Assembly: GCA_025774845.1 (NCBI GenBank)
Contig: JALGZP010000011.1
Coordinates: forward strand, 1-64,000
Length of the DNA stretch: 64,000 bases
Source of the DNA: a bacterium
Lineage (GTDB): Bacteria; Arandabacterota; Arandabacteria; Arandabacterales; Arandabacteraceae
Direction of reading: 5' to 3'
Below, one piece after another: positions 1 to 64,000 of this stretch. The translations under genes and the position numbers were made by a program. Each line of letters opens with the position of its first letter. The stretch's first letter is position 1. A model generated the notes under the pieces. The model saw only the letters and a program-made list of their open reading frames with translations, was not told where the DNA came from and did no database searches.

Positions 1-615
1 TAAGTCGGTATCCCAGTCGAATACTGCATCATCACATTCATTCCAGGGAGACCAGACGTCGTTCCTGTCGTAGTCACCCGTGAATGCGTGGGCCTCGAAA
101 CCTACAAATGCCTGGGGGGAGACCTGGACAGCGATTGCGCCTGCCCATGCCGTGAGGGCCCCGCCTGTTTCCTCGGCATCCCGGTACTGCGGGTCGAGAT
201 TCGGAGGAAGCTCTCGTACGCTGTAGGTATCCAGCATGTGGGTCCTGAAGACCGACCCTGCAAGAACCAGGCTCCCACGATAGGTGGGAAGCGGAAACGA
301 AAGCGCGAGTTCCCTGAGTCTCGTAGATGATACGGACCGTGAAGATGTGCCCGTGTACCACTCGGTATCGATATCGTAGGATTCCTTCTGAAAGGTCGTC
401 AGCAGTTCTATTCTTCTTATCTTGGCGAGACCCGCAGGATTCATATACAGGGCTGAGCCGTCATCCACAGCAGCAATACAGGCTCCACCCATTGCCATCC
501 AGCGCGCACCAAGCGCATCCCTGGCAAGAAAGGGCATTTCGTGGCCGGTTGCGCACCATCCTTGAGAGCCGGCGGCCAGGACAAGCGCCAGCCCGATGGC
601 AACATATATCTTCAT
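1..615 (-). CDS. Partial outer-membrane beta-barrel-like protein (OMPP1/PorV-like), C-terminus off the left edge
   Basis: Reverse strand is open from ATG at 613-615 (MKIYVAIGLALVLAAGSQGWCATGHEMPFLARDALGARWMAMGGACIAAVDDGSALYMNPAGLAKI...) to the window edge. It has a signal peptide and the 'ARxxAMGGA...D.A.YxNPAGLA' motif. It overlaps the upstream TGA (ATGA). Confidence 0.62.
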   Translation of the reverse strand, partial: MKIYVAIGLALVLAAGSQGWCATGHEMPFLARDALGARWMAMGGACIAAVDDGSALYMNPAGLAKIRRIELLTTFQKESYDIDTEWYTGTSSRSVSSTRLRELALSFPLPTYRGSLVLAGSVFRTHMLDTYSVRELPPNLDPQYRDAEETGGALTAWAGAIAVQVSPQAFVGFEAHAFTGDYDRNDVWSPWNECDDAVFDWDTDL

Positions 616-1154
616 CACTTATCCTTTGACTTGCGTTCCTTCTTCTCAGGCTCTTTGTCGTCCTTGGGCTTCTCAGCAGGCTTCCGGGGCTGGAAGAGAC
701 GCTTTTCCTTGTTTGTCTTGACTCGTTCCGTCTCGCCCTGACCTGTCGCGGGACCCGTGCCCGGATTTCTGGGGGATTCCTTCACCTTCTCGTTGGAGCC
801 GCCCGGGAGTCCCGGCGTAGGATCTCCGGTAGATGTGCGCGGCTGCCAGAGATTCCGCTTTTCACCGGCGACGCCACCTCCACCATGGCCGTCATCATCC
901 CAGTACCAGTAGTCGTCCCACCACCAGGGATTCCCGTAGTAGGAGCGCCAGTATGGTGAGCGCCAGTTCCAGCTATTGTAATAGGGGTTATGCCAGTAGT
1001 AATAATCGGTGCTTTCGTGGCAATCGGAGCAATGCCTTACCGTCTGGCCGGTATCCCATGAGGCGTCCGTTGTGGGATGGGCCAGCATTGTATAGCATCC
1101 CGCAAAAGCCAAACCGAAAAGTGCCGCAGCCAGAAGCCATCCTACGGTCTTCAT
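615..1154 (-). CDS. Putative lipoprotein with a single CxxCH (haem c-type) motif followed by a Tyr/Trp/Asp-rich tract and a charged tail
   Basis: 179 aa ORF: lipobox LAFAGC, CSDCH motif, then YYYWHNPYYNSWNWRSPYWRSYYGNPWWWDDYWYWDDD. Confidence 0.75.
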   Translation of the reverse strand: MKTVGWLLAAALFGLAFAGCYTMLAHPTTDASWDTGQTVRHCSDCHESTDYYYWHNPYYNSWNWRSPYWRSYYGNPWWWDDYWYWDDDGHGGGGVAGEKRNLWQPRTSTGDPTPGLPGGSNEKVKESPRNPGTGPATGQGETERVKTNKEKRLFQPRKPAEKPKDDKEPEKKERKSKDK

Positions 1155-1195
1155 ATCACCACTTCCTTCGCGTGCGACAGACCTGCTTCCATATT

Positions 1196-1225
1196 ATACT
1201 ATCGTCACATGAAGGCGAGTGTCAA
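1196..1225 (-). promoter_or_regulatory. Candidate sigma70-type promoter for the CxxCH lipoprotein
   Basis: On the reverse strand: TTGACA (1220-1225), 18 nt spacer, TAGTAT (1196-1201). An overlapping TATAAT (1193-1198) has a 21 nt spacer. Confidence 0.42.
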
Positions 1226-1231
1226 CGCTTT

Positions 1232-2398
1232 TCAGTGAGGTACCATCGATAGCAGCACACCTGCGGCGACCGCCGAGCCAATTACTCCGGTCACATTCGG
1301 TCCCATAGCATGCATGAGGAGCGAGTTATGAGGGTTGGCTCTTTCGCCTTCCCTTTGCACAACACGCGCGGCCATCGGGACCGCGCTTACCCCCGCAGCG
1401 CCGATAAGCGGGTTGATTTTGCCGCCCGAGAGCTTGCACATGAGCTTACCCAGGAGTACACCCGTGGCCGTACCGATTGCGAAGGCAACTGCACCAAGTA
1501 CAAGTATCCCGATCGTCTTTGGTGTGAGGAAGCGTGATCCCTGGAGCGTCGCCCCGACGGCAAGGCCGAGGAATATGGTGACTATATTTATGAGCTCATT
1601 CTGGGCCGTCTTTGAAAGCCGCTCGACAACTCCCGATTCGCGCAGGAGATTACCGAACATAAGCATCCCTATAAGCGGCACGGCCGAGGGTACGAGCAGC
1701 GCACACAGGATGGTCACGGCGAAGGGGAAGAGAATCCGCTCACGCTTTGTGACCTCACGCATCTGCTTCATCTCGATCTTGCGCTCGCGCCGGGTGGTGA
1801 GCGCCCTCATGATGGGCGGCTGGATTATAGGTACGAGCGCCATATAGGAATACGCCGCGATCGCGACGGGCCCCAGCAGGTGAGGCGCCATCTTCGATGT
1901 GAGATATATGGCCGTCGGACCGTCTGCACCTCCTATGATTGCGATCGAACTTGCCTCGGGGAGCGTGAACGACAGCCCCAGCCATGGGATCTTTGCAAGC
2001 GCGAGAGCACCGAGCAGGGTTCCGAAGATCCCGAACTGGGCCGCGGCCCCAAGGAATGTGGTCTTGGGATTTGCGATCAGAGGCCCGAAGTCGGTGAGCG
2101 CGCCTATACCGAGAAAGATGAGGAGCGGGAAGAGCCCGGGTACTATACCGAGGTCATAGATGTACCTCAGAATTCCGCCCTCATCCATCATGCCTATCAC
2201 CGGCACGTTGGTGAGTATCGCCCCGAAGCCTATGGGTATAAGCAGGAGCGGCTCGTAACGCTTCTTGACCGCCAGGTATATGAGGAAACAGCCGATGGCG
2301 ATTACGATCACATTCTGGTAGCTCAGATTTAGAATACCGAGCGACTCTATGAATCTACCTAGGAGGTCCCCAATTCCGTACGTCGCTTCCATCGTCAC
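1232..2398 (-). CDS. oadB: Sodium ion-translocating decarboxylase subunit beta
   Basis: 388 aa multi-TM protein with [42 protein letters not shown]. It follows oadA. Confidence 0.95.
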
Positions 2399-2403
2399 TC
2401 CCC

Positions 2404-4221
2404 TTATTCAATGACAACAAGCGGGTCACCGTTTTCGACCTTGTCCCCGGGCCCAACCAGGAACCTGCCGATCCTGCCGTCAAAGGGCGAGACGACTTTG
2501 GTTTCCATCTTCATCGCTTCAAGGATGAGTATCTCATCCCCGTTCTTGACCGTATCGCCTTCGTTCATAAGGAGTCTTAAGACATCTCCGGTAAGCGGCG
2601 CGTCGACCGTCTTACCATCAGCAGCAGGAGGTGCTGTGGGCGTGGGGGTCGCAGCGGGTGCGGAAGGCGCTATGGCAGTTACCGGGCCGCATCCACCACC
2701 GGCCAGATCCTGAACGGAGACATCGTAGCTCGTACCATTAACAGTTACCTTAAAAGTGCTGTGTGAGACCGCAGCGGGTGCGGCCGCCTGAGCAGGCGCC
2801 GGCGCCGCTGCTTTTTCCGGCTTCTTGGCCGGTGCTGCCGGCTCGGGTTGCTTGATCCCGTCCCTTATGTCGAGAAACTCCAGCCCCACCTCGGGGAAGA
2901 GGGCAAAGGTGAGCACATCCTCGTCCCCGGCCTTGGGTTCGCGTCCGAGCTTTTCGACGAGTTCCTTCCGGTCTTTCTCAAGTTCCGGCTCGATGAGATC
3001 GGCGGGCCGCTGGGTGATCGGTTGCTCTCCGGTTTCTGCGACCACGCGGTCGACGAGTTCCTTCTTGACCTCCCCGGGTGCCTTACCGTACCTGCCAAGC
3101 AGGTAGTTCTTGGTGTGCTCGGTCAAGACCTTGTAGCGTTCGCCCTGGAGCACATTGATCACGGCCTGGGTGCCCACGACCTGGCTACTCGGGGTGACGA
3201 GCGGGGGATAACCCATATCGGCTCTGACTCTCACGACCTCTTGAAGCACCTCGTCATAGCGGTCCATGGCATTCTGTTTTCTGAGCTGGCTTGCGAGGTT
3301 CGAGAGCATTCCGCCAGGCACCTGCGCGGAGAGAATCCTCGTATCGACCCCGGCAAGACCACTCTCATGCTCCGCGAGCTCCTTCCGGACAAACTTGAAG
3401 TGTTCGGCGATCTCAATTAGGAGGTCGAGATCGAGCCCCGTATCGTATGGCCCACCCGCAAGCGCTGCGACCAGACTCTCGGTCGCAGGCTGTGACGTCC
3501 CGAGCGAGAGCGGGGAGAGGGCGGTATCTATGATCGTGGCTCCGGCCTCGATACCTTTGAGGTAACTCATCTCGCTCTGGCCCGTGGTCGCATGGCAGTG
3601 AAGGTGAATAGGAATGCTGATCTTCTTCTTGAGTGCAGTGACAAGCTGGGTGGAGGCATGCTGGGTCAGGAGTCCGGCCATATCCTTGATACATAGCGTG
3701 TCGGCCCCCATCTCCTCAAGTTGCATCGACATCTCAACATAGAAGTCCAGCGTATGGACGGGACTCGTGGTGTATGAGATGCAACCTTCAGCGTGCTTTC
3801 CTACCTTCTTGGTCGCACGCATGGCTGTCTGGAGATTGCGTATATCGTTAAGTGCATCGAATATCCGGAAAACATCGATCCCGGCATCGGCGGCCAGTTC
3901 AACAAACCTCTCAACGAGATCATCGGCGTAATGCCTGTAACCGACGATATTCTGAGCCCTCAGAAGCATCTGCGTCCGTGTATTGGGGATCGCTTTTCTC
4001 AAAGTCCTAACACGCTCCCACGGATCCTCACGCAGGAACCTTATACAGGAATCGAATGTCGCGCCGCCCCACATCTCAAGGGAGAAGTATCCCACGCTAT
4101 CCAGTTTGCCGGCGACGGGGAGCATGTGCTTCGTAGGCATCCTTGTAGCGAGAAGTGATTGATGAGCGTCTCGAAGGATAGTGTCGGTGATCTGTACCTT
4201 TGCAGTTTCTTTCGGGGTCAC
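2404..4221 (-). CDS. oadA: Oxaloacetate decarboxylase alpha subunit / pyruvate carboxylase subunit B, C-terminal biotinyl domain
   Basis: 605 aa: [17 protein letters not shown]... carboxyltransferase motifs, Ala/Pro linker, and [18 protein letters not shown] biotinylation site. Confidence 0.95.
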
Positions 4222-4445
4222 GACTCATCTCTCCTTTCAGCACTTCTTGATCGGAAAACATGCGCATGTAATGCTGCGCTGACTGCGGCAATCAATTCAC
4301 CTGGAACTTCACCGGCAGGGACTGTTTCCGGACCCTTGAATCTCGCGAGAAGGTGTATTGCCAGTGCAAGAAGGGCGATGAAACAGAAGACAATCGCCAT
4401 ACCGAGAAGGGCAATCGCGTAACCAGTACTCATACCCACTTCCAT
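4218..4445 (-). CDS. oadG: OadG-like gamma subunit of Na+-pumping decarboxylase
   Basis: 75 aa with one N-terminal TM helix. It overlaps oadA by 4 nt in the order G-A-B. Confidence 0.75.
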   Translation of the reverse strand: MEVGMSTGYAIALLGMAIVFCFIALLALAIHLLARFKGPETVPAGEVPGELIAAVSAALHAHVFRSRSAERRDES

Positions 4446-4471
4446 TGGCCGCCTCCTTGAATCGGGTTAGG

Positions 4472-4501
4472 AGTTTAGCCCTGCCGGTATGCTGATGTCA
4501 A
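4472..4501 (-). promoter_or_regulatory. Candidate promoter of the oadGAB operon
   Basis: Reverse strand: TTGACA (4496-4501), 18 nt spacer, TAAACT (4472-4477). It adjoins the inverted repeat AACTGT-TTTG-ACAGTT. Confidence 0.42.
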
Positions 4502-4651
4502 CTGTTTTGACAGTTTTTTGGTTGCAACATGATTACCTTGAAAATATGCTCGTTCCAGCCCGGATGGGCAGGTTGCCCGGAGGGTCCGAACCGGCCCGTG
4601 GCAGGGTCGGCAAGAATCGACAAGAAAAAGCCAGGGAAACGGACCATCGCG

Positions 4652-4678
4652 GGAACTTTGTGGGCATACACAGGTAGA
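4652..4678 (+). promoter_or_regulatory. Candidate ECF (sigmaE-type) autoregulatory promoter
   Basis: GGAACTTT (4652-4659), which matches the known E. coli sigmaE -35 consensus, then about 14 nt and GTAGA, immediately upstream of an ECF sigma gene. Confidence 0.33.
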
Positions 4679-4692
4679 ATATACTGGTAGGG

Positions 4693-5340
4693 GTGAAGAT
4701 GACCCGAGACAGGGGCGAGCTCTTGCCCAGGGGTGGTGCTGAGAGCGACGAACAGTTGATGTTGCGGGTGGGGCAAGGGGACAAGAGTGCTTTTGATGAA
4801 ATCGTTAAAAGGTATACATCGCGGATGGTCAATCTGGCGTATCAGATTGTGGGTGAGCGGGAGCTTGCCCAGGACGTTGCACAGGAGACTTTCTTGAGAG
4901 CATATAAGAGTGCGGCAAGGTACCGGGAAATCTCTAAGTTCTCAACCTGGCTTTATACGATAGCAATTAACCTCTGCAGGAATGAGTTACGTCGGCGCAA
5001 GTTCAGGATGTACTCGCTTGAGGGGATGGCCGAGCGTGAGGATGACGACAAGTTGAGGATCGATATCGCCGATGAAAGCAGGAAACCCGATCGCGATCTT
5101 GAGAAGAAGGAGATCGGGAAGATAGTACGCGATGCGGTGGAGATGCTACCGGAGAAATTCAAAACACCGCTTGTGCTGAGGGACCTTCAAGAACTCACTT
5201 ATGAAGAGATCGGTGGGATATTGGATCTGCCGGAGGGCACGGTGAAATCGAGGATAAACAGAGCGCGGCTGAGGGTGAAAGAAATACTCACCCCTCTATT
5301 CGAACGTACGGACGGGGAGATGACAAACGATGGACTGTAA
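4693..5340 (+). CDS. rpoE: RNA polymerase sigma factor, ECF / sigma-E family
   Basis: DEQLMLRVGQGDKSAFDEIVKRYTSRMVNLAYQIVGERELAQDVAQETFLRAYKS and ELTYEEIGGILDLPEGTVKSRINRAR. The exact start is uncertain. Confidence 0.92.
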   Translation: MKMTRDRGELLPRGGAESDEQLMLRVGQGDKSAFDEIVKRYTSRMVNLAYQIVGERELAQDVAQETFLRAYKSAARYREISKFSTWLYTIAINLCRNELRRRKFRMYSLEGMAEREDDDKLRIDIADESRKPDRDLEKKEIGKIVRDAVEMLPEKFKTPLVLRDLQELTYEEIGGILDLPEGTVKSRINRARLRVKEILTPLFERTDGEMTNDGL

Positions 5341-5893
5341 GCATGTTGAAGATCTTTTGATGGCATTGTGTGACGGAAGCCTTGATGCGGACAGCGTCCG
5401 CCAGGTGGAGGTTCACCTTGCCTCGTGTTCGGATTGTACCAGGGAGAGGATGAGAGTCGCAAGGACGCTGGATGCACTTCGCGAGTTTGAACGGATTGAA
5501 CCCCGCGAGGACTTCTCTGCAAGGTTGTGGCAGAAGATCGATCAGTGGGACACCGCCAGACGGGCGCTCTGGCTGACCGCGGTGGCCACCTTTGTACGGA
5601 AGAACCGCAGGGCAGTGGCTGTCTGCTGCACGGTGTTTGTCATATCACTCTTAAGCGGGGTCTTTATCCTCCGGGATATGACAGGTGGACCGGGTATGGA
5701 AGTTGCCACAGATGAAAGACCTGCCGAGGGGTTCGTTATCCGCGAGATACCGCAGTCTGTTGCTGCCGTGGATGACACCGTCTTCATGCATTACGTCACG
5801 GGAGACCGTCCTGTGAGACAGGATCCCCGTGCGGAGGACTACGTATTCAAGCCCGTGGTCAGGCCCGTTTCGGATGCCGGGCCGCCCTTCTAG
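5330..5893 (+). CDS. Anti-sigma factor with zinc-finger (ZAS) N-terminus and one TM segment
   Basis: HLASCSDC (Hx3Cx2C). TM helix AVAVCCTVFVISLLSGVFIL. It overlaps the sigma gene. Confidence 0.85.
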   Translation: MDCKHVEDLLMALCDGSLDADSVRQVEVHLASCSDCTRERMRVARTLDALREFERIEPREDFSARLWQKIDQWDTARRALWLTAVATFVRKNRRAVAVCCTVFVISLLSGVFILRDMTGGPGMEVATDERPAEGFVIREIPQSVAAVDDTVFMHYVTGDRPVRQDPRAEDYVFKPVVRPVSDAGPPF

Positions 5894-7071
5894 TGAGGTG
5901 TGAAATGAGGGAACTCGCCTGCATACTCGTGATAGTCGCTGTGGCAGGTGCCGCCATGGACGGCACGGCTCAGGGTATAGATGCCCTCGAACGAGACGTA
6001 ACCCGGCTGGTGGAGGGGGTCAGTGAGTCGATCGTGTCGGTTGCCGCGATCTCAGGGCCTCACGCTGCGAGGAGTGTCGGCTGCGGCATCGTTTTCGATG
6101 AGGAGGGTTTGATACTTACAACGACCAGTGTTGTCGGACACGCCCGGCAGGTAGAGATCGGGACTCGTGACGGGACCAAGATCGAGGGGATGGTTGTAGG
6201 CAGCGACGCGATGTCGGATCTCGCGGTCATAAGAGCAGAGGGACTCAAACTAAAACCGGCAAAACTCGGTGACGCTGATGCCCTGCTTCCTGGCTCTCTG
6301 ATCTTTGTGATCGGCAATGCCTTTGGCTCACTGCCATCGGTTTCGATGGGAGTCGTGAGCACCCCGGCCGGCCGGAGTGGTGACGAGTTGGGTGATTCGA
6401 TGCTCCGGCTTTCGGTTGCGATCAATCCTGGCGATATCGGCGGGCCTGTCGTCAATACAAAGGGTGAAGTAATAGGGATCGTAGTCGGCCGGTTGACTTT
6501 CCAGTCGCGTTACCAGTCGGTCCGTATCCAGGAACGTGGTTCATTCAAGATTGCAGGGACACCCCAGGTTTCGAGTATGACCGTTGCAATGCCTGCTCAA
6601 AGGGCGGTCGCCATGACTGGCGATATCATTAAGACAGGGATGCGTGAACCCGGTTTTCTCGGCGTCCAGGTACTGGATCTCTCTGAGGAGATGAAGGGTA
6701 AGCTTGGCAGGCAAGATGACGGGGTCGTTGTCACGCATGTGGTCACGGCAAGCCCGGCGGAGTCGATAGGCATTGCACCCGGGGATGTGATCACCATGTT
6801 CGGTGCGCACGCTGTAGAATCGGTCGGTGTCCTCCGTGATGCCGTGAGAGCAGCGAGACCCGGGGAGATCACCGAGGTCAAGTTCGTAAGAGGCTCAAAG
6901 ACGCTCTCGGATGGCGTCAGGCTAAGCCGTATGGTGCCCGAGTACGTTCGGGAGGCGTCCCTGCGGCCCCAAAGTGTTGGACCCGAGGAGGTGCGCGCCC
7001 GTATAGAAGATCTCAAAGTCGAAATCGAAATTCTGCGAACCCAGCTAAAGGATATAGAGAAGAGGCAGTAA
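5893..7071 (+). CDS. HtrA/DegP-like trypsin-fold protein with PDZ domain; catalytic His and Ser apparently replaced (pseudoprotease)
   Basis: Signal peptide; GCGIVFDEEGLILTTTSVVG, SDLAVIRAEG, INPGDIGGPVVNTKGEVIGI; PDZ 'GFLGVQVLDLSEEM...VVTHVVTASPAESIGIAPGDVITMFG'; C-terminal coiled coil. Confidence 0.85.
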   Translation: MRCEMRELACILVIVAVAGAAMDGTAQGIDALERDVTRLVEGVSESIVSVAAISGPHAARSVGCGIVFDEEGLILTTTSVVGHARQVEIGTRDGTKIEGMVVGSDAMSDLAVIRAEGLKLKPAKLGDADALLPGSLIFVIGNAFGSLPSVSMGVVSTPAGRSGDELGDSMLRLSVAINPGDIGGPVVNTKGEVIGIVVGRLTFQSRYQSVRIQERGSFKIAGTPQVSSMTVAMPAQRAVAMTGDIIKTGMREPGFLGVQVLDLSEEMKGKLGRQDDGVVVTHVVTASPAESIGIAPGDVITMFGAHAVESVGVLRDAVRAARPGEITEVKFVRGSKTLSDGVRLSRMVPEYVREASLRPQSVGPEEVRARIEDLKVEIEILRTQLKDIEKRQ

Positions 7072-7111
7072 ACCCCGGGGTTCCACCCCCGACGTTACCG
7101 GGAATTTCCCC

Positions 7112-7140
7112 TTGACATCCTCTACGACCGTGGCTACTAG
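7112..7140 (+). promoter_or_regulatory. Candidate sigma70-type promoter
   Basis: TTGACA (7112-7117), 17 nt, TACTAG (7135-7140). TAGAAT overlaps at 7138-7143. Confidence 0.42.
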
Positions 7141-7165
7141 AATTGTGTCAAAGCGAGGTGACGTG

Positions 7166-8161
7166 ATGAGGCGACTCTTCTGGATTATCCCCGTGCTTTC
7201 CCTGCTGGCCGGTTGCACGCGACCCATGATCGCGGCCTTCGGGTCGAACAGTGAGATCGTAATCGTAACGAGCCCGAGGTGCGTCGACCAGGCAACTGTG
7301 CTGAAATCTATACTCGAGCGCGAAATCCTCACAGTGCAGTACGAGCCGGCCTTTGAGGTCAGACTCGCGACAACCGCTGAAATCCGCTCGGAACGTTCGA
7401 GGAAGAACATTATCATCCTGGACTATCTCAGACCCGATGGCATGATCACCGACGCCATCCTCAGCCTTGCCGGACGGGACAAGGACGCTTTTCTTGAGGG
7501 GCGCCAGAACCGCAAGGAAATGCATGACAGGTGGGCCAAGGGGCAGGTGCTGCTCATAATCGCGACCGAGACCCAGCGTGACCTCGACGATCTCCTGGCC
7601 CGGGAGTCCGATGCCATCTTCAGTTTCGTCAGTGACGCTGTCCAGAAACGTCTCAACCGCTCTCTGTTCTATCCGGGCGAGCAGACAGAGGTATCGGAGC
7701 GCCTTACCGACAGTTATGGATGGGAGCTCAGGCTTCCGAACATCTATAAGGTTGATGAAACGCACGCCGCCGGGCGGGTGATCAAGATCCAGGCCGAACG
7801 CCCTGCCAGGATGATCACGGTTCACTGGGAGGATGGCAGCTGGGCGGACCTGGCCACCACATGTCTTGAGCGCAAGAAGATGCTGGCGTGGGAATTCTGG
7901 GACGAGGACGAGATTGTCGAAGAAAGCCTGGTTATCGGTGAGGGCCGTTTCAATGAACACGACTGCATAGTACTGAGCGGCACCTGGGATAATGAAAAGT
8001 ACACGATCGGCGGAGTGTATGCGAGTTACTGCTTCACCTGTGACGCCTGCAATCGCAGCTACCTTGTTGATGCTTCGGTGTTTGCCCCGGGTCTTGAGAA
8101 ACTACCGCTGATGAGGGAGCTGAGTGCTGTCCTGGCCACCTTCCGATGTTGTAGTCCTTGA
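7166..8161 (+). CDS. DUF4837-like lipoprotein
   Basis: MRRLFWIIPVLSLLAGCTRPMIAAFGSNSEIVIVTSPRC: lipobox LLAGC and DUF4837-like N-terminus. Confidence 0.72.
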   Translation: MRRLFWIIPVLSLLAGCTRPMIAAFGSNSEIVIVTSPRCVDQATVLKSILEREILTVQYEPAFEVRLATTAEIRSERSRKNIIILDYLRPDGMITDAILSLAGRDKDAFLEGRQNRKEMHDRWAKGQVLLIIATETQRDLDDLLARESDAIFSFVSDAVQKRLNRSLFYPGEQTEVSERLTDSYGWELRLPNIYKVDETHAAGRVIKIQAERPARMITVHWEDGSWADLATTCLERKKMLAWEFWDEDEIVEESLVIGEGRFNEHDCIVLSGTWDNEKYTIGGVYASYCFTCDACNRSYLVDASVFAPGLEKLPLMRELSAVLATFRCCSP

Positions 8162-8186
8162 CATCACCTTAGACCTCTGTTAGATT
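8158..8186 (+). promoter_or_regulatory. Candidate sigma70-type promoter for pepP
   Basis: TTGACA (8158-8163), 17 nt, TAGATT (8181-8186), in the gap before the GTG start at 8221. Confidence 0.5.
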
Positions 8187-8220
8187 CAGCCCGCATTGTT
8201 ATAGCAAGGGGGTTCCATCT

Positions 8221-9288
8221 GTGAGTAGATTGGACAATCTCTATGAAGATCTGAAGACCAGGCAGATCGACAGGTTCCTGGTCTCAAACATATCCAATGT
8301 GAGGTATCTCTCGGGTTTCTCCGGCTCGACGGCGGCAATGCTGGTCGGGACCGATGGGGCAACCCTCGTCACGGATTTCAGGTACAGGGAGCAGGCGGAG
8401 GGTGAGGTTTACAGGGGTATCAAGGTTGAGATAGATACCCGGGACGCCCTTACGGCGATCATTGACATGCTGACCGATTTTGAGGGCAAGATCGGCTTCG
8501 AATCTGCTTCACTCACCTATGCCGTCTTCGAGAAACTCCAGAACAGCCTCAAGGCAAGTCTCGTGCCAGTTGAAGCCGCGGTCGAGTTACTCAGGCAGGT
8601 CAAGGACGAGAGTGAGCTTGCCAGCATAGCCAGGGCCGTTGACATCTCAGACGAGGTGTTTGCCGAGGTAGTCGGGGAGATCAAACCCGGGTTGACCGAG
8701 GTCGATATCGCCGCAAGGATCGACTTCCTGCTCAGGAAGAAATCTTCCCAGATTCCGGCCTTTGAGACTATCGTGGCTTCAGGGGAGCACTCCTCGTTGC
8801 CGCACGCGAAGCCGACCACGAGGGTGATCCGGGAAGGTGATCTTGTCAAGATGGACTTCGGCGCGATATGGGACGGATATTGCGCCGACATTACAAGGAC
8901 GGTGGTTGTTGGCAAGGCGTCACAGCGGGTCCGCGAGATATACGACATAGTGCTTGCGGCAAACGAGAAGGCGATCTCGGGAGTCAGGGCCGGAGTCAAG
9001 GGAAGCGACGTGGACGCCATCGCGAGAGGATACATCACGGAAAAGGGTTTTGGTGAGGAGTTCGGGCACGGGCTGGGTCATGGTGTGGGGCTAGAGATTC
9101 ACGAAGGACCGCGGTTCTCGCGTAAAGACGATACGCTACTCCGTCCGGGCATGGTTGCGACCGTGGAGCCGGGGATATATGTACCCGGTTGGGGTGGTGT
9201 GAGAATTGAGGACATCGTGGTGGTTGAGGATGGGGGCTGCAAGGTCCTGACATCTTCTGAGAAGGCGCTGATGGAAGTGGGGATGTAG
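8221..9288 (+). CDS. pepP: Xaa-Pro aminopeptidase (M24 family)
   Basis: [58 protein letters not shown] metal-binding motifs. GTG start. Confidence 0.93.
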
Positions 9289-9289
9289 C

Positions 9290-9847
9290 ATGACGACAAC
9301 GAATGACCTGAGGAACGGCATGGTGATCGAGTTCGACGGCACACTGTATTCCGTGGTAGAGTTTCAGCATGTGAAACCCGGTAAGGGCGGTGCCTTCGTC
9401 CGGACGAAAATCAAGAATATGGGTACCGGCCGGGTGATCGACAAGACCTTCAATGCCGGCGAGAAGATCACGAGTGTCAGAATAGACAGGGTTGAAATGC
9501 AGTACCTCTACGGCTCGGGGGATGAGTACAACTTCATGAATAATGAGACATTCGACCAGATAGCGCTGCCGAGAGCCATGGTCGAGGACATAGCACCGCT
9601 GATGAAGGAGAACACCATCGTTTCCGTGCAAATGCGTGACGGACAGCCCATTGCTTTGGAACTGCCAACATTCGTGGATCTCGAGATAGTTGAAACCGCG
9701 CCTGGTGTCAAGGGAGACACCGTCTCCGGAGGGACCAAGCCGGCTACGCTCGAGACAGGCAAAGTCATCCAGGTACCGCTCTTTGTTGAGCACGGAACCG
9801 TGGTCCGTGTGGATACCCGGTCCGGAGAGTACGTTTCGAGGGTATAG
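9290..9847 (+). CDS. efp: Elongation factor P
   Basis: [20 protein letters not shown] and C-terminal ...[14 protein letters not shown]. Confidence 0.97.
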
Positions 9848-9849
9848 CC

Positions 9850-10302
9850 ATGAAGATATCTTTCCTCAAGAAGTTGATTCAGATTGTCGAATCAAGTGAG
9901 ATAGAGGAGCTAGAGGTAAGAAGGTGGTGGACAAAGGTAAGAATTACCAAGTCCAGGCCAAGGAATGGCACCACCAATACCGGTAGCCCGGTGGAAACTC
10001 GGGTCGATGGCAAGTTGGTCGACGGTGAGTTGCAGACAGAGCCTGCAGCAACCGACGATAATCTTGCCGAGATCAAATCGCCCATGGTTGGAACGTTCTA
10101 CAGGTCAGCGAGCCCCGGTGCCGAGCCCTACGTCGAAGTGGGGCAACAGGTACAGACGGGGCAGGTGGTCTGCATCATCGAGGCCATGAAGCTGATGAAT
10201 GAGATCGAGTCTGACATCTCAGGCAACATCGCTAAGATCCTTGTGGAGAACGGCCAGCCGGTGGAATTCGGGCAAACCCTGTTCCTGGTCTCACCTTCAT
10301 AG
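9850..10302 (+). CDS. accB: Acetyl-CoA carboxylase biotin carboxyl carrier protein
   Basis: [24 protein letters not shown] and [12 protein letters not shown] biotin site. Confidence 0.97.
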
Positions 10303-10312
10303 GAGTCAGACA

Positions 10313-11419
10313 ATGGACATCAAGTCGCTTCTTGAGGAAATCGTAAGAAAGAACGCCTCAGACCTCCATGTGAAAGTCGGCACATCCCCAACCGTGAGAA
10401 TCGACGGGATACTCGAGCCGCTCGATGCGGAGCCCCCGACATACGACGAGGTGGACGCCGCATGTGCTGAGATACTAACACCGAGGCAGAAGGAGATCTT
10501 TGACGAGACCAACGAGGTCGACTTCGCGTTCGGAGTGCCGGGGCTTGCAAGGTTCAGAGCGAACTTCTACAAGCAGCGCGGTACGGTGGCGATGGTGTTC
10601 AGGCTGATTCCGTTCGACCCGCCCCAGTTTGATGAACTCAATCTTCCGGATACGATCAGAGAACTTGCATTGCGCCCGAGAGGCCTGGTTCTTGTGACCG
10701 GTACAGTCGGGTCGGGTAAGTCAACGACCCTTGCCGCGATGGTGAGAGTGATAAACGAGACGCTTTGCAAGAACGTGATAACCGTTGAAGATCCGATCGA
10801 GTTCCTTCACAGGGACTGCAATAGCATCATCAGTCAGAGAGAGGTGGGGAGTGATACCGAGACCTTTGCCGCAGCCTTGAAACACATTCTCAGGCAGGAT
10901 CCCGATGTGATCCTCATAGGTGAGATCAGAGACCAGACTACGATGTCCATCGCGCTCACCGCGGCCAACACGGGCCACCTTGTTTTCAGTACTCTCCACA
11001 CGGTTGATGCGGCACAGGCAGTAAACCGTACAATCTCGTTTTTCCCGCCCCATCAGCACCAGGAGATAAGATTCCTTCTGTCAAACTGCCTGCAGGCCAT
11101 CGTATCACAGCGGCTGGTACCGAGAGCAGATACTGAGGGACGAGTGCCGGCGATTGAAGTTATGATTGCAACCGAGACCATTAAGGAGTATCTTGTGGAT
11201 GCTGCCCGTACGGAGCTTATCAAGAGCACGATAGAGGAGAGCACTACGGAGTATGGTATGCAGTCATTCGATCAGTCGCTTCTGTCGTGGTACAATAAGG
11301 GAGTTATAACCCTTGAGGAGGCACTGCGTCACGCTTCGAGCCCGACGGCACTTCAGATCAAGGCAAAGGGAATTCAGACGGGTTCGGATGTCTCGTGGAC
11401 ACCGCTTGTGTCTGAATAG
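10313..11419 (+). CDS. pilT: PilT-family twitching motility ATPase
   Basis: [23 protein letters not shown], Walker [37 protein letters not shown]. Start taken at ATG 10313. Confidence 0.93.
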
Positions 11420-11421
11420 GC

Positions 11422-12816
11422 ATGTTTGATAAAATCCTTATCGCCAACCGGGGAGAGATTGCTCTCCGGGTAATCCGAGCCTGCAAGGAGATGGGCGTGC
11501 GCACCGTCGCCGTCTACTCCGAGGCTGATCGCGATTCACTCCACGTCAGATTCGCCGATGAGATCGTCTGCATCGGCCCTCCCAGAGCGACCGAAAGCTA
11601 TCTCAACGCCCCCAGGATAATCAGTGCCGCCGAGGTTACAGGCGCTGAGGCAATACACCCGGGATATGGTTTCCTTGCTGAGAACGCGGATTTTGCCGAG
11701 GCCTGTGAGTCATGCGGTCTTAAATTCATCGGGCCGGGGGCTGACCTCATATCCAAGATGGGGGACAAGGCCGCCGCCAGGGAAGCCATGTTGAAGGCAG
11801 GCGTCCCGGTTGTGCCCGGGAGTCTCGGGGCCGTCGACAGTGTCGAGGATGCGCTCTCCGTTGCGCGGGAGATCGGTTATCCGGTGATGATCAAGGCATC
11901 GGGTGGTGGCGGTGGCAAAGGTATGCGTCTGGCCAGAGATGATGAGGAGCTCGGCAAGGCATTTGAAGCGGCTGCCGGCGAGGCCGAAGCGAGTTTCGGA
12001 AACCGGGAAGTCTATCTTGAAAAACTGATCCAGGCACCGAGACACATCGAGATGCAGGTGCTGTGTGATTCGATGGGGGGCTCGGTGTATCTGGGGGAGA
12101 GGGACTGTTCGGTTCAGCGGAAACACCAGAAACTGATAGAAGAGGCACCTTCCCCGGCGGTCGATGAAGAACTGAGACTCAAACTGGGTGATGCCGCGAT
12201 CCGGGGTGCCGTCTCGGTGGGTTATGAAAATGCCGGTACGGTGGAGTTTCTGATGGACTCAGACGGCAGTTTCTACTTCATCGAGATGAACACAAGGGTC
12301 CAGGTCGAGCACTGTGTGACCGAGATGATTACCGGGATCGACATCGTGCGCGAACAGATCAGGATTGCGGCCGGAGAGCCGCTTTCCGTAACCCAGAAAG
12401 ACGTCACCATCACGGGTCATGCGATAGAGTGCAGGATAAACGCTGAAGATCCCGACAGGAATTTTGCCCCGTCACCGGGCACGATTGAGGCAATCAACAT
12501 ACCCGGCGGGCCGGGTATAAGAGTAGATACGCATGCATACGCCCAGTACGTTATCCCGGCCTTCTACGATTCGCTGATTGCGAAACTTGTCGCCTACGGG
12601 CCGGATCGGGCCCGAGCCGTCGAGCGGATGCTGCGCGCGCTCGATGAGTTCATAGTAGAAGGCGTGCACACCACCATCCCATTTCACCGGAAGGCCGTGG
12701 AAAGCGACCTCTTCCGGTCCGGCAACTTCGACACCCGGTTCGTAGATCAACTCGCGAATCCGGAGGCCCCTCGAAATACCGCCGAGAAGAAGGATCTGTC
12801 AGGAGTGCATACCTGA
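11422..12816 (+). CDS. accC: Biotin carboxylase subunit of acetyl-CoA carboxylase
   Basis: [59 protein letters not shown]. Confidence 0.97.
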
Positions 12817-12817
12817 A

Positions 12818-13555
12818 ATGAGGATCGAAAGCCTTTTCACACCCGGTGAGATCACCGAGTCAACAGTCAAAGGCACGACGGTTGCGGTTATCGATGTGCT
12901 GAGGGCGGGTACGACGGCTGCCTACGCTATGTCGGGTGGATGCGAGAGGATCATCCCGGTTGCGACGGTTGAAGCGGCAACGAATCTGGCCGCCTCTCTG
13001 GATAAGACGGTTACACTCCTGGGTGGTGAGCGTGAGGGGAAGCGCATAGACGGGTTTGACCTGGGGAACTCACCCCTTGAATACACATCCGATGTTGTGA
13101 AGAAGAAGACCATCATCCTGGCAACGACCAACGGAACCAGGACCATCTCCATGGGCCAGGGCGCCAAGGAGATACTGATAGCCTCCTTTGTTAACATGCG
13201 TACGGTTGTCGACTATGTGGCCGGTCTCGACGAAGAACTGCTTACGGTGGTCTGTGCCGGACAGGACGATAGATTCGCGCTTGAGGACGCCGTCTGTGCC
13301 GGGATGTTGATAGCGAGACTCTCCCGGGATAACGATGTTGATCTCAATGATGGGGCCCAAGCGGCCCGTCTGCTTTACCGGCAGAACGAGGAGGCCATTC
13401 CCTCGCTGCTCAAGAACTGCGAGCATGGAAGATACCTTGAGAGCCTGGGGTTCGGCAAGGATCTCGATGTTTGCGGTAGAGTCGACAGTCTGAGGGTTCT
13501 GCCGATCGTCAAGGATGGCAGAATCAACAAGGCGAAGCGGCCAAGACGGAAATAG
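12818..13555 (+). CDS. comB: 2-phosphosulfolactate phosphatase family protein
   Basis: AVIDVLRAGTTAAYAMSGG, LLGGEREGKRIDGFDLGNSPLEYT, TTNGTRTI. Confidence 0.9.
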   Translation: MRIESLFTPGEITESTVKGTTVAVIDVLRAGTTAAYAMSGGCERIIPVATVEAATNLAASLDKTVTLLGGEREGKRIDGFDLGNSPLEYTSDVVKKKTIILATTNGTRTISMGQGAKEILIASFVNMRTVVDYVAGLDEELLTVVCAGQDDRFALEDAVCAGMLIARLSRDNDVDLNDGAQAARLLYRQNEEAIPSLLKNCEHGRYLESLGFGKDLDVCGRVDSLRVLPIVKDGRINKAKRPRRK

Positions 13556-13601
13556 GCAGACATTCCTTCCACTTTGCGCTATACTCTCCCGGGGGTAAAT
13601 C

Positions 13602-14039
13602 ATGATGGACAAGGATGCTCTACGTATAATCGATGCCAACGGCAATCGTTCGAGGGAAGCGCTGAGAGTGATAGAAGACGTCGTCAGGTTCCGGAGCGAA
13701 GACGCCCGTTTGACCTCGAAACTGAAGAAGGAAAGACATGTTATTGCAAAGCATTGCGACCGTCTCTTAAAGCAAGATATGAAGGGCTTTGAGGCCAGAG
13801 ACACTCACGGGGATCCGGGCCGGGACTCGATGACCCGCGGCGAGGCGGCACGGGGAGACTGGACGGACGTGCTGATCTCCAATTTCAGGAGAGCCGAGGA
13901 AAGTCTCAGGGTACTTGAAGAGGTCAGCAAACTCATCGATGTTGCTCTGAGCAGGCAGTTTAAGCGATCGAGGTTCAGGGTCTACAATCTTGAGAAGGCG
14001 TGCCTATCCGCGACGGAGGACGGGTGTGAGACCGATTGA
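13602..14039 (+). CDS. thiD2: ThiD2-like domain protein (ThiE-associated N-terminal family)
   Basis: ALRIIDANGNRSREALRVIEDVVRF and RAEESLRVLEEVSKL, with a thiE reading frame overlapping its stop. Confidence 0.75.
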   Translation: MMDKDALRIIDANGNRSREALRVIEDVVRFRSEDARLTSKLKKERHVIAKHCDRLLKQDMKGFEARDTHGDPGRDSMTRGEAARGDWTDVLISNFRRAEESLRVLEEVSKLIDVALSRQFKRSRFRVYNLEKACLSATEDGCETD

Positions 14040-14564
14040 CCTCTCGCTTTATGTGATTGTCGACAGCGGCGTACTGGGGCCGCTGGCATTCGAAGAGTAT
14101 ACCCGGGAGATCCTGGCAGGCGGAGCCACGTGCCTGCAGGTTCGGATGAAGACCCGTTGGTGACGGGGGCCGACGGGGTCCACGTGGGTGACGACGACAT
14201 GGCCGTCGCCGATGCAAGAAGGATATGCGGGAGCGACATGGTGATCGGTGGATCAGCAATCGATGTCAAGGGAGCGAAGGCGATGCGTGACGCCGGTGCG
14301 GATTACCTCGGTGTCGGACCGGTCTTTGCGACACCGGTAAAGCCCTACAAGGCTGCGCTCGCGCCGGGTACGCTCCGGTCGATCCGCCGCGAAATTAGCT
14401 TGCCAATAGTGGCAATAGGTGGCATAAATGAGACGAATGCAGCCGCACCGCTTGGCGAAGGAGCCGACGGTGTAGCTGTGATTTCTGCCCTGCGTCGGTG
14501 TCAAAGCCCAAAGGAGGCGGCATCGCGGCTTAAGAAAGCCATAGACCACGCAAAGAAGAGGTGA
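14026..14564 (+). pseudogene. thiE: Thiamine-phosphate synthase (thiE) interrupted by an internal out-of-frame deletion
   Basis: GTG 14026: VRPIDLSLYVIVDSG...EILAGGATCLQVRMKTRW* (stop 14161-14163). A different frame resumes DPLVTGADGVHVGDDDM...DYLGVGPVFATPVKP...LPIVAIGGI to 14564. The segment between the first substrate motif and GADGVH is missing. Confidence 0.75.
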
Positions 14565-14571
14565 CGAGACG

Positions 14572-16683
14572 ATGGCCATTGGACGCAGGGAAAGTCTGAG
14601 CACGGTCTCCGGCATTGTACTGATATGCTTCAGCATTCTCACCGTTGTCGGTCTTGTGGGCGGCCCCGAAGCTCTCGGCAAGCTGAGTTTCCATCTGAAG
14701 ACCAATGTCGTACCCTACATAAACCTCCTCGCCTGGCTCATACCGGTTCTGTGCGTTTACTGGGGCTGGAAGCTTATTGTGGGCGGTCCCTATCTGAGAG
14801 GTATCGCCTTCTCCGCGTTCATCCTTATGGCTTACTTCACGCTGTCCGTGTTCTGGTACGTTGCATTGCCGGCCGATGCGGCCTCAGCCGAGAATCTCGG
14901 CGGGAAACTGGGGCACCGGTGCGCCGGGTATCTTGTTGAGTTCATCGGCCCGGTTGGTAGCGGGATTGCGGTGGTGGCCGGTCTTGCGGTTCTTTTTGTC
15001 CTTGTGTCGGGCATCAGTGTACGCAGTGGAGCTTTGTGGCTTGAAGAGGGTCTTAAAGGGCTTGCGGGCCGTTTCTCCTTCGAGCCCGAGACAGCACCCA
15101 AGCGGTCAAAGCCGCGTGTGGCCAGACAGCCGGCTCCACGTCGACCTGAACCTGCGCGTGCAGAGGATGACGACAAACCGGTGCGAGAGAAGATAATAAC
15201 CCCGCCTCCACCCAAGGTGCTTTCGAGATCCACGGAACCCCAGCCATCGCTCGGGCTGCACAGTCCGGAACGGACGACCGATGGATCGGACTACAAACGG
15301 CCGCCGCTCACGACATTTGAGGACAGCAAGTCGGATGTCGTGATGCCCGAGGAGGAGCTGAGGGACCTTGCGAAGTATCTTGAGGATAAGCTCTCAAAGT
15401 TCGACATAGAAGCGCGCGTCGTTGAGATTCACCCGGGACCGGTGATCACGAGGTTTGAGATCGAACCCGGTGTTTCCACAAAGGTGCACCAGGTCGTAAA
15501 CCTGGCTGATGACCTCGCCCTTGCGCTTAAGGCAAGAAGCTTAAGGATCCTTGCTCCGATTCCCGGTAAGGGAACGATAGGCATCGAAGTCCCGAACAAC
15601 CATCCGAGCACAGTTGCGATCAAGGAGATACTTGCTTCCGACCGCTTCGCGGCTTCGCCGTCCAAACTTGAATTGGCTCTCGGGAAAGATGTCGCAGGAA
15701 ACGCATACACGGCCGATCTTGAGGCCATGCCGCATCTCTTGATAGCCGGTGCGACCGGCTCCGGCAAGAGCGTGTGCATAAACACCATAATCACGAGTCT
15801 CGTTTACAGGAATTCTCCACAGGACGTCCAGCTCCTTCTTATCGATCCGAAACGCCTGGAGTTAAACCAGTATGAGGGCATACCGCACCTGGTCTGCGAG
15901 GTGGTGACAGAGGCCAAGAAGGCTGTGCGGGCGCTTGGCTGGGTGGTCGAAGAGATGGACATGAGGTATCAGATTCTGGCCAAACGGGGTGTGAGGAACA
16001 TCCAGTCATACGGTGAGGGTCTGCCGTATATCGTTGTCGTTATCGATGAACTTGCGGACCTTATGCTAATGGTTCCCCAGGAAATAGAGACGGCAGTGAC
16101 CAAACTCGCGCAGATGGCGAGAGCTGTCGGGATCCACCTCATAGTTGCCACACAGCGTCCGTCGGTAGATGTGATCACGGGTGTGATCAAAGCCAACTTC
16201 CCATGTCGTTTCGCGTTCAAGGTTGCATCGAAGATCGATTCGCGGACGATAATCGATGCCAACGGCGCGCAGCAGCTGCTCGGCAAAGGTGACATGTTAC
16301 TCCTGCCGCCGGGGTCGTCTGAACCGATCAGGGTCCACGGTGCATTCGTCTCTTCCAAGGAGACTCAGAAGATGGTGGAGTTCCTCAAGGAGCAGTCACA
16401 CCTTGCGTGTCCGGCCTTCTCGCTGGAAAGCGTGGAGCAGCGTCGTGAGGTTCCCGTGGACCAGAGGGACGAGCTCTATGAGGATGCCGCGCGCATTGTG
16501 ATAACACACCAGCAGGGATCCGTCTCATTGCTCCAGCGAAGACTCAAGGTAGGATATTCGCGTGCTGCCAGGTTGATCGACTTCCTCGAAGAGGCCGGTA
16601 TCGTCGGACCGTTTGAGGGCAGCAAAGCCAGACAGGTTCTGGTCGACGAGTCGTATCTTGAGGACCTGTCGAGCAAGCATTAG
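14572..16683 (+). CDS. ftsK: DNA translocase FtsK/SpoIIIE
   Basis: N-terminal TM helices, Walker A AGATGSGKSVCINTII, C-terminal gamma domain VSLLQRRLKVGYSRAARLIDFLEEAGIVGP. Confidence 0.97.
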   Translation: MAIGRRESLSTVSGIVLICFSILTVVGLVGGPEALGKLSFHLKTNVVPYINLLAWLIPVLCVYWGWKLIVGGPYLRGIAFSAFILMAYFTLSVFWYVALPADAASAENLGGKLGHRCAGYLVEFIGPVGSGIAVVAGLAVLFVLVSGISVRSGALWLEEGLKGLAGRFSFEPETAPKRSKPRVARQPAPRRPEPARAEDDDKPVREKIITPPPPKVLSRSTEPQPSLGLHSPERTTDGSDYKRPPLTTFEDSKSDVVMPEEELRDLAKYLEDKLSKFDIEARVVEIHPGPVITRFEIEPGVSTKVHQVVNLADDLALALKARSLRILAPIPGKGTIGIEVPNNHPSTVAIKEILASDRFAASPSKLELALGKDVAGNAYTADLEAMPHLLIAGATGSGKSVCINTIITSLVYRNSPQDVQLLLIDPKRLELNQYEGIPHLVCEVVTEAKKAVRALGWVVEEMDMRYQILAKRGVRNIQSYGEGLPYIVVVIDELADLMLMVPQEIETAVTKLAQMARAVGIHLIVATQRPSVDVITGVIKANFPCRFAFKVASKIDSRTIIDANGAQQLLGKGDMLLLPPGSSEPIRVHGAFVSSKETQKMVEFLKEQSHLACPAFSLESVEQRREVPVDQRDELYEDAARIVITHQQGSVSLLQRRLKVGYSRAARLIDFLEEAGIVGPFEGSKARQVLVDESYLEDLSSKH

Positions 16684-16691
16684 CTGGTGCC

Positions 16692-18023
16692 ATGGAGCGG
16701 GTCAGAGTCTATCTTCACCCCGTCGGATGTCCCAAGGCCAACGTCGATCTCGAGAAGGTGAGCAGGGGGCTTAAGGACAAGGGTTTCGAAATCGCCGATC
16801 TTCCAACCGGTGCCCTGGTCGCTGTACTGTTCGGGTGTGCCTTCATCGATGATGCCAAACGTGAATCCATAGATACTATCCTCGAGATCGGTGAGCTCAA
16901 GCGAGAGGGTGATCTTAAGTATCTCGTGGTCACAGGCTGTCTGCCCGAGAAGTACACGGAGAGCGTGACACAGTCCCTGCCTGAGGTTGATGCTTTTATC
17001 GGTAACTCTTACCTTGACTCACTTCCGGCACTAGTGAGTGATCTTTGCCGGGGAGAGCTCGGAAAGAAGCAGTGGGTAGGCGGCCCCTTCGAGTGGGGAC
17101 GAAGTGAGTTGCGGTCTGTTCCCAGGTCCTCCCCATGGACCAGGACGGTAATGATCTCCGACGGTTGTGATAACGGCTGCACGTATTGCTCGATCCCACA
17201 CATGAGAGGCGGCCTTAGGAGTCGAGAGGTTCCGGAGATTATAAGCGAGATCGATCTCGTGGTAGGCCAGGGTGCGAAGGAAGTGGTCCTTGCAGGTCAG
17301 GACACCGCTTCTTACGGGAAGGATACCGGGCAAAGCGATCTCCCGCGGCTCCTGGCCGAGGTGGCGGCACGCTTTCCCTCACAGTGGATAAGACTGTCGT
17401 ATATCAATCCGGACAACATGGATACCGGTCTTGGTCCCGTCATAGCGTGTTACTCAAATGTATGCAACTATGTCGACCTGCCCATTCAGCACGCCTCACC
17501 GAAGATCCTGGCCGCGATGGGGAGAAGATCTGACCCTGATTGGGTCGCTTCAAGGATCGATGCCCTCAGAGAGGCTGTGCCCGATGTCGCTTTGCGCACG
17601 AGCGTGATAGTCGGTTTCCCCGGTGAAAAGGAGACCGATGTCGATCTCCTGCTCGACTTCCTGCGCAGAATCGAATTCGATCTTGCGGGGGTGTTTGCAT
17701 TTTCGCCACAGGAGGGGACGCCGGCGGCCGCACTCAAGAGCCGTGTACCTGGAGACACCGCGCAGGACCGGCTGGTAGAGGTGACAGGTGTCCAGGAAGA
17801 GATCGCACGGAAGAGGATGGAGGCATTCATCGGCCGCGACCTCGATGTGCTCATCGAAGAAGTTGCGGACACCGGAGAGGCCACAGGCCGGTCTCAATAC
17901 GATATGGCCGAGATCGACCGGGTGATTCGTATCTCAGACTGCACCGCCCGGCCCGGTGACATGATCACCGCAAAGATCGACGGCATCTCCGCCCCCTACG
18001 AATGGGCCGCCACCTGCAAATAG
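16692..18023 (+). CDS. rimO: Ribosomal protein S12 methylthiotransferase
   Basis: LHPVGCPKANVDLEKV, SDGCDNGCTYCSIPHMRGGLRSR radical-SAM motif, RTSVIVGFPGE. Confidence 0.95.
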   Translation: MERVRVYLHPVGCPKANVDLEKVSRGLKDKGFEIADLPTGALVAVLFGCAFIDDAKRESIDTILEIGELKREGDLKYLVVTGCLPEKYTESVTQSLPEVDAFIGNSYLDSLPALVSDLCRGELGKKQWVGGPFEWGRSELRSVPRSSPWTRTVMISDGCDNGCTYCSIPHMRGGLRSREVPEIISEIDLVVGQGAKEVVLAGQDTASYGKDTGQSDLPRLLAEVAARFPSQWIRLSYINPDNMDTGLGPVIACYSNVCNYVDLPIQHASPKILAAMGRRSDPDWVASRIDALREAVPDVALRTSVIVGFPGEKETDVDLLLDFLRRIEFDLAGVFAFSPQEGTPAAALKSRVPGDTAQDRLVEVTGVQEEIARKRMEAFIGRDLDVLIEEVADTGEATGRSQYDMAEIDRVIRISDCTARPGDMITAKIDGISAPYEWAATCK

Positions 18024-18026
18024 AAG

Positions 18027-18175
18027 GGGGTCAGAGCTCGAAATTTGCGCGTTCTGAGGTAGTTGAGCTCTAACCGCAGACTGTTGCGCGGTTCTTAAGC
18101 TCTGATGCTGAGGTGGCTGCGCAAATTTCGAGCTCTGACCCCAAGGTGATTGCGCAAATTTCGAGCTCTGACCCC
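18027..18175. repeat. Nested palindromic element with an extra copy of its right arm
   Basis: GGGGTCAGAGCTCGAAATTTGCGC at 18027-18050. Its exact reverse complement is at 18119-18142 and again at 18152-18175. An inner arm pair AACCGC...GCGGTT lies between. Confidence 0.85.
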
Positions 18176-18183
18176 AGGTTTTG

Positions 18184-18546
18184 CTAGCAGGTGAGGTGGG
18201 CGGCGAAGGCGACTCGGGTGGGGTCGCCGTGGTCGCCCTGGCTGGCGAGCAGTTTCATGAATTCCTTACATGCCTCGCGGGTCGGTCGTTCGAGGAGTTT
18301 GATACCCAGTTCAGCCAGGCGCGTCCTGACCTCACCGGATACCTTCATCATACCGGGATCCCCGGTCCCGACCACGAGCACCTCGGGTTTGGCCTCCAGT
18401 ACGTCCCCGATATCGGCGAGAAGAAGATTGTGACCTTCAAGGCGCCACCAGTCGGGGACGACCTTGCCGTTGACGATCTTAAGATCTTTCGTGTAGCTCT
18501 TGCCGTCGATGGTTATCGTACCGAAATCGTATGCTTCGATTCTCAT
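18184..18546 (-). CDS. MTH938/DUF498-like domain protein
   Basis: MRIEAYDFGTITIDGKSYTKDLKIVNGKVVPDWWRLEGHNLLLADIGDVLEAKPEVLVVGTGDPGMMKVS. Confidence 0.7.
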   Translation of the reverse strand: MRIEAYDFGTITIDGKSYTKDLKIVNGKVVPDWWRLEGHNLLLADIGDVLEAKPEVLVVGTGDPGMMKVSGEVRTRLAELGIKLLERPTREACKEFMKLLASQGDHGDPTRVAFAAHLTC

Positions 18547-18577
18547 CAAATCACCTGTGAGCATTGTACTATTTCAC

Positions 18578-18606
18578 TTGACAAGATTTCAAGCCATCGC
18601 TATGGT
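18578..18606 (+). promoter_or_regulatory. Candidate sigma70-type promoter for the response regulator
   Basis: TTGACA (18578-18583), 17 nt, TATGGT (18601-18606). Confidence 0.42.
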
Positions 18607-18633
18607 GTCGGTGAACCTATCCCTTGAGAGGGG

Positions 18634-19035
18634 GTGATCGCCTTGGCAAAACTCCTCCTCGTCGAAGATGAGCCCGCCCAGCTTGACTTCTACAAGTGTC
18701 TATTAGCTGAAGACGGTCATGAGATCGAGGAAGCCAAGTGTGGCAGGGAAGCGATTGAGGTGGCAAAGCGGTTTTGCCCCTCGATCGTGGTGATGGACCT
18801 CGTGCTGCCTGACATGGATGGTGCCGAGACAATCTCGAGGCTGCTCAAGGAGTGCGGCCACCCGAAGATCATCATAAACACGGGATACAGCTCATACAGG
18901 TTCGACTTCCGCTGCTGGGGGGCTGATGCCTTCGTAGTCAAGTCATCGGATCCCAGCGAGCTCAAGGCGAAGGTCAGGCAGGTCCTCTCGGCGGGATCTG
19001 GCCGGGAAGAGTCAGGACGCGAGTCGCGCAACTGA
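18634..19035 (+). CDS. Stand-alone response-regulator receiver protein
   Basis: KLLLVEDEPAQLDFY, IVVMDLVLPDMDG, AFVVKSSDPSEL. No output domain and no adjacent kinase. Confidence 0.9.
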   Translation: MIALAKLLLVEDEPAQLDFYKCLLAEDGHEIEEAKCGREAIEVAKRFCPSIVVMDLVLPDMDGAETISRLLKECGHPKIIINTGYSSYRFDFRCWGADAFVVKSSDPSELKAKVRQVLSAGSGREESGRESRN

Positions 19036-19089
19036 ACGGAAAGGCGCTTTCAGAGGGAATACCTCTTTGGGAGTGCCTAGTTTTTTAGG

Positions 19090-21753
19090 GTGAAAACTAT
19101 GGCAAAACTTCTACTCGTTGATGGGCCGGCGGTGGCATACAGATCGCACTACGCCCTGGCTAAGTGGGACCTCACAGGCTCGTCGGGTGAGAGTACGGCC
19201 GCGACATACGGCTACATAAGTACGCTCTTGAAGCTCTTAAAAGAGCAGAACCCGGAGTATATCTGCGTCGCCTTTGATACCGAGGAACCCACCTTCCGTC
19301 ACGAGATGTATGAGGACTACAAGGCCGGGCGTGCCGAAATGCCTGATGAACTTGCCGGGCAGCTCGAGCAGATCGTAGACCTGACTGAGGCAATGGGCAT
19401 ACGCGTGGTGGGGATCGACGGCTACGAAGCTGATGACGTGATCGGCACCCTGGCGCACATGGCCGGTGAGGCGGGTATCAAGACAGTCATCGCCACTGGT
19501 GATAAGGACATGCTGCAGCTGGTGAACCCTGCTACCAGGGTGATCATGTTCAGCGGTTCGGGCCGCGGCACCCAGATAATCGATGAGAAAGGCGTGATTG
19601 CAAAATACGGGATAGCCCCCGCGCTGCTACCGGATTACTTTGCCCTGATGGGTGACGCCGTCGACAATGTGCCCGGGGTACCGGGTATCGGACCAAAGAC
19701 CGCCGGTGTGCTGGTCAAGGAGCACGGTGGTCTCGAGCTTATCTATGAGAATCTCGACAATATCTCCGCGAAGCGCGCACGGACGGCGCTTTCCGAGAAC
19801 AGGGAGGCCGCATTTTCGAGCAGGGATCTTGTGCGGATCGATAGAGAGGTACCCGTCGGGCTCACGCTCGAGGACTTCAAACGCGGGGTGGTACAGGAAG
19901 ATGTGATAAAGACCGCGTTCATCGAGCTCGGGTTCCGGTCTTTGCTCAGACAGATTTGCGGAGAGCCGGACACAATAGAGGTGAACCCGGAGATCTGGCA
20001 GGACGGCCTCTTAGGAAGCAGCACGGGTCCGATAGGGTGCGACCGGGGTGTGGGAATAGAGGTCAATCTGGAAGGGGCCACCGCAACGACATCCCCGATC
20101 CTGGGTGTAGCGGTCTGCTGTGAGGGTGGAGGTGAGTACTACTTCCCGCTCAACCATCGCGAACCCGTAAACATCAGTGAGGAGTCTTTCCGCTCAGCCG
20201 CCGCCGGGTTGCTCTCAGACGCCGGTGCCCCGAAAGTCGTTCACGACGCAAAGAGGGTAAGGATAGCGCTTGAGCGACTCGGGATCGAGACCGGGGGGAT
20301 TGAATTCGATACACTGCTTGCCGGTTATCTTCTCAATCCCGGCAGGCGAAACATCGACGTCATAGCCATAGCTGCTGAGTACCTGGGCCAGTTCCTCGAT
20401 GACGGGGTCGCGACGGGGTCCGGAAAATCGGTGGTGACACTCAAGCAGGCCTCCGAGAGATGCTGCGCGAGCGCCAAGATCAGCCTCGACGCACGCGCGG
20501 CGATGGAGGAAGACCTTAAGACAAAAGGTCTCTGGGATCTCTTTACAGGGACGGAGATGCCGCTCACGGTGGTACTTGCCGGCATGGAAGTCAGGGGTGT
20601 TAAGATCGACAGGGCGCACCTCGACCGGATGTCCGCTGAAATCAACAAGCGACTGGCCGGAATCGAGAAGGACGCGTTCGCCCTGGCGGGACGAGAGTTC
20701 AACCTGAACTCACCCAAGGACATTTCCCAGCTCCTGTTCGATGAGATCGGGCTAAAACCACGCAGAAAGACCAAGACGGGGTTCTCGACCGATACGACGG
20801 TCCTTACCGAACTCAGCAGCGAACACGAGCTGCCGGGCAAGATCCTTGAGCACCGGCAACTCGCCAAGATCAAGTCAACCTATGTGGATCAGCTCCTCCA
20901 CTTCGCCGACCCGTCGACGGACAGGATTCACGCCAACTTCAACCAGACAGTGACGGCAACGGGCAGACTGAGCTCGAGCGATCCCAATCTTCAGAACATT
21001 CCCATAAGAAGTGATCTCGGTGCCGAGATGAGGAAGGCCTTTATACCTGGCCGTTCCGACTGGATGTTTGTGTCGGCGGACTACTCGCAAATAGAACTCC
21101 GGATACTTGCGCATCTCTCCGGTGACGAGGCGCTCACGGAGGCCTTCAGCCGGGGAGACGATATCCATACACGAACCGCGTGCTTCGTATTCAAGGTCGA
21201 ACCGGAGGCGGTCACAACGGCTATGAGATCGATCGCAAAGGCCGTGAATTTCGGGATCGTCTACGGTATGGGTGTGCAGGGCCTCGCGAGGGCAGCGGGC
21301 TTAAGTCTTGAGGAGGCCGAGGGTTTCCTTGCGGAGCACAAGCGGAATTACCCCGGGGTGTATTCCTACATCGACGGGCTGCTCAAGACGGCAACCGAGA
21401 ACGGTTATGTCGAGACTATCCTGGGACGGAAGCGGTTCCTTCCCAACCTCGCAAGCAGGGAACCATCACTCAAGTCCGCGGCCGAGAGGATGGCGGTCAA
21501 CACGCCGGTCCAGGGATCGGCGGCGGACATAATAAAGCTGGCCATGCTCGGGGTTTGTGAAGAGATAAAAACGCGACAACTCAAAGGCGGTATCGTGATA
21601 CAGGTGCATGATGAGATCCTCATCGATTGCCCCGAGACTGAGCGGGAGCAGTTCGAGGAAATTCTTTCTGACAGGATGAGCAACGCTTATACTCTCCGGG
21701 TACCACTCAAGGTTGATGTAAACAGCGGGCGGAACTGGTATGAAGCGCACTGA
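19090..21753 (+). CDS. polA: DNA polymerase I
   Basis: 5'-3' exonuclease N-terminus (MAKLLLVDGPAVAYRSHYAL; start may be 19099), polymerase motifs SSDPNLQNIPIR, DYSQIELRILAHLSGD, VQVHDEILIDCP. Confidence 0.97.
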   Translation: MKTMAKLLLVDGPAVAYRSHYALAKWDLTGSSGESTAATYGYISTLLKLLKEQNPEYICVAFDTEEPTFRHEMYEDYKAGRAEMPDELAGQLEQIVDLTEAMGIRVVGIDGYEADDVIGTLAHMAGEAGIKTVIATGDKDMLQLVNPATRVIMFSGSGRGTQIIDEKGVIAKYGIAPALLPDYFALMGDAVDNVPGVPGIGPKTAGVLVKEHGGLELIYENLDNISAKRARTALSENREAAFSSRDLVRIDREVPVGLTLEDFKRGVVQEDVIKTAFIELGFRSLLRQICGEPDTIEVNPEIWQDGLLGSSTGPIGCDRGVGIEVNLEGATATTSPILGVAVCCEGGGEYYFPLNHREPVNISEESFRSAAAGLLSDAGAPKVVHDAKRVRIALERLGIETGGIEFDTLLAGYLLNPGRRNIDVIAIAAEYLGQFLDDGVATGSGKSVVTLKQASERCCASAKISLDARAAMEEDLKTKGLWDLFTGTEMPLTVVLAGMEVRGVKIDRAHLDRMSAEINKRLAGIEKDAFALAGREFNLNSPKDISQLLFDEIGLKPRRKTKTGFSTDTTVLTELSSEHELPGKILEHRQLAKIKSTYVDQLLHFADPSTDRIHANFNQTVTATGRLSSSDPNLQNIPIRSDLGAEMRKAFIPGRSDWMFVSADYSQIELRILAHLSGDEALTEAFSRGDDIHTRTACFVFKVEPEAVTTAMRSIAKAVNFGIVYGMGVQGLARAAGLSLEEAEGFLAEHKRNYPGVYSYIDGLLKTATENGYVETILGRKRFLPNLASREPSLKSAAERMAVNTPVQGSAADIIKLAMLGVCEEIKTRQLKGGIVIQVHDEILIDCPETEREQFEEILSDRMSNAYTLRVPLKVDVNSGRNWYEAH

Positions 21754-22363
21754 CAAAAAGAACATCGTGGTCGGCGTCAGCGGCATAATGGGTTCCGGGA
21801 AGACCACGGTTGCGAAGGTCTTTGAAGGATTGGGTGCCGCGCGGATTGACGCGGATGAGATCGGGAAGGAGCTCTTAAAGGAGCCCGGTATCCGCGGTGC
21901 AATCGTCGATGCCTTCGGTGATGGCGTCAAGAACAAGCGTGGCGGGATTGATACGGCTAAACTCGCAACCGCCGCCTTCAAGACCGAGGAGCGCGTGAGG
22001 ATGCTCAATGAAATCACACGGGATGCGCTGATCGCACGCATAAGAACGAAGATAGAACAGCACGGCGAGACGACCGATATCGTTGTGGTCGATGCGGCGC
22101 TCCTGCCCGAGTGGGGCGCAAGGGAGTGGCTGGATGTTCTCATTGTGGTTGACTCATGTGAGGACACGTGTCTCCGCCGCTCGTGTAGTGATTCCCGGTT
22201 CAAGCCGGCAAGCGTGCGGGCACGGATGAAGCACCAGTTCTCACGGCGCGAGAAGACCGACCGTGCAGACATAATAATACCGAACTACCGATCCCTGGAG
22301 GACCTGCGCGAAAGGGCCGCCAAGGTCTTTTCGACCCTCGCGGGGATCACAGGAAAGGGGTGA
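21740..22363 (+). CDS. coaE: Dephospho-CoA kinase
   Basis: VGVSGIMGSGKTTVAKVFEGLGAARIDADEIGKELL. Overlaps the polA end. Confidence 0.94.
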   Translation: MKRTDKKNIVVGVSGIMGSGKTTVAKVFEGLGAARIDADEIGKELLKEPGIRGAIVDAFGDGVKNKRGGIDTAKLATAAFKTEERVRMLNEITRDALIARIRTKIEQHGETTDIVVVDAALLPEWGAREWLDVLIVVDSCEDTCLRRSCSDSRFKPASVRARMKHQFSRREKTDRADIIIPNYRSLEDLRERAAKVFSTLAGITGKG

Positions 22364-22370
22364 TTCAAGG

Positions 22371-23481
22371 ATGTTGCAGCAGGAACGGGAGCACCTGGCA
22401 GATCTCAAGGAGAGAATCGAAATGCTGGGTGCGCATCTTTGACGTACAGTCAAAACTGAAGCGAATACACGATCTTGAAGTCGAGATGGCAAAGTCCGAG
22501 TTCTGGCAGGACTCCCAGAAGGCCAAGTCCGTGATGAAAGAGGCGTCTTCCCACAGGAACGACGTCGAGAGATGGCAGAACTTCCAGAAGGAGCTGACGG
22601 ACCTTGAGGATCTGATTGAAATGTGTGAGGAAGCACAGGACTCGGATCTATCGGCCGACATAGTCGAATCGCTTGGTAAACTTACCGGGGAAGTAGAGGC
22701 GATAGAGATGGAGTCGCTCATGGCCGGCGAGGACGACGAGAAGGATGCAATCCTCGCGATCCATCCGGGAGCCGGTGGAACGGAGTCCCAGGATTGGGCG
22801 CAGATGCTGATGCGTATGTATGCGCGGTGGGCGGAACGGCATGACTTCGAAACCAATGTGATGGACATACTTGCCGGTGAAGAAGCGGGTATCAAGAGTG
22901 CGACCATAGAGGTGAAAGGCAGGTATGCCTACGGATATCTCAAGGCGGAAACCGGTGTTCACAGGCTGGTGCGTATATCCCCGTTCGATGCCAATCACAG
23001 GCGGCACACTTCGTTTGCCTCTGTGTTTGTGTATTCGGTGGCGGATGAAGACCTTGAGATCGAGATAAGCGAGTCCGACCTGAGGGTGGACACCTACAGG
23101 GCAAGCGGGGCAGGCGGCCAGCACGTGAACAAGACCGATTCAGCGGTGCGGATCACACACGTACCGACCAAAATAGTGGTGCAATGCCAGAGCGAGCGCT
23201 CGCAGCGCCGCAACAGGGAAAATGCGATGAAGATCCTCAAGGCAAAACTTCATGCTCACCACCTCGAGGAGGAGAAGAAGAAGCTGGAAGAGATCGAGAA
23301 AAGTAAAATGGAGATTGCCTGGGGGAGTCAAATACGGTCTTATATACTCCAGCCTTATACACTTGTTAAGGACCATCGTACCGGTGTCGAGACGGGCAAT
23401 GTAGTCAACGTACTCGACGGCAGCATAGATGAGTTCATAGAGAAATTCTTGAGATCCTTAGAGCGGGAATCAAAGGGGTAA
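22371..23481 (+). CDS. prfB: Peptide chain release factor 2, programmed +1 frameshift (join 22371..22439, 22441..23481)
   Basis: Zero-frame ATG 22371 ... CAT CTT TGA C (CTT 22437-22439, TGA 22440-22442), continuing +1 as DVQSKLKRI...; GGQHVNKTDSAVRITH. Confidence 0.95.
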
Positions 23482-23486
23482 GAGGG

Positions 23487-24959
23487 ATGAGACCACTAAT
23501 TGAACAGAGGATCGCGAAACTTAAAGAGATCGCCGAGCGGGGAGCGAGTCCTTATCCCTACAGCTTCGAGGTCAGTCATCACTCCGACGAGATAAAGGAG
23601 GGGTTTGAGAACCTGTCCGCTACGAACGAGAAAGTCTCGGTCGCGGGGAGGCTTATGTCAAAGCGGCCCCACGGCAAGTCGGCTTTCGGTCATGTCAGAG
23701 ACCTGCCGGGCGACATCCAGATCTACTTCAAGCTCGATGATCTCGGCAAGGAGAAATTCGAATTCCTGGATCTCGTTGACATCGGAGACACGATAGGTGT
23801 CACGGGCACGGTCTTCAAGACAAGGACCGGTGAAATAACGGTGCATGCGAGCGACTACCAGCTGCTTTCCAAGTCAATAAGACCACTGCCTGAGAAGTGG
23901 CACGGCCTCAAGGACCGGGAGACCAGGTACCGGCAACGCTATGTGGATCTTTCCTTCAATCTGGAGATCCGCGAGCTCTTCCGGAAGCGAACGTCGATCA
24001 TCAGATCCATGAGGGCTTTTCTCGATGAGAGAGGTTTTATCGAGGTCGAGACCCCGGTGCTTCAACCGATCTACGGTGGTGGAAACGCCGAACCCTTTAC
24101 GACACATCACAGTGCCCTCGATATGAAACTCTACCTTCGGATCGCCGACGAACTCTATCTCAAGAGGTTGCTCGTAGGCGGGCTCGAGAAGGTGTACGAG
24201 ATCTCGAAGGACTTCCGAAATGAGGGGATCGATCGGACCCACAGCCCCGAGTTCACGCAACTGGAAATCTATCAGGCTTACACGGACTATCACGGCATGA
24301 TGGATCTCTTTGAAGGGATGGTAGAAAGGGTCTGTCTCGACCTTTCGGGCAGTACCCGGTTCACCTACCAGGACCAGAAGGTCGACTTCAAGCGGCCCTG
24401 GAAGAGGATAAGCATCGAAGAGGCTCTAAAGGAGCATGCCGGCGTCGATCTCAAGACCGCCACGGACGAGAGTCTGCAGGAGGCCTGTTCGGGGATAGGG
24501 GATCAAGACTGGACCACAATGCCCCGGGGCGCGCTGATCGATGAGATAGTCGGTCATTTCGTGGAGCCAAAACTTGTCGCGCCCACGATACTTTATGACT
24601 ACCCGGTGGAGACGTCGCCCCTTGCGAAGATCTCAAGAAAGGACCAAAGGTTTGCCGAGAGATTCGAGCCGTTCGCATTCGGCATGGAGCTGGGTAACGC
24701 CTTCTCGGAGCTCAATGATCCGCTGGACCAGCGTAAACGTTTTGAGAGTCAGCGTGAAACCGGTCAGGCCGAGGGACAGGAAATCGACCTTGATTTCGTT
24801 CGCGCTCTTGAATACGGTATGCCGCCCGCCGGTGGACTTGGCGTTGGGGTAGACCGGCTTGTGATGCTCTTGACCGACAGTTACTCAATAAGAGACGTGA
24901 TTCTGTTTCCCCAGATGAGACATGAGGCAGATCTGGAAGAGGAATTCGATGGGGTATAG
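23487..24959 (+). CDS. lysS: Lysyl-tRNA synthetase, class II
   Basis: FIEVETPVLQPIYGGGNAEPFTTHHSALDMKLYLRIADELYLKRLLVGG, FRNEGIDRTHSPEFTQLE, GLGVGVDRLVMLLTD. Confidence 0.97.
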   Translation: MRPLIEQRIAKLKEIAERGASPYPYSFEVSHHSDEIKEGFENLSATNEKVSVAGRLMSKRPHGKSAFGHVRDLPGDIQIYFKLDDLGKEKFEFLDLVDIGDTIGVTGTVFKTRTGEITVHASDYQLLSKSIRPLPEKWHGLKDRETRYRQRYVDLSFNLEIRELFRKRTSIIRSMRAFLDERGFIEVETPVLQPIYGGGNAEPFTTHHSALDMKLYLRIADELYLKRLLVGGLEKVYEISKDFRNEGIDRTHSPEFTQLEIYQAYTDYHGMMDLFEGMVERVCLDLSGSTRFTYQDQKVDFKRPWKRISIEEALKEHAGVDLKTATDESLQEACSGIGDQDWTTMPRGALIDEIVGHFVEPKLVAPTILYDYPVETSPLAKISRKDQRFAERFEPFAFGMELGNAFSELNDPLDQRKRFESQRETGQAEGQEIDLDFVRALEYGMPPAGGLGVGVDRLVMLLTDSYSIRDVILFPQMRHEADLEEEFDGV

Positions 24960-26172
24960 TTTTCTTGTAGCCAAGAAGTACATCGGTGCGGGCAGGAGAA
25001 GCGCGTTTATAACGGCGATCACGGTGATATCCGTTGCCGGAGTCGCGCTCGGTGTGCTTGCCCTGATCATCGTTCTGGCGGTGATGAACGGCTTTGAAAG
25101 CGAGGTGATCGACCGGATCATCGGCACCAATGCACACGTCATAGTCAGGAACCAGGACGGCATAGAAGACTTCGAAGAGGTGGCGACAAGACTGCGCGGG
25201 TTGCCGAGAGTGACCGGGGTGTCGCCCTTTGTCTTCTCGAAGGCCATGGTGATCTCGCGGGAGGCGACGGATGCACTCTTCGTCAGGGGTATTGATCTTG
25301 AGCGCGAGACCGAAGTCACGGACATCTCAAGTTACATACGGCCGACCGACTTCCGGTTCGGCGAGATGCAGGCGGATGTTCCTGAGATCGTGATCGGTAA
25401 AGAAGTCGCCTACAGTCTCAAGGTTGCGATCGGTGACACGCTCCTGCTTGCAAGGGGCGACATCTCGGAGGGTTCGCCTTTCGGTATAGAACCCCTCTTC
25501 AGACAGTTTGTTGTCGCGGGCTACTTCGACTCCGGTATGTACGATTATGATGCGTCATTCGGGTTCATAGGTCTTGAGGACGCCCAGGCATTCTATTCGC
25601 TCGATGAGAGAGTTTCCGGACTGAGTGTCAGGATTGAAGATATGTACGAGGCGCCGGAGATCGGCCAGGCGATCTCACTTCTTCTTGGAGACGGCTACCT
25701 CGTGAGCGACTGGATCCATCTCAACCGGAACCTCTTTACCTGGATGAAGATGGAAAAGAAGGTGATGTTCATAATCCTAAACCTGATAATCCTCGTGGCC
25801 GCCTTCAATATCGCAAGCACGCTGATCATGGTGGTCATGCAGCGTACAAGGGATATCGGCATCCTCAAGTCGATGGGTGCCACTTCCGGTGCCGTGATGC
25901 GGATCTTCATGCTCCAGGGGTTTATCATCGGAGTGATTGGGACCGCGTTCGGCACGGTTGGGGGCATCATCCTCGCGCGCATTCTCGATAGATACGAACT
26001 GATAAGACTTCCGGGTGATGTTTACTTCATAGAGACGGTACCGGTCCTGCTCCGTGCGGCCGACATAACGGCGGTCGCGGGGGTTGCAGTGCTGATTTGT
26101 TTTGCGGCCACGCTCTACCCGGCATGGCAGGCATCCAGACTGGTCCCGGTGGAGGCGATACGTTATGAGTGA
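24949..26172 (+). CDS. lolE: Lipoprotein-releasing ABC transporter permease (LolC/LolE family)
   Basis: Starts MGYSFLVAKKYIGAGRRSAFITAITVISVAGVALGVLALIIVLAVMNGFE; four TM segments; paired with lolD. Confidence 0.92.
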   Translation: MGYSFLVAKKYIGAGRRSAFITAITVISVAGVALGVLALIIVLAVMNGFESEVIDRIIGTNAHVIVRNQDGIEDFEEVATRLRGLPRVTGVSPFVFSKAMVISREATDALFVRGIDLERETEVTDISSYIRPTDFRFGEMQADVPEIVIGKEVAYSLKVAIGDTLLLARGDISEGSPFGIEPLFRQFVVAGYFDSGMYDYDASFGFIGLEDAQAFYSLDERVSGLSVRIEDMYEAPEIGQAISLLLGDGYLVSDWIHLNRNLFTWMKMEKKVMFIILNLIILVAAFNIASTLIMVVMQRTRDIGILKSMGATSGAVMRIFMLQGFIIGVIGTAFGTVGGIILARILDRYELIRLPGDVYFIETVPVLLRAADITAVAGVAVLICFAATLYPAWQASRLVPVEAIRYE

Positions 26173-26866
26173 GCCACACGGGGACATCGTGCTCGAGGGT
26201 AGAGAGATAACCAAGTCATACGTCTCCGGCTCAGAGACCCTGCATGTCCTTAAAGGTGCGAACATAACCATTCACAAGGGTGAGATCGTTGCCATCATCG
26301 GCCCTTCGGGAATCGGTAAGAGCACGCTTCTCCATATGCTCGGAGCGCTCGACAGGCCGGATTCCGGGCAGGTGATCGTCGACGGGGTCGATGTATTCTC
26401 ACTTAAGGACGATGAGATTGCCGGATTCAGAAACCGGATGTTCGGCTTTGTATTCCAGTTTCACCACCTGCTTCCGGAGCTTACGGCGACCGAGAACGTG
26501 ATGATGCCCTGTGTCATAGCGGGCATGGAGGTTCCTGAAGCCGAGGCGAGGGCACGGCAGGTTCTGACCGATGAAGTGGGGCTGAAGACGGGTCTCACCC
26601 ATCGTCCAAGAGAACTTTCGGGTGGAGAACAGCAGAGGGTCGCCGTGGCCCGGGCCCTGGTGATGAACCCTTCGGTGGTGCTCGCCGATGAGCCATCGGG
26701 CAATCTCGACCCGGAGAGCAGTGAGTTGCTTCACCAGCTTATCTGGAGGCTAAGAGACCGCCACGGCCAGAGTTACGTCGTTGTAACGCATAACATCGAA
26801 CTGGCAAGGAAGGCCGATCGCGTATTAAAACTATTTGACGGCGTCGCCCAGGACGTTAAGATATAG
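26165..26866 (+). CDS. lolD: Lipoprotein-releasing ABC transporter ATPase
   Basis: Walker A IGPSGIGKSTLLHMLGALDRPDSG, signature LSGGEQQRVAVARAL, Walker B VVLADEPSGNLD. Confidence 0.94.
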   Translation: MSEPHGDIVLEGREITKSYVSGSETLHVLKGANITIHKGEIVAIIGPSGIGKSTLLHMLGALDRPDSGQVIVDGVDVFSLKDDEIAGFRNRMFGFVFQFHHLLPELTATENVMMPCVIAGMEVPEAEARARQVLTDEVGLKTGLTHRPRELSGGEQQRVAVARALVMNPSVVLADEPSGNLDPESSELLHQLIWRLRDRHGQSYVVVTHNIELARKADRVLKLFDGVAQDVKI

Positions 26867-26891
26867 TTGGGGTTAAGGGAGGAGAATCAGG

Positions 26892-27389
26892 ATGCTATGT
26901 GACAACTGTGGCAAGGATCCTGCAAAGATCCATTACAAAGAAGTCAAAGACAACGAGGTGACCGAATTCCACCTCTGTGAGAAGTGTGCCATGGAAAAGG
27001 GGATCCAGGTGCCGCATAAGAAGCAGCCATTCTCGATCTCGAACATCTTCGCCGGGATGGCGGAGGAAGCCGCTTCGGGCCTTGAAAGCTGCAAGAGTTG
27101 TGGTTTCAGTTACAAGGAGTTCCGTGATACCGGCAGACTCGGGTGCTCCGAGTGCTACCAGGCGTTCAGGGAGCAGTTGAAGCCGCTCCTGAGGAGAATC
27201 CACGGCTCGAATGCCCACATCGGCAAAAGCCCGCGTATGAGCCAGGGCGTCTATGAGAAGCGACGGGAGATCGAAGATCTCAAGGTTCAGCTCGGGATGG
27301 CGATCGAGAGCGAAGACTTCGAGAAGGCCGCTGAGCTGCGCGACAGGATCAAAGAACTCGAGACGGAACCGGAGGAAAGCTCATCGTGA
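26892..27389 (+). CDS. mcsA: McsA-like zinc-finger/UVR protein
   Basis: MLCDNCGKDPAKIHYKEV...CEKCA, CKSCG...GCSECY, C-terminal UVR motif. Confidence 0.9.
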   Translation: MLCDNCGKDPAKIHYKEVKDNEVTEFHLCEKCAMEKGIQVPHKKQPFSISNIFAGMAEEAASGLESCKSCGFSYKEFRDTGRLGCSECYQAFREQLKPLLRRIHGSNAHIGKSPRMSQGVYEKRREIEDLKVQLGMAIESEDFEKAAELRDRIKELETEPEESSS

Positions 27390-28459
27390 CAATCGAGCAG
27401 ATGGCGGCGACCGCAAGCCCCTGGCTTGACGGCCGGGAACACCATGCTGAATCGGTGGTCAGCAGCAGAGTCCGTCTGGCGCGAAATCTGGCCGGTGTTC
27501 CTTTCTCGCACAGGGCGCGGCCTGAGGACCTCGACCGGGTCCTTACGCTTTCGAGGCAGGCCCTATGTGAAGCCAACACGCTCAAAACCGGTACATTCAT
27601 GCTTATGAGCGAGCTCGGTGAGCTCGAAAGGCAGTTCCTGGTTGAGCGTCACCTGATAAGTCAGGAACATTCCGAGAAGTCGCCCACCAGGGCCGTGATC
27701 GTCGGCGACCGTGAGATGGTAAGTGCGATGGTCAATGAGGAGGATCACCTGAGACTCCAGTCGATACAGGCGGGTTTCCAGGTGATGGAAGCATGGAGGT
27801 TGGTTGACAGGCTGGACGGCGAGATCGATCAGAGTCTCGAATATGCCTTTTCCTATGAATGGGGCTATCTTTCCGCCTGCCCGACCAATACAGGCACGGG
27901 ACTCAGGGCGTCTATGCTCGTTCATCTTCCGGCGCTTGTACTGACCGGCCAGATAGACAAGATTATTCACAGCATAAGCCAGATGGGACTTGCTGTCAGA
28001 GGCTTCTATGGTGAGGGCAGTGATGTGATGGGCAATCTGTTCCAGGTATCCAACAGGACCGCCCTGGGGACTTCAGAGATCGATATCATACAGAGTCTCG
28101 AGAAGGTCGTCACTCAGGTGCTTGATTATGAGGCACGGGCACGTGAGATTCTGCTAAGGGATGCACGCTCTCAGATCGAAGATAAGGTATGGAGGGCATA
28201 TGGCATTCTGAAGTACTGTAGGAGGGTGACATCAAAGGATGTGATGTCATTTGCCTCCGCAGTAAGGTTAGGCCTGTGCCTGAAAATGATAGACAGCATA
28301 TCCGTGGCCGGATTGAACAGGATGACATTTATGAGCCAGCCTGCCCACCTGCAGAAGCGTTCCGGAAAGGAGATGGGACCAGCCGAGCGTGATGCAGTCA
28401 GAGCGGAGATGGTAAGAAGTATTCTGGCGGAAGAAGACGCCAGAGCCAACGCTGGGTAG
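27386..28459 (+). CDS. mcsB: Protein arginine kinase
   Basis: SSRVRLARNLAGVPFSHRA, NEEDHLRLQSIQAG, CPTNTGTGLRASMLVHLPAL. GTG start overlaps mcsA. Confidence 0.93.
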   Translation: MTIEQMAATASPWLDGREHHAESVVSSRVRLARNLAGVPFSHRARPEDLDRVLTLSRQALCEANTLKTGTFMLMSELGELERQFLVERHLISQEHSEKSPTRAVIVGDREMVSAMVNEEDHLRLQSIQAGFQVMEAWRLVDRLDGEIDQSLEYAFSYEWGYLSACPTNTGTGLRASMLVHLPALVLTGQIDKIIHSISQMGLAVRGFYGEGSDVMGNLFQVSNRTALGTSEIDIIQSLEKVVTQVLDYEARAREILLRDARSQIEDKVWRAYGILKYCRRVTSKDVMSFASAVRLGLCLKMIDSISVAGLNRMTFMSQPAHLQKRSGKEMGPAERDAVRAEMVRSILAEEDARANAG

Positions 28460-28485
28460 CTAGCTCTTGCAAGGGAGACAATCTG

Positions 28486-30993
28486 ATGCAGGACAAGTTC
28501 ACTGACAGAGTGCGGCGCGTGATGTTCCTGGCAAGGGAAGAGGCGGCAAGACTTCATCACGACTATATCGGGACGGAGCACCTGCTGCTTGGGATAATCA
28601 GGGAAGGGGAGGGGCTGGCCGCAACGATTCTCTCGAACCTCGGCCTTGACCTGGACGTGATCAGACGGACGATTGAAAACATGGTGCCCGCCTCGAGCGG
28701 CAGTGTGACGATCGGCGAGATTCCTTTCACACCCAGGGCCAAGCACGTTCTCGAGCTTTCCGTTGACGAAGCGAAACTACTGGGTCACAGCTATGTGGGA
28801 ACGGAGCATCTGCTGTTGGGCCTGATCAGAGAAGGCGATGGGATAGCAGCAAGAGTCCTCGTGGAGTTTGGCGCCGACAAGCGGCGTGTCAGGGAAGAGA
28901 CCCTGAGACTGCTTGGAAATACGGGCCGCGGACAGAAGGGCAAGCAGGAAGCTAAGACCGAGACGCCCGCGCTTGACCAGTTCGGGAGAGACCTGACCGA
29001 ACTCGCAAGACAGGGGAAGCTAGATCCAGTGATCGGCCGCGAGGTGGAAATAGAACGCGTGGTGCAGGTGTTGTGCCGGCGCAAGAAGAACAACCCCGTG
29101 ATGATCGGTGAGCCGGGTGTCGGAAAGACCGCGATCGTCGAAAGCCTGGCAACAAAGATCGTTGAGAGCAAGGTCCCCGAGATTCTCAGGCACATGAGGG
29201 TCGTCGCGCTCGATCTCGCTGCGATCGTTGCCGGCACCAAGTACAGGGGACAGTTCGAGGAGAGACTGAAAGCGATCATAAACGAAATAAGGGATTCACA
29301 TAACATCATCATTTTCATAGATGAGCTGCATACCATAGTCGGCGCAGGTGGAGCGGAGGGTGCGATCGATGCGTCCAATATGCTCAAACCCGCCCTCGCC
29401 AGGGGAGAGCTCCAGTGCATCGGAGCGACCACGCTCGATGAGTACCGTAAGCACATCGAAAAGGACGGTGCTCTTGAGAGACGGTTCCAGCCGATAATGG
29501 TCTCGCCTCCTACGGTTGAAGAGACCATCGAAATAATCAAGGGTCTGCGTGACAAGTACGAAGCACATCACCGTGTGCGCATAACCGACGGGGCGATAGT
29601 TGCGGCGGCGCAGCTTTCCGACAGATATGTCAAGGACAGGTATCTGCCGGATAAGGCCATCGACGTGATCGACGAGGCCGGCGCGAGGGCCAGGCTGTCG
29701 GTTTCGGCGATACCGCCTGATATAAGAGAGATGGAAAAGAAGATCGACAAACTCGTCTCCGACAAGGAGAGCTTCATAAGAAAGCAGGACTTCGAGAACG
29801 CCGCGCGCATCCGTGACAGAGAGCGGGAACTCCGGGCGAAGCTTGAGGAGATAAAGGGTAACTGGAAACAGGCTGCCGACGGTGCAGACGTTGGGGTCGA
29901 TGGCGACGACGTGGCGTATATCGTGTCGCGGATGACCGGTATACCCATGATGAAGCTTGAGGAGGAGGAATCCAAGAAGCTCCTGAGGATGGAAGATGAG
30001 CTGCGTAGGCGGATCATCGGACAGGATGAAGCCCTTACGGCGGTCTCGAAAGCGACCCGGAGGGGACGAGCGGGGCTCAAGGACCCGAGACGTCCGATAG
30101 GTTCATTCTTCTTCCTGGGCCCGACCGGTGTAGGCAAGACCGAGTTGGCCCGTGCGCTTGCCGAATTCCTCTTTGGTGACGAGAACTCGATGGTCAGGAT
30201 CGACATGTCCGAGTACATGGAGAAGTTCGCAGTATCGCGTCTTGTCGGTGCGCCTCCCGGTTATGTCGGTTATGAAGAGGGGGGTCAGCTTACCGAGAAG
30301 GTGAGGAGACGGCCTTACTCCGTCGTGCTTCTTGACGAGATTGAGAAGGCTCACCCCGACGTCTTTAACATATTGCTCCAGGTGCTTGAGGATGGGCAGC
30401 TTACCGACAGTTTCGGAAGGGTTGTTGACTTCAAGAACTGTGTTGTGATAATGACATCTAATGTAGGTACGAGACGCATCAAGGGAGGTACGTCACTCGG
30501 ATTCCAGCGGGAGGACAGCGAGGCGACACACGGGCGGATGAGGGACAAGGTCCTCGATGAGCTCAAGCGGACCTTCAATCCCGAGTTCCTCAACCGTGTT
30601 GATGAGATCATCGTCTTCCACTCGCTCGGTATACCGGAGATCGAGAAGATCGTTGATATCCTGCTGAAGGAGGTTGAAGGCCGGTTGTCCACCTACGGAC
30701 TTTCACTGGTCATGACCCCCGAGGCAAAACAGCTTCTGATCGAGAAGGGATACGATCCCGCGCTCGGGGCCAGACCCTTGAGAAGGACGATTCAGAGGCT
30801 GCTTGAAGACCCCCTCGCCGAGGAGGTGTTACGGGGTACTTACAAGGCAGGTACGCTGATCAAGGCATGCAGGAAAAAGGACGTACTGAACTTCGAGTGC
30901 AAGTCAACGGAAAAAAAGGAAAAGGTGTCCTGCACCAAGTCTAAGGAGAAGGAGCTTGAAAAGAAGGAGCTTGAAGAGAAGGAGCTCCAGTAG
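28486..30993 (+). CDS. clpC: ATP-dependent Clp protease ATPase subunit ClpC
   Basis: [32 protein letters not shown], two Walker A sites ([18 protein letters not shown]), UVR domain, K/E-rich C-terminal tail. Confidence 0.96.
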
Positions 30994-31036
30994 CTTATGT
31001 TCGGCCAGGCATGACTTCTTATCATTAAACTCCCCT

Positions 31037-33352
31037 GTGGGGTCAGGCTTTGCAATTACCGCTGTTTTTCTGGCGGTTCTCCTCATCATACCCTCTCCAG
31101 GGTGGTCTGCACCCCAGGAACTCCTGGTGGAATCGATCACCGTCACCGGCGCTGAGCGGACATCCGAGGCCGCGATCACGAATACCTTCGGCATAAACGA
31201 GGGCCAGACCTACGCCTATGAGGACATCAGGAAAGGCCTGAGCCGTGTGTATGAAATGGGCTTTTTCGATGATGTGAGGCTCCACACCGAGGACGTTGCG
31301 GGCGGGCAGAGACTGAACGTCGAGGTGGTGGAGAGCCCTGTCATAGGCACGATAAGGATAAACGCCGGCAGGAAGATCGATAAGGGTGATATCAGAGAGA
31401 AACTCGAACTCGGGGTCGGATCGTCACTCAATGAGCGGTTGCTCTTCCGTAGTCTCAGTGCCGTGAGAGCACTCTACCGAGAGAAGGGCTACTATATCGC
31501 CAAGGTCGACTACGAGATCGCCCCCATCGGCGAGGGACTGGTTGACCTGATCTTCAACATCGATGAGGGTGTGAAGGTCAAGGTCGGCAAGATCAGCATC
31601 GACGGAAACGAATCCCTGTCTGATAAGGCCATAAGAAAGAAGATGGAAACGAAGGAGAAGGGCTGGTTCAAGCGGAAAGACTATAACCCCACCATCTTCG
31701 AAGAGGACATGGACCGGATTGTGGAGTTCTACCGGGATGAGGGTTTCATGCAGGCCGAGGTGGTCTCTCATGAGGTCGAACTCACAGAGGACAGCAAACT
31801 CGCTGACCTGAACATAAACATCAAGGAAGGGCCGCGTATCTATGTCAGGTCAATCGACATAGAGTTGCTCGGTGATGAGGAGTCCGGGAAGGTGCTCTCG
31901 GAGGAGGGTCTTGCCAGGAGAGTCAATCTTCAGACCGGCGATGCCTACAGTCAGGTCTCCTACAGGAGAACACTCGAGAACCTCTACTCGGCTCTCGGCG
32001 ACCAGGGCTATGTATACGCCCAGATAGAGCCAGTGGAATCGATTGACGGCGACAGCGTCAGTCTGACACTCAGGGTGGTGCCGGAACGCGCCGTGCTGGT
32101 GAACAAGATAGTGATCGAGGGCAACAGGACAACGCTTGATAAGGTCATCAGACGGGAAATGGTCATAAGACCGGGGGATATTCTCAGACGGTCGATGATC
32201 GAACGGAGTCACAGGGAGATCTTCAATCTGGGGTATTTTGAGGATGTGCAAATAGGATCTCAGGTGGCCAACGAGATCGGTGACATCGACCTGGTGTTCA
32301 GGATCAAGGAACGCCAGACGGGTATCGGCAACGTGGGCGCCGGTTACAGCGAGGAATTCGGCCTGACGGGATTCCTGGAATTTTCCCACAATAACGTCGG
32401 CTGGTATAAGAAGTTCCCGTACCTCGGTCTGGGAAAAGGACAGAGTATCAATCTCCGGTGGGAATTCGGGAAGCTGACGCAGATAGACCTCAGCTTCAGA
32501 GACCCGTGGTTCAGGGACAGACCGATTCTCGTTGGATTCGATCTATATGACACCAAGCGGCAGTACGACACCTATACCGACAAACGGGACGGCTTCGGTG
32601 TTGTCGTAGGCAGGAGACTGCCGTATATAGATTACTCGAAGGTGTACTGGAGATACCGGCTCGAACGCAGGGAGATCGAGCCGGATGAGAACAAGGCGAG
32701 TGATCTGGTCAAGAGCCAGGCCGGCAAGAGGACTACATCGAGCACCGTGGTTACCTTCCTGAGGAACAGTGTTGATAATCCGTTCTTCCCCAGGCACGGA
32801 TCAAGGACGTCACTGACCTGTGAATGGGCCGGTGGCCTGCTCGGCGGAACCACGGCCTACCAGAGCTACATACTGGATAACTCAGGTTTTCTTGCGATGC
32901 CCTGGCTGGATGCCGCCGTTGTGTTCAAGGTGAGGGCGGGCGTGGTTGACGGGCTCGGCAGCGAAGGTTACATTCCGGTTTATGAAAGGTTCCGGCTTGG
33001 CGGGACGACGACCGACGGGGTCAGGGGTTATTCCGAGCGGGAAATCGTGCCTGAGGGCAATGCGATAGATGATGGTGGTCGATTCATGATGCTGGGGACT
33101 ATCGAATACAGGATTCCGGTCATCAAGAACCGCGCGCACCTGCTGGCATTCATGGATGCCGGCAACACCTGGAACAGCGTCAGGGCAGCCAGGCCCGGGT
33201 TCCTGAGACGGTCGGCGGGGGTCGGATTCCGGATTGAAATACCGATGATGGGACAAATGGGTCTTGATCTCGGGTATGGTTTTGACCGTGAGGAACGTTA
33301 CGGCGGACCAAGCTGGGAGACGCATTTCCAGTTCGGGACGGCTGGATACTAG
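31037..33352 (+). CDS. bamA: Outer membrane protein assembly factor BamA
   Basis: POTRA repeats (VESITVTGAERTSEAAI...) and Omp85 barrel ending FQFGTAGY. The start is uncertain: GTG 31037 precedes the signal peptide, while the ATG at 30956 overlaps clpC. Confidence 0.92.
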   Translation: MGSGFAITAVFLAVLLIIPSPGWSAPQELLVESITVTGAERTSEAAITNTFGINEGQTYAYEDIRKGLSRVYEMGFFDDVRLHTEDVAGGQRLNVEVVESPVIGTIRINAGRKIDKGDIREKLELGVGSSLNERLLFRSLSAVRALYREKGYYIAKVDYEIAPIGEGLVDLIFNIDEGVKVKVGKISIDGNESLSDKAIRKKMETKEKGWFKRKDYNPTIFEEDMDRIVEFYRDEGFMQAEVVSHEVELTEDSKLADLNINIKEGPRIYVRSIDIELLGDEESGKVLSEEGLARRVNLQTGDAYSQVSYRRTLENLYSALGDQGYVYAQIEPVESIDGDSVSLTLRVVPERAVLVNKIVIEGNRTTLDKVIRREMVIRPGDILRRSMIERSHREIFNLGYFEDVQIGSQVANEIGDIDLVFRIKERQTGIGNVGAGYSEEFGLTGFLEFSHNNVGWYKKFPYLGLGKGQSINLRWEFGKLTQIDLSFRDPWFRDRPILVGFDLYDTKRQYDTYTDKRDGFGVVVGRRLPYIDYSKVYWRYRLERREIEPDENKASDLVKSQAGKRTTSSTVVTFLRNSVDNPFFPRHGSRTSLTCEWAGGLLGGTTAYQSYILDNSGFLAMPWLDAAVVFKVRAGVVDGLGSEGYIPVYERFRLGGTTTDGVRGYSEREIVPEGNAIDDGGRFMMLGTIEYRIPVIKNRAHLLAFMDAGNTWNSVRAARPGFLRRSAGVGFRIEIPMMGQMGLDLGYGFDREERYGGPSWETHFQFGTAGY

Positions 33353-33375
33353 ATTCCGAGGGAGGGTTAGGCCTG

Positions 33376-33900
33376 ATGAAGAACCTGAGCATAGTAATAC
33401 TTGCAGTACTGGTCCTGGTACCGTTCCGTGCAAACGGGGAGGGACAGAAGATCGGCTTTGTGAACGCCAGTATCCTCTTCGAGCAGTATTCAGTGGCCCG
33501 AGAGGCCGAGGAGGCCTACGGCAAGGAGCTGGAGGAGATCAACAGGCAGGTTGCCGAGATGGAGATCGAGCTGCGCTCACTGGCCGACACACTTGAGGCG
33601 AGGAAGTACCTCTTCAGCGAGGAGCGTCTCAAGGAGAAGACCCAGGAACTTGAAAAAAAGCAGCAGGAGTACATCAAATTCAGACAGGATGCCGAAATGA
33701 CGGCGGCGAGGCGCAATGACGAGCTGTCTGGACCTATAGTAACGGCTATCGAAGAGGCGACCCGGCGGGTGGCTGAAAAGGAGGGTTTCGACTTAGTGCT
33801 GGACGCCGGACCCGGAATTGTGGTTTACTCGAAACCTGAACTTGATATCACCGATGAGGTGCTCGAGGATCTTGAGGTAAGCAGGGGGTCGACCGAGTAG
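33376..33900 (+). CDS. OmpH/Skp-family periplasmic chaperone
   Basis: Signal peptide, KIGFVNASILFEQYSVAREAEEAYGKELEEINRQ coiled coil. Located between bamA and lpxD. Confidence 0.88.
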   Translation: MKNLSIVILAVLVLVPFRANGEGQKIGFVNASILFEQYSVAREAEEAYGKELEEINRQVAEMEIELRSLADTLEARKYLFSEERLKEKTQELEKKQQEYIKFRQDAEMTAARRNDELSGPIVTAIEEATRRVAEKEGFDLVLDAGPGIVVYSKPELDITDEVLEDLEVSRGSTE

Positions 33901-33922
33901 AGGTCGCAGAAGGTAGCCCGTC

Positions 33923-34957
33923 ATGCAAATCACGCTCAGCGAGCTTGCCGATGTCGTCGGCGGCCGGATCTCCGGTGACGGCTCGGTACTGATAAGCGGC
34001 GTCGCCGGCATAAAAGAGGCGAGACAGGGTGATATCACCTTCCTTGCGAATCCCCGCTATCACAAGTTCCTCGAAACGACGGCTGCATCCGCCGTGATAG
34101 CCCCTCCGGACACCGTGAGCTCCGACAGAGCTCTGATCCTGTGCGAGAACCCCTATCTCAGTTTTGTAAAGGCCGTTGAGTACTTTGTACCCAACAAGAA
34201 CAGCTATCCCCGGACGGTTCACCCCTCAGCCGTGATCGCGCCGGGCGTCAGGATTGGAAATACCGTCGGCATAGGAGCCTGCGCGGTCCTCGAGGATGGA
34301 GTCACGATAGGTGATGACAGCGTGATCCTGGCAGGGACCTTCGTAGGCCGTGGTAGCACCATAGGCCGCGAGTGTCTTATTTATCAGAATGTGACGATCC
34401 GTGAGGAAGTCACGATGGGGGATAGGGTGATAGTCCACTGCGGGGCCGTCATAGGAAGCGACGGATTCGGTTTTGCGAAGGACGGGGAGATCTACAGGAA
34501 AATCCCTCAGATCGGTAACGTGGTCATTGAGGATGATGTCGAAGTAGGCGCGAATGTGACCATTGACAGGGCTACAACCGGTACCACCACCGTTGGGAAG
34601 GGAACCAAGATAGACAATCTGGTTCAGATAGCCCACAATGTAACGATAAGTGAAAACTGCATACTGATAGCCCAGGTCGGGATTGGCGGTAGCACCGAGA
34701 TCGGCAAAGGCGTGAGTTTTGCAGGCCAGTCGGGTTCCGTGGGCCACATCAAGATCGGTGACGGAGTGATGGTTGGCGCCCAGACCGGTGTCACCAAGTC
34801 CGTGCCTGCGAAGACCATGGTATCCGGTTATCCGGCCAGAGAGCACGGCCTTGCGAAACGGATCTATGCCGGTCTTAATAAGCTCCCCGATCTCTTGAAG
34901 CGTGTGGCGGACCTGACTGAAAGAGTGGGCAAGCTGGAAGAGGGTCGTAAGGAATGA
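33923..34957 (+). CDS. lpxD: UDP-3-O-acylglucosamine N-acyltransferase
   Basis: Hexapeptide repeats, [46 protein letters not shown]. Confidence 0.96.
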
Positions 34958-36303
34958 GCGAGAAGCAAAGAACGCTCGGCACCGAGGTCACTTTCTCCGG
35001 TATCGGGCTTCACAGCGGTGCCAAGGTTACGCTGGTCTTCAAACCCGCACCCGCCGATTCGGGTATCAAGTTCATCCGGATCGATCTGGACGGCAGACCC
35101 GAGATCAAGGCGGACGTTACGAACGCCGTTCCGACCGGGGATCATGTAAGAAGGACCGTCCTGGGCAGCGGGGATGTGACTATCAGCACGGTCGAGCATG
35201 TGCTTGCCGCTGTGCGCGGGCTGGGTATAGACAATCTCGTCATAGAGCTCGATACGGCCGAGCCGGCTGAACCCGATGGGTCCAGTGCCCCGTTTGTTGA
35301 GGTTCTCAAACGGGGGGGCGTTGTGGAGCAGGATTCCCCGCGGCGCTACATGGAAATCAAATCTCCGGTTGCCCTGAGCGAGGACGGTGTGGAACTCGTG
35401 GCACTGCCTCACCCGGGGCTGAGAATCAGTTTCACGATCGACTACGACCATCCACTGATCGGTACACAGTACGCCTCGTTCGATATCTCCGAAGAGGTAT
35501 TCGTCAATGAGGTCGCGCCGGCCAGGACGTTCTCGCTTCTCAAAGATGTCGAAGATCTGCGCGGAAAAGGCCTGATAAAGGGCGGGAGTCTTGAGAATTC
35601 AATCGTGATCGGAGAAGAACGGATTCTCAATGAACAGCCGCTGAGATTCCCTGATGAGTTTGTACGCCACAAGATCCTTGATCTGCTCGGGGATCTGGTC
35701 CTGCTGGGTGCCCCGATAAGAACCCACATAATATCGGTGAGAAGCGGACACGCGACCAATCTTAAACTCGTAAGACTTCTGCGGGAGCAATGCGGGCGGC
35801 CGGTCAAGAGTGTCATGGGGCGGCATGTCAGGGATGTCCCCTCGAGTCTGTCCATCGGACAGATCCAGGAGATCATGCCGCACAGATATCCGTTTTTGCT
35901 CGTGGACAAGATCCTCTCACTCGAGGAAGGTAAGCGGGTCGTCGGACTTAAGAACGTAACGATAAATGAACCCTTCTTCCAGGGTCATTTCCCAAACCAC
36001 CCGATCATGCCGGCGGTGCTGATAATCGAGGCGATGGCCCAGGTCGGCGGTGTTCTCCTTTTGAGCATGGTTGAAAACCCTAAGACGAAGCTTGTTTATT
36101 TTATGGGGATCGATAAGGCCAAATTCAGGAAACCTGTTCTCCCCGGAGACCAGATCAGGTTTGAGCTGGAGATGCTCAAACTGAGAATGAATGCCTGCAA
36201 GATGAAGGGCAAGGCCTATGTGGGCGATGACCTCGTAGCCGAGGCCGAGCTGCTTTCAGTCCTCAGGGATAGGCAGGAAGACGAGAACAGGAGCATAGAT
36301 TAG
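34954..36303 (+). CDS. lpxC/fabZ: Bifunctional LpxC deacetylase / FabZ dehydratase fusion
   Basis: Lpx[46 protein letters not shown]. Fab[41 protein letters not shown]. Confidence 0.96.
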
Positions 36304-37136
36304 TGATTCCTCACACACGAAGATTCCACGGCGATGCCACGGGTGACTCGCCGGTACAGGCCTCCACGGATATCCACCCGGCTGCGTTCGTCGATCCAGG
36401 AGCTCGGATAGGCTCGGGTGTGACCATCGGCCCCAATACGGTCATCGGTCCGGATGTTGTGATAGGTGACGACACCTGGATCGGCGCGAACTGCCTGCTT
36501 GAAGGCTGGACATCGATAGGCTCGCGGTGCCGGGTATGTCACTGTACTGTCCTGGGATCCGATCCTCAGGATCTCAAGTACCGGGGAGAGAAGGCCTACG
36601 TAAGGATCGGGGACGACAACACCATACGGGAGTTTGCTACGGTACACCGTGCGACCGGTGAGGGCGAGGAGACGGTGATCGGGGACCGCAACTTCATAAT
36701 GGCATATGCTCACATCGCCCATAATTGCAGGGTCGGCAGTGATACGGTGCTTGCCAATGGTGTCAACATGGGTGGGCATGTGACGATCGAAGATCACGCC
36801 TCGGTCAGTGGGCTCACGGTGATACACCAGTTCGTACGTGTCGGCGGCTACTCCTACACCGGAGGCGGGTCGAGGATTCCCATGGATATCGTGCCTTACA
36901 TAAAGGTCGCCGGGAATCCCCCGATTGTCAGCGGACTTAACTCTGTAGGCCTTCAGCGGCACGGTTTCACGGCGGAGACAATCCGCGTTCTCAAGAAGGC
37001 ATACACGTTGATTTTCCGTTCGGACCTGAACGTTTCGCAGGCCGTCGAGCGGATCAAATCGGATCTGCCCGATATACCTGAGATCCAGCATCTGGTCGAG
37101 TTCATCGAGACGTCGGAGAGGGGAATCAGGCTCTAG
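36303..37136 (+). CDS. lpxA: Acyl-ACP--UDP-N-acetylglucosamine O-acyltransferase
   Basis: Hexapeptide repeats, YAHIAHNCRVGSDTVLANGVNMGGHVTIEDHASVSGLTVIHQFVRVGGYSYTGGGSRIPMDIVPY. Confidence 0.95.
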   Translation: MIPHTRRFHGDATGDSPVQASTDIHPAAFVDPGARIGSGVTIGPNTVIGPDVVIGDDTWIGANCLLEGWTSIGSRCRVCHCTVLGSDPQDLKYRGEKAYVRIGDDNTIREFATVHRATGEGEETVIGDRNFIMAYAHIAHNCRVGSDTVLANGVNMGGHVTIEDHASVSGLTVIHQFVRVGGYSYTGGGSRIPMDIVPYIKVAGNPPIVSGLNSVGLQRHGFTAETIRVLKKAYTLIFRSDLNVSQAVERIKSDLPDIPEIQHLVEFIETSERGIRL

Positions 37137-37163
37137 GTACCCCCTAAACGTGTGAACGCACAA

Positions 37164-37189
37164 GCCGCCCGCCGTTGGGGCGGCGTTTT
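37164..37189 (+). terminator. Possible intrinsic terminator or internal hairpin after lpxA
   Basis: GCCGCCC-gccgttg-GGGCGGC followed by GTTTTG. The U-run is short and it lies close to the next ATG (37208). Confidence 0.35.
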
Positions 37190-37207
37190 GCTGAAAAGGG
37201 GATAAGA

Positions 37208-38188
37208 ATGGAACGACTGCCATGCGGTGTCGCTGGTGTCGGACACCTGGGCCAGCACCACGTCCGGATCTACAGGGAGCTACCACAAGCGGAGCTCGTC
37301 GGCATATACGACACGGATAACGAGCGGATGAAGGAGATAGCCGGAGCCCACGGCACCAGAGCATACGAGTCGCTCGAAAGTCTGCTCGACGATGTCCGCG
37401 CGGTGAGTCTCGTCGTGCCGACAAGCCTCCACTACGAGATTGGTAAGATCATTCTTGCGGCTGGCAGGCATGTGCTGATTGAAAAGCCGATTACCGAGCA
37501 GGTCAAGCACGGCTGGGAGCTTGTTGAGATGGCGCGGGCTAACGGCTTGACGCTTTACGCGGGGCATACTGAGAGGTTTTCGCCCCCATTGCGAAGTGCG
37601 CTCAAGTGGATCCGTAAGCCCAGATTCATAGAGGCCCTGAGAATGGCCGGATTCGGTGTTCGGGGGACGGATGTCTCCGTCATCCACGATCTCATGATCC
37701 ATGACATAGATCTTGTCCTCAGCACGGCCGAGTCGGATATCGAGAAGGTCGAGGCCATCGGTGTCCCTGTTCTGACACCCAATGTCGACATTGCAAACGC
37801 ACGGCTGTCCTTCGCCGACGGATCGATCGCCTCACTTACGGCAAGCAGGGTCTCCATCGAGAGGTTGAGAAAACTCAGACTCTTCCAGGAGGATACGTAT
37901 ATATCCATAGACTTCCTAAAACGGGACGCAAAGATATACCACAGGAAAATGGATGTTGAAGATCTGCCTCCGGGTCCGACGTCAAGCCTGGACATGCATG
38001 ATCTCGTCGAAATGGTAATGCCGCCCGTCAAGGATGAAGAGCCCCTTATGCTTGAGATTGCCGATTTCATCGCCAGTGCGCAGGGTGAGAAACAGCCTGA
38101 AGTCCCGGGTGAAACAGGTGTGAGAGCCCTGGAGATAGCGACGGAGATCGTCAGGGACATCGAGAGACGCCTGGCGATGTGGAGATAG
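37208..38188 (+). CDS. Gfo/Idh/MocA-family oxidoreductase (possible GnnA-like)
   Basis: CGVAGVGHLGQHHVRIYRELPQAELVGIYD, HVLIEKPITEQ, EALRMAGFGVRGTDVSVIHDLMIHDIDL. Located between lpxA and lpxB. Confidence 0.88.
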   Translation: MERLPCGVAGVGHLGQHHVRIYRELPQAELVGIYDTDNERMKEIAGAHGTRAYESLESLLDDVRAVSLVVPTSLHYEIGKIILAAGRHVLIEKPITEQVKHGWELVEMARANGLTLYAGHTERFSPPLRSALKWIRKPRFIEALRMAGFGVRGTDVSVIHDLMIHDIDLVLSTAESDIEKVEAIGVPVLTPNVDIANARLSFADGSIASLTASRVSIERLRKLRLFQEDTYISIDFLKRDAKIYHRKMDVEDLPPGPTSSLDMHDLVEMVMPPVKDEEPLMLEIADFIASAQGEKQPEVPGETGVRALEIATEIVRDIERRLAMWR

Positions 38189-38191
38189 TAG

Positions 38192-39325
38192 ATGGCAAAA
38201 AACATGATGATGATAACCGGTGAGGTATCCGGTGACCTCTATGGCTCGATGCTCGCCGCCGAGATAACATCCACAGACCCGGATGTCCGGATCAGCGGGA
38301 TCGGCGGTGACAGGATGAGGGAAGCCGGGGTGGATACCTTCCTTGACAGCAATGACCTGTCGGTTGTCGGTTTCTGGGAGGCCATCGTGCATCTCAGGAA
38401 ACTTCGCAGTGCTCTCAGCCAGGCGAAAGAGACCATAAGACAGCGAAAACCGGACGTGCTGATCTTGATAGACTACCCGGGTATGAACCTCCGTCTGGCA
38501 AGCTACGCGAAGGAGAGAGGCATCAAGGTGTTGTACTATGTCTCTCCTCAGATCTGGGCCTGGGGTCGAAACAGACTCAATCAGATCCGGAAGAACGTGG
38601 ACAAGATGGCGGTCATACTCCCGTTTGAGGTCGAGTTGTACGAAAAGGAGGGGATCGATGTCACCTATGTCGGTCATCCCCTGATTGACATAGTCAAGAC
38701 CGGTCTTGATGCCGACGCGTTCTCCACCGAGATGGGACTGGGCGGGAACGGTAACCTGGTGGCTCTTATGCCCGGCAGCCGCACCCAGGAGATAAAACAG
38801 CATATCCAGCCGCTGATAAAGACGGCATCACTTTTGAGAAAGCAGTTGCCTTCCGTCAGATTCATCCTTGTAAGCCTGCCGACCTTTCGCGAAATGCTCG
38901 AAAGGGAGATAGAGGAGGCCGGTGTGCCGATCACGGTTACCACAGACTACAGGTATGAAGCGTTGCGGTACAGCCGGCTTGCGATCGCCTGTTCGGGTAC
39001 GGCGACGCTCGAGGCCGCATTGCTCGGTACACCCATGATAGTGATATACAGGCTCGCGTTGTTTTCATGGCTGCTTGGCAAGCTGATAGTCAAGGTGCCG
39101 TATATCTCGCTGGCGAATCTCGTCGCTGGTGAGGAAGTGGTACCCGAGTTCATCCAGGGTGCGGTCAATCCAAAGACACTTGCAGACGAGGCGGTGAAAA
39201 TACTCACCGATGATTTGCGCCGCGAACACATAATCCGGCAGCTCGAGGCCGTGAGACAAAACCTTGGGCCCGGCGGGGCGACTGCCAGAACGGCCCGGCT
39301 GGCCCTGTCACTGATGTCAGAGTGA
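38192..39325 (+). CDS. lpxB: Lipid-A-disaccharide synthase
   Basis: MITGEVSGDLYGSMLAAEI, IDYPGMNLRLASYAKERGIKVLYYVSPQIWAWG, LMPGSRTQEI. Confidence 0.96.
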   Translation: MAKNMMMITGEVSGDLYGSMLAAEITSTDPDVRISGIGGDRMREAGVDTFLDSNDLSVVGFWEAIVHLRKLRSALSQAKETIRQRKPDVLILIDYPGMNLRLASYAKERGIKVLYYVSPQIWAWGRNRLNQIRKNVDKMAVILPFEVELYEKEGIDVTYVGHPLIDIVKTGLDADAFSTEMGLGGNGNLVALMPGSRTQEIKQHIQPLIKTASLLRKQLPSVRFILVSLPTFREMLEREIEEAGVPITVTTDYRYEALRYSRLAIACSGTATLEAALLGTPMIVIYRLALFSWLLGKLIVKVPYISLANLVAGEEVVPEFIQGAVNPKTLADEAVKILTDDLRREHIIRQLEAVRQNLGPGGATARTARLALSLMSE

Positions 39326-39329
39326 GACG

Positions 39330-40007
39330 ATGCCGATCCGGTCTCGATTGGGAAAGCGCGTTCTCGAGGTGCTGGCGCGATGGGTGGGACCCCTGCTGGT
39401 AAGGCTGTTGGGGCTTACGCTCAGGATAGAGAAGTCGGGCGTTGAGAATATCGCGAAAGCCAGGGAGCTTTCCGGCAACCTGATATATGCTTTCTGGCAC
39501 GGGAGGTTGCTTATCCTGACGTATGTACACCGAAACGAGGGAAACGATGTCCTTGTGAGCACTCACCAGGATGGGGAATACATCGCACGCGTGCTGACCG
39601 GACTGGGGTTCGGCACGGTTCGGGGATCCTCCACCAGGGGAGGTACAGGTGCCGTTTTGAAGCTGACGGGTGCGGGAGCGGAAAAGCATGACATCGGAAT
39701 CACGCCGGATGGGCCGCACGGACCGAGGGAGCGCTGCCAGCCAGGGGTGATCTATGTCGCCAAGCGGAACCGGATGGCCGTGCTTCCACTGGCAGCCTGC
39801 CACAAATCCGGCCTGGTCTTATCCAGTTGGGACAGGTTCATGATTCCCCTCCCTTTTGCCAGGTGCAAGGTGGTGTATGGTGAACCCGTCCTGTATGACT
39901 CGTCCATGTCGGAAGAGTCCATAGAGGCGGCTGCACGGGATCTTGAGAAGCGGATCAGGGCCGTAACGCAAGAGGCGGACAATGGCTGTGGAAGAAACGC
40001 AGAATAA
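39330..40007 (+). CDS. DUF374 acyltransferase-like protein (candidate late acyltransferase of lipid A)
   Basis: YAFWHGRLLILTYVHR, VLVSTHQDGEYIARVLTGLGFGTVRGSSTRGG, ITPDGPHGPRERCQPGVIYVAK. Confidence 0.85.
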   Translation: MPIRSRLGKRVLEVLARWVGPLLVRLLGLTLRIEKSGVENIAKARELSGNLIYAFWHGRLLILTYVHRNEGNDVLVSTHQDGEYIARVLTGLGFGTVRGSSTRGGTGAVLKLTGAGAEKHDIGITPDGPHGPRERCQPGVIYVAKRNRMAVLPLAACHKSGLVLSSWDRFMIPLPFARCKVVYGEPVLYDSSMSEESIEAAARDLEKRIRAVTQEADNGCGRNAE

Positions 40008-41298
40008 GAGGTCCTGGCTTTCCCGGCTTCTCTTCGGGGTCTACAGGTTTGTGCCCTTGCCTGTCTACTTCGTTCTTCTGGCGGTCCATCATGTGTTCCC
40101 GCCCGCAAGGGCCAGACTTACCGAACGGCTCGCAATGCGGTGTCCCCCGGACAGGGGACGGCCCGTGATCTGGTTTCATGCCTCGTCGATGGGTGAGATC
40201 TCGACCATAGCCCCGGTGGTGGCGGAGATCAGGAAGAAAAGCGAGGACTGCACGCTTGTGGTCAGCACTATGACCGTCAGCGGTGGACGAAGGGCGCGCG
40301 AGATTCTCAAGTTACCTGATGTCTTTTTGATGCCGATCGATTTCCACCCGTGTATGAAAAGACTGATCCGGGGCCTGAAGCCGGCCACGCTGATCATCGG
40401 CGAAACCGAGATCTGGCCCAACATGATCTTTGAGGCCAAAAAGCAGGGTGTCCGGATCGTGTTGTTAAACGGCAGGATATCGCGGAAATCCTTCCCAAGA
40501 TACCGATTGGTCAGACCGCTGATCAAGGATGTGCTCTCATGTTTCAGTCTCCTTCTCATGCGGACGCAGACCGACGCGACACGAATAACGCACCTCGGCG
40601 CCGATCCCGATCGTGTCGAGGTCGCGGGGAATACGAAGTACGACATACTGCCGGGCCCATCGAGCCCCGCACACCGTGAGGAAACACGGCGGGGCTTGAG
40701 GATTCCAGAGGGGCAGAAGGTGATCACCCTTGGTTCGGCCAGGGAAGGCGAGTGCGAAATCGTGCTCGGGGCATTGTCGGTTGCCGGTATCGAACCTGCG
40801 CCCGTGCTGGTCATCGCCCCCCGCCATATGGTGCTTGTCGACCAGATCGAGCAGATCTGCCGGGACTTCGGCCGGCGTTACAGGACGGTATCGGGTGGAG
40901 CGGCCGTGGGTGGTGACAACGCCGACGGGGCCAATGTGATCATAATAGCTGAAATGGGACGACTTCTTGACATGTATGCAATATCGGACATCGCTATAGT
41001 AGGAGGGACATACAGACCCTTCGGCGGCCATAATCCCCTTGAGCCCGCGTCTCAGGGGGTCGTAACGATTGTCGGCCCGCACACGCAGAACATAGAAGAC
41101 GATATTGAATACCTCCGGTCAAGAGAGTGTGCCTTCATAGCCGGTGAGCAAGACCTCGGACCGTTGCTGGGTAAGATACTATCGGACGATACGAGACGTG
41201 AACGAATGGGCCGGGACGCCGCGAAAGCCGTGGAGGCCATGAAGGGCATCGCCAAGAAATGTGTGGAGATCATGGCGCGGAAGAACCTGCTCCCGTAG
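39982..41298 (+). CDS. waaA: 3-deoxy-D-manno-octulosonic acid transferase
   Basis: IWFHASSMGEISTIAPVVAEIRKK, ETEIWPNMIFEAKKQGVRIVLLNGRISRKS, GGTYRPFGGHNPLEPAS. Confidence 0.95.
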   Translation: MAVEETQNKRSWLSRLLFGVYRFVPLPVYFVLLAVHHVFPPARARLTERLAMRCPPDRGRPVIWFHASSMGEISTIAPVVAEIRKKSEDCTLVVSTMTVSGGRRAREILKLPDVFLMPIDFHPCMKRLIRGLKPATLIIGETEIWPNMIFEAKKQGVRIVLLNGRISRKSFPRYRLVRPLIKDVLSCFSLLLMRTQTDATRITHLGADPDRVEVAGNTKYDILPGPSSPAHREETRRGLRIPEGQKVITLGSAREGECEIVLGALSVAGIEPAPVLVIAPRHMVLVDQIEQICRDFGRRYRTVSGGAAVGGDNADGANVIIIAEMGRLLDMYAISDIAIVGGTYRPFGGHNPLEPASQGVVTIVGPHTQNIEDDIEYLRSRECAFIAGEQDLGPLLGKILSDDTRRERMGRDAAKAVEAMKGIAKKCVEIMARKNLLP

Positions 41299-41306
41299 GC
41301 GGTGAC

Positions 41307-42380
41307 ATGGACATCATCGACCTCAGAAAGATCAAACCCCCCGATGAAATCGGTGCTTTCAAAAGAGGTATCCTTTTTCCGGTACTCGCGCCGCTTTCGG
41401 GTGTGTACGCCCTGGCCTCACGACTCTGGCGGAGCACGCCCCCGAAGGTAACCGATCCCGGTGTGCCGGTCATAAGTATAGGCAGCATATCCGTCGGAGG
41501 CACCGGCAAGACACCACTGTGTATGCATGTTGCCCGGAGGTTCGCGGCGCGGGGGACACGCGTATGTGTCCTTTCGAGAGGCTACAGACGCCGGAGCAAG
41601 CGATCGCCGCTTGCCGTCAGTGACGGTGACCGCTTGCTGGCAACCGTCGAGGAGGCCGGAGACGAACCTTACATGATGGCCAGACGCCTGCCCGGTGTTG
41701 CAGTGATGGTCGGCAAGAACCGGATCGAGGGAGCGCTCGCGGCGAATGACATGTTCGCGCCTGCGCTCCTGGTGCTTGATGATGGGTTCCAGTACAGGCG
41801 TATTGCGAAATCCGCTGAGATCGTGTGTCTTGACCTTGCCTCGCTTAAATCCGGTGCAGCGGTGCTGCCACTGGGATCGTTGCGAGAGGGACTGTCGTCG
41901 GTGAAGGCGGATCACATTGTCGTGGTTTTTCTCCGGCACGGGGATCGTGTGCCATCACCCGGTGACATCAAACGGCTCCGATCTCGAAACGTCTTCTATG
42001 CCGCGCGCTCGAAGCCTTGCTTTGTGGATGGTAACGGTAAGGCCATCGATACCGGGGTTCCGGCGACGGACCGGGTCGCGATCGTGAGCGGTCTTGCCAG
42101 ACCGGCCGGTTTTGAGAAATCCTGTCTTGCGGCGGGTGTGAATGCGGCGGTCAGTATCCGTTTTGAGGATCACCACTGGTATCAGGAGGAAGACATCGAT
42201 AAGATAAAGTCAGTGATGAATGCCGGTCGTTGCAATCGCATAGTCACCACCGAAAAGGACATCTACAAGATGCCCGCCGAGCTTAAGGAGATGGCGATCG
42301 TTGCGCGGACAGATACCGAGATCGAAGAGGCCGATCGTTTCTGGAACCTGCTCGATGATAGAGTGAGGGTTGATCGATGA
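41307..42380 (+). CDS. lpxK: Tetraacyldisaccharide 4'-kinase
   Basis: SIGSISVGGTGKTPLCMHVARRF, LSRGYRRRS, LLVLDDGFQYRRI. Start at ATG 41307 (MDIIDLRKIK). Confidence 0.94.
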   Translation: MDIIDLRKIKPPDEIGAFKRGILFPVLAPLSGVYALASRLWRSTPPKVTDPGVPVISIGSISVGGTGKTPLCMHVARRFAARGTRVCVLSRGYRRRSKRSPLAVSDGDRLLATVEEAGDEPYMMARRLPGVAVMVGKNRIEGALAANDMFAPALLVLDDGFQYRRIAKSAEIVCLDLASLKSGAAVLPLGSLREGLSSVKADHIVVVFLRHGDRVPSPGDIKRLRSRNVFYAARSKPCFVDGNGKAIDTGVPATDRVAIVSGLARPAGFEKSCLAAGVNAAVSIRFEDHHWYQEEDIDKIKSVMNAGRCNRIVTTEKDIYKMPAELKEMAIVARTDTEIEEADRFWNLLDDRVRVDR

Positions 42381-43975
42381 ATGCAAACGAGTCGGACTTC
42401 CTCGTTGTCGGAAGCGGGATCGCCGGTCTCCTGGCTGCGATTAAACTCTCCGACTCGGGCAGTGTTACCCTGGTAACAAAGAAAAAGTGGACAGATTCAA
42501 ATACCAACTATGCCCAGGGCGGTATCGCGGTTCCCATCGGGGATGAGGACTCCGCCGACCTCCATATCCAGGATACGCTGACCGCCGGCTGCGGGTTGGG
42601 TCATCCCGAGGTGGTCGATTTCGTTGTTAAGCATGGGAAGCCCTGTCTCGAGGAACTGATCGGCATGGGAGTGACCTTCTCGTCCGAGGAGGACACCGGC
42701 AGAACCGGTCTGGCCCTCGGGCGGGAAGGTGGGCACACGGCGAGCAGGATAGTCCATTCCAAAGACCATACGGGACGCGAGATTGAAACGGTCCTGCTTG
42801 AGACACTGCGGTCGATCCCGGGTATCACGCTTCTGGAGAATCACATTGCCGTCGATCTCATTCTCGAATCGAAACGGCGGGGATGCAAGGTCAAGCCCGA
42901 CAGGTGCTGGGGCGCTTACGTGATGGACGTGATTGAGGGAAGTATCGAGCCCTTCCTCGCACGCGTCACAATTCTCGCGAGTGGTGGTGCGGGTAAGGTC
43001 TATCTCTATACGTCGAACCCCGACATCGCCACCGGGGACGGGATCGCAATGGCGTACCGGGCGGGGGCCCGGTGCTCGAACCTGGAGTTTGTACAGTTTC
43101 ATCCGACGTGTCTCTACCATCCGCGTGCCAAGAGTTTTCTCATATCGGAGGCCGTCCGGGGAGAAGGTGCCATCCTCAGAACGCTTGATGGCGAGGCCTT
43201 CATGAAAGCATACGATCCACGCGGTGAACTCGCATCCAGGGATATTGTTGCCAGGGCGGTCGATTCGGAGATGAAGCGAAAGGGTGACAAACACGTCCTG
43301 CTTGACCTGAGTGCGATCGACGGGACGCGTATCAGAGAGAGGTTTCCGAATATCTACAGGACGTGTCTTGACTTCGGAATCGATATCACGAGACAGCCGA
43401 TTCCCGTGGTCCCGGCTGCCCACTACATGTGCGGCGGGGTCGTTACCGATCTTACGGCGAGAACCGGAATAGAAGGGCTGGTTTGTGCCGGTGAGGTTGC
43501 TGCCACAGGTCTCCATGGGGCCAACCGCCTGGCCTCAAATTCACTCCTGGAGGCACTGGTGTTCGCCGGTGTATCCGCCTCGACGGCGGTAGGGATCAGG
43601 GACGAACGGGGTTCAGAGCTACCGCGGGTCGAACCCTGGCAGGACGAGGGTACGGCGGAGCTTAAGGAAGTGGTCTTCCTGGATCATGATTGGGACCAGG
43701 TGAGGACGCTGATGTGGGACTATGTCGGGATAGTGCGGTCCGACCAGAGGTTGAAGATTGCCAAGAAGCGGATCCGCCTCTTGAGAGAACAGATCGAAAC
43801 CTATTACTGGAACTATCGACTGACACCCGATCTGGTGGAACTGAGAAACATCGCGCTCGTAGGTGAGCTGATAATCAGGTGCGCGATGATGCGAAGGGAG
43901 AGCAGGGGTCTTCACTACAACATAGACTGCCCGGATGCTGACGATTCGGCATGGAAGCGAGATACCCTGTTGTAG
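42377..43975 (+). CDS. nadB: L-aspartate oxidase
   Basis: DFLVVGSGIAGLLAAIKLS, NTNYAQGGIAVPIGDEDSADLHIQDTLTAG, PAAHYMCGGVVTDLTARTGIEGLVCAGEVAATGLHGANRLASNSLLEALVF. Confidence 0.96.
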   Translation: MNANESDFLVVGSGIAGLLAAIKLSDSGSVTLVTKKKWTDSNTNYAQGGIAVPIGDEDSADLHIQDTLTAGCGLGHPEVVDFVVKHGKPCLEELIGMGVTFSSEEDTGRTGLALGREGGHTASRIVHSKDHTGREIETVLLETLRSIPGITLLENHIAVDLILESKRRGCKVKPDRCWGAYVMDVIEGSIEPFLARVTILASGGAGKVYLYTSNPDIATGDGIAMAYRAGARCSNLEFVQFHPTCLYHPRAKSFLISEAVRGEGAILRTLDGEAFMKAYDPRGELASRDIVARAVDSEMKRKGDKHVLLDLSAIDGTRIRERFPNIYRTCLDFGIDITRQPIPVVPAAHYMCGGVVTDLTARTGIEGLVCAGEVAATGLHGANRLASNSLLEALVFAGVSASTAVGIRDERGSELPRVEPWQDEGTAELKEVVFLDHDWDQVRTLMWDYVGIVRSDQRLKIAKKRIRLLREQIETYYWNYRLTPDLVELRNIALVGELIIRCAMMRRESRGLHYNIDCPDADDSAWKRDTLL

Positions 43976-43978
43976 ACT

Positions 43979-44494
43979 ATGAATCTTCTTCTTACCGGAG
44001 TACCCGGTGTCGGCAAGACAACCGTGATCGAGCGAATCGCTGCTTTGCTCGGTGATCGCGCGGGCGGCATCCTGACGAGAGAGATCCGGGAGGCCGGCAG
44101 ACGAACCGGGTTCTCGATCGAGTCTCTCGATGGTGAGCGTCGCGTTCTGGCCACAAGGCATCGAAAGGGTGGACCCCGGGTAGGACCCTACACGGTGATA
44201 GTCGAGAATCTCGAGAAGGTGGCCATCCGGGCTCTGGAGAGTGCAGTGGAAGCAGGGGACGTTGTGATCGTGGATGAGATCGGCAAGATGGAATTGCTTT
44301 CCGAGAAGTTCCGGGATATTATAATCAGGGTTCTTGATAGCGATGTCGACGTGGTTGCGACGCTCGGAGTGGCCAGGAACCCGTTTCTTGACGCAATAAG
44401 GAAGCGGCCTGATACAGAAATCATCGAAGTCACGATGAGCAACCGGAAAGAAATGGCTGCCAGGGTAACCGGGCTCATTGCGGCAGGCGGATAG
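43979..44494 (+). CDS. THEP1-type nucleoside-triphosphatase
   Basis: MNLLLTGVPGVGKTTVIERI, GGILTREIREAGRRTGF, VVIVDEIGKMELLS. Confidence 0.88.
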   Translation: MNLLLTGVPGVGKTTVIERIAALLGDRAGGILTREIREAGRRTGFSIESLDGERRVLATRHRKGGPRVGPYTVIVENLEKVAIRALESAVEAGDVVIVDEIGKMELLSEKFRDIIIRVLDSDVDVVATLGVARNPFLDAIRKRPDTEIIEVTMSNRKEMAARVTGLIAAGG

Positions 44495-44506
44495 CGGGAG
44501 TAAGCA

Positions 44507-46054
44507 GTGATGAAGACCAGGATCCGTATTCTGAGATGTTCAATGCTTGTATGTCTTCTGGTTGTGATCCCTTTCGTGGCATGTTCAACGGAAGGGAATT
44601 CCCATGAAGAGGGGAGTGCTGAGATGGAGCCATCGGGAAAAGTCCGCGAACCGGCGGTCGCAGGCGCATTCTATCCAGGGACTGAGGAAGCGTTACGCGA
44701 TGCTGTCTCGAGTATGCTCGCCGCGGTTGAGCCCGCGGAGATCAGAGGTGAAGTTGTCGGCTTGATATCACCGCATGCCGGCTACATTTACTCCGGCCCA
44801 GTAGCCGCCCACGGCTACAAGCTCGTGGAAGGCCGGAGTTTCGACGCAGTCGTCGTGGTCGCCCCCAGTCACCACGCCTACTTCGATGGTAGTTCTGTAT
44901 ACGCTCTCGGTCCTTACAGAACACCCCTCGGGCTTGTCGACATCCATAAGGACCTTGCGGAGACGATCGTTGATTCGGACAAGTCCATAGGGTTCCATGC
45001 CCCGGCACACCAGAGCGAGCACTCGCTTGAAGTGCAACTGCCGTTTCTCCAGGTCGCCGTCCCGGACCTCAGGGTGGTCCCCATAGTGATGGGCGATCAG
45101 TCGCTTGCCAATTGCAGGCGGCTCGGACAGGCGATCGCATCCAGTGTTAAGAACATGAACGTTCTCCTGGTGGCGAGCAGCGACCTTTCGCACTTTCACC
45201 CCTACGACGAGGCTGTCGGGCTTGACAGGGTGATCGTGGACCGCATCGAAAAGTATGACTACGAAGGCCTTGCCGGTGACCTGAAGTCACGGAAGGCCGA
45301 GGCGTGTGGTGGAGGACCGATGATCACTGTGATGATTGCCTCGAAGGAGCTGGGGGCGTCTGAGGCCGTGACACTCAAGTACGCCAACTCGGGGGATGTT
45401 ACGAACGACAAGTCGGGTGTGGTCGGCTACCTTGCAGTCGCGCTCGTAAAGGAGGCATCGGTCGGTGTGGACCTGGGATTGGGACGGAGTGAAAAAGTGG
45501 AGTTGCTGAACCTTGCGCGGCGCACAATTGAGGCCAGGATCAAGGGTACGCCGCTGCCTGCGTCTGATACGGATTCGGCGTTGCTCAACGAGAAGATGGG
45601 CGCCTTTGTGACAATCACAAAGGGCGGGCAACTCAGGGGATGCATCGGGCACCTGAGGGGGATCGAACCGCTCCACAGCACGATCTCGAAGATGGCGGTC
45701 GCGGCGGCTACGGAGGATCCGAGGTTCCCGCCTCTGAGTCCTGATGAACTCGAGGATATTTCGCTTGAGATCTCGGTGCTGACCCCCTTCAAAAAGATCG
45801 TAAGTCCAGATGAAATCGAGGTCGGACGTGACGGTCTCTATATCGAAAAGGGCCACAACCATGGTGTGCTACTGCCCCAGGTAGCGACGGAGTACGGTTG
45901 GGATAGAGACGAGTTCCTCGAGCATACATGTGCCAAGGCCGGCCTCCCCAGTGGTGCATGGCGCGAGGGGTCGGATATCTACATCTTTTCAGCCCAGGTT
46001 TTCAATGAGAAGGAGCTCTCGGAAGAAGCTTCGTCCCAAGCAGAATCGGAATGA
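44507..46054 (+). CDS. Memo-like + AMMECR1 fusion (AmmeMemoRadiSam system protein B/A) with N-terminal lipoprotein-like signal
   Basis: Signal LRCSMLVCLLVVIPFVAC; Memo: REPAVAGAFYPG, ISPHAGYIYSGPVAAHGY, SSDLSHFHPYDEA; AMMECR1: GAFVTITKGGQLRGCIGHL, SLEISVLTPFKKI. Confidence 0.9.
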   Translation: MMKTRIRILRCSMLVCLLVVIPFVACSTEGNSHEEGSAEMEPSGKVREPAVAGAFYPGTEEALRDAVSSMLAAVEPAEIRGEVVGLISPHAGYIYSGPVAAHGYKLVEGRSFDAVVVVAPSHHAYFDGSSVYALGPYRTPLGLVDIHKDLAETIVDSDKSIGFHAPAHQSEHSLEVQLPFLQVAVPDLRVVPIVMGDQSLANCRRLGQAIASSVKNMNVLLVASSDLSHFHPYDEAVGLDRVIVDRIEKYDYEGLAGDLKSRKAEACGGGPMITVMIASKELGASEAVTLKYANSGDVTNDKSGVVGYLAVALVKEASVGVDLGLGRSEKVELLNLARRTIEARIKGTPLPASDTDSALLNEKMGAFVTITKGGQLRGCIGHLRGIEPLHSTISKMAVAAATEDPRFPPLSPDELEDISLEISVLTPFKKIVSPDEIEVGRDGLYIEKGHNHGVLLPQVATEYGWDRDEFLEHTCAKAGLPSGAWREGSDIYIFSAQVFNEKELSEEASSQAESE

Positions 46055-48251
46055 GTGCAACCCCATTGAAGATCGCTACGGTGTAAGCCGACCGGGCGAG
46101 CCCAAGCGAGGGTACGATCACGAGGCCCGTTGCAAAGCCGGCGACGCAGGCTCCCGTAAGATCCAGTGAGTAAGCAAGCGCCCCGGCATCACCTGCTCTC
46201 CGGCCGCCGGAAGCCAGAGATTCCGAGGCGACTGCAAAGATCACACCGGCTAGTCCGCCGGTGACAAACGCCATCACCGCAAATGCCGCATCCGGCGTAT
46301 GCCGCCATGTCAGGGCCGCCACCACCAGCAGCGGCATGATCAAGAGACAGCAGTGTACCAGCGGCAACGCCCGTGGCCCGATCCAATCCTTGTTTCGCGT
46401 CCCTGCCAGGCTGGATGCCAGACCCATACCGAGCATGAAAGCGGCCACAATCACGGCGATGCCGACGTAGATATAGCCGCTCACGATCTGAAACCCGAGC
46501 ACTATGAGGATCTCGGTAAACATCGCGGTAAACCCCATGGAGTAGACAGCCGCAGCTGCAGAGAGTTCCGACCGGGCCGCTGCCCCCGCCCGCAGGTGCA
46601 ACGCAATGATCACCACACCGGCGAGGATGAGCATGAGCAGGCAGCTACTCGTGTTCAACCGGGTGACGACGAATGAGATGGCCCTCCCGCTTCTGAAGTG
46701 CTTTGCCCAGAGCGCAATCGAATATGAGAAGGATACCGGCATCACGTCGGTGTTGGTCTGACCTGTATCGTGCGTGGCGATCACGCTGTCGAGACGCGCC
46801 GCCCGGATCGGTGAGAGACGGTCCGGCAGTACATACTCCGTGGTGTATGAGGTATCGAGGGCACGCAGCGAAAGTGTCTCAAGGAGGAGGCCGGTTCTCT
46901 CACCCACGTCAAGCCCCGGAGACGCCAGGAGATGGATGTACTCCCCGGGTACCAGTCCCACAAAGCCGAAAACCTCACTGCAACTGTTTACGAGAGCTGA
47001 AATCAGAGAAGCGAGTTCGGGACCGAGGTAGGCCCCCTCCTGGGGAATCTTGAGGGCCATGATGCCGTCTGTGCCGATAAGTGATTTCACACGCCGGAAG
47101 AACTGAACGGTGTAATACCTATTCATTTGGAGAGTTACGGGTGTTCCAACATTGATTATAACCACATCGTAGTGTCGGGGGGTCACGGCCATATAGCGTC
47201 TTCCATCGCCGTAGACAGGCGTCACGGTGAGCCCTTCACCTTCAAACCAGCCCGCCGGTGCCAGACGTGCCAGCACCTCCAGGGCGGTCGAGTCGAGCTC
47301 GACATAGTCCAGCCGTACAACCGATGGGTGTTTCGCGATCTCTCGAATGATCCCCGAGCCGGTGCCTCCGATCACGAGTACGCTCTCGGGGTTCGGATGA
47401 TGAAGGAGCGGGATATGAGCGCATTCCTCGGCATACATCGGGTCGGGAATCGTGAACGCCAGAACGCCGCTTTCGAAAAAGTCATGAATCCCTCCCCGGT
47501 CGGTTACGACGACGTTGCCGTACCTGGTGTCGGCCGTCTCGATGACCTTAAGCGGTGCCCACTGAGCTTGCCGCGTTGCCAGGTCAAGCCTTGGACTGAC
47601 TATCAACGCGAGAGCCAGGCATGCTAGAAGCACAGCGGCAGTTACGGAAAGGCGGCGGCGCCCGGATGGAGCTAGAATGAAGAGCAGATAAACCCCGGCC
47701 CACAGGCTTACGATACCTGCCAGCGTGACGATCGCCAGGGGATTCAACCACTCCAGCAGGAGGAAACTCAAGAGCAGACCGCCCATACCCGAACCGAGCG
47801 CCTCCACGCCGTACACAATCGAGATAGGCGCTCTGGTTTGAGAACGCTCAGCAAGACCTACCATTGTCACAAACAGCCCGCCCAGACAAAGTGCACACGG
47901 CACGATTCCGACGGCTGAGAGGAGGAGGACCATGGCCGGCCCCGGGATCTCACCCAGGGTGACAAGAAGAGGATGGAGAAGTCTGATCAGTGCGATCTGG
48001 GCGGGAGCGGTAACTGCCGCCACAACGAACAGGGCACCCGCCGCGGACCGGGTTTCCGGGGATCCTGCGTGGCGCTTGAAAACGAGGCAACCGGCGGCGA
48101 CAGCCATCAGCCACAAGGCCAGAGACGTGGCTATCGTCAGCTCGTTTCCGGTGAAGACAACGAGCAGCTCCCTGATGATCATGACCTGGGTGCAAATGCT
48201 GACCAGCCCAAGGCACCAGGAAAGCAGCAACAATCCTCTCTTAGAAGGCAT
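46002..48251 (-). CDS. Membrane-embedded spermidine synthase-like methyltransferase-fold protein
   Basis: N- and C-terminal multi-TM regions flank ESVLVIGGTGSGIIREIAKHPSVVRLDYVELDSTALEV...GDGRRYMAVTPRHYDVVIINV. Confidence 0.83.
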   Translation of the reverse strand: MPSKRGLLLLSWCLGLVSICTQVMIIRELLVVFTGNELTIATSLALWLMAVAAGCLVFKRHAGSPETRSAAGALFVVAAVTAPAQIALIRLLHPLLVTLGEIPGPAMVLLLSAVGIVPCALCLGGLFVTMVGLAERSQTRAPISIVYGVEALGSGMGGLLLSFLLLEWLNPLAIVTLAGIVSLWAGVYLLFILAPSGRRRLSVTAAVLLACLALALIVSPRLDLATRQAQWAPLKVIETADTRYGNVVVTDRGGIHDFFESGVLAFTIPDPMYAEECAHIPLLHHPNPESVLVIGGTGSGIIREIAKHPSVVRLDYVELDSTALEVLARLAPAGWFEGEGLTVTPVYGDGRRYMAVTPRHYDVVIINVGTPVTLQMNRYYTVQFFRRVKSLIGTDGIMALKIPQEGAYLGPELASLISALVNSCSEVFGFVGLVPGEYIHLLASPGLDVGERTGLLLETLSLRALDTSYTTEYVLPDRLSPIRAARLDSVIATHDTGQTNTDVMPVSFSYSIALWAKHFRSGRAISFVVTRLNTSSCLLMLILAGVVIIALHLRAGAAARSELSAAAAVYSMGFTAMFTEILIVLGFQIVSGYIYVGIAVIVAAFMLGMGLASSLAGTRNKDWIGPRALPLVHCCLLIMPLLVVAALTWRHTPDAAFAVMAFVTGGLAGVIFAVASESLASGGRRAGDAGALAYSLDLTGACVAGFATGLVIVPSLGLARSAYTVAIFNGVALIPILLGTKLLPRAPSH

Positions 48252-48338
48252 GGTCGAATTATCTTCCTTGATTTATAGGGCATGGTATCATAGTCTAGGG
48301 ATGGACTCAAGTGGACCCTGACTCAAAAAGGGAGCAAA

Positions 48339-48722
48339 GTGGGACAAAGCGATTTAATGGGTGATCTCGAGGTACTGGCGGCCGGTGATCCCCGGTACAA
48401 GCTGGAATCCTATGTATTCGTGATAAATGCAGTTGAGTTCACCATGCGTAGCCTCAGACGCAGGGGACATGTCACGGGGCATGAGCTGCTGGATGGAATC
48501 AAAGGCCTGGCGAAGCGGGAATTCGGACCGATGGCCAAGACGGTCTTTGAGAGCTGGGGCGTTTCCACAACCGAGGACTTCGGTGAAATAGTCTTCAAAC
48601 TGATCGAGGCCGGCGTACTGGGTAAGACCGACAGGGACTCGAGGGAAGACTTCAGCGACGTCTTCGACTTCAACGATGTCTTCGAGAGGCAGTACGACTG
48701 GAATATCGAAGGTGCGTTATGA
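48339..48722 (+). CDS. Minf_1886-like conserved protein
   Basis: YKLESYVFVINAVEFTMRSLRRRGHVTGHELLDGIKGLAKREFGPMAKTVFESWGVSTTEDFGEIVFKLIEAGVLGKT, resembling the Minf_1886 family. Confidence 0.75.
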   Translation: MGQSDLMGDLEVLAAGDPRYKLESYVFVINAVEFTMRSLRRRGHVTGHELLDGIKGLAKREFGPMAKTVFESWGVSTTEDFGEIVFKLIEAGVLGKTDRDSREDFSDVFDFNDVFERQYDWNIEGAL

Positions 48723-48736
48723 CCCGGGGGTGAGTG

Positions 48737-49195
48737 ATGCATCCGCAGGATGACGATTTCATCAGGGATATCAGACACCTTCAGGAAACCATGGAGCGGT
48801 TGCTGTCGGATTTCTCGAGATTGCACACGCCCCTGTTACTCGGCAAGGAATCGGTGTGGCGGCCGCTGACCGATGTCTACGAGACCGACAAAGAGTACGT
48901 GATCAGGATGGAGATCGCGGGCATGGACCCGGATGATTTCAGCGTGACGCTGCATAACCGGGTTTTCAGGATCAAGGGTGTGAGACGGGATCCGCCGCCT
49001 GCGGGGCAGAGACGTTTTCACAAGATGGAGATCAGTGTGGGGCCGTTCGAGTGCAACGTGGAGATCTCGCCCAACGTCAGGATATCCTCCATGGATGCGC
49101 ACTACGAGAACGGTTACCTTCTCATAAGAATCAGCAAGGGCACAGACAAGCTGAAGGGCGTCGAAAGGACAATCCCCGTAGAAAGAGGTTTGTAG
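48737..49195 (+). CDS. Hsp20/alpha-crystallin small heat-shock protein
   Basis: WRPLTDVYETDKEYVIRMEIAGMDPDDFSVTLHNRVFRIKGVRR ... YENGYLLIRISK. Confidence 0.92.
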   Translation: MHPQDDDFIRDIRHLQETMERLLSDFSRLHTPLLLGKESVWRPLTDVYETDKEYVIRMEIAGMDPDDFSVTLHNRVFRIKGVRRDPPPAGQRRFHKMEISVGPFECNVEISPNVRISSMDAHYENGYLLIRISKGTDKLKGVERTIPVERGL

Positions 49196-49296
49196 ATTGC
49201 CCACCTGGACGACCAAGGCGCTGACTGACGTCGCGAGCAGGCTCTTCGGCGGTAAGAGTGTGAACCAGCCCTTCTCGCTCCTACCCGGCGCTCACC

Positions 49297-50202
49297 ATGC
49301 TGAGGTCCGCATTGCCGGAATCGCGGATCATCTGTCTTGTCGAGGATGGGCAGGGGGACATTTTCAGAGACCGGAGCATAGTCGACGATCTGGTTGAGTT
49401 TCCGAAGTTCGGTGGAGCGGGAGCGGTCTGGGGATACCGTTCCTTCATAGGTGAGATCAGAGAGCGGATGGTCGAGGCGGTGTTCTACTTCGATTACAGG
49501 CACGACTTCTACAGAGTTATCCTTCCGCTCTTGAGCGGCGCGCGCCTCAGGCTCAAGGTACGGGGTGAAATCGGTTACCCGCTCTTTAACATCGAAGTGG
49601 TGCCCGGCAGCGATTCCACGTACTTCCGTGATGTCAACCTGTGTCTAGTGAAGTTCCTCTCTTCCGGGGGTGGCCAATGGTCGGGCTGGAAGTTCCCGGA
49701 GAATGAAGCGAAGATAGCCAAAGAGATCGTTGGGTTCAGAAAGCCTAATCCATCGGATCTCTTGATCGGTGTCGACCTCAGTCATACCAAAGCTGGAGGG
49801 AGGCCGCCCTTCGACGCCGCCATCAGGCTGGCCAGGAGTTTTGCTGCACTCAAACCCAGCCGGATTGCGCTCCTGTCCGATCCCAACCCGGCGATCAAAC
49901 AAGATGAGATAAAGCGCCTTGGACCGTACGACTGGCTTGATATACCAGGCAAGAGCTTCCGGGACACGCTGGGAATCCTGTCGCAATGCGACCTCTTTAT
50001 AAGCGGGAACACTGATCTCTTTCACTTCGCCGTCTCGATGGGAATACCTTCGTATGTGCTGTTCTCCGACACGGACGACAGAAGATGGATACCCAGCGAC
50101 GGGATCTTCAGTCTTGTTGAGGAACAGACCTGGAAGACCACTCCACCCGCACAGCTGGCGATGCAGATGCGCGATTTCGTCAGCGCCCCTTCAAGGATCT
50201 GA
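49297..50202 (+). CDS. Glycosyltransferase family 9 (heptosyltransferase-like), N-terminus atypical or truncated
   Basis: MLRSALPESRIICLVEDGQ..., DLFISGNTDLFHFAVSMGIPSYVLFSDTDDRRWIP, typical GT9 C-terminal features. No canonical first strand in frame. Confidence 0.72.
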   Translation: MLRSALPESRIICLVEDGQGDIFRDRSIVDDLVEFPKFGGAGAVWGYRSFIGEIRERMVEAVFYFDYRHDFYRVILPLLSGARLRLKVRGEIGYPLFNIEVVPGSDSTYFRDVNLCLVKFLSSGGGQWSGWKFPENEAKIAKEIVGFRKPNPSDLLIGVDLSHTKAGGRPPFDAAIRLARSFAALKPSRIALLSDPNPAIKQDEIKRLGPYDWLDIPGKSFRDTLGILSQCDLFISGNTDLFHFAVSMGIPSYVLFSDTDDRRWIPSDGIFSLVEEQTWKTTPPAQLAMQMRDFVSAPSRI

Positions 50203-50204
50203 TC

Positions 50205-52088
50205 ATGAGTTCCAGGGGGCTCTACTTCAGACTGATCTCATTCATGAAGCCTTACTGGAAGCGGTTGACATGCGCGTTGCTTCTCATGGTTATGGTGGCG
50301 ATCTTCAGCGGTATCTCGATCGGTATGATTCTCCCCTTTGTCAACGTGATATTCTCGGGTGGGAAACTGGATCTGGCGGGGACGACGGACGGTGAGGCAG
50401 GTGGGATCATGGGTGTGGCGCCGGAAGCCCTCTCTTCGGTACAGGAAACCGTGAGGCAGAAGGTACTTTCCTTCTACTCCTCGGATTCACCGGTCGTTAC
50501 CCTTGAGCGGATCTGCGTCTCCATCCTTGTCATCTATTTCCTCAAGGGCTTGTTTACCTATCTCCTTGCGATCGTCAACGCATCCCTCGAACAACGCGTG
50601 ATCCGCGATGTCCGGAACGGTCTCTACACGCACCTCCACAGGTTGACGTTGTCGTTCTTTCACGCCAGCAAGACCGGACAGGTGATATCGAGGATCACGA
50701 ATGATGTGACGCTTATCAGGATGAGCCTGTCAGCCGGGTTCCTCGGGGCACTCCGCGATCTGCTTTTCGTGATCGTTTACGCCTCAATCGTGATCTGGAT
50801 CAGCTGGCGGCTGGCACTCGTCGCCTTCCTTGTGATTCCACCGATAACATTCGGTGTTACAAAGATCGGACACAGACTCCGGAGATACAGCACCAAGGCC
50901 CAGGAGAAGATGGCCGACATCACAAGCGTCCTGCAGGAGACGATATCCGGTATTAGAGTCGTAAAGGCATTCGGCATGGAGGATTTCGAGACAACCAAGT
51001 TCTACCGCCATACGAGGGGTTTCTTCTCCGCATTCATGACCCAACAGCGTGCGGCCTCACTCGCACCTCCCATGACCGAGTTTCTTGGAGCTACGGGAGC
51101 ACTGGTCGTGCTGTGGTACGGCGGGACCCAGGTGCTTGAAGGACATCTTTTGAGTCCCGACTGGTTTCTGATCTTCCTGGCAGCGATGCTTTCAATCATA
51201 CACCCGGCGAAGAATCTGACTCATGCCAGCGCAAAGATACAGGAAGGTCTGGCCGCAGCGAGACGGATATTCGAGATACTGGATACAGTGCCCGAAATAA
51301 CCGACAGCAAGGATGCTGTGGATATCGATACGATAAGCGAGGGGCTCGAGTTTGAGAATGTCAGTTTCACGTATGGCGAACAGGAATACGTTCTGAGAGA
51401 CATCAGTTTCAAGGTAAAGAAGGGGCAGGTTGTGGCCATCGTCGGTCCCAGCGGCGCAGGCAAGTCCACCCTGGTGGATTTGATCCCGCGCTTCTACGAT
51501 CCGACCTCCGGGGGCGTGAAGATCGACGGTAAGGACATTAGGTCGTCGACCATCCGCTCACTTCGAAGCCTTATGGGAATAGTCACCCAGGAGACAATAC
51601 TCTTCAATGATACGGTTAGAAACAACATAGCGTACGGTATAGAGGACATACCGCTTGAGAAGGTAGCCGGGGCTGCAAAAGCGGCGAATGCCCACGACTT
51701 CATAAGTAACCTGCCGGAAAAGTATGATACCGTAATCGGGGACAGGGGAGTGAGACTGTCCGGCGGAGAGCGCCAGAGGATTGCGATCGCCAGGGCCATA
51801 CTCAAGAACCCTCAGATCCTGATCTTTGATGAGGCGACCTCGTCGCTTGATTCTGAATCGGAGAAACTCGTACAGGACGCCATACAGCATCTGATCTCAA
51901 AACGGACCAACTTCGTGATTGCCCACAGGCTGTCGACCGTGACGAATGCGGATTTGATTCTTGTTCTGGATGATGGGAGGATAGTCGAGTCCGGGCGTCA
52001 TGAAGAGTTGCTTGCGGCCGGACAGGTCTACAGGAAACTCTATGACCTGCAGTTTAAGGATTATCCGCAGGCCGTCCGGGAAGGCTAG
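50205..52088 (+). CDS. msbA: MsbA-like lipid A/glycolipid ABC transporter (TM-NBD half-transporter)
   Basis: Six TM helices, Walker A VGPSGAGKSTLVDLIPRFYDPTSG, LSGGERQRIAIARAILKNPQILIFDEATSSLD. Confidence 0.92.
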   Translation: MSSRGLYFRLISFMKPYWKRLTCALLLMVMVAIFSGISIGMILPFVNVIFSGGKLDLAGTTDGEAGGIMGVAPEALSSVQETVRQKVLSFYSSDSPVVTLERICVSILVIYFLKGLFTYLLAIVNASLEQRVIRDVRNGLYTHLHRLTLSFFHASKTGQVISRITNDVTLIRMSLSAGFLGALRDLLFVIVYASIVIWISWRLALVAFLVIPPITFGVTKIGHRLRRYSTKAQEKMADITSVLQETISGIRVVKAFGMEDFETTKFYRHTRGFFSAFMTQQRAASLAPPMTEFLGATGALVVLWYGGTQVLEGHLLSPDWFLIFLAAMLSIIHPAKNLTHASAKIQEGLAAARRIFEILDTVPEITDSKDAVDIDTISEGLEFENVSFTYGEQEYVLRDISFKVKKGQVVAIVGPSGAGKSTLVDLIPRFYDPTSGGVKIDGKDIRSSTIRSLRSLMGIVTQETILFNDTVRNNIAYGIEDIPLEKVAGAAKAANAHDFISNLPEKYDTVIGDRGVRLSGGERQRIAIARAILKNPQILIFDEATSSLDSESEKLVQDAIQHLISKRTNFVIAHRLSTVTNADLILVLDDGRIVESGRHEELLAAGQVYRKLYDLQFKDYPQAVREG

Positions 52089-52093
52089 CACCT

Positions 52094-53107
52094 GTGGCAA
52101 ACCTGTTGATCGTCAGGCTCAGCTCATTCGGAGACATTGTTCTCACCGAACCTGCCACCCGGGCGGTGAAGCAGCATTATCCGGCCGGCAGACTATGGTT
52201 TGTCACCTCTGAGCAGTATAGCGGGATACCGCGGCTTTTCTCCTCTGTTGACTCTGTGATAACCTATTCGAGGGGTGGTCCCAATCCCGAACTGGACGCC
52301 GTCGCAAGGGACACCGAGTTCGATGCGGTAATAGACCTCCAGGGCAACCTGCGTTCCCGCCGTATAACCGCGAGGCTGCGAAGCAGGAAGACAGTCAGAC
52401 ACCGCAGACAGCAGTTTCGCCGTTTCGTTAGCGTGTACCTGCCGTGGATCCGGAGAGAGAACCTCGACCATACTGTTCAGTCATATGCGGGCGCCGTCCG
52501 CGGACTCGGTATCGAGCCCCCCGACAATGTCCCCGGCATAGAGCCGCCCGGGGCGGATCTTAAGAAGGCAGTCGGCAGGTTCGGAGCAGGACCTTTCATC
52601 GGTGTCTGCCCCGGAGGCAGCAGCCCGCACAAGAGATGGAGTGAGGAACACTTTGCCGACCTGATCGGCTGTTTCACAGAAAAGGGCAGGAGGGTTCTTA
52701 TCATAGGGTCCGACGCGGACAGGACCGTTGCCGAGGCGGTTGCCGGGAGTCTGAGTGGGGGAGACGTGGAGGTTTACATAGGTAACGACGTCGGTATGAT
52801 CGCGGGTCTCCTGTCAATGTGTGCCGCAACGGTCACCAACGATTCAGGTCTGATGCACCTGGCCGGTGCCGTGGGTTCTGGAGTTGTTTCGATCTTCGGT
52901 CCCACTTCGCCGCTGCTCGGGTTCGCTCCGATGGCCCGGGGCGCGGTGGTGGTAACACGCGGTCTGGCGTGCAGCCCGTGCAGTTTTCACGGTAACAAGC
53001 CGTGCAAGTATGAGACAAGACAATGCCTGGAGGAGATCGACCCGGGCGAAGTGGCTGGGATAGTCAATGATATGGTCGGTAACGGAAGACCGGAAAGCGG
53101 ACGCTAA
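52094..53107 (+). CDS. Glycosyltransferase family 9 (heptosyltransferase)
   Basis: ANLLIVRLSSFGDIVLTEPATRAVKQHYP, GVCPGGSSPHKRWSEEHFADLI, NDSGLMHLAGAVGSGVVSIFGPTSP. Confidence 0.9.
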   Translation: MANLLIVRLSSFGDIVLTEPATRAVKQHYPAGRLWFVTSEQYSGIPRLFSSVDSVITYSRGGPNPELDAVARDTEFDAVIDLQGNLRSRRITARLRSRKTVRHRRQQFRRFVSVYLPWIRRENLDHTVQSYAGAVRGLGIEPPDNVPGIEPPGADLKKAVGRFGAGPFIGVCPGGSSPHKRWSEEHFADLIGCFTEKGRRVLIIGSDADRTVAEAVAGSLSGGDVEVYIGNDVGMIAGLLSMCAATVTNDSGLMHLAGAVGSGVVSIFGPTSPLLGFAPMARGAVVVTRGLACSPCSFHGNKPCKYETRQCLEEIDPGEVAGIVNDMVGNGRPESGR

Positions 53108-54131
53108 GAAGGTCAGTCTGGCAGCGAGAGCTCCTAACTGGCTTGGGGATGCCGTGCTTGCCATCCCCGCCGTCCGGGGGCTGGTTGACTGCGCGCGGCG
53201 CGGTCGTGTCGTAGTGCTGGCTTCGACCGCATCAGCGGAAGTGTTTTCAAGGATACCCGGCACACTCGTCTTCCCGGTTCGGCGGCCCGGTGCAGGGGCA
53301 GCCGATTCGTTGCGGGCCGTGCTCAAGGGAGCCTCGATTCTCCGCACCTTCGGTCCCGTGTGGGCATTCAGCTTCACCCGGTCGTTTACCTCTGCGGCCA
53401 TGTGCCGGCTCGGGAGGGTACCGCGGCGAGTCGGCTTTGCAGACAGCTCGTTCTCATTTTTCTATACCGACAAGGTGCCCCGTGTGGCGCCCGGGCATGA
53501 GCACCTCACCGAGACCTATTGCAGGCTGGTCGAGAGTATGGGTATAAAGATCATCGACAGAGTCCCGGCTCTGGAGCCGACCGAAAGCGATCGTCTGAAC
53601 GGCCGGCAGGCCCTGGAGAAGTATGGGCTCCTCGAGGGTGGTTACCTGTGCCTCTTTCCGGGAGCCAGGTACGGACCGGCGAAGCGCTGGGATCCGGCTC
53701 GATTCGCTTCGCTCGGGGATAACGCAGTCGACAGGTTTCATCTGAAAGTCGTGTTACTGGGGAGCGGGAGTGATGCTGCCGCCTGCAGCGCTGTCCGGGA
53801 GAAGATGAACAGGGAAAGTCTCAACCTCTGTGGTGATCTGGATTTCTCAGGCCTCGTGGGCCTACTCAGCATGTGTCGCGCAACCGTTTCAAACGATAGC
53901 GGCGGCATGCATCTCGCAGCAGCGCTTGGAGTGCCTACCGTCGGTTTGTTTTTCTCCACAGACCCAGGGTGGACGCGCCCTCTGTCTCCTGAATCCACCT
54001 CTCTTTCTAGCAGGATGGAATGCTCCCCGTGTTTTGCCAGGGATTGCGGCCGGGGCACACCGTGCACCCAGACGATCGAAGTTGATGAGGTGACCGGCGT
54101 GCTTGCAAAGATCGGAGGGACAACGGCTTGA
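53067..54131 (+). CDS. waaF: Glycosyltransferase family 9 (ADP-heptose--LPS heptosyltransferase II-like)
   Basis: ARAPNWLGDAVLAIPAVRGL, FPGARYGPAKRWDPARFASLGD, NDSGGMHLAAALGVPTVGLFFSTDPGWTRP. Start uncertain (overlaps previous CDS). Confidence 0.87.
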   Translation: MIWSVTEDRKADAKKVSLAARAPNWLGDAVLAIPAVRGLVDCARRGRVVVLASTASAEVFSRIPGTLVFPVRRPGAGAADSLRAVLKGASILRTFGPVWAFSFTRSFTSAAMCRLGRVPRRVGFADSSFSFFYTDKVPRVAPGHEHLTETYCRLVESMGIKIIDRVPALEPTESDRLNGRQALEKYGLLEGGYLCLFPGARYGPAKRWDPARFASLGDNAVDRFHLKVVLLGSGSDAAACSAVREKMNRESLNLCGDLDFSGLVGLLSMCRATVSNDSGGMHLAAALGVPTVGLFFSTDPGWTRPLSPESTSLSSRMECSPCFARDCGRGTPCTQTIEVDEVTGVLAKIGGTTA

Positions 54132-54706
54132 ACAAGGCGGTCTTCTTTGACAGGGACGGCACGCTTCTCATAGAACTGGGCTACCTCACCCATCCTTCGC
54201 GTGTGGCACCGTATCACTTCGCCGCGGAGGCCCTGAGAATGGCACGGGACCATGGATATCTTCTCATCGCGGTCACGAATCAATCCGCCATCGCCAGGGG
54301 TTACCTCAGCGAAGCCGATCTGGCCGTGATTCACCGGAGGATGCAGGACATCTTCGGGGAGGCCCGGGCGGAGCTCGATGCCATATACTATTGTCCTCAC
54401 CACCCCGATGGAACCGTCAGAGCTTACAGGAAGAAGTGCGACTGCAGGAAGCCCGGGATAGAACTGGGCGTGCAGGCGGCCCGGAAATTCGATATCGACC
54501 TTAAGGGGTCCTTTCTCATCGGGGACAAGGAGACGGATCTGCTTTTCGGCTCGGGCCTCGGTATGACCACCTGTCTGGTCCGGACGGGATTGGGGGCTCC
54601 CGAGGAAGAGCGTCTCGGTGGAGAGGGCTTGAAAGACTCGATGGTTTTCGATAATGTGCTGGATGCGGTGAAGTGGATCACCAGAGAGGATGGATGTTCG
54701 AGATGA
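54128..54706 (+). CDS. gmhB: D-glycero-D-manno-heptose 1,7-bisphosphate 7-phosphatase
   Basis: NKAVFFDRDGTLLIELGYL, YYCPHHPDGTVRAYRKKCDCRKPG, FLIGDKETDLLFG. TTG start. Confidence 0.93.
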   Translation: MNKAVFFDRDGTLLIELGYLTHPSRVAPYHFAAEALRMARDHGYLLIAVTNQSAIARGYLSEADLAVIHRRMQDIFGEARAELDAIYYCPHHPDGTVRAYRKKCDCRKPGIELGVQAARKFDIDLKGSFLIGDKETDLLFGSGLGMTTCLVRTGLGAPEEERLGGEGLKDSMVFDNVLDAVKWITREDGCSR

Positions 54707-55428
54707 GAAGAACTTCGGTCGTTGCCGTCGCAGCACTTCTGCTGTTCAGTGCGGCTGCCATGGGACTGCCGTTTAAGACCGGAGAGAAACTGACGTTCGC
54801 CGTGCGCTATGAATTCGTCAAGGCGGGTGTTGCCACGATGGAGGTTGCCGGGCGGGTGAAATGTGAAGGAGGGGAGTGCTTCCGGATCGTGTCAGTGGCG
54901 CGGTCGACGATGCCGTTTTCCCTTTTCTTCGAGGTTGAGGACCGGGTCGAATCGCTCCTTGATGTGGAGAAACTCTATACGTGGCGTTATGAGAAGAACC
55001 TCAAGGAAGGGAACTACCGGGCGAGGGAGGTTGTTGTCTTCGACCAGCGGGAGCATACCGCCACCTACCCTGACGGCCGGGTTGTGACCATTCCGGAAGG
55101 GGTTCAGGACGTCCTGACGTCACTTTACTATATCAGGACCATGGATCTCGAGGTCGGGAAGAGTGTCTTCATTGAAAACCACGCAGACGGAAAGAACTAC
55201 CCGCTTGAGGTCAAGGTGCTCGGGGTCGAGATAATCAAGGTTCCTGCAGGTAAGTACGAGTGCTTCATCCTCGAACCGATTCTCAAGGCCTCGGGTATAT
55301 TTCAGCATAAGGGTCGTCTGACCGTCTGGATGTCTACCGATCCCAGTCACATTCCCGTGATGATGAAGAGCAAGGTTGCGATCGGTTCCATCAACGTGGT
55401 TCTGCTCGAGGCGGAAACGGGTAAATAG
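54694..55428 (+). CDS. DUF3108-like exported protein
   Basis: Signal peptide, PFKTGEKLTFAVRYEFVKAGVATMEVAG ... MSTDPSHIPVMMKSKVAIGSINVVL. Confidence 0.82.
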   Translation: MFEMRRTSVVAVAALLLFSAAAMGLPFKTGEKLTFAVRYEFVKAGVATMEVAGRVKCEGGECFRIVSVARSTMPFSLFFEVEDRVESLLDVEKLYTWRYEKNLKEGNYRAREVVVFDQREHTATYPDGRVVTIPEGVQDVLTSLYYIRTMDLEVGKSVFIENHADGKNYPLEVKVLGVEIIKVPAGKYECFILEPILKASGIFQHKGRLTVWMSTDPSHIPVMMKSKVAIGSINVVLLEAETGK

Positions 55429-55443
55429 ACAGGAGACCGACAG

Positions 55444-56373
55444 ATGGGAAGCAAGAAGGACAAGAAGATATCCATAGAGCACAGGACGAGCAAAGTCGAC
55501 ATCAACGATTTCGCAGGTCTGCCTGACGGCTTCTCCTGGTATGAAAACCTGAGGTCGATGATCCCCCGGATCCTGAGGGGGAAGGACATCGAAGATCTGA
55601 GTGAGCGAGTTGTGGGAGCGAGACGGAATGACAGACCGGTCGTCATCATGATGGGCGCGCATGTGGTAAAGTGCGGTCTTGGCGGTCTGATCTGCGAGCT
55701 GATGAGAAAGGGTGTGGTAACTGCGCTTGCGATGAACGGAGCCTGCGCCATCCATGACGTGGAAATCGCGTTGTGGGGTAAGACATCCGAGGACGTGGAA
55801 GCCGGTCTCGAGCATGGGACTTTCGGGATGACCGGGGAGACCAGTGCGTTCTTCAATGACGCCGCCTCCGCTTGCCTGCAGGATGATATCGGGTTCGGGA
55901 AGGCCATAGGCGAACAGCTGGCCCGGATGAGACCCGCCAATCCGGAGCTCAGCGTTATGGCAACGGCACACAACCTGGGCATCCCTGTGACGGTGCACGT
56001 GGCCATCGGCACCGATGTCGTGCACCAGCATGACGAGGCCGACGGGAAGGCAATCGGTGCAGGCACATTGATGGATTTCCGTACGTTTTCATCCCTGGTA
56101 GCGGATCTCAACGGGGGTGTGATACTCAATCTGGGTTCGGCTGTCATAATGCCCGAGGTGTTTCTCAAGGCCCTGGCCAGGGCCCGTAACGCGGGTTCCG
56201 CTCTCGGGGAGTTCACAACAGCCAATTTCGACATGTTTTCCCTCTATAGGCCCACGACAAGTGTTGTCAGGCGGCCGAAAGCAATGGGAGCAACCACCTT
56301 CAGTTTCCTGGGTCACCACGAGATTCTCCTGCCTGTATTTGTCGCTTCAGTGCTGTCCAGAACAAGCGGCTGA
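55444..56373 (+). CDS. Deoxyhypusine synthase-like protein, apparently lacking the canonical active-site lysine
   Basis: VIMMGAHVVKCGLGGLICELMRKGVVTALAMNGACAIHDVEIAL; C-terminal GGVILNLGSAVIMPEVFLKAL where true DHS has a GGG..K motif. Confidence 0.62.
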   Translation: MGSKKDKKISIEHRTSKVDINDFAGLPDGFSWYENLRSMIPRILRGKDIEDLSERVVGARRNDRPVVIMMGAHVVKCGLGGLICELMRKGVVTALAMNGACAIHDVEIALWGKTSEDVEAGLEHGTFGMTGETSAFFNDAASACLQDDIGFGKAIGEQLARMRPANPELSVMATAHNLGIPVTVHVAIGTDVVHQHDEADGKAIGAGTLMDFRTFSSLVADLNGGVILNLGSAVIMPEVFLKALARARNAGSALGEFTTANFDMFSLYRPTTSVVRRPKAMGATTFSFLGHHEILLPVFVASVLSRTSG

Positions 56374-56405
56374 GTGGCACGCAAATTGCCCTGTTTGACC
56401 CTATG

Positions 56406-56429
56406 TACGGGTGTTGACATCCACCCGTA
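56406..56429. repeat. Inverted repeat TACGGGTG-N8-CACCCGTA
   Basis: Perfect 8-bp arms at 56406-56413 and 56422-56429 in the intergenic region upstream of the exopolysaccharide operon. Confidence 0.75.
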
Positions 56430-56491
56430 GACAGTTGACGTGGAGGAGTGTGGTTTAGTGACCCCCTGTAAAACAGCGGGATCGGCGGCTA

Positions 56492-56522
56492 TTGCAATCT
56501 GCGAACAGCGGTTGCAATCTGC
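56492..56522 (+). promoter_or_regulatory. Two direct repeats TTGCAATCTGC, 20 bp apart, upstream of the promoter
   Basis: TTGCAATCTGC at 56492-56502 and 56512-56522; -35 element starts at 56537. Confidence 0.65.
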
Positions 56523-56536
56523 AGCACCGATGTTAC

Positions 56537-56565
56537 TTGACTTAGCAGAACTTATGTGCTATACT
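56537..56565 (+). promoter_or_regulatory. Sigma70-type promoter of the exopolysaccharide operon
   Basis: TTGACT (56537-56542), 17 nt, TATACT (56560-56565). Confidence 0.72.
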
Positions 56566-56571
56566 AAAAAA

Positions 56572-56740
56572 GTAATTAGGAGTGAAAGGAGTGGTTTCAG
56601 AGGTAAGCTTGCTACAGACAAAGCAGTAAAATTCGTTAGAACGACAGGATCGAACAGGTGTCTGATGGCAAGTTTACAGTGCACAGAGACAAAGTCAGAC
56701 TTTGACGGGATGATGCTTTCGCATTGTTCCGGTTTTTTTT
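56572..56740 (+). ncRNA. Predicted structured transcribed leader / possible small RNA upstream of the exopolysaccharide operon
   Basis: Lies between a good promoter and an intrinsic terminator. Contains short hairpins such as TCGTT-AG-AACGA and CAAAGTC-A-GACTTTG (56690-56704). No convincing conserved ORF. Confidence 0.45.
56707..56740 (+). terminator. Intrinsic terminator in the operon leader (candidate attenuator)
   Basis: GGGATGATGC-TTTC-GCATTGTTCC forms a 10-bp stem (three G-U pairs), followed by GG and T8. It ends 18 nt before the GTG start at 56758. Confidence 0.72.
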
Positions 56741-56757
56741 GATACAGGAGGACTGAA

Positions 56758-57510
56758 GTGAAACGATCGATCGCCATCTTGCTCGCGTGCCTGGCCCTTG
56801 CCGCCGGTTGTGGCGGATCCAAACCCGAACTTGAGCTGGATACGGTACCTGAGCCGACCCCAGTTGAGCAGGCCGAAGTTGAAATCCGAATGCCGGAGCG
56901 CCAGCCTTATACATTCGTGGCCGGGGATGCTTTCGCCCTCCGGTTCTTCTATTACCCTCAGCATAATGTTGAAGTCGTAATCAGACCTGATGGGATGGTC
57001 ACGATTCCCCTCCTGGGAGAGGTGATGGTTGAGGGGATGAAACCCACTGAACTTGAGGCTATCGTCAGAGCTCGCTACGCTGAGGCTGTGGCGGAACCTG
57101 AGGTCGCCGTCATAGTCTCTCAATTCGCTGATCAGACCGTATTTGTCTTTGGTGAGGTCAAGAGGCCGGGGGCATACCCTCTGCAAGGCAGTATGACCGT
57201 GGTTGATGCGGTCGCACGGGCCGGTGGTATTGCAGTGACCGGGAATGCAGGAAGCGTGATCCTGATGAGGAGAAACGGGGCCGAGGAGTACAGCGGCCGG
57301 AAGGTGGATCTCGACGCGGTCATAAGCGAGGAAGGGACAGAGCGCATCCACCTTATGCCCAGCGATGTGATCTTTGTGCCTATGACGGCGATCGCCAAGG
57401 TCGATCTATTTGTCGAACAGTACTTCAAGAACTTGTCTCCGGCATTACTGTTCTATTTATATGTGAATGATGTGGCAACCAGAGAAGGCAGTGTGATCAT
57501 CAGGAATTAG
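56758..57510 (+). CDS. Polysaccharide export outer-membrane lipoprotein (Wza family, SLBB)
   Basis: Lipobox AAGC, YTFVAGDAFALRFFYYPQHNVEVVIRPDGMVTIPLLGEVMVEGMKPTELEAIV, VFVFGEVKRPGAYPLQGSMTVVDAVARAGG. SD AGGAGG. Confidence 0.92.
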   Translation: MKRSIAILLACLALAAGCGGSKPELELDTVPEPTPVEQAEVEIRMPERQPYTFVAGDAFALRFFYYPQHNVEVVIRPDGMVTIPLLGEVMVEGMKPTELEAIVRARYAEAVAEPEVAVIVSQFADQTVFVFGEVKRPGAYPLQGSMTVVDAVARAGGIAVTGNAGSVILMRRNGAEEYSGRKVDLDAVISEEGTERIHLMPSDVIFVPMTAIAKVDLFVEQYFKNLSPALLFYLYVNDVATREGSVIIRN

Positions 57511-57544
57511 GGGAAAACGTCATAATCATGAATGGAGTGACGTC

Positions 57545-58978
57545 ATGACAGGAAACGGTTCAGGTGGGAGTCAGATTTCAGCACGAGAGATACTTACCGT
57601 CATTTTCAGACGGAAGGTTCCTATCATTCTCTGTGCGATCGTGGTAGCCGCGGCAGCGCTCAGTGCCGCGTCTCGAACAACGTCTGTCTATCAGGCCACG
57701 GCGAAGGTGTTGCTGAGAAGGACCGGTGCGCACCCGCTTGCGACCTCGTGGACGCCTTTCTACGGTCTCGAGGAGGAGATGAACACCGAGGTCGAGCTTG
57801 TCAACACCGCAACCGTATTGGATCATGCCGTGGATATACTCCGTGATGAGAACGTCCGTGTCCACGTAGCAGTCGCTGACAGCCAGGTCACTAGAGAGCC
57901 GACCGTTGGCGATCTCAGGGCGGGTATCGATGCCTACCCTGTGGAGATGTCAAACGTGATGTTGATCCGTTACACGGGGGCCGACCCGGCCTTCGTTGGT
58001 GAAGCGGCAAACGCAGTCGCGAAGGCATATGTCGAATACCGCGCACAGGTGAGGAAATCGGGTGATATGAAGAACTTCTTTGAGGACCAGCTGGCGGTAC
58101 TCGAAGGCAGGCTTATGGGCCTGATAGAGAGCGAGCTCGAGCTGAGGAAACAGGGTGAGATCTATGACCTTGAATGGCAATACCAGACCGCGATCTCCCG
58201 GAGCAGCGAACTAAGGGAGACCTGGGCCGATGTCAAGAGCAAGAGGATCGCCGAGGAAGAGAAACTCCGTCTGATAAAGAGCAGGCTCGAAGACGATCCG
58301 GATATCATGGTTCCGTTTTCCGACATTCTGAGATCCGGACTTGGCGCAGAGATGATGTCGGAGTACTGGCGACTGAAGGGAAAACGCGACGAGAAGGCGA
58401 CATACCTGACGGAGTCTAATCACGAGGTCAAGATGCTGGACATCCGGATCGAGAAGATGAGGGGGAGGTTCCGGGAGGAAGTCGACCGCCGGATAAAGGA
58501 GAAGGAGTTCCTGATAGAGGATCTCAAGGCTGAAGAGAACGGATTCGCGGTCCTGGTACAGGAGCTAGAGGAGGCACTGAGACAGACTCCCAAAGAGGTT
58601 GCACAGATTGAGCACCTGAAGAGAGAGATTCATTTCACATACACTCATTACGACAAGGTTCTCGACAAGATGTTGGATGCGGTGGCTGCCGAGGCCGACG
58701 ACATAAGAATTGCGAATGCCAAGGTCATCAGTCCTGCTATTGCACGTAGCACCAGGGCCGGCCAGATGCAGGGTGTTTACGTCGCGTTCTCAATTATGCT
58801 TGGCATAACGCTGGGTATCGGTTTCGGGTTCCTGCTTGAGAACCTCGATCACTCGGTGAAATCCGCAGCCGACGTTGAAGACGACATCGGGGTTCCGCTT
58901 CTTGGCTCGATACCTCAGAGCCGGAAGATGGCCGGATTGACGAACAGGGTCGACAGGACATTCGGAAAGGATTCGTAA
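57545..58978 (+). CDS. Wzz/GumC-type chain length determinant protein
   Basis: N- and C-terminal TM segments, central coiled coil, YQATAKVLLRRTG, NAKVISPAIARSTRAG. Confidence 0.9.
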   Translation: MTGNGSGGSQISAREILTVIFRRKVPIILCAIVVAAAALSAASRTTSVYQATAKVLLRRTGAHPLATSWTPFYGLEEEMNTEVELVNTATVLDHAVDILRDENVRVHVAVADSQVTREPTVGDLRAGIDAYPVEMSNVMLIRYTGADPAFVGEAANAVAKAYVEYRAQVRKSGDMKNFFEDQLAVLEGRLMGLIESELELRKQGEIYDLEWQYQTAISRSSELRETWADVKSKRIAEEEKLRLIKSRLEDDPDIMVPFSDILRSGLGAEMMSEYWRLKGKRDEKATYLTESNHEVKMLDIRIEKMRGRFREEVDRRIKEKEFLIEDLKAEENGFAVLVQELEEALRQTPKEVAQIEHLKREIHFTYTHYDKVLDKMLDAVAAEADDIRIANAKVISPAIARSTRAGQMQGVYVAFSIMLGITLGIGFGFLLENLDHSVKSAADVEDDIGVPLLGSIPQSRKMAGLTNRVDRTFGKDS

Positions 58979-58989
58979 CGAGGGTTTAA

Positions 58990-59682
58990 ATGGGAGATCG
59001 CAAGAAGAAAGGCAATACCCCGGATAAGGGATCGCAGAAATCAGCGGGACGGATCTTGTCCGAACAGGCTCTCTCTTATTACCGGGGACTGATCGGACAG
59101 ATCGAAATCGCATTACCCCGGCAGTCCTCGCGAGTCCTGCTGGTTTCGAGCTCGCTGGCGGGAGAGGGAACGACTGAGACGGTGGTCGGCCTGGGGCTGA
59201 CGCTTGCCGTGGCGTTGGGCAAGAAGACAGCCGTAATCGACTGCAATACTCATCATCCGGACTTGCACACGAGGTTCGGGACGCAGAAAGAGGGCGTGAG
59301 CGAGTATCTTCACGGTGAGATCCCCATCGAGCAGGCTCTGGTGAACACCACCGTTCCCAACCTGCATATAATGCCGCTCGGTGAGCATTTCGAGACTCTC
59401 TCTGCATACGACAAAGGGGATCTGGAGACATTCATTTCAGTCCTTCGGGAAAAGTTCGACTATGTGCTTGTCGATTCGGCGCCCGTGGGAACCAACCCGG
59501 AGTCGGTTGCCCTGTGTGACAAAGTCGATGCAGTAGTCCTGGTTGTCAAACACGGCAAGACCCGACGCGAAGTGGTCATGAGAACCAAAGAGATAATCGA
59601 GAGGGCCGGTGGCAGACTGCTTGGAGTAGTGTTCAACAAGAGGACTTTTCCTATACCGGGCTTCGTCTACAACAGATTGTAG
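58990..59682 (+). CDS. CpsD/CapB-like BY-kinase homologue with degenerate Walker A/A' (predicted pseudokinase)
   Basis: VLLVSSSLAGEGTTETVVGLGLTLAVALGKKTAVIDCNTHHPDLHTRFG...FDYVLVDSAPVG. Located after wza-wzz. Confidence 0.85.
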   Translation: MGDRKKKGNTPDKGSQKSAGRILSEQALSYYRGLIGQIEIALPRQSSRVLLVSSSLAGEGTTETVVGLGLTLAVALGKKTAVIDCNTHHPDLHTRFGTQKEGVSEYLHGEIPIEQALVNTTVPNLHIMPLGEHFETLSAYDKGDLETFISVLREKFDYVLVDSAPVGTNPESVALCDKVDAVVLVVKHGKTRREVVMRTKEIIERAGGRLLGVVFNKRTFPIPGFVYNRL

Positions 59683-59712
59683 CAGTGCTCCTGCGGGGGG
59701 GAGGGGCATTTC

Positions 59713-61224
59713 TTGATACATAGACTGAGTTCTAGGAGCGTGGAGGCACTCCTGAAACTGTTTCTGGTTACGGCCGTCGTGATCGGCGTCGCCTTGCGTT
59801 ATGTGCACTTGGGAAGGCAGAGTCTCTGGGTCGATGAGATGCTGACAATCATGAACTCACACATCGGGACTCCGATGGCTGCGTCGGATGTGTTCCGGAA
59901 TCTTCAGGGCCCGATGGTCTCGCTGATGATGCACCTCTGGGGTGCGATCGGGTCCGGAGAGGCATTCCTGCGCCTGCCGTTTGCACTGGCGGGCGGTTTC
60001 ACGGTCGTCGCAGTATTCTACCTGGCCAGACGCCTCGTGGGCACGTGGGCTTCCCTGCATACAACGTTCTTCGTGGCGATCTCGCCCATGCTGCTCTGGT
60101 ATTCACAAGAGGTGAGAGGCTACGCATTTGTGGTTCTCTTCGGCGTACTGATGACATACTTCCTTGTCAGATGGATGGCCAGGCCGTCGACGAGAGATCT
60201 TGTTCTCTATGGACTGTTCCTGTTTGCCGCACTCGTCTCTAATCTGAGCGCGGCTTTTATCGCATTCGCCCATTTCCTCTATCTGTTGCTCACACCGTCG
60301 AGAAGGAGGTTGCTCGGCAAGTGGATCGTTGCGATCTTCGTTGTCCTCCTGGTCTTCTCACCATGGGTTCGTGAGATAATGGTGCGAGTACATCCCGAAA
60401 AGGTGGTTACAGGTGATACGGGAACACCTTTGAGAGGCGGTGCCGAGCTTTCCGCCATGGTCGTACCATACTCCTTTTTCGCATACAGTGTGGGTTATTC
60501 CCTGGGGCCCTCGCTCAGGGATCTTAAGACGAGAAGAGCCGAAGCAATCAGGGAGAATATCCACTGGATTGCACTGGCCGCTGCAGTGTTTGCCATACCG
60601 GGGATCGTAGGCATCAGGAGCCTGCTCCGCACCAAACCGAATCTCCTGCTGCTGCTCGTTCTGTGGCTTGCAGTGCCGTTTCTGGCCATCATCGCTTTAG
60701 TCATTGGGAATGTGAAGGTCTTCACGCCGAGGTATGCGCTTGTCGCTTTTCCCGCGTACGCTCTGATTATAGGGCAGGGGCTTTCCGTTATCTCCAGGAC
60801 ACGGTTCTGGGTCCTTACCGTGATCCTGGCCGGTCTCTTGAGCATATCGATGTACAACTATTTCACCTCGCCAGTCTACGGCAAGGACGATGCGAGGTCG
60901 GCGGCGCGGTTCATCGCCGAAGACTTGAGGGAGAAAGACGTTGTCGCAGGTGTGTACACCGCGGAGCCGCTGATGCACTATCTCAAGGGGACGGCAGAGG
61001 TGGAGACCTTCGGCGCGGACGATATTAGTTCTCCTGAAAACATGGCCGCACGCTGCCGGTCGATCTCCGAGGGGGCCGGCCGGGTCTGGCTGAGCCTGTG
61101 CACTGAATGGCTTGTCGATCCGGACGGAAACATCCGGCGCTGGTTCGACGTCAACATGGATCTCGTGGCATTACATGATTTTCCGGGTATTCGACTCTGT
61201 CTTTACGAGAAACGGAGTGAATAG
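59713..61224 (+). CDS. Glycosyltransferase family 39-like (PMT-type) membrane protein
   Basis: HLGRQSLWVDEMLTIMNSH...GSGEAFLRLPFALAGGFTVVAVFYLARRLVG; many TM segments. TTG start. Confidence 0.85.
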   Translation: MIHRLSSRSVEALLKLFLVTAVVIGVALRYVHLGRQSLWVDEMLTIMNSHIGTPMAASDVFRNLQGPMVSLMMHLWGAIGSGEAFLRLPFALAGGFTVVAVFYLARRLVGTWASLHTTFFVAISPMLLWYSQEVRGYAFVVLFGVLMTYFLVRWMARPSTRDLVLYGLFLFAALVSNLSAAFIAFAHFLYLLLTPSRRRLLGKWIVAIFVVLLVFSPWVREIMVRVHPEKVVTGDTGTPLRGGAELSAMVVPYSFFAYSVGYSLGPSLRDLKTRRAEAIRENIHWIALAAAVFAIPGIVGIRSLLRTKPNLLLLLVLWLAVPFLAIIALVIGNVKVFTPRYALVAFPAYALIIGQGLSVISRTRFWVLTVILAGLLSISMYNYFTSPVYGKDDARSAARFIAEDLREKDVVAGVYTAEPLMHYLKGTAEVETFGADDISSPENMAARCRSISEGAGRVWLSLCTEWLVDPDGNIRRWFDVNMDLVALHDFPGIRLCLYEKRSE

Positions 61225-61227
61225 GAA

Positions 61228-62739
61228 TTGAAGGCACTGGTACAGAGAGCAGAGGGCTTCAAGGCGCCGGTCATGTTCATAGTTCTCGCGGTGCTTTCCA
61301 TGGCCATAGGCGTACTCGCGGGTTCTCGTGCAAGTTTTGACTTCAAGACCTTCTTTTACACCGTGGTACTCTCCAATGTCCTTGTAATTGCATACCTTCT
61401 ACTGATCAAGAACATGGCCTACGGGGTACTTATATACCTCTACTCGCTGATCTTCCTGAACTACTACTGGCGGATCGTGATTCCGGGCACCTGGCCCGAC
61501 ATTGACATTCCGCGGCTCGTGTTTGTATTCATCTGGGTGATCTTCCTGCTTGAGATCGCAGTGGGGGGGAGACGCCTGTTGCCCAGAACCAGGATCGAGC
61601 CGGTGATGATGGCTATGGTTGCCGCCATACTGATCTCGATGAATACCAACGGGCAGGTGTTTATACGGCAGATGTTGAACGGGTTCGCCATTCCGTATGC
61701 GATGTTCATCATCGCCAAGAACGTGTTCACCACACGGGACGGGCTTACGAAGTTCTTACGCTGGCTTTCCATCCCGTTGTCAATATACTTCCCCGTCAAT
61801 CACATGTTTGAGCATTACAGAATCACCGCACTGGTCTTTCCCAAGTTTATTCTCAACCCTGCGATTTCCGGCCGGGAGGTGTTCTGGGGCGAAAGGACCA
61901 TGGGTGTCTTTCTTCAGCCCTCGGTGACGGGTATGGCGATGGTATCGATGTTCGTGCTCAGTCTTTACAGTCTTTCAAGGATGAGGGGCGCCGTGGCGAG
62001 GATCTTGCCGTGGTTCCTGACCGGCGTGACACCGGTCGCGGTCTTCTTCAGTTACACAAGATCCGTTTATCTCGGCTTCTTCTTCGCGATGATGGCGCTC
62101 ATCCTGTTCTCACGTAAATTGAAGGTCTACGCCCTGGTCATCGTTGTTGCAATAGCGCTTGGGGTTATGGGTAACTGGTCGAATGTTACAAGCGAGGACC
62201 GGAGTGCCGGCGGCATCGGGACAAAATCTACCGCGATAGGAAGGCTCACACTTCTGCAGGCATCGATGTCGATGTTTGTCGACCGCCCGCTTTTCGGGGT
62301 GGGATTTCAGAACTTCAGGAAGTACGCAGAGCCGTACGTCCGGCAGGTCAGGACAACGGTGCTGGGGTACCGCGAGTCATGGATCGGCAAGGGCATAAGC
62401 CAGCACAATCACTTCCTGAGTATCCTTACCGAAACAGGTTTGATGGGAGTCATCCCGCTTCTTCTTGTCTGGTTCTTCGTATTGCAGGGCGTAATACGTG
62501 CGCGATCGGCGACCTCAGTCATGTACGATTCCGACTTCGTCGTAGTTGTCTTGGCAGTATTCGCGCAGTACCTGACCGCTTCCATGTTTATGGAGCCTAG
62601 ATGGTTTGAGTTCATGAATACCCTACCGTATCTACTTGCCGGCATTGTAGTCGGCGGATACCAGAGAGCAACGCTGCCGGGACTTAACGGCGGCATGGCA
62701 GGTGAAAGGAGTGTACCACGTGAAGGTCCCGTTCGTTGA
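61228..62739 (+). CDS. O-antigen ligase/polymerase-like membrane protein
   Basis: Multi-TM; FSYTRSVYLGFFFAMMALILFSRK and FGVGFQNFRKYAEPYV...GISQHNHFLSILTETGLMG (Wzy_C-like). Confidence 0.85.
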   Translation: MKALVQRAEGFKAPVMFIVLAVLSMAIGVLAGSRASFDFKTFFYTVVLSNVLVIAYLLLIKNMAYGVLIYLYSLIFLNYYWRIVIPGTWPDIDIPRLVFVFIWVIFLLEIAVGGRRLLPRTRIEPVMMAMVAAILISMNTNGQVFIRQMLNGFAIPYAMFIIAKNVFTTRDGLTKFLRWLSIPLSIYFPVNHMFEHYRITALVFPKFILNPAISGREVFWGERTMGVFLQPSVTGMAMVSMFVLSLYSLSRMRGAVARILPWFLTGVTPVAVFFSYTRSVYLGFFFAMMALILFSRKLKVYALVIVVAIALGVMGNWSNVTSEDRSAGGIGTKSTAIGRLTLLQASMSMFVDRPLFGVGFQNFRKYAEPYVRQVRTTVLGYRESWIGKGISQHNHFLSILTETGLMGVIPLLLVWFFVLQGVIRARSATSVMYDSDFVVVVLAVFAQYLTASMFMEPRWFEFMNTLPYLLAGIVVGGYQRATLPGLNGGMAGERSVPREGPVR

Positions 62740-63829
62740 CCTCAAGGCGCAATACGCGGCCATGAAGGAGGAAATCCACGCATCGATCATGGAGGTTGTC
62801 GAGAACACAGCATTTGTGGGCGGCAAGTACGTTGATCAATTCGAGAAGGATTTCGCGGAGTTCTGTGGATGCAAGTATGCGGTCGGGATGAGCTCGGGCA
62901 CTTCGGCTCTGCAGCTGGCGCTTCTCGGGCTGGGTGTAAAGCCCGGTGACGAGGTCATAACCGCAGCCAACACTTTCATAGCCACCACGGAAGCCATAAC
63001 CCACGCAGGGTGTTCCATCAGTCTTGTCGATGCCGATGCCGGAAACTTCAACATAGATCCGGCGCTCATTGAGGCGGCGATCACAGAGCGGACCAAGGTC
63101 CTTATCCCGGTTCACCTGTACGGTCAGACAGCGGACATGGATGCGGTCATGGAGATCGCGAAGAAACACAACCTCCTGGTGTTGGAGGACGCAGCTCAAG
63201 CCCAGGGTGCAGAATACAAGGGTAAGATGGCGGGCTCGCTGGGTGATGCCGCTTCGTTCAGCTTCTATCCTGCTAAGAACCTTGGCGCTTACGGTGATGC
63301 CGGCATCGTGGTCACAAACGATGAGGCGGTAGCCGACCGGGTGCGGCTGTTCTCCAATCACGGCAGACGGAGCGCCACCGATCACTCGGTTGAGGGTTTC
63401 AATGAGAGGCTTGACGGCATCCAGGCGGCGGTCCTTAGCACGAAGCTGCCAAGGCTTCAGAAGTGGAATGACTTAAGACGGGAGGCTGCGGATCGTTACA
63501 ACACGCTACTGAGCGGTCTTGACGTCGTCACACCTGGAGAGATGTCCTATGCAAAACATATATATCACCTCTATGTGATCAGGATCCGTGAGCGGGACAA
63601 GGTGAGGGAGACCATGGCCGAAAAGGGAGTAGGCTGTGGTATGCACTACCCGATACCCATACACCTGCTTGACGCATACAAGCGACTCGGAAAGTCCGCG
63701 GGTTCGTATCCTGTGACCGAGAAGGTCGCTTCTGAGATTCTCTCGCTGCCGATATTCCCGGAGATTACGCCGGAGCAGCAGGAGTACGTTGCACAGTCGT
63801 TGGCTGAGGTCCTTGAAAAGGTAGGATAG
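62720..63829 (+). CDS. DegT/DnrJ/EryC1/StrS family sugar aminotransferase
   Basis: VPFVDLKAQYAAMKEEI, VGMSSGTSALQLALLGLGVKPGDEVI, LEDAAQAQGAEYKGKMAGSLGDAASFSFYPAKNLGAYGDAG. GTG 62720. Confidence 0.94.
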   Translation: MKVPFVDLKAQYAAMKEEIHASIMEVVENTAFVGGKYVDQFEKDFAEFCGCKYAVGMSSGTSALQLALLGLGVKPGDEVITAANTFIATTEAITHAGCSISLVDADAGNFNIDPALIEAAITERTKVLIPVHLYGQTADMDAVMEIAKKHNLLVLEDAAQAQGAEYKGKMAGSLGDAASFSFYPAKNLGAYGDAGIVVTNDEAVADRVRLFSNHGRRSATDHSVEGFNERLDGIQAAVLSTKLPRLQKWNDLRREAADRYNTLLSGLDVVTPGEMSYAKHIYHLYVIRIRERDKVRETMAEKGVGCGMHYPIPIHLLDAYKRLGKSAGSYPVTEKVASEILSLPIFPEITPEQQEYVAQSLAEVLEKVG

Positions 63830-64000
63830 ATGCACGTGGTCCAGAACAGAGGAACCGGCCGGAAGACCACCCGGAGTCCTGCGGTTTCGCAGCCGGGCCG
63901 GCGCAGCATTCTGACCAGGGGTCACTTCCTGTGGCTGCTTGACGTTGGCTGCCTCTGTCTGTCACTCTACCTGGCTTACTGGGTGCGGATCGGTTCAGGC
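63830..64000 (+). CDS. Partial N-terminus of a membrane protein, probably a sugar transferase or CapD-type epimerase
   Basis: MHVVQNRGTGRKTTRSPAVSQPGRRSILTRGHFLWLLDVGCLCLSLYLAYWVRIGSG..., open at the window edge. Confidence 0.5.
   Translation, partial: MHVVQNRGTGRKTTRSPAVSQPGRRSILTRGHFLWLLDVGCLCLSLYLAYWVRIGSG

Follow-up and report, generated by a model that had tools for sequence, protein, structure and literature searches.

A conserved leader with an intrinsic terminator precedes a polysaccharide operon in one bacterial family and probably acts as an attenuator

The exopolysaccharide operon in the window, the 64,000-nucleotide stretch of bacterial DNA analysed here, is preceded by a promoter, a short conserved 5′ element, a long hairpin (P1) and an intrinsic terminator. 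We put the probability that these parts make up a conserved cis-regulatory attenuator leader, whatever its trigger, at about 85%. Four relatives with this cluster have retained both the hairpin and the stop signal, and expression of the cluster is therefore probably under the control of some signal. In well-studied bacteria, long polysaccharide operons depend on processive antitermination, usually via a NusG paralogue. The lineage described here appears to gate such an operon by a conserved leader and terminator with no detectable NusG paralogue, which would suggest either that antitermination here is directed by RNA in a new way or that the leader is a new sensory RNA. An initial annotation of this DNA had proposed an attenuator or antitermination leader; that proposal gains from the conservation of promoter, element and terminator across five genomes and from the lack of an Rfam match, while its NusG-dependent variant is not supported.

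The promoter lies on the forward strand at 56537–56565, where the sequence scan recovered the annotated TTGACT-17-TATACT together with an extended −10 (TG). It is the best sigma-70-like site within the scanned stretch, and when the five genomes are aligned 21 of its 29 columns are invariant, with no indels. About 134 nt of leader separate it from the terminator hairpin; with transcription predicted to start at about 56572, the terminated transcript would be roughly 165–169 nt long. Immediately 5′ of the −35 element are two perfect 11-bp direct repeats of TTGCAATCTGC (56492–56502 and 56512–56522, forward strand), 20 bp apart, which are probably sites for an activator. The motif TTGCA/TGCAA clusters within about 50 bp 5′ of the −35 element at all five promoters, at 4–6 occurrences per 110 bp of upstream sequence against 0.18–0.23 expected. 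This density is far above chance, which makes it probable that initiation, too, is under control. Two genomes have an extended −10 promoter like that of the leader (TTGACAT...GATGTGCTATA) next to a KsgA/RsmA-like gene, at L108 (G000:C30, in the genome of the window) and L110 (G002:C162, in a relative); promoters of the form TGTGCTATA may therefore be common in the family.

The terminator occupies 56706–56740 on the forward strand. An 11-bp stem closed by a TTTC loop spans 56706–56731, followed by one G and a T8 tract at 56733–56740; the loop and the T8 are as first annotated, and the stem, given there as 10 bp from 56707, is one pair longer. All five leaders carry a T-tract, and all five have a comparable terminator, whereas of the 300 dinucleotide shuffles made of each leader between 0 and 8 contain one. 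Five of ten stem pairs have changed on both sides among the five leaders, and from these compensated pairs we read the terminator as being needed as a terminator. Across the first 26 kb downstream it has the strongest stem and is the sole candidate with a T8. In one relative (G003, L006), about 150 nt that include a further GC-rich hairpin lie between the terminator and the first gene, unlike in the other leaders.

Downstream, a Shine-Dalgarno sequence (AGGAGG, 56746–56751, forward strand) and a GTG start codon at 56758 are located as initially annotated. The first gene (56758–57510, forward strand) encodes a Wza-like outer-membrane polysaccharide export protein with Poly_export and SLBB domains (PF02563, E = 2.5e-15). 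The rest of the operon within the window (57545–63829, forward strand) encodes Wzz, a CpsD-like tyrosine autokinase, a PMT_2 glycosyltransferase, Wzy and a DegT aminotransferase, and beyond it follow a polyprenyl glycosylphosphotransferase, a Gfo/Idh oxidoreductase, a hexapeptide acetyltransferase, a radical SAM protein and glycosyltransferases. The cluster is colinear, entirely on the forward strand and about 14.5 kb long, reaching contig position ~71254, and its gene order looks alike in the relative G002. Upstream of the leader are genes for DUF3108 and GSU2086-family proteins, likewise in the relatives to the extent that their contigs cover this region. The GSU2086-family gene (55444–56373) adjoins the leader on its 5′ side, as it does in the relatives, and its product distantly resembles the ornithine cyclodeaminase domain of ArgZ. 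Outside the window, this contig also carries phosphonate genes near the cluster (L068:16275-18724 and L069:439-2403), encoding a PEP mutase–cytidylyltransferase fusion, a phosphonopyruvate decarboxylase, an iron-containing alcohol dehydrogenase and a LicD protein; these genes suggest a phosphonate-decorated glycan.

When 60 genomes were searched at the DNA level, four, all of the same family, proved to have the promoter and 5′ leader. Two of these (G002 and G005) belong to one genus and the others (G003 and G004) to two more, so that with the genome of the window (G000) the set comprises five genomes from four genera. The first gene has orthologues in all four relatives, 50–55% identical at the protein level. 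In G002, G003 and G004 the orthologue directly follows the leader; in G005 the contig bearing the leader breaks off shortly after the gene begins, and the orthologue that was scored lies on a different contig. The order promoter, leader, terminator is seen in all five genomes that have the orthologous first gene. No orthologue was present in another family member (G001) or in a genome of the same order (G006), and a 33% relative in a genome of the same class (G007) sits at a contig edge, with no comparable leader in the 127 nt available upstream. Absence of conservation among close relatives had been named as a finding that would refute the initial proposal; both leader and terminator are in fact conserved. 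The accessioned copies of the leader are metagenome-assembled genomes (MAGs), one of them labelled Candidatus Eisenbacteria, and the conservation analyses rest on five sequences from draft MAGs.

Wider searches returned little else. A pattern scan over 84,980 species yielded the four relatives and one chance match, on a Methylococcaceae contig, which we rejected as it reads as coding DNA. With a covariance model, the five leaders scored 92–112 bits, and nothing else scored above 28.3 bits among eight phylum members and 386 genomes; nor did the model find a convincing second copy within the family. The two best matches in other phyla (26–28 bits), the only ones inspected there, overlap coding genes and were discarded. 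The leader therefore appears, as far as these genomes tell, to be restricted to one family of a sparsely sampled uncultured lineage.

Within the leader, conservation falls into islands. Pairwise identity is 84% in the promoter, 37% over the next 18 nt, 93% in the 5′ element GAARGGAGUGRU (here GAAAGGAGUGGU, 56584–56595, forward strand), 36% over the following 5 nt, 97% in the 5′ arm of P1 (GGUAAGCUUGCUA, 56602–56614), 43% in the apical segment (56615–56665), 89% in the 3′ arm (UGGCAAGUUUACA, 56666–56678), 42% in the linker and 61% in the terminator, the islands standing against a background of 36–43% in the intervening segments. From the −35 element through the gapless 5′ arm of P1 there are no gaps in 79 columns, 23 of them unconserved, and the distance from the 5′ element to the −10 is identical in the five genomes; the apical segment and linker vary in length. 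Since the stretch stays gapless through unconserved columns, the distance between promoter and P1 may be under constraint.

P1 (56602–56678, forward strand) is the dominant fold of the leader, with a core of 13 pairs that reaches about 18 bp in the genome of the window; a stem extension in the apical segment, CAGACA/UGUCUG, is specific to that genome. The initial description of several small hairpins was imprecise in this respect, as one long hairpin, which it had missed, dominates. Set against shuffles of its own sequence, the leader region has a fold better by 2.3 sd (z = −2.3), and P1 cells are paired in 98.5% of cases compared with 15–48% for slid controls. Nine of the 13 pairs never vary among the five leaders. 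P1 alone shows no covariation beyond shuffles, with one compensated pair that 194 of 500 shuffles match, five sequences being too few for such a test; P1 and the terminator taken together give a covariation of 0.326 against 0.215 in shuffles, with none of 500 as high. In the terminator it is the structure that has been conserved, in P1 the sequence, and the near-invariance of the P1 arms suggests that they are recognised sequence-specifically. P1 could also act as inverted repeats in DNA; in that role the outer distance differs by 5–6 bp between the genome of the window and the others, which speaks mildly against DNA looping. A hairpin presenting GGAGUG in its loop was considered and rejected, its stem registers differing among genomes and its folds being weak.

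This pattern bears on several other accounts. The terminator might merely lower expression constitutively, or the 165-nt RNA might act elsewhere as a small RNA: promoter and terminator would together give a discrete RNA of about 165 nt, and no trigger was found. Neither possibility, however, would by itself call for invariant P1 arms, a fixed distance to the promoter or presence at one locus only, and we consider both improbable. Control of the CsrA/RsmA type, with the conserved ARGGAG as the CsrA site governing the leader, strikes us as slightly less probable still. CsrA controls other polysaccharide operons, namely pga and psl; the ANGGA core occurs in the 5′ element at the same place in all five leaders, and four of the five leader-bearing genomes have csrA genes. 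Yet none was found in the window's own genome, which is 87% complete, ANGGA counts lie near chance expectation with no enrichment of sites, and the invariant P1 arms would be left unexplained. CsrA is present in all seven other phylum members, so its absence from G000 is either an assembly gap or a loss.

Attenuation by a leader peptide would have a ribosome on an open reading frame of 5–8 codons (TTG at 56609), or on one from an in-frame GTG at 56591, set the fold by its position. A stop follows the TTG in frame within nine codons in all five leaders, with an SD-like AGG upstream. The peptide sequences diverge, however, the GTG frame stops at codon 3 in G005, and P1 and the terminator do not overlap; moreover, conservation covers all codon positions and so operates at the level of RNA. 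We hold this account to be very improbable.

We tentatively favour, at somewhat under even odds, a mechanism in which the 5′ element and P1 are recognised by a factor or by RNA polymerase itself, leading to read-through of the terminator. RNA polymerase would start at about 56572 and make some 165 nt of RNA, stopping by default at the terminator (56706–56740), ahead of the first gene. Under conditions that call for the operon, a factor, either an RNA-binding protein or, as with EAR or put RNA, the polymerase itself, would engage the leader, recognising GAARGGAGUGRU and P1 as the RNA emerges and letting the polymerase pass. Termination at this site, recognition at P1 and read-through as the outcome are all inferred. 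Both P1 and the terminator form in all five minimum-energy folds; as they coexist without overlap, read-through would need more than a simple hairpin swap, and recognition by a factor or polymerase is favoured for this reason. Counting against it, no candidate antitermination factor was found, the operon contains no extra strong terminators that would demand a processive effect, and a ligand-binding RNA would be expected to show much the same conservation.

The last point leads to a riboswitch or competing hairpin, in which a small molecule would bind the P1 region and the 5′ element would pair with the 3′ arm and U-tract of the terminator as an antiterminator. In the two genomes of genus g3 this pairing reaches −17.6 and −19.1 kcal/mol, values equalled by 1.0% and 0% of 1000 shuffles, and the same long-range pairing appears in four of five folds when the 5′ arm of the terminator is blocked. 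In the other three genomes, that of the window included, it is not significant (19–33% of shuffles as good). Nor does a leader in general pair better with its own terminator than with that of another genome, and no Rfam riboswitch matches. Since the pairing is strong solely in g3, with whose terminators the leaders of other genomes also pair well, a competing hairpin is not established as a shared mechanism, and we judge it unlikely, if still a serious contender. Returning to recognition of the leader RNA, GAARGGAGUGRU and P1 form a small, well-bounded element that may, though we think this less likely than not, represent a new class of antitermination RNA for polysaccharide operons or a new class of riboswitch, one that works without a NusG paralogue and is read close to the promoter, its distance from the transcription start being fixed.

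Antitermination by a NusG paralogue, as in RfaH/ops, LoaP/dfn or UpxY, is largely refuted, and we give it next to no weight. The layout of promoter, hairpin, terminator and long operon is indeed that of the LoaP dfn leader. Against this, four of the five leader-bearing genomes, 85–96% complete, have exactly one NusG, and the sole NusG of the window's genome is the housekeeping protein, its gene lying between secE and rplK. The search for a paralogue that had been suggested at the outset gave one match to PF02357 in each of seven genomes and none in the eighth, the fifth leader-bearing genome, which is 73% complete, so that a single NusG, and no paralogue, is found wherever there is one. The annotated lack of an obvious ops sequence is likewise confirmed, with no match at up to three mismatches within 56500–56760. 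GGTAAGYTTGC was considered as ops-like and dropped, since an insertion and substitutions would be needed and RfaH is lacking. Rfam gave no match at the gathering score over the whole window and, at E ≤ 10 over the leader, a single 12.4-bit chance match to another family, EAR not being matched. ANTAR (PF03861) had no match in eight genomes, a search in which the control genomes were equally silent.

Among the closest known systems are the LoaP-dependent dfn and mln leaders of Bacillus velezensis, where a 5′ hairpin and then an intrinsic terminator stand ahead of the first gene of a long operon (PMC12691694). The hairpin there is a small UNCG hairpin, whereas P1 has a long stem and a large apical segment that varies, and no NusG paralogue was found to accompany it. 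The RfaH/ops/JUMPstart leaders of enterobacteria likewise place a conserved element upstream of polysaccharide operons; here there is no ops match and no RfaH homologue, and an intrinsic terminator precedes the first gene. Terminator-type riboswitches resemble the leader in having a conserved 5′ RNA followed by a terminator of variable sequence, but no known aptamer was matched and no alternative pairing is common to the five leaders. EAR of Bacillus eps operons and put RNA of phage HK022 are structured RNAs tied to read-through without a NusG paralogue. EAR lies inside its operon, whereas the leader lies between promoter and first gene; what the leader would share with EAR and put RNA is a structured RNA linked to read-through of an operon, with no NusG paralogue involved.
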